Source of the DNA: Georgenia sp.
GTDB lineage: Bacteria > Actinomycetota > Actinomycetes > Actinomycetales > Actinomycetaceae
DNA: 11,279 nt
NCBI GenBank assembly: GCA_027322565.1
Contig: DAHVRG010000139.1
Span: 1 to 11,279 of the forward strand
Direction: 5' to 3'
Position numbers and translations under genes: made by a program. Positions 1 through 11,279 of the stretch are shown piece by piece. The notes under the pieces are model-generated. The model was given only the letters and a program-made list of their open reading frames with translations, did not search any database and had not been told where the DNA came from. Numbering within the stretch: the stretch's first letter is position 1; every line of letters begins with the position of its first letter.

Positions 1-373
1 CGTCGAGCTCGTGCCGGGTGAGCTGGGGCGGCACCATGTGGGCGAGGGTCTGGCGGTCGCCGCTGCGGCGGTCGTGGACGTACGCACCGTTGCCGGCGTT
101 GTACGGCACCGCCCGCACGGTGAGGTTCTCCTCGGCGAGCATGTGCCCGAGCACGGCGCCGACCTCTCCGCCGAACGGGCCGCACACGGTGACCTCGGCC
201 CCGAGCGAGATGGCCATCCGGGCGACCCAGAGCCCCTGGCCCCCGGGGTGGAGGTGGAGGTCGGCGCCCTCGGGGTAGTCGTCGTCGTCCCCCGGCTCCA
301 CCTCGACCATGAGCAGCGGAGTGGGCGCGAGGACGCACAGCTTGGGCCGGTGCACAGCCGACTGCCGCTCCAT
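1..373 (-). CDS. PfkB-family carbohydrate kinase, N-terminal part
   Basis: Reading leftward from an ATG at 371-373, 124 codons are open to the window edge, so the C-terminal part with the catalytic Asp and the ATP site is missing. Residues 41-72 contain LHPGGQGLWVARMAISLG followed by GPFGGEVG, which matches the N-terminal signature of PfkB/ribokinase-type kinases (GGxGxNxA, then a glycine-rich turn that helps bind substrate). These enzymes phosphorylate sugars or nucleosides in the cytoplasm; the substrate cannot be told from this fragment. The usual GGKG lysine is Gln here, and Trp replaces the usual Asn after it. The start is supported by a TACGCT box at 380-385 (minus strand) 6 bases before the ATG and by the absence of a Shine-Dalgarno site, which suggests a leaderless mRNA. 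The gene is divergent from the GNAT gene, with 57 bases between starts. Confident in the superfamily, not in the substrate. Confidence 0.85.
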   Translation of the reverse strand, partial: MERQSAVHRPKLCVLAPTPLLMVEVEPGDDDDYPEGADLHLHPGGQGLWVARMAISLGAEVTVCGPFGGEVGAVLGHMLAEENLTVRAVPYNAGNGAYVHDRRSGDRQTLAHMVPPQLTRHELD

Positions 374-379
374 GTCGCG

Positions 380-385
380 AGCGTA
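380..385 (-). promoter_or_regulatory. Candidate -10 box (TACGCT) for leaderless kinase mRNA
   Basis: On the minus strand TACGCT is followed by 6 bases and then the ATG of the PfkB-family gene. TANNNT is the actinobacterial -10 pattern, and this spacing would put the transcription start at or next to the A of the start codon. No convincing -35 hexamer is visible, which is common in this group. Confidence 0.4.
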
Positions 386-430
386 GGGGCGCACGAGACA
401 AGGCGCAGGGGGAAGGTGCACACTGGGTCG

Positions 431-955
431 ATGGAGGCAACGGCAAGGGCACGGCAGCAGCCGCGGGGCATGCCGCCGGTGCGGATCCTCGAGGGGCAGG
501 CGGGTAGCCGGGCGGCGGCCAACGCCATGCGCGCCTACCGCGCCGAGCTCGGCGCCCGGCTGGCCGGCGACCCCACGCTCAGCCACGCGACCGACCCGGC
601 CGAGGTCACCCCGCCGCGCGGTGACTTCTGCATCGTCAGCGAGGTCGCCACCGGCGAGACCATCGGTTTCGGCGCGGTCCACGTCGTCGAGCCGGGCGTC
701 GTCGAGATCAAGCGGATGTGGCTCAAGCCGGACGTCCGCGGGCGCGGGCTGGGCAGGTTCCTCCTCAAGCACCTGGAGAACCGCGCTCGCGCGCTGGGTG
801 CCCGGCGCGTGATCCTCGGCGTCAACGAGGAGCTGGTCGAGGCGTTCGGCCTCTACCGGGCCAGCGGCTACGAGCAGGTGGAGCGTTTCGAGGACAACCC
901 CCATGTCACCCACTTCTTCGGCAAGCAGCTCGTTCGCGACGAGCCGAGCCGATAA
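431..955 (+). CDS. GNAT family N-acetyltransferase
   Basis: The product has 174 residues, a normal length for a single GNAT domain. These enzymes transfer an acetyl group from acetyl-CoA to an amine; the acceptor is not predictable here. Strand beta4 and motif A are clear at residues 91-109 ([19 protein letters not shown]), with the R/Q-x-x-G-x-G/A pyrophosphate loop as RGRGLG. The following helix is [14 protein letters not shown], and a typical [11 protein letters not shown] at 140-150 supplies Tyr142 as the likely general acid. I chose the ATG at 431; AGGGGGAAGG at 407-416 lies 14 bases upstream, somewhat far. An in-frame ATG at 470 (residue 14) is the alternative and would still keep the domain. 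The open frame extends further upstream, but that part overlaps the divergent kinase gene and is not protein-like. The stop TAA lies within a possible -10 box for the next gene. Confidence 0.88.
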
Positions 956-978
956 TGTGACTTCCCCGTCCGAACGGG
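951..978 (+). promoter_or_regulatory. Possible msrB promoter (-10) and 5' leader hairpin
   Basis: GATAATGT at 951-958 overlaps the stop codon of the GNAT gene and contains both GATAAT and TAATGT, good matches to a -10 element. Transcription would start near 965. The first bases of that leader form CCCGT-CCGA-ACGGG at 965-978, a perfect 5-bp stem with a 4-base loop. No clear -35 is seen. This suggests msrB can be transcribed separately from the acetyltransferase gene. Confidence 0.35.
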
Positions 979-992
979 CGCAAGATGGAGCC

Positions 993-1415
993 ATGAGTAC
1001 CGACAACCCGCGCGTGGCGTTCACCAAGGTGGCGCTGAGCGAGGAGGAGTGGCGCGAGCGCCTCTCCCCGAAGGAGTACCACGTCCTGCGCGAGGCAGGA
1101 ACGGAGCGGCCGGGCACCGGCGAGCTCCTCTACGAGAACCGCGAGGGCATCTACCGCTGCAAGGCGTGCGGTGCCGAGCTGTTCCGGTCCACGACGAAGT
1201 TCGACGCCCACTGCGGCTGGCCGAGCTTCTACTCCCCCTCTGACTCCGATGCGGTCACCCTCCACGAGGACCGCTCCCTGGGCATGGTCCGCACCGAGGT
1301 GCGCTGCGCCCGCTGCGACTCCCACCTGGGCCACGTCTTCCCCGACGCCCCCCACACCCCGACGGGCGACCGCTACTGCATGAACTCGGTGGCGCTCACC
1401 TTCGAGGAGCAGTGA
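993..1415 (+). CDS. msrB: Peptide-methionine (R)-S-oxide reductase MsrB
   Basis: The 140-residue product is a complete, single-domain MsrB, which reduces the R-epimer of methionine sulfoxide in proteins using thioredoxin, as part of oxidative damage repair in the cytoplasm. Zinc ligands are the two pairs CKAC (Cys56, Cys59) and CARC (Cys105, Cys108). The catalytic cysteine is Cys129 in [11 protein letters not shown]. Cys74 in [10 protein letters not shown] is at the usual resolving-cysteine position, so the enzyme should recycle through an internal disulfide. [10 protein letters not shown] at 111-120 is also a family hallmark. I chose the ATG at 993 because it matches the normal N-terminus; GGAG at 987-990 gives a very short spacer. 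An upstream in-frame ATG at 903 lies within the acetyltransferase gene and adds non-homologous residues. The EEP-family gene starts 10 bases after the stop, so the two are probably co-transcribed. Confidence 0.95.
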
Positions 1416-1425
1416 CCCACTGCCC

Positions 1426-2190
1426 GTGCTGGTCGTGTCCGCCAACCTCCAGCACGGGCACCCGTCCGCCGGTGGCCCCGGCGCCGCCGACCGCCTTGCC
1501 GCTGCGGTAGCAAACCTTCCGGGGGACGTCGTCGCGCTGCAGGAGGTCGACAAGGACCAGCCCCGCAGCGGCCGGGTCGACCAGACCGCGGTGGTCGCGG
1601 CGGCGCTCGGGCTCCGGTGGCACCGGTTCGCGGCCGCCTTCGCCGGCCGGGCCGACGGGCTCCGGCGGCGCCCTGTCCCCGCACACGTCCCGGACACACC
1701 CGGCTACGGCATCGCGCTCCTCAGCCGGTGGCCGGTGCGCTCCTGGCACGTCCGACCGCTCCGTCCGGGGCCGCTGCGGGTCCGCCGGCCCGGCGGGCGG
1801 CTCGGGTGGCGGGTGCATCTGGACCCGCCGCGGGTGCTGCTCGCCGCAGTGGTCGACGCGCCGGGCGGGGCGGTGTCCATCGCGTGCACGCACCTGTCCA
1901 CCGACCCGCCCACGGCGCGGCGGCAGCTCGCCGAGTCGGCCTGGGCCCTGCGGACGCTGCCGGGGCCGCACCTGCTGCTCGGTGACCTCAACCTCGGCGC
2001 CGACGACGCGACCGCCGTCTCCGGCATGCGCGGCCTGGCCCGGGCGGACACCTTCCCCGCCGCACGTCCCCGGCGGCAGCTCGACCACGTGCTCGGTGGG
2101 CCCGGCCTCCGAGCGGAGGGGGAGTCCCGGGCCGTGCGGCTGGCGGTCTCCGACCACCGGGCCCTGGCCGTAGCCGTCACCGCCGCCTGA
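1426..2190 (+). CDS. Endonuclease/exonuclease/phosphatase (EEP) family protein
   Basis: The 254-residue product has the complete set of EEP-fold motifs. These are SANLQHG at 5-11 (metal-binding Asn7), VALQEVD at 36-42 (Glu40), GIALLSRWPV at 95-104, the catalytic-type His in CTHLS (His156), GDLNLG at 186-191 (Asp187, Asn189), RQLDHVL near 220 and VSDHRALAV at 241-249 (Asp243-His244). Such enzymes are Mg-dependent phosphodiesterases acting on DNA, phosphoinositides, sphingomyelin or related substrates; the actual substrate is not evident. There is no signal peptide, so it is probably cytoplasmic. The GTG start at 1426 is 10 bases after msrB; GAGGAG at 1404-1409, inside the end of msrB, could serve as ribosome site but is 16 bases away. 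A link with oxidative damage repair is suggested only by position. Confidence 0.85.
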   Translation: MLVVSANLQHGHPSAGGPGAADRLAAAVANLPGDVVALQEVDKDQPRSGRVDQTAVVAAALGLRWHRFAAAFAGRADGLRRRPVPAHVPDTPGYGIALLSRWPVRSWHVRPLRPGPLRVRRPGGRLGWRVHLDPPRVLLAAVVDAPGGAVSIACTHLSTDPPTARRQLAESAWALRTLPGPHLLLGDLNLGADDATAVSGMRGLARADTFPAARPRRQLDHVLGGPGLRAEGESRAVRLAVSDHRALAVAVTAA

Positions 2191-2280
2191 CCTCTCCCGA
2201 GTGCGCGGCCCGGTGGTGCGTGCCACGCTCGGCGGAGCGGCACCGCCCTCCTGGTGGCGCCCCGAGTGGAAGGACCGGGT
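2191..2280 (+). other. Intergenic stretch before the small membrane protein gene
   Basis: These 90 bases separate the EEP gene from the small membrane protein gene. The only clear signal is GGAAGGA at 2268-2274, a strong Shine-Dalgarno sequence 6 bases before the ATG at 2281. Short imperfect inverted repeats occur but none makes a convincing terminator, and no TANNNT box at a suitable distance was found. Co-transcription with msrB and the EEP gene is possible. Confidence 0.5.
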
Positions 2281-2547
2281 ATGGAGATCATCGGCCTCAT
2301 CATCTTCGGCGCCGTCATCGGAGCGCTCGCACGCCTCTTCATGAAGGGGGAGCAGAACCTCGGGATCCTCTGGACGATCATCCTCGGGATCGCCGGTGCC
2401 CTCGTCGGCTACTGGCTGGCCGGCATCCTCGGCGTGGAGGACACCCGCGGCATCGACTGGATCCGGTGGGCCATCTCCGTCGTGGCTGCCATCGTCTTCA
2501 TCGGCATCTACCTGGGCATCACCAACAGGGGCAGCGCCCGCCGCTGA
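2281..2547 (+). CDS. GlsB/YeaQ/YmgE-type small membrane protein
   Basis: The product is 88 residues and consists mostly of three hydrophobic segments (about 2-20, 29-50 and 61-80) linked by short charged turns. MEIIGLIIFGAVIGALARLF, the short KGEQNLG turn and TIILGIAGALVGYWLAGIL match the GlsB/YeaQ/YmgE family, also called transglycosylase-associated proteins. Members are inner-membrane proteins often linked to general stress responses; their molecular role is not settled and the transglycosylase name is not evidence of enzyme activity. The start is fixed by GGAAGGA 6 bases upstream of the ATG. An in-frame ATG at 2254 would add nine residues of poor quality and place the ribosome site inside the gene. 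A strong stem-loop follows directly. Confidence 0.88.
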   Translation: MEIIGLIIFGAVIGALARLFMKGEQNLGILWTIILGIAGALVGYWLAGILGVEDTRGIDWIRWAISVVAAIVFIGIYLGITNRGSARR

Positions 2548-2555
2548 CCGGGGGA

Positions 2556-2593
2556 GACGCCGACCGGTCCCTCCCGGGTGACCGGTCGGCGTC
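2556..2593 (+). terminator. Strong GC-rich stem-loop after the small membrane protein gene
   Basis: GACGCCGACCGGTC at 2556-2569 pairs perfectly with GACCGGTCGGCGTC at 2580-2593 around a 10-base loop, giving a 14-bp stem 8 bases after the stop codon. There is no T tract, which is usual for terminators in high-GC actinobacteria. It may end the upstream transcript and shield the lipoprotein promoter. Confidence 0.65.
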
Positions 2594-2601
2594 CGGCTGC
2601 C

Positions 2602-2619
2602 GTGACCGGTACCGGTCAC
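2602..2619. promoter_or_regulatory. 18-bp perfect palindrome, likely operator
   Basis: GTGACCGGTACCGGTCAC is a perfect palindrome with no spacer. Its right end is 3 bases before the TAGACT -10 candidate at 2623-2628, so it would cover the -35/spacer region of the lipoprotein promoter. That is the classic place for a dimeric repressor of the TetR type or similar. The regulator is not encoded in this window. As RNA it could also form a hairpin. Confidence 0.5.
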
Positions 2620-2622
2620 CCG

Positions 2623-2628
2623 TAGACT
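2623..2628 (+). promoter_or_regulatory. Candidate -10 box (TAGACT) for the lipoprotein gene
   Basis: TAGACT matches TANNNT and would start transcription near 2635, leaving a leader of about 29 bases that contains GGAGG at 2647-2651 before the ATG at 2664. GTGACC at 2602-2607 resembles a -35 (TTGACN) but the 15-base spacing is short. Confidence 0.45.
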
Positions 2629-2663
2629 TCCTGCGCCCGTCGTCGTGGAGGTGCAGGTAAGAC

Positions 2664-4217
2664 ATGGTGCGCAGGAGGTGGGTGGCGCCGCTGCTGACAG
2701 CCGCGGTGCTCGCCGTCGTCGGGTGCGGGTCCGCCGAGACCCCATCCGGGCCCGCCCGGACACCGGGCCCCGCGGCCACCACGGCCGTGCCGCCGCCGGC
2801 CGTCGCCCCCAAGCCGGTGGACGTCGCCGTCGTCGTCGAGGGGATGCCCGCCGACGTGCGGGTCGGGCCCATGGTCAACGTCGACGAGGACCACGCCGTC
2901 CTCGTGCTCGACGCCGTGATCCCGGACGACCCTCCGCTGCAGGCCAGCGCCCGGCCGTGGGAGAACGTCCCGGCGACGGAGCGCCACCCCTACGGCGCGC
3001 TCATGGGCCGCCTGCCCGTCCTCGACCTCGGCGCCGGCACGGTCGAGGAGCCGCTCGACGTCGGCGGTTTCACGGCGAGCAGCTGGTACCGCCGCGACGA
3101 GGGGCGCCATGTCGGCTACGCGGCCTACGGCCGGCAGGAGGCGGACACCGTCGCCGTCCTCGTACCCCACGGCGACGTCGTCGAGGTCCCCGTCGTCGAC
3201 CTCGCCCACCTCACCGCCGAGGGTGGCGCGCGCGACCCGAAGGCGGTGCTGGAGGCAGGGCAGTGGCTGCTCGAGGCCGACCCGGCGCTCGGCCGGGAGC
3301 GTGGGCAGCTGACCGTGCAGCGCATGGCGCTGGAGGTGGTCGCCCGTGACCACGCCGGCACCGTGGACGTCGCCGCCTCCGCCGAGGGCACCGTGGTCCG
3401 CATCACCGCGCAGGCCCTGTTCGAGGACGGCTCGGCGGAGCCGGCCGCCGGTTCCGACGCCGCGCTCGACGCCGTCGTCGCCCAGCTGGAGGAGAGGCGT
3501 TTCGAGGAGGTCCGAGTCGCCGTCCCGTCCGGGCACGACCTACCGGCGGACACCGCCCACGAGCGCGGTGAGGCCGTGCTGGAGCGGCTGCACCGGCTCA
3601 CCGACCTCAGCGGGCTCAGCGGCGCCGAGGTCGAGGCGATCCCGGGCGGAGGTCGGAGCGCTGCCGGCCCGGAGCGGATCGAGGTCCACCTCCGGGGGGC
3701 GGCCGGCGGCACCGTGCCCCGCATCGCGCCGTGGGGCGGGCCGGAGCTGCCCGAGCCGACCGGACCGGTCGTCGCGGCGCCCGGTCCGGCCGAGGTGGAG
3801 CTCGAGGAGGACGCGCCGGTGGCGGTCGCGCTGGAGGAGGTGCGCGAGGTCGGTGACCTCCTCGTCGGGCGGGTCCTCGTCACCAACACCGGTGCCGAGC
3901 GGATCCGCTCGGTCGAGGAGTACTTCACGCGCGGACGTGCCGACGACGCGCGCGAGGGGTCCCGCTTCATGCGGCGGACCGACGCCTTCGCGCTCACGGT
4001 GGCGGGCACTCGGTACTTCCCGGTGGAGTACCCGGTGTGGGACCGGTACATGGCCCTGGCACCGCCGCAGCGGCAGGACCTCGCCCCCGGTGACACCTAC
4101 GTCGCGACGGTGGTCTGGCCCCGGGTCCCGGGAATGTCCGTCGTGCTCGACGTCGCAGGCCGGGAGGGCGGGTACCGCACGCCGGACGTGCGGGTCACCG
4201 ACGTCCCGGTGCGGTAG
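2664..4217 (+). CDS. Lipoprotein with a degenerate OmpA-like domain
   Basis: The 517-residue product begins with a lipoprotein signal: MVRRRW, a hydrophobic stretch and a lipobox VVGC ending at Cys21, so it should be lipid-anchored on the outer face of the membrane. A Pro/Ala-rich linker covers residues 28-50. Residues 51-230 have no family I recognise. Residues about 232-347 resemble an OmpA-like fold: ITAQALFEDGSAE (strand and turn), ALDAVVAQLEERRFEEVRVAVPSGHD (helix, strand and GHxD-like turn), AHERGEAVLERL (like SERRAEAV) and RIEVHLRG. The peptidoglycan-binding Asp and Arg may be present as Asp292 and Arg301, but the motif is loose. Residues 375-517 look like an all-beta domain (LVGRVLVTNTGAER). 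The start follows GGAGG at 2647-2651. The gene converges on the DUF2207 triplet with only 4 bases between stops. Lipoprotein call firm; domain call tentative; function unknown. Confidence 0.85.
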   Translation: MVRRRWVAPLLTAAVLAVVGCGSAETPSGPARTPGPAATTAVPPPAVAPKPVDVAVVVEGMPADVRVGPMVNVDEDHAVLVLDAVIPDDPPLQASARPWENVPATERHPYGALMGRLPVLDLGAGTVEEPLDVGGFTASSWYRRDEGRHVGYAAYGRQEADTVAVLVPHGDVVEVPVVDLAHLTAEGGARDPKAVLEAGQWLLEADPALGRERGQLTVQRMALEVVARDHAGTVDVAASAEGTVVRITAQALFEDGSAEPAAGSDAALDAVVAQLEERRFEEVRVAVPSGHDLPADTAHERGEAVLERLHRLTDLSGLSGAEVEAIPGGGRSAAGPERIEVHLRGAAGGTVPRIAPWGGPELPEPTGPVVAAPGPAEVELEEDAPVAVALEEVREVGDLLVGRVLVTNTGAERIRSVEEYFTRGRADDAREGSRFMRRTDAFALTVAGTRYFPVEYPVWDRYMALAPPQRQDLAPGDTYVATVVWPRVPGMSVVLDVAGREGGYRTPDVRVTDVPVR

Positions 4218-4221
4218 CGGC

Positions 4222-6180
4222 TCAGCGGCCTCCGCCGCCTCCACCACCCCCACCCCCGCCGGAGAAGCCACCGCCGCCGGACGAGCCGGAGCCGCCCGAG
4301 GAGCCCGGTGTGGCGGACAGCGTGGTGCTCGCCGTCGTCGCGAACCCGCAGACCGAGCGGCCGAGGTCGGTGAAGCCCGGCGTGCCCAGGCCGGAGGAGT
4401 CCGCGCCGGTGTACCAGTCGGGGCGGGCCGGCTCGACCCCCTGCGCCTCGAGCTCGGCGAAGAGCCGCGCCCACCGCTCGGCGACGCCGTAGACGATGGC
4501 GTACGGCAGGTAGCGGGAGAAGACGTCCTCCCCCTCCTCGAAGCGCAGCTGGTGCGCCTCGGCGGTGGCGAGGTACCGGCGGAAGCTGCGGGACTGCTCG
4601 TACAGGGCACGGCCCTCAGCCGTCCGCTGCCGGGCGGCCCGCCGCGTCGCGGCCGCGACCCCGTACCCGGCGGCCGCGACGAGGGCGCCGACGGCCGCGA
4701 GGAAGAGCTCGGCGAGCAGGCCCGCCGACCGCGCGGAGTGGAACACGAAGTACCCGAGGACGACGGCGCCGACGACGCCGGAGACCGTGAACCTGCGACG
4801 CCTCCCCAGCGGGACGGGACGGCGGAACAGCCCGCGTGCGTCGAGTTCCGCGGCGAGCCCGCGGCGTGCCTCCTCCGTCGTCCGGTGGAGGTCGTGGCGC
4901 AGCTGGGAGAGCCGGACCGTACGGCGTGCCCCGAAGATCCCGGTGAGCAGGGTGTGCTCGTCCGGGCTGAGCTCGTCCCGCCGCCGGGCCGTGCGTGAGC
5001 TGTCCACGAGCGTCCAGTCGGTCGGTCGCCCGCGTCGGTCCCTGCTCACCTCCCGGATCCGCAGGTGCCCGCGGACCGCGAGGTCGACGATCGTGGCGGT
5101 GACGTGGACGGTCGTGACCCGGGCGTCGTGGAGCGCACCGACGAGGCCGGGGCGCAGCCCGTCCGGCGGCGTGAAGCGGACCGCGACCACCGGCGGCCGA
5201 CCCACCCGCTCGATTCGCGCCGGGTTCCCCGGGGCGGCCAGGACCCCCGGCGGCAGGTGCGCGAAACGCAGGTCCCGACCGCGCAGCACGCGGAGGGCGC
5301 CGTATGCCAGCAGTCCGGCGAGGGCGAGAGCAGCCAGTGGCGCGGCGTGTTCCCAGACGAAGCCCGCAGCCGTCGCCGCCGGGCCGCTGCCCGCGGCGAA
5401 CGGTGCCGGGCGGTCGGTGAGGATCGGCGCGATCTCGCCGAACGTCCCGGGCGGGAAGGCGGCCAGCACCGTCATCCCGGACCCTGGGTCGAGGTCGGTG
5501 CTCGACCAGGCCACCCCTCCGCCGTCCACCTGTCGGGTCTCGCACGGCGTGGTCGAGCCGTGGGGCCCCGTGTAGCAGGCATGCTCGACGACGCCGGTCG
5601 GCCCCCGCACCGTGACCGTCGCCCAGTCGATGGGCACCGCCCAGTCGTGGCCGGTGGCGTTCCAGTAGAGCTCGTCCCGGTCCGCCACCTCGGGGTCGTC
5701 CCGGATGGCGTTGAGGGCGCCGGAGACGCTGTAGGTCAGCCGGTAGACCTGGAGCCCGGTCCGGCGGTCGTCCGAGCCGTCCGGCGCCCCGACGTCCACC
5801 CGGACACGCGCGCCCTCGTCGCGGACCCAGACACCCGTGGGCGCACCCGTCGGGCTCGCCGCCGCGAAGTCGCCGTACTCGTAGACCCGCACCTTGGACC
5901 GGTCCGGCTCATGGTCGAACCGGGAGTCGAGCACCCGGGTGAGGCCGAGGCCGTGCCGGGCGCCGAAGTCCCAGTGGTAGGTCTCGGTGACCGCCAGCGT
6001 GCCGTCCGGCCGGACGTCGATCCGGATCGACAGCTTGCGGATGACGTCGGAGTCCGCTGCGGACGCAGGGAGCGGGAGCAGGAGGACGGCGGCCAGCGCG
6101 AGGCCTGCGACGGCGAGCACCCGGACGGCGCGGGTGAGCGGAGCAGCCGCGGGGGGACGCGCCGCCCGCTCAGCGGCCAC
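4222..6180 (-). CDS. DUF2207 family membrane protein, copy A (last of three)
   Basis: The 652-residue product is the third gene of a minus-strand tandem triplet. A signal peptide occupies residues 1-41 (VLAVAGLALAAVLLLPLPASA, cleavage before ADSD). The extracytoplasmic part (42-274) carries the DUF2207 hallmarks DVRPDGTLAVTETYHWDFG, RVDVGAPDGSDDRRTG and DELYWNATGHDW, plus the cysteine pair Cys202/Cys213. Membrane segments lie at about 278-296, 465-481 and 487-510. Between them is a cytoplasmic section with HVTATIVDLAVRGHLRI that looks winged-helix-like. The C-terminal block FEEGEDVFSRYLPYAIVYGVAERW (541-570, quoted in part: EDVFSRYLPYAIVYG) leads to a Ser/Gly-rich tail ending in FSG(11)R. I chose the GTG at 6180, which overlaps copy B by 11 bases and has GGAGG 5 bases upstream; no homologous later start exists because the equivalent codon is CTC. 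It is the most diverged copy, with an extra Cys611 and an insertion near 594-602. Biochemical role unknown. Confidence 0.88.
   Translation of the reverse strand: MAAERAARPPAAAPLTRAVRVLAVAGLALAAVLLLPLPASAADSDVIRKLSIRIDVRPDGTLAVTETYHWDFGARHGLGLTRVLDSRFDHEPDRSKVRVYEYGDFAAASPTGAPTGVWVRDEGARVRVDVGAPDGSDDRRTGLQVYRLTYSVSGALNAIRDDPEVADRDELYWNATGHDWAVPIDWATVTVRGPTGVVEHACYTGPHGSTTPCETRQVDGGGVAWSSTDLDPGSGMTVLAAFPPGTFGEIAPILTDRPAPFAAGSGPAATAAGFVWEHAAPLAALALAGLLAYGALRVLRGRDLRFAHLPPGVLAAPGNPARIERVGRPPVVAVRFTPPDGLRPGLVGALHDARVTTVHVTATIVDLAVRGHLRIREVSRDRRGRPTDWTLVDSSRTARRRDELSPDEHTLLTGIFGARRTVRLSQLRHDLHRTTEEARRGLAAELDARGLFRRPVPLGRRRRFTVSGVVGAVVLGYFVFHSARSAGLLAELFLAAVGALVAAAGYGVAAATRRAARQRTAEGRALYEQSRSFRRYLATAEAHQLRFEEGEDVFSRYLPYAIVYGVAERWARLFAELEAQGVEPARPDWYTGADSSGLGTPGFTDLGRSVCGFATTASTTLSATPGSSGGSGSSGGGGFSGGGGGGGGGGGR
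5640..5677 (-). repeat. 38-bp block identical in all three DUF2207 genes (copy A)
   Basis: This block encodes most of DELYWNATGHDW and is identical, including third codon positions, at 5640-5677, 7591-7628 and 9582-9619. It is part of the paralogous gene repeat rather than a separate element. Confidence 0.8.
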
Positions 6181-8089
6181 CGCCGCCTCCGCCGCCCCCG
6201 CCGCCGCCGGAGAACCCGCCCCCGCCGCTGCTCGACCCGGATCCGCCGGAGGAGCCCGGTGTGGCGGACAGCGAGCTGCTCGCCGACGTGGTGAACCCCG
6301 ACAGCGCCCGCCCGAGGTCGGTGAAGCTGCCGCCGCCGAAGGTCGCCGTGCCGACGTACCACGTCGGTCGCTGGACATGGACACCCTGCGCCTCGAGCTC
6401 GGCGAAGATCGCGGCCCAGCGCTCGGCGACCCCATAGACGATGGCGTACGGCAGATAGCGGGAGAAGATGTCCTGCCCCTCCTCGAAGCGCAGCTGGTGC
6501 GCCTCCGCCGTCGTGAGGTAGCGCTCGAACCCGCGGGACTGCTCGTGGTAGGCCCGGCCCGCTGGGGTGCGCCGCCAGCGGGTCTTCGCCGTCCACGCCA
6601 CGGCGACCCCGAACGCGACGAAGAACCCGACGGCGATGAGCAGGAGGAAGTTCGCCGAGTCCGGCAGGGTGTTCAGCGTCATCCCGAAGAGCATCGGGAA
6701 GCCGAGGAGCAGGAGCAGGGTGAACATCACGCGGCCCACCCGGTATGCCCGCGACGGCTTGAGCGGCTGGGTGAAGAGCCGGCGCCGGTCGACCGTGTCC
6801 TCGAGCTCGCGCCGGGCGGCGCGCGTCGTCCGGTAGAAGTGGTTGCGCAGCTCGGAGAGCTTCACCTGGCGGCGGCCGGGGAACATCCCGGCCAGCAGCG
6901 TCTGCTCGTACCGGGTGAGCCGGTCGTGCGGGGCGTTCTCGGGGGTGGCGACGAACAGCCAGTCGTCCGGGCGGCCGTCGCGCCCGGTCCGGGCCTCGTG
7001 GATGCGCAGGTACCCCCGCACCGCGAGGTCGATGACCGTGGCGGTGACGTGCTTGTCCGCGACCTCCTTCTCGTCCAGGGCGCCAACCTCGGCCGGGCGC
7101 AGGTGGTCCGGCGGCGTGAAGCGCACCGCGACGGGCGGCTCGCTGCGCAGCTGCGCGACCTGGACCGTGGACCCCGGCGCGGGCAGCAGGCCCGGGGTCA
7201 GCCCGACGTAGTGGAGGTCCCGACCGCGGCGTACCCGCCACCGGCCGAACAGGACCGGCACGGCCAGTCCCAGCGGCGTGAGCCAGAACCAGTGGCGCCA
7301 GACGAAGTCCGCGGTGGTCGCGGTCCAGCTCTCGTCCTCGTCGCTGAAGGGGGAGGTCTGCTTCTCCTCGAGGATGGGAGCGGTCCGCGTGAAGGTACCC
7401 GGTGGGAAGGCCGCCATGACCGTCAGCCCGGACCCGGGCGGCAGGTCGCGTCCGCTCGCGACCACGCGGCTGCCGTCGGCGGAGAGCGTGTCGCACCCGG
7501 CCGTCGAGCCGTGCTCGCCCCGGTAGCAGGCGTGGTCGACGACGTCGACGGGGCCGGTCACCGTGACGGTCGCCTCCGCGATGGGGACCTCCCAGTCGTG
7601 GCCGGTGGCGTTCCAGTAGAGCTCGTCCTGGTCCGGGACGTTCGGGTGGTTGCGGATGGCGTTGAGGGCGCCGTCGACGGTGTAACTCAGCTGGTAGACC
7701 TGCTGCCCGGTGCGCCGGTCGTCCGAGCCGTCGGGAGCGCCGACGTCGACGCGCACCTGGGCGCCGTCGTCGTACACCCACACCCCGGCCGGGGCGCCGC
7801 TCGGGCTGGCGGCGGAGAAGCCGCGGTAGCGGTAGATGCGGTCCGTGCCCGGCTCGGGCGGGTAGTCGAAGCGTGCGTCGAGGCGGCGGGTGAGCCCCAG
7901 ACCCTCCCGGCTGCCGAAGTTCCAGTGGTACGTCTCGGTGACCTCGAGGGTGCCCTCCGGCCGGATGTCGATCGCGATGTCCAGCCGGTCGATGACGTCT
8001 GTGCTCGCCGCGGCGGCGGAGGAGGGCAGCAGGAGCAGCGGGGCGAAGGCCAGCACGAGGGCGGTGAGGGCGCGGGACAGTCGGTACAC
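6170..8089 (-). CDS. DUF2207 family membrane protein, copy B (middle)
   Basis: The product is 639 residues from the GTG at 8089. This start gives MYRLSRALTALVLAFAPLLLLPSSAAAA, a normal signal peptide that lines up residue for residue with copy C. A GTG at 8149 would add 20 residues (659 in all) and is the alternative. Extracytoplasmic signatures are IRPEGTLEVTETYHWNFG, RVDVGAPDGSDDRRTG and DELYWNATGHDW, with cysteines 188 and 199. Membrane segments lie near 266-283, 454-470 and 480-499. The cytoplasmic section has HVTATVIDLAVRGYLRI, and the C-terminal block includes FEEGQDIFSRYLPYAIVYGV before a Ser/Gly tail ending in FSG(11)R. It lies 65 bases after copy C. TAACGT 8 bases before the GTG suggests an additional leaderless start. 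Its glycine-tail codons carry the ribosome site of copy A. Role unknown; the E. coli relative YciQ is also uncharacterised. Confidence 0.87.
   Translation of the reverse strand: MYRLSRALTALVLAFAPLLLLPSSAAAASTDVIDRLDIAIDIRPEGTLEVTETYHWNFGSREGLGLTRRLDARFDYPPEPGTDRIYRYRGFSAASPSGAPAGVWVYDDGAQVRVDVGAPDGSDDRRTGQQVYQLSYTVDGALNAIRNHPNVPDQDELYWNATGHDWEVPIAEATVTVTGPVDVVDHACYRGEHGSTAGCDTLSADGSRVVASGRDLPPGSGLTVMAAFPPGTFTRTAPILEEKQTSPFSDEDESWTATTADFVWRHWFWLTPLGLAVPVLFGRWRVRRGRDLHYVGLTPGLLPAPGSTVQVAQLRSEPPVAVRFTPPDHLRPAEVGALDEKEVADKHVTATVIDLAVRGYLRIHEARTGRDGRPDDWLFVATPENAPHDRLTRYEQTLLAGMFPGRRQVKLSELRNHFYRTTRAARRELEDTVDRRRLFTQPLKPSRAYRVGRVMFTLLLLLGFPMLFGMTLNTLPDSANFLLLIAVGFFVAFGVAVAWTAKTRWRRTPAGRAYHEQSRGFERYLTTAEAHQLRFEEGQDIFSRYLPYAIVYGVAERWAAIFAELEAQGVHVQRPTWYVGTATFGGGSFTDLGRALSGFTTSASSSLSATPGSSGGSGSSSGGGGFSGGGGGGGGGGGR
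6186..6190 (-). promoter_or_regulatory. Shine-Dalgarno for copy A, inside copy B's glycine tail
   Basis: On the minus strand GGAGG (from the Gly codons GGA GGC of copy B) stands 5 bases before the GTG at 6180. This is the best ribosome site in the triplet, and it decides the start of copy A. Translation of copy B should pass directly through it, so the two genes are probably translationally coupled. Confidence 0.6.
7591..7641 (-). repeat. 51-bp block identical between copies B and C (copy B)
   Basis: Positions 7591-7641 are identical to 9582-9632; the first 38 bases are also identical to copy A. The encoded segment is around residues 149-165 of copy B (VPDQDELYWNATGHDW). Confidence 0.8.
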
Positions 8090-8097
8090 GCCCCGCA

Positions 8098-8103
8098 ACG
8101 TTA
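8098..8103 (-). promoter_or_regulatory. Candidate -10 box (TAACGT) before copy B
   Basis: TAACGT, within GCGATAACGTTG, lies 8 bases before the GTG at 8089 and in the 65-base gap between copies C and B. There is no ribosome site at that GTG. The arrangement fits an internal leaderless promoter, allowing copy B and A expression without copy C. No clear -35 is visible. Confidence 0.35.
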
Positions 8104-8154
8104 TCGCGCCCCGCGACGCATATGGCAGGCCCAGGGCGAGCCGGCGCACGGGGT

Positions 8155-10077
8155 TCAGCGGCCGCCGCCTCCGCCGCCGCCACCTCCCCCGCCGGAGAAG
8201 CCGCCACCACCACTCCGGGAGCCCGAGCTGCCCGAGGAACCCGGCGTCGAGGACATCGTGCTGCCGGCGGTCGAGGCGAAGCTCGACACTGCGCGCCCGA
8301 GGTCACGGAACGAGCCGCTGTGGAAGGCTCGGGTGCCGACGTACCACGTGGGCCGATGCACCGGGCCGCCCTGGGCCTCGAGCTGGGCGAAGATCTCCGT
8401 CCACCGGTCGGCGACGTCATAGACGATCGCGTACGGGAGGTAGCGGGAGAAGATGTCTGCCCCCTCCTCGAAGCGCAGCTGCTCGGCCTCGGCGGTGGAC
8501 AGGTAGCGCTCGAACCCCCGGGACTGCTCGTGCAGCGCCCGGCCCAGCGGGGTGCGCTGCCGGGAGGCCCGGCTGGTCACCGCGGCGGCGAGGACGAAGG
8601 CGCCGGTGAGCGCGAGGAGGACGAGGAAGAGGAACACGGTCGACAGGGGCGTCGAGGCGCCGGTCGAGCTGGTGAAGTAGCTGACGAAGATGATGATGCC
8701 GAAGACCAGCGGGAAGAAGACCCGGGTGGAGACGCCGCCCGACAGCGGCCGGGAGAACAGCTGTGTCAACCCCGCACCCAGCTGGCGGCGCGCGACCCGC
8801 ATGGTGTGGTGGAACCGGTTGCGCAGCTGCGAGAGCCAGACCTGCCGCCGGCCCCCGAACAGCGCCCCGAGCAGCGTCTGTTCGTAGTCGCGCAGCGAAC
8901 CACCGGTCGCCTCCTGGGGGGTCGCCACGAGGAGCCAGTCCTTCGGTCGGCCGAAGACGGTGGTGGTCTCGGACTCGTGGATCCGGAGGTGCCCGCGGAC
9001 GGCGAGGTCGACGAGCGTCGCGGAGATGTGCTTGGTGGACGCGCGCTTGTCGTCGAGTGCCCCCACCTCACCGGGGCGCAGCCGGTCCGGTGGGGTGAAG
9101 CGCACGGCGACGGCCGGCTTGCCCGTGACCCGGGCGACCCGCGGTGTGCTCCCCGGCGGCGGCAGCACCCCGGGCGGGAGGTCCGCGAACTGGAGGTCGC
9201 GGCCCTGGCGCACGCGCCGGACGCCGTAGGCCACCGGCAGCGCGAGCAGGAGGGGGCCGACCCACGCGGCGTTGCTCCAGATGAAGTCCGCAGCGGCGGC
9301 GGTGGCGGTATAGCGCTCGTCGGGCCGGTCGAACGGGGAGGTGGAGGAGGGGGCGTCGCGAAGGATGGGGGAGATGTCACCGAAGGTGCCGGCAGGGAAG
9401 GCGGCCATGATGGTGACGCCCGAGCCGGCCGGGAGCCGGCCGCTCGCCGCGCTCACCTGCCCGCCCGCGGCGTCGAGGGTGTCGCACTCGGCGGTCGAGC
9501 CGTGGCGGCCGGCGTAGCAGGCGTGGTCGACGACGTCGGCGGGGCCGGTGACGGTGACGGTGACGTGCTCGATCGGGATGTCCCAGTCGTGGCCGGTGGC
9601 GTTCCAGTAGAGCTCGTCCTGGTCCGGGACGTCGGGGTCGTTGCGGATCGCGTTGAGCGCGCCGTCGACGGTGTACCGCAGCACGTAGGTCTGGCGGCCG
9701 GTGCGCCGGTCGTCCGAGCCGTCCGGGGCACCGACGTCGACGCGCACCCGCGCGCCCTCGTCGCGGGTCCACACCCCGGCCGGCGCCCCGCTCGGGCTGG
9801 ACGCGGCGAAGTTCCCGTACTCGTAGACGCGGACCTGGTCCGGCTGGGGCGGGTAGTCGAAACGTGCGTCGAGCACTCGCGTCAGGCCCAGCCCGCGGCG
9901 CGAGCCGAAGTCCCAGTCGTAGGTCTCGGTCACCTCCAGCGTCCCGTCGGGCCGGATGTCGATCGCGATGTCGAGGCGGCGGATGACGTCGTTGCTCGCC
10001 GCGGTGGCGGCAGAGGGGAGCAGCAGCGCGGCCACGGCGAGGGCAAGGACCGCAAGGGCACGTGGTAGACGGGTCAC
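8155..10077 (-). CDS. DUF2207 family membrane protein, copy C (first of three)
   Basis: The 640-residue product is the promoter-proximal paralogue. The GTG at 10077 gives a signal peptide MTRLPRALAVLALAVAALLL to about residue 27 (SAATA|ASND). The extracytoplasmic domain (28-265) shows IRPDGTLEVTETYDWDFG, RVRVDVGAPDGSDDRRTG (110-127) and DELYWNATGHDW (154-165), with Cys187 and Cys198. Membrane segments are about 267-287, 452-468 and 478-500, giving an outside N-domain, a cytoplasmic middle region (290-450, with ISATLVDLAVRGHLRIHE) and a cytoplasmic C-terminus. The last part holds ERYLSTAEAEQLRFEEGADI, then FSRYLPYAIVYDVADRW, then a Ser/Gly tail ending in FSG(11)R. There is no Shine-Dalgarno site; TAGCGT lies 7 bases before the GTG, so the mRNA is probably leaderless. 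Open frame continues upstream to 11271, but only as antisense of the helicase gene. Function unknown. Confidence 0.9.
   Translation of the reverse strand: MTRLPRALAVLALAVAALLLPSAATAASNDVIRRLDIAIDIRPDGTLEVTETYDWDFGSRRGLGLTRVLDARFDYPPQPDQVRVYEYGNFAASSPSGAPAGVWTRDEGARVRVDVGAPDGSDDRRTGRQTYVLRYTVDGALNAIRNDPDVPDQDELYWNATGHDWDIPIEHVTVTVTGPADVVDHACYAGRHGSTAECDTLDAAGGQVSAASGRLPAGSGVTIMAAFPAGTFGDISPILRDAPSSTSPFDRPDERYTATAAAADFIWSNAAWVGPLLLALPVAYGVRRVRQGRDLQFADLPPGVLPPPGSTPRVARVTGKPAVAVRFTPPDRLRPGEVGALDDKRASTKHISATLVDLAVRGHLRIHESETTTVFGRPKDWLLVATPQEATGGSLRDYEQTLLGALFGGRRQVWLSQLRNRFHHTMRVARRQLGAGLTQLFSRPLSGGVSTRVFFPLVFGIIIFVSYFTSSTGASTPLSTVFLFLVLLALTGAFVLAAAVTSRASRQRTPLGRALHEQSRGFERYLSTAEAEQLRFEEGADIFSRYLPYAIVYDVADRWTEIFAQLEAQGGPVHRPTWYVGTRAFHSGSFRDLGRAVSSFASTAGSTMSSTPGSSGSSGSRSGGGGFSGGGGGGGGGGGR
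9582..9632 (-). repeat. 51-bp block identical between copies B and C (copy C)
   Basis: Counterpart of 7591-7641. Perfect identity over 51 bases contrasts with the many differences elsewhere between the genes. Confidence 0.8.
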
Positions 10078-10079
10078 GC

Positions 10080-10095
10080 CGGGGACGCTACCCCG
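10080..10095 (-). promoter_or_regulatory. TAGCGT -10 box in a CGGGG/CCCCG inverted repeat, copy C start
   Basis: On the minus strand TAGCGT (10090-10085) is followed by 7 bases and the GTG of copy C, the pattern expected for a leaderless transcript. The box sits in the loop of the inverted repeat CGGGG-TAGCGT-CCCCG at 10095-10080, which may also be a protein-binding site. No Shine-Dalgarno sequence is present. Confidence 0.45.
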
Positions 10096-10183
10096 AGCCC
10101 GCGGGCGGCCGGCCAGACCCGTCCGGCGACCGCGTCGCACGGTGAGGTGGCCCACCGGTCCCGCACGACGTCGCCGCACACGG

Positions 10184-10189
10184 TAGGGT
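10184..10189 (+). promoter_or_regulatory. Candidate -10 box (TAGGGT) upstream of the helicase
   Basis: TAGGGT is followed by 7 bases and a GTG at 10197, so transcription would start near 10196-10197. This leaves a leader of about 106 bases before the helicase TTG, or a leaderless 45-codon reading frame (10197-10334) that overlaps the helicase start. No good -35 is seen. Confidence 0.45.
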
Positions 10190-10302
10190 CGTCGGCGTGG
10201 GCCCGCGTTCGGCGAGCCCGGCGTCGTCGAGTTCGAGTGCAGCAACCGCTGCCGGTTCCTGTACGGCGAACTCCGACCCTTCATCACGCCCGAAAGGCCA
10301 CC

Positions 10303-11279
10303 TTGACCTCCTTCGCTTCGTTCGACCTTCCTGACGCCGTCGTCCGGCACCTGACCGACACCGGCATCACCACCCCCTTCCCCATCCAGGCGGCCACGCT
10401 GCCGGACACCCTGCGCGGCCGGGACGTGCTCGGCCGCGGCCGCACCGGCTCCGGCAAGACGCTCGCCTTCTCCCTTCCTCTTGTCACCCGGCTCGCCGGC
10501 CGGCGGCGGGTGCCCAACCGTCCGCGCGGCCTCGTCCTCGTCCCGACGCGTGAGCTCGCCAACCAGGTCGACGCCGTCGTCGCCCCGCTCGCCCGCTCGC
10601 TCGGGATGACGACGACGACGATCTTCGGCGGCGTCAGCCAGGGTCGGCAGGTCAGCGCCCTGCGCGCCGGTGTCGACATCGTCATCGCCTGCCCCGGCCG
10701 CCTGGAGGACCTTCTCGGCCAGGGTGTGCTCACCCTCGACGACGTCGAGGTCACCGTCCTCGACGAGGCCGACCACATGGCCGACCTCGGCTTCCTGCCG
10801 GGCGTCAGGCGCATCATGGACCGGACCCCGAGCACCGGCCAGCGGATGCTCTTCTCCGCGACGCTTGACAACGGGGTCGACGTCCTCGTCAAGCGCTACC
10901 TCGACCGGCCGCTGCACCACGCCGTCGACAGCGCGGAGTCGCCCGTCGCGGCGATGACGCACCACGTGCTCGCCGTCTCGGGGGCCGAGGACAAGAAGCG
11001 CGTCGTCCAGGAGCTCGCCGCCGGTGCGTCCAAGCGGCTGCTCTTCACCCGCACCAAGCACCAGGCCAAGCGCCTGGCCAAGCAGCTGACGACGGCCGGG
11101 ATCCCCGCCGTCGACCTCCACGGCAACCTCACCCAGCCGGCCCGCGAGCGGAACCTCGCCGCGTTCTCCTCCGGCGCCGTCCGGGTGCTCGTGGCCACCG
11201 ACATCGCGGCCCGCGGGATCCACGTGGACGACGTCGAGCTCGTCGTCCACGTCGACCCGCCCGCCGAGCACAAGGCCTA
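10303..11279 (+). CDS. DEAD-box ATP-dependent RNA helicase, 3' end cut by window
   Basis: 325 complete codons are present before the window ends. The protein unwinds RNA duplexes with ATP, probably in ribosome assembly, RNA decay or cold adaptation. Motifs are intact: Q motif ending in PFPIQ (Gln29), motif I GRGRTGSGKT (44-53), Ia PTRELA (81-86), II DEAD (154-157), III SAT (185-187), IV LLFTRT (246-251) and V ATDIAARGIHVDD (298-310). Motif VI and any C-terminal extension lie outside. The overall pattern is closest to RhlE-like proteins, but I do not assign a symbol. The start is TTG at 10303 with GAAAGG 5 bases upstream, giving MTSFASFDLP; no ATG or GTG fits nearby. The TTG overlaps the TGA of an upstream frame as TTGA. 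The gene is divergent from the DUF2207 triplet, with no evident functional link. Confidence 0.93.
   Translation, partial: MTSFASFDLPDAVVRHLTDTGITTPFPIQAATLPDTLRGRDVLGRGRTGSGKTLAFSLPLVTRLAGRRRVPNRPRGLVLVPTRELANQVDAVVAPLARSLGMTTTTIFGGVSQGRQVSALRAGVDIVIACPGRLEDLLGQGVLTLDDVEVTVLDEADHMADLGFLPGVRRIMDRTPSTGQRMLFSATLDNGVDVLVKRYLDRPLHHAVDSAESPVAAMTHHVLAVSGAEDKKRVVQELAAGASKRLLFTRTKHQAKRLAKQLTTAGIPAVDLHGNLTQPARERNLAAFSSGAVRVLVATDIAARGIHVDDVELVVHVDPPAEHKA

What the first reader, a model, noticed from the sequence alone, without database searches (positions are those of the whole stretch)
4222..10077. Three complete DUF2207 paralogues in tandem
Three 639-652 residue genes of one uncharacterised membrane family sit head to tail in one apparent operon, all intact, each with signal peptide, extracytoplasmic domain, three later membrane segments and glycine tail. 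Family members usually occur singly as far as I know. Retaining three full copies suggests different ligands or a hetero-oligomer rather than recent redundancy: copy A has clearly diverged.
Basis: partly seen in the sequence, partly recalled or inferred. Interest (0 to 1): 0.7.

Follow-up and report, generated by a model that had tools for sequence, protein, structure and literature searches.

The report
Old tandem triplication of envelope gene
An uncultured actinobacterium carries three old, intact, side-by-side copies of a poorly understood membrane-protein gene that close cultured cousins keep as a single copy at the same spot, which looks like ordinary gene duplication followed by divergence and not a new three-part machine.

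The parts
8155..10077 (-). DUF2207 copy C (640 aa, GTG start): slow-evolving copy, beside the helicase as the single gene of relatives is
6170..8089 (-). DUF2207 copy B (639 aa, GTG start), with its own promoter-like box; P0009 and P0011 are orthologues at 81-82%
4222..6180 (-). DUF2207 copy A (652 aa, GTG start): fastest copy; P0018 is an orthologue at 72%
10085..10090 (-). TAGCGT box 7 nt before the GTG of C (leaderless-type -10 candidate); same box and spacing in L030, L031 and L033
8098..8103 (-). TAACGT box 8 nt before the GTG of B (leaderless-type -10 candidate)
6170..6180 (-). 11-nt overlap of the A start (GTG 6180-6178) with the end of B; no TANNNT box seen just upstream of A
8158..8253 (-). 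glycine tail of C (residues 609-640), ending in a glycine run and R as in A and B
2664..4217 (+). 517-aa lipoprotein-like gene convergent with A; not at this locus in L030, L031, L033 and no match in five same-genus genomes
2254..2547 (+). Transgly_assoc (PF04226) gene: flank shared with the single-copy loci
10147..11277 (+). DEAD-box helicase (frame runs off the contig): flank shared with the single-copy loci

Best explanation
One ancestral DUF2207 gene between the DEAD helicase and the Transgly_assoc gene was duplicated in tandem, in place, in a Georgenia-like sublineage, and the copies have been kept since before some uncultured lineages split (synteny and tree shown; a single round of events inferred). 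C stayed close to the ancestral type; B has a promoter-like box of the same kind; A became the distal, fast-evolving copy whose start overlaps the end of B (shown). Each protein has an outer beta-sandwich domain, one membrane crossing, a cytosolic domain, a two-helix membrane hairpin and a cytosolic helical part with a glycine tail (modelled for C; topology inferred). The likely role, as for the studied member of S. mutans, is an envelope or stress-tolerance membrane protein acting with LemA (inferred from one published mutant and from co-occurrence). The copies most likely split expression and cytosolic output between them while sensing the same thing outside (inferred).
For: Same flanks with one DUF2207 gene in L030, L031, L033. 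Root-to-tip lengths A 0.62, B 0.47, C 0.26 (from the branches). Near-saturated four-fold sites and no long shared tract (38-52 nt). TAGCGT or TAACGT 7-8 nt before GTG in C, B and three relatives; 4 of 591 ATG/GTG triplets on both strands of the window have a TANNNT box 6-9 nt upstream. A-line changes at 179 invariant columns: 7 of 11 cytosolic, 0 of 11 in the ectodomain, Fisher p 0.0014. Independent tandem pairs in G017 and G566. LemA in 21 of 24 DUF2207-positive against 8 of 35 DUF2207-negative genomes. S. mutans SMU.243 mutant (PMC10457818, abstract and passages).
Against: The placement of C is unresolved (C with the seven other proteins p 0.166), so one round of events in one lineage is not proven. 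The cytosolic bias of A rests on two sequences of one lineage and on a region picked after looking; A alone and P0018 alone each also have 2 ectodomain changes. The independent G566 t1 line shows it only weakly (4 cytosolic and 4 ectodomain of 9) and both G017 lines are ectodomain-biased. The LemA test does not correct for kinship, counts one sub-cut-off match (G041) as present, and LemA is on another contig in the window's genome (C75). The stress function comes from a distant organism.
Confidence: 0.72

Rival explanations
1. The three proteins are dedicated subunits of one hetero-oligomer in the membrane, each copy kept because the complex needs it.
For: All three are intact and long retained; another lineage may hold two adjacent copies (P0005 and P0011 list the same longest contig length); A overlaps B.
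Against: One copy suffices in close relatives at the same locus, and 148 of 163 positive genomes of the order list one match. C has no clear clade. C and B may be separately transcribed. Complexes could not be modelled here.
Confidence: 0.1
2. The copies are receptors for different extracellular ligands.
For: Ectodomains still differ at 25-32% of positions; ectodomain-biased change is seen in the independent G017 pair.
Against: The ectodomain is better conserved than the cytosolic domain, and the segment profile resembles that of other Georgenia-group pairs of equal distance; changes shared by A and its orthologue at invariant sites spare the ectodomain (0 of 11, with 76 of 179 columns there).
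Confidence: 0.12
3. Recent redundancy kept for gene dosage.
For: Tandem arrangement; copy number varies among relatives.
Against: 58-65% identity, near-saturated synonymous sites, orthologues of A and B in other lineages.
Confidence: 0.05
4. Assembly artefact of a 57%-complete MAG.
For: The window is a whole contig of a fragmented MAG.
Against: L032 matches at 99.93% across the B-A junction; C and B proteins list the same longer contig length, 37370.
Confidence: 0.01

Closest known systems
DUF2207 family (PF09972 + PF20990); single genes of G. satyanarayanai and Oceanitalea
   Same: Both domains over cut-off, similar length, glycine tail, same locus
   Different: Three copies in tandem here; one at that locus in L030, L031, L033
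SMU.243 of Streptococcus mutans (DUF2207; PMC10457818, abstract and passages seen)
   Same: Same family; large outer N-part and inner C-part with a Gly/Ser stretch, per that paper
   Different: Single gene upstream of uppP in a distant organism; its role may not carry over
TIGR04222 (near_uncomplex) membrane proteins
   Same: Partial match over the cytosolic domain of C and B
   Different: 29.2 and 31.7 bits, below the cut-off of 43; A has no match up to E 0.1
Ribophorin I / Ost1 of eukaryotic oligosaccharyltransferase (fold only)
   Different: About 10% identity and no sequence match; the C-terminal part of the model has no convincing PDB match
M1 aminopeptidase N-terminal domain (fold only)
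   Different: No peptidase family among the Pfam matches of the three copies

Membership tests
DUF2207 (PF09972/PF20990) | N-terminal domain over gathering score | tested here: met
   92.0 (C), 83.7 (B), 79.3 (A) bits against 24.4
DUF2207 (PF09972/PF20990) | C-terminal domain over gathering score | tested here: met
   107.1, 128.5, 120.4 bits against 33
TIGR04222 | Score over curated cut-off | tested here: not met
   29.2 (C) and 31.7 (B) bits against 43; A none up to E 0.1
   A and B yes, within the Georgenia group; C unresolved
   not seen in any of the other 212 genomes of the family (at most five candidates scored per genome), but the contigs of P0005, P0009, P0011 and P0018 could not be fetched
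   only single chains can be folded
Ribophorin I / Ost1 | Sequence-profile match | tested here: not met
   ectodomains of C and B (A not given) list no ribophorin family up to E 10, where HMMER's filters drop most weak matches; all 20 PDB-sequence matches fall on the tail end of the profile (541-610)
Ribophorin I / Ost1 | Fold of a luminal beta-sandwich domain | tested here: met
   [not shown]
Ribophorin I / Ost1 | Cytosolic domain like that of Ost1 | tested here: inconclusive
   no convincing match of the C-terminal part

The most novel reading that the evidence does not exclude
DUF2207 proteins are distant bacterial relatives of ribophorin I/Ost1: an M1-aminopeptidase-like sandwich outside, a membrane crossing and a cytosolic domain, working near exported or membrane proteins; the triplet would be a lineage that expanded such a factor and varied its cytosolic side.
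Probability: 0.06. Interest if true: 0.75.

Novelty: new member of a known kind. Interest (0 to 1): 0.3.

Why it matters
The array is a natural set of three long-kept versions of a widespread but little studied envelope protein, beside close relatives with one copy, so copy swaps could show which part of the protein carries function. The fold resemblance of the ectodomain to ribophorin I is a structural lead that none of the literature searches made here turned up. Otherwise this is ordinary family expansion.

Tried and rejected

Rows left out of counts. The quick tree held 68 rows. The cytosolic model used 30 of the 32 fragments (those of L050 and L022 dropped). The segment comparison used 15 hand-picked pairs. 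The viral fold library was not searched.

Full report
What is there. Three uninterrupted DUF2207 genes lie on the minus strand: C 10077-8155, B 8089-6170, A 6180-4222. All three pass the Pfam cut-offs for both family domains. Pairwise protein identity is 58.3% (A-B), 60.8% (A-C) and 65.0% (B-C). Record L032 (MAG DX1.bin3) is 99.93% identical over 5493 nt across part of B, A, the lipoprotein and Transgly_assoc. The C-B junction has only the support that P0001 and P0010 list the same longest contig length (37370).

The locus in relatives. In G. satyanarayanai (L030, L033) and Oceanitalea stevensii (L031) the order is DEAD helicase, one DUF2207, Transgly_assoc, endonuclease/phosphatase-family gene, MsrB, GNAT: the same neighbours that flank the triplet. 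Of the five other same-genus genomes held, G002, G003 and G005 have one gene of the window's type and G001 and G004 none; G001, G002, G003 and G005 also have, or have instead, a distant DUF2207 relative of 39-40% identity elsewhere. In the family, 33 of 213 genomes match copy B at E <= 0.001 (at most five candidates scored per genome). Six other rows list three or more matches (G017, G477, G481, G499, G514, G564), but these combine distant paralogues, different contigs or pieces of one gene; none shows three full genes side by side in that table.

Age and tree. Four-fold degenerate sites in shared codons are 48.6-55.4% identical, against 43.5-45.2% expected from composition alone, and the longest exact shared stretch is 38-52 nt in a conserved motif. 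In the careful tree of 46 rows A pairs with P0018 and B with P0009 and P0011 (each 100/100); these and P0005 form a group (97/96), C joins with 89/76, and the sister group is seven other Georgenia-group proteins (92/98). Copy number at the locus was seen only for those of G. satyanarayanai and Oceanitalea. AU tests (four sets): A, B and C of the window alone is rejected (p 3.7e-48); C with P0005 p 0.034; C with the seven other proteins is not rejected (p 0.166); A line plus B line is already in the best tree at 90/45. P0005 and P0011 list the same longest contig length (15704), which suggests, without proving it, a second lineage with nearby copies. Root-to-tip lengths from the seven-row node are A 0.62, B 0.47, C 0.26, P0005 0.27.

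Is the array unusual? In the order, 163 of 396 genomes match PF09972; by my count of the table 148 list one match and 15 (the window's own included) list two or more. These are lower bounds: the PF09972 search listed one gene each in G002, G003 and G005, where a protein search found two, and G001 matched but not. Neighbouring matches within about 5 kb can be read from listed coordinates in seven genomes of family f3 (G100, G127, G140, G181, G304, G322, G383), some in short frames (323 aa in G127), and in the window's own family in G017 and G566; G481 has fragmentary neighbouring matches. With my narrower profile the f3 regions showed mostly one frame each. In the tree the G566 and G017 copies fall outside the Georgenia group. 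With PF20990 over the phylum, 146 of 296 genomes match, 36 of them (own included, my count) with two or more listed matches, some of which may be pieces of one gene.

Expression signals. TAGCGT stands 7 nt before the GTG of C and, with the same spacing, in L030, L031 and L033; TAACGT stands 8 nt before the GTG of B. Of 591 ATG/GTG triplets on both strands of the window, 4 have a TANNNT box 6-9 nt upstream (C and B fit the test and so should be among the 4). Reading these as leaderless promoters is my inference from recalled knowledge of actinobacteria. No such box stands before A; its GTG start overlaps the end of B by 11 nt.

Where the copies differ. Identity by segment in A-B, A-C and B-C resembles, by eye and without a test, that of other Georgenia-group pairs of equal distance: for A-C, ectodomain 69, cytosolic 57, hairpin 28, last helices 77; for H159-MJ173, 67, 57, 23, 77 (15 hand-picked pairs). 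The last-helix segment and the tail are more conserved than the ectodomain. At 179 columns invariant in 14 other Georgenia-group sequences, A and its orthologue both deviate at 11: 7 cytosolic, 3 in the last helices, 1 in the tail, 0 of 76 in the ectodomain (Fisher for cytosolic p 0.0014, region picked after looking). A by itself deviates at 14 (2 in the ectodomain), P0018 at 19 (2), B at 8 (3), C at 4 (0). Left out in turn, the three most divergent of the 14 change in the ectodomain at 7 of 15, 6 of 11 and 8 of 18 sites; the other eleven change at 0-6 sites each. The three B-line proteins share 5 deviations, 1 in the ectodomain. In independent pairs the pattern is mixed: the G566 t1 line has 4 cytosolic and 4 ectodomain changes of 9, with positions 396 and 398 also hit in A; the t2 line 3 ectodomain and 2 cytosolic of 7; both G017 lines are ectodomain-biased (6 of 9 and 11 of 15). 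So a cytosolic split is a lead for A, not a rule.

Function. In S. mutans, loss of the DUF2207 gene SMU.243 lowered acid and peroxide tolerance and biofilm formation, with no significant change in sensitivity to the envelope antimicrobials tested (PMC10457818, abstract and passages). Among 59 genomes, LemA is found in 21 of 24 with DUF2207 and 8 of 35 without (one of these, G041, below the cut-off; Fisher p 9.5e-7, not corrected for kinship). LemA lies directly beside DUF2207 in G006, G030, G038 and G054, and about 47-48 kb away on the same contig in G002, G003 and G005 (coordinates); in the window's genome it is on another contig. A paper also reports highly related DUF2207-LemA pairs in other bacteria (PMC12631010, passages). 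A LemA-linked envelope-stress role is therefore the best bet; the molecular activity remains inferred.

Verdict. The array is nevertheless an in-place tandem expansion of a known family, found in one lineage, with parallels elsewhere, and there is no evidence for three ligands or an obligate three-part assembly.

Noticed in passing
[not shown]
   Followed up: partly
C-termini of copies A, B, C and of the homologues: The last residue is W or R in 114 of 115 homologues longer than 550 aa (70 W, 44 R, 1 L), so the end of the glycine tail looks constrained and not mere low complexity.
   Followed up: partly
window 2664-4217 (+): A 517-aa lipoprotein-like gene stands between copy A and Transgly_assoc, where L030, L031 and L033 have none; no match in five same-genus genomes. 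In the family 21 of 213 genomes match (own included), at 34% or less over long alignments and up to 48% over short pieces.
   Followed up: partly
   Followed up: no
L101 (G383:C1:1414500-1434000): A genome of family f3 lists five PF09972 matches, two of them about 5 kb apart: possibly a larger DUF2207 cluster than the one studied here; my own profile found one frame in that stretch.
   Followed up: no
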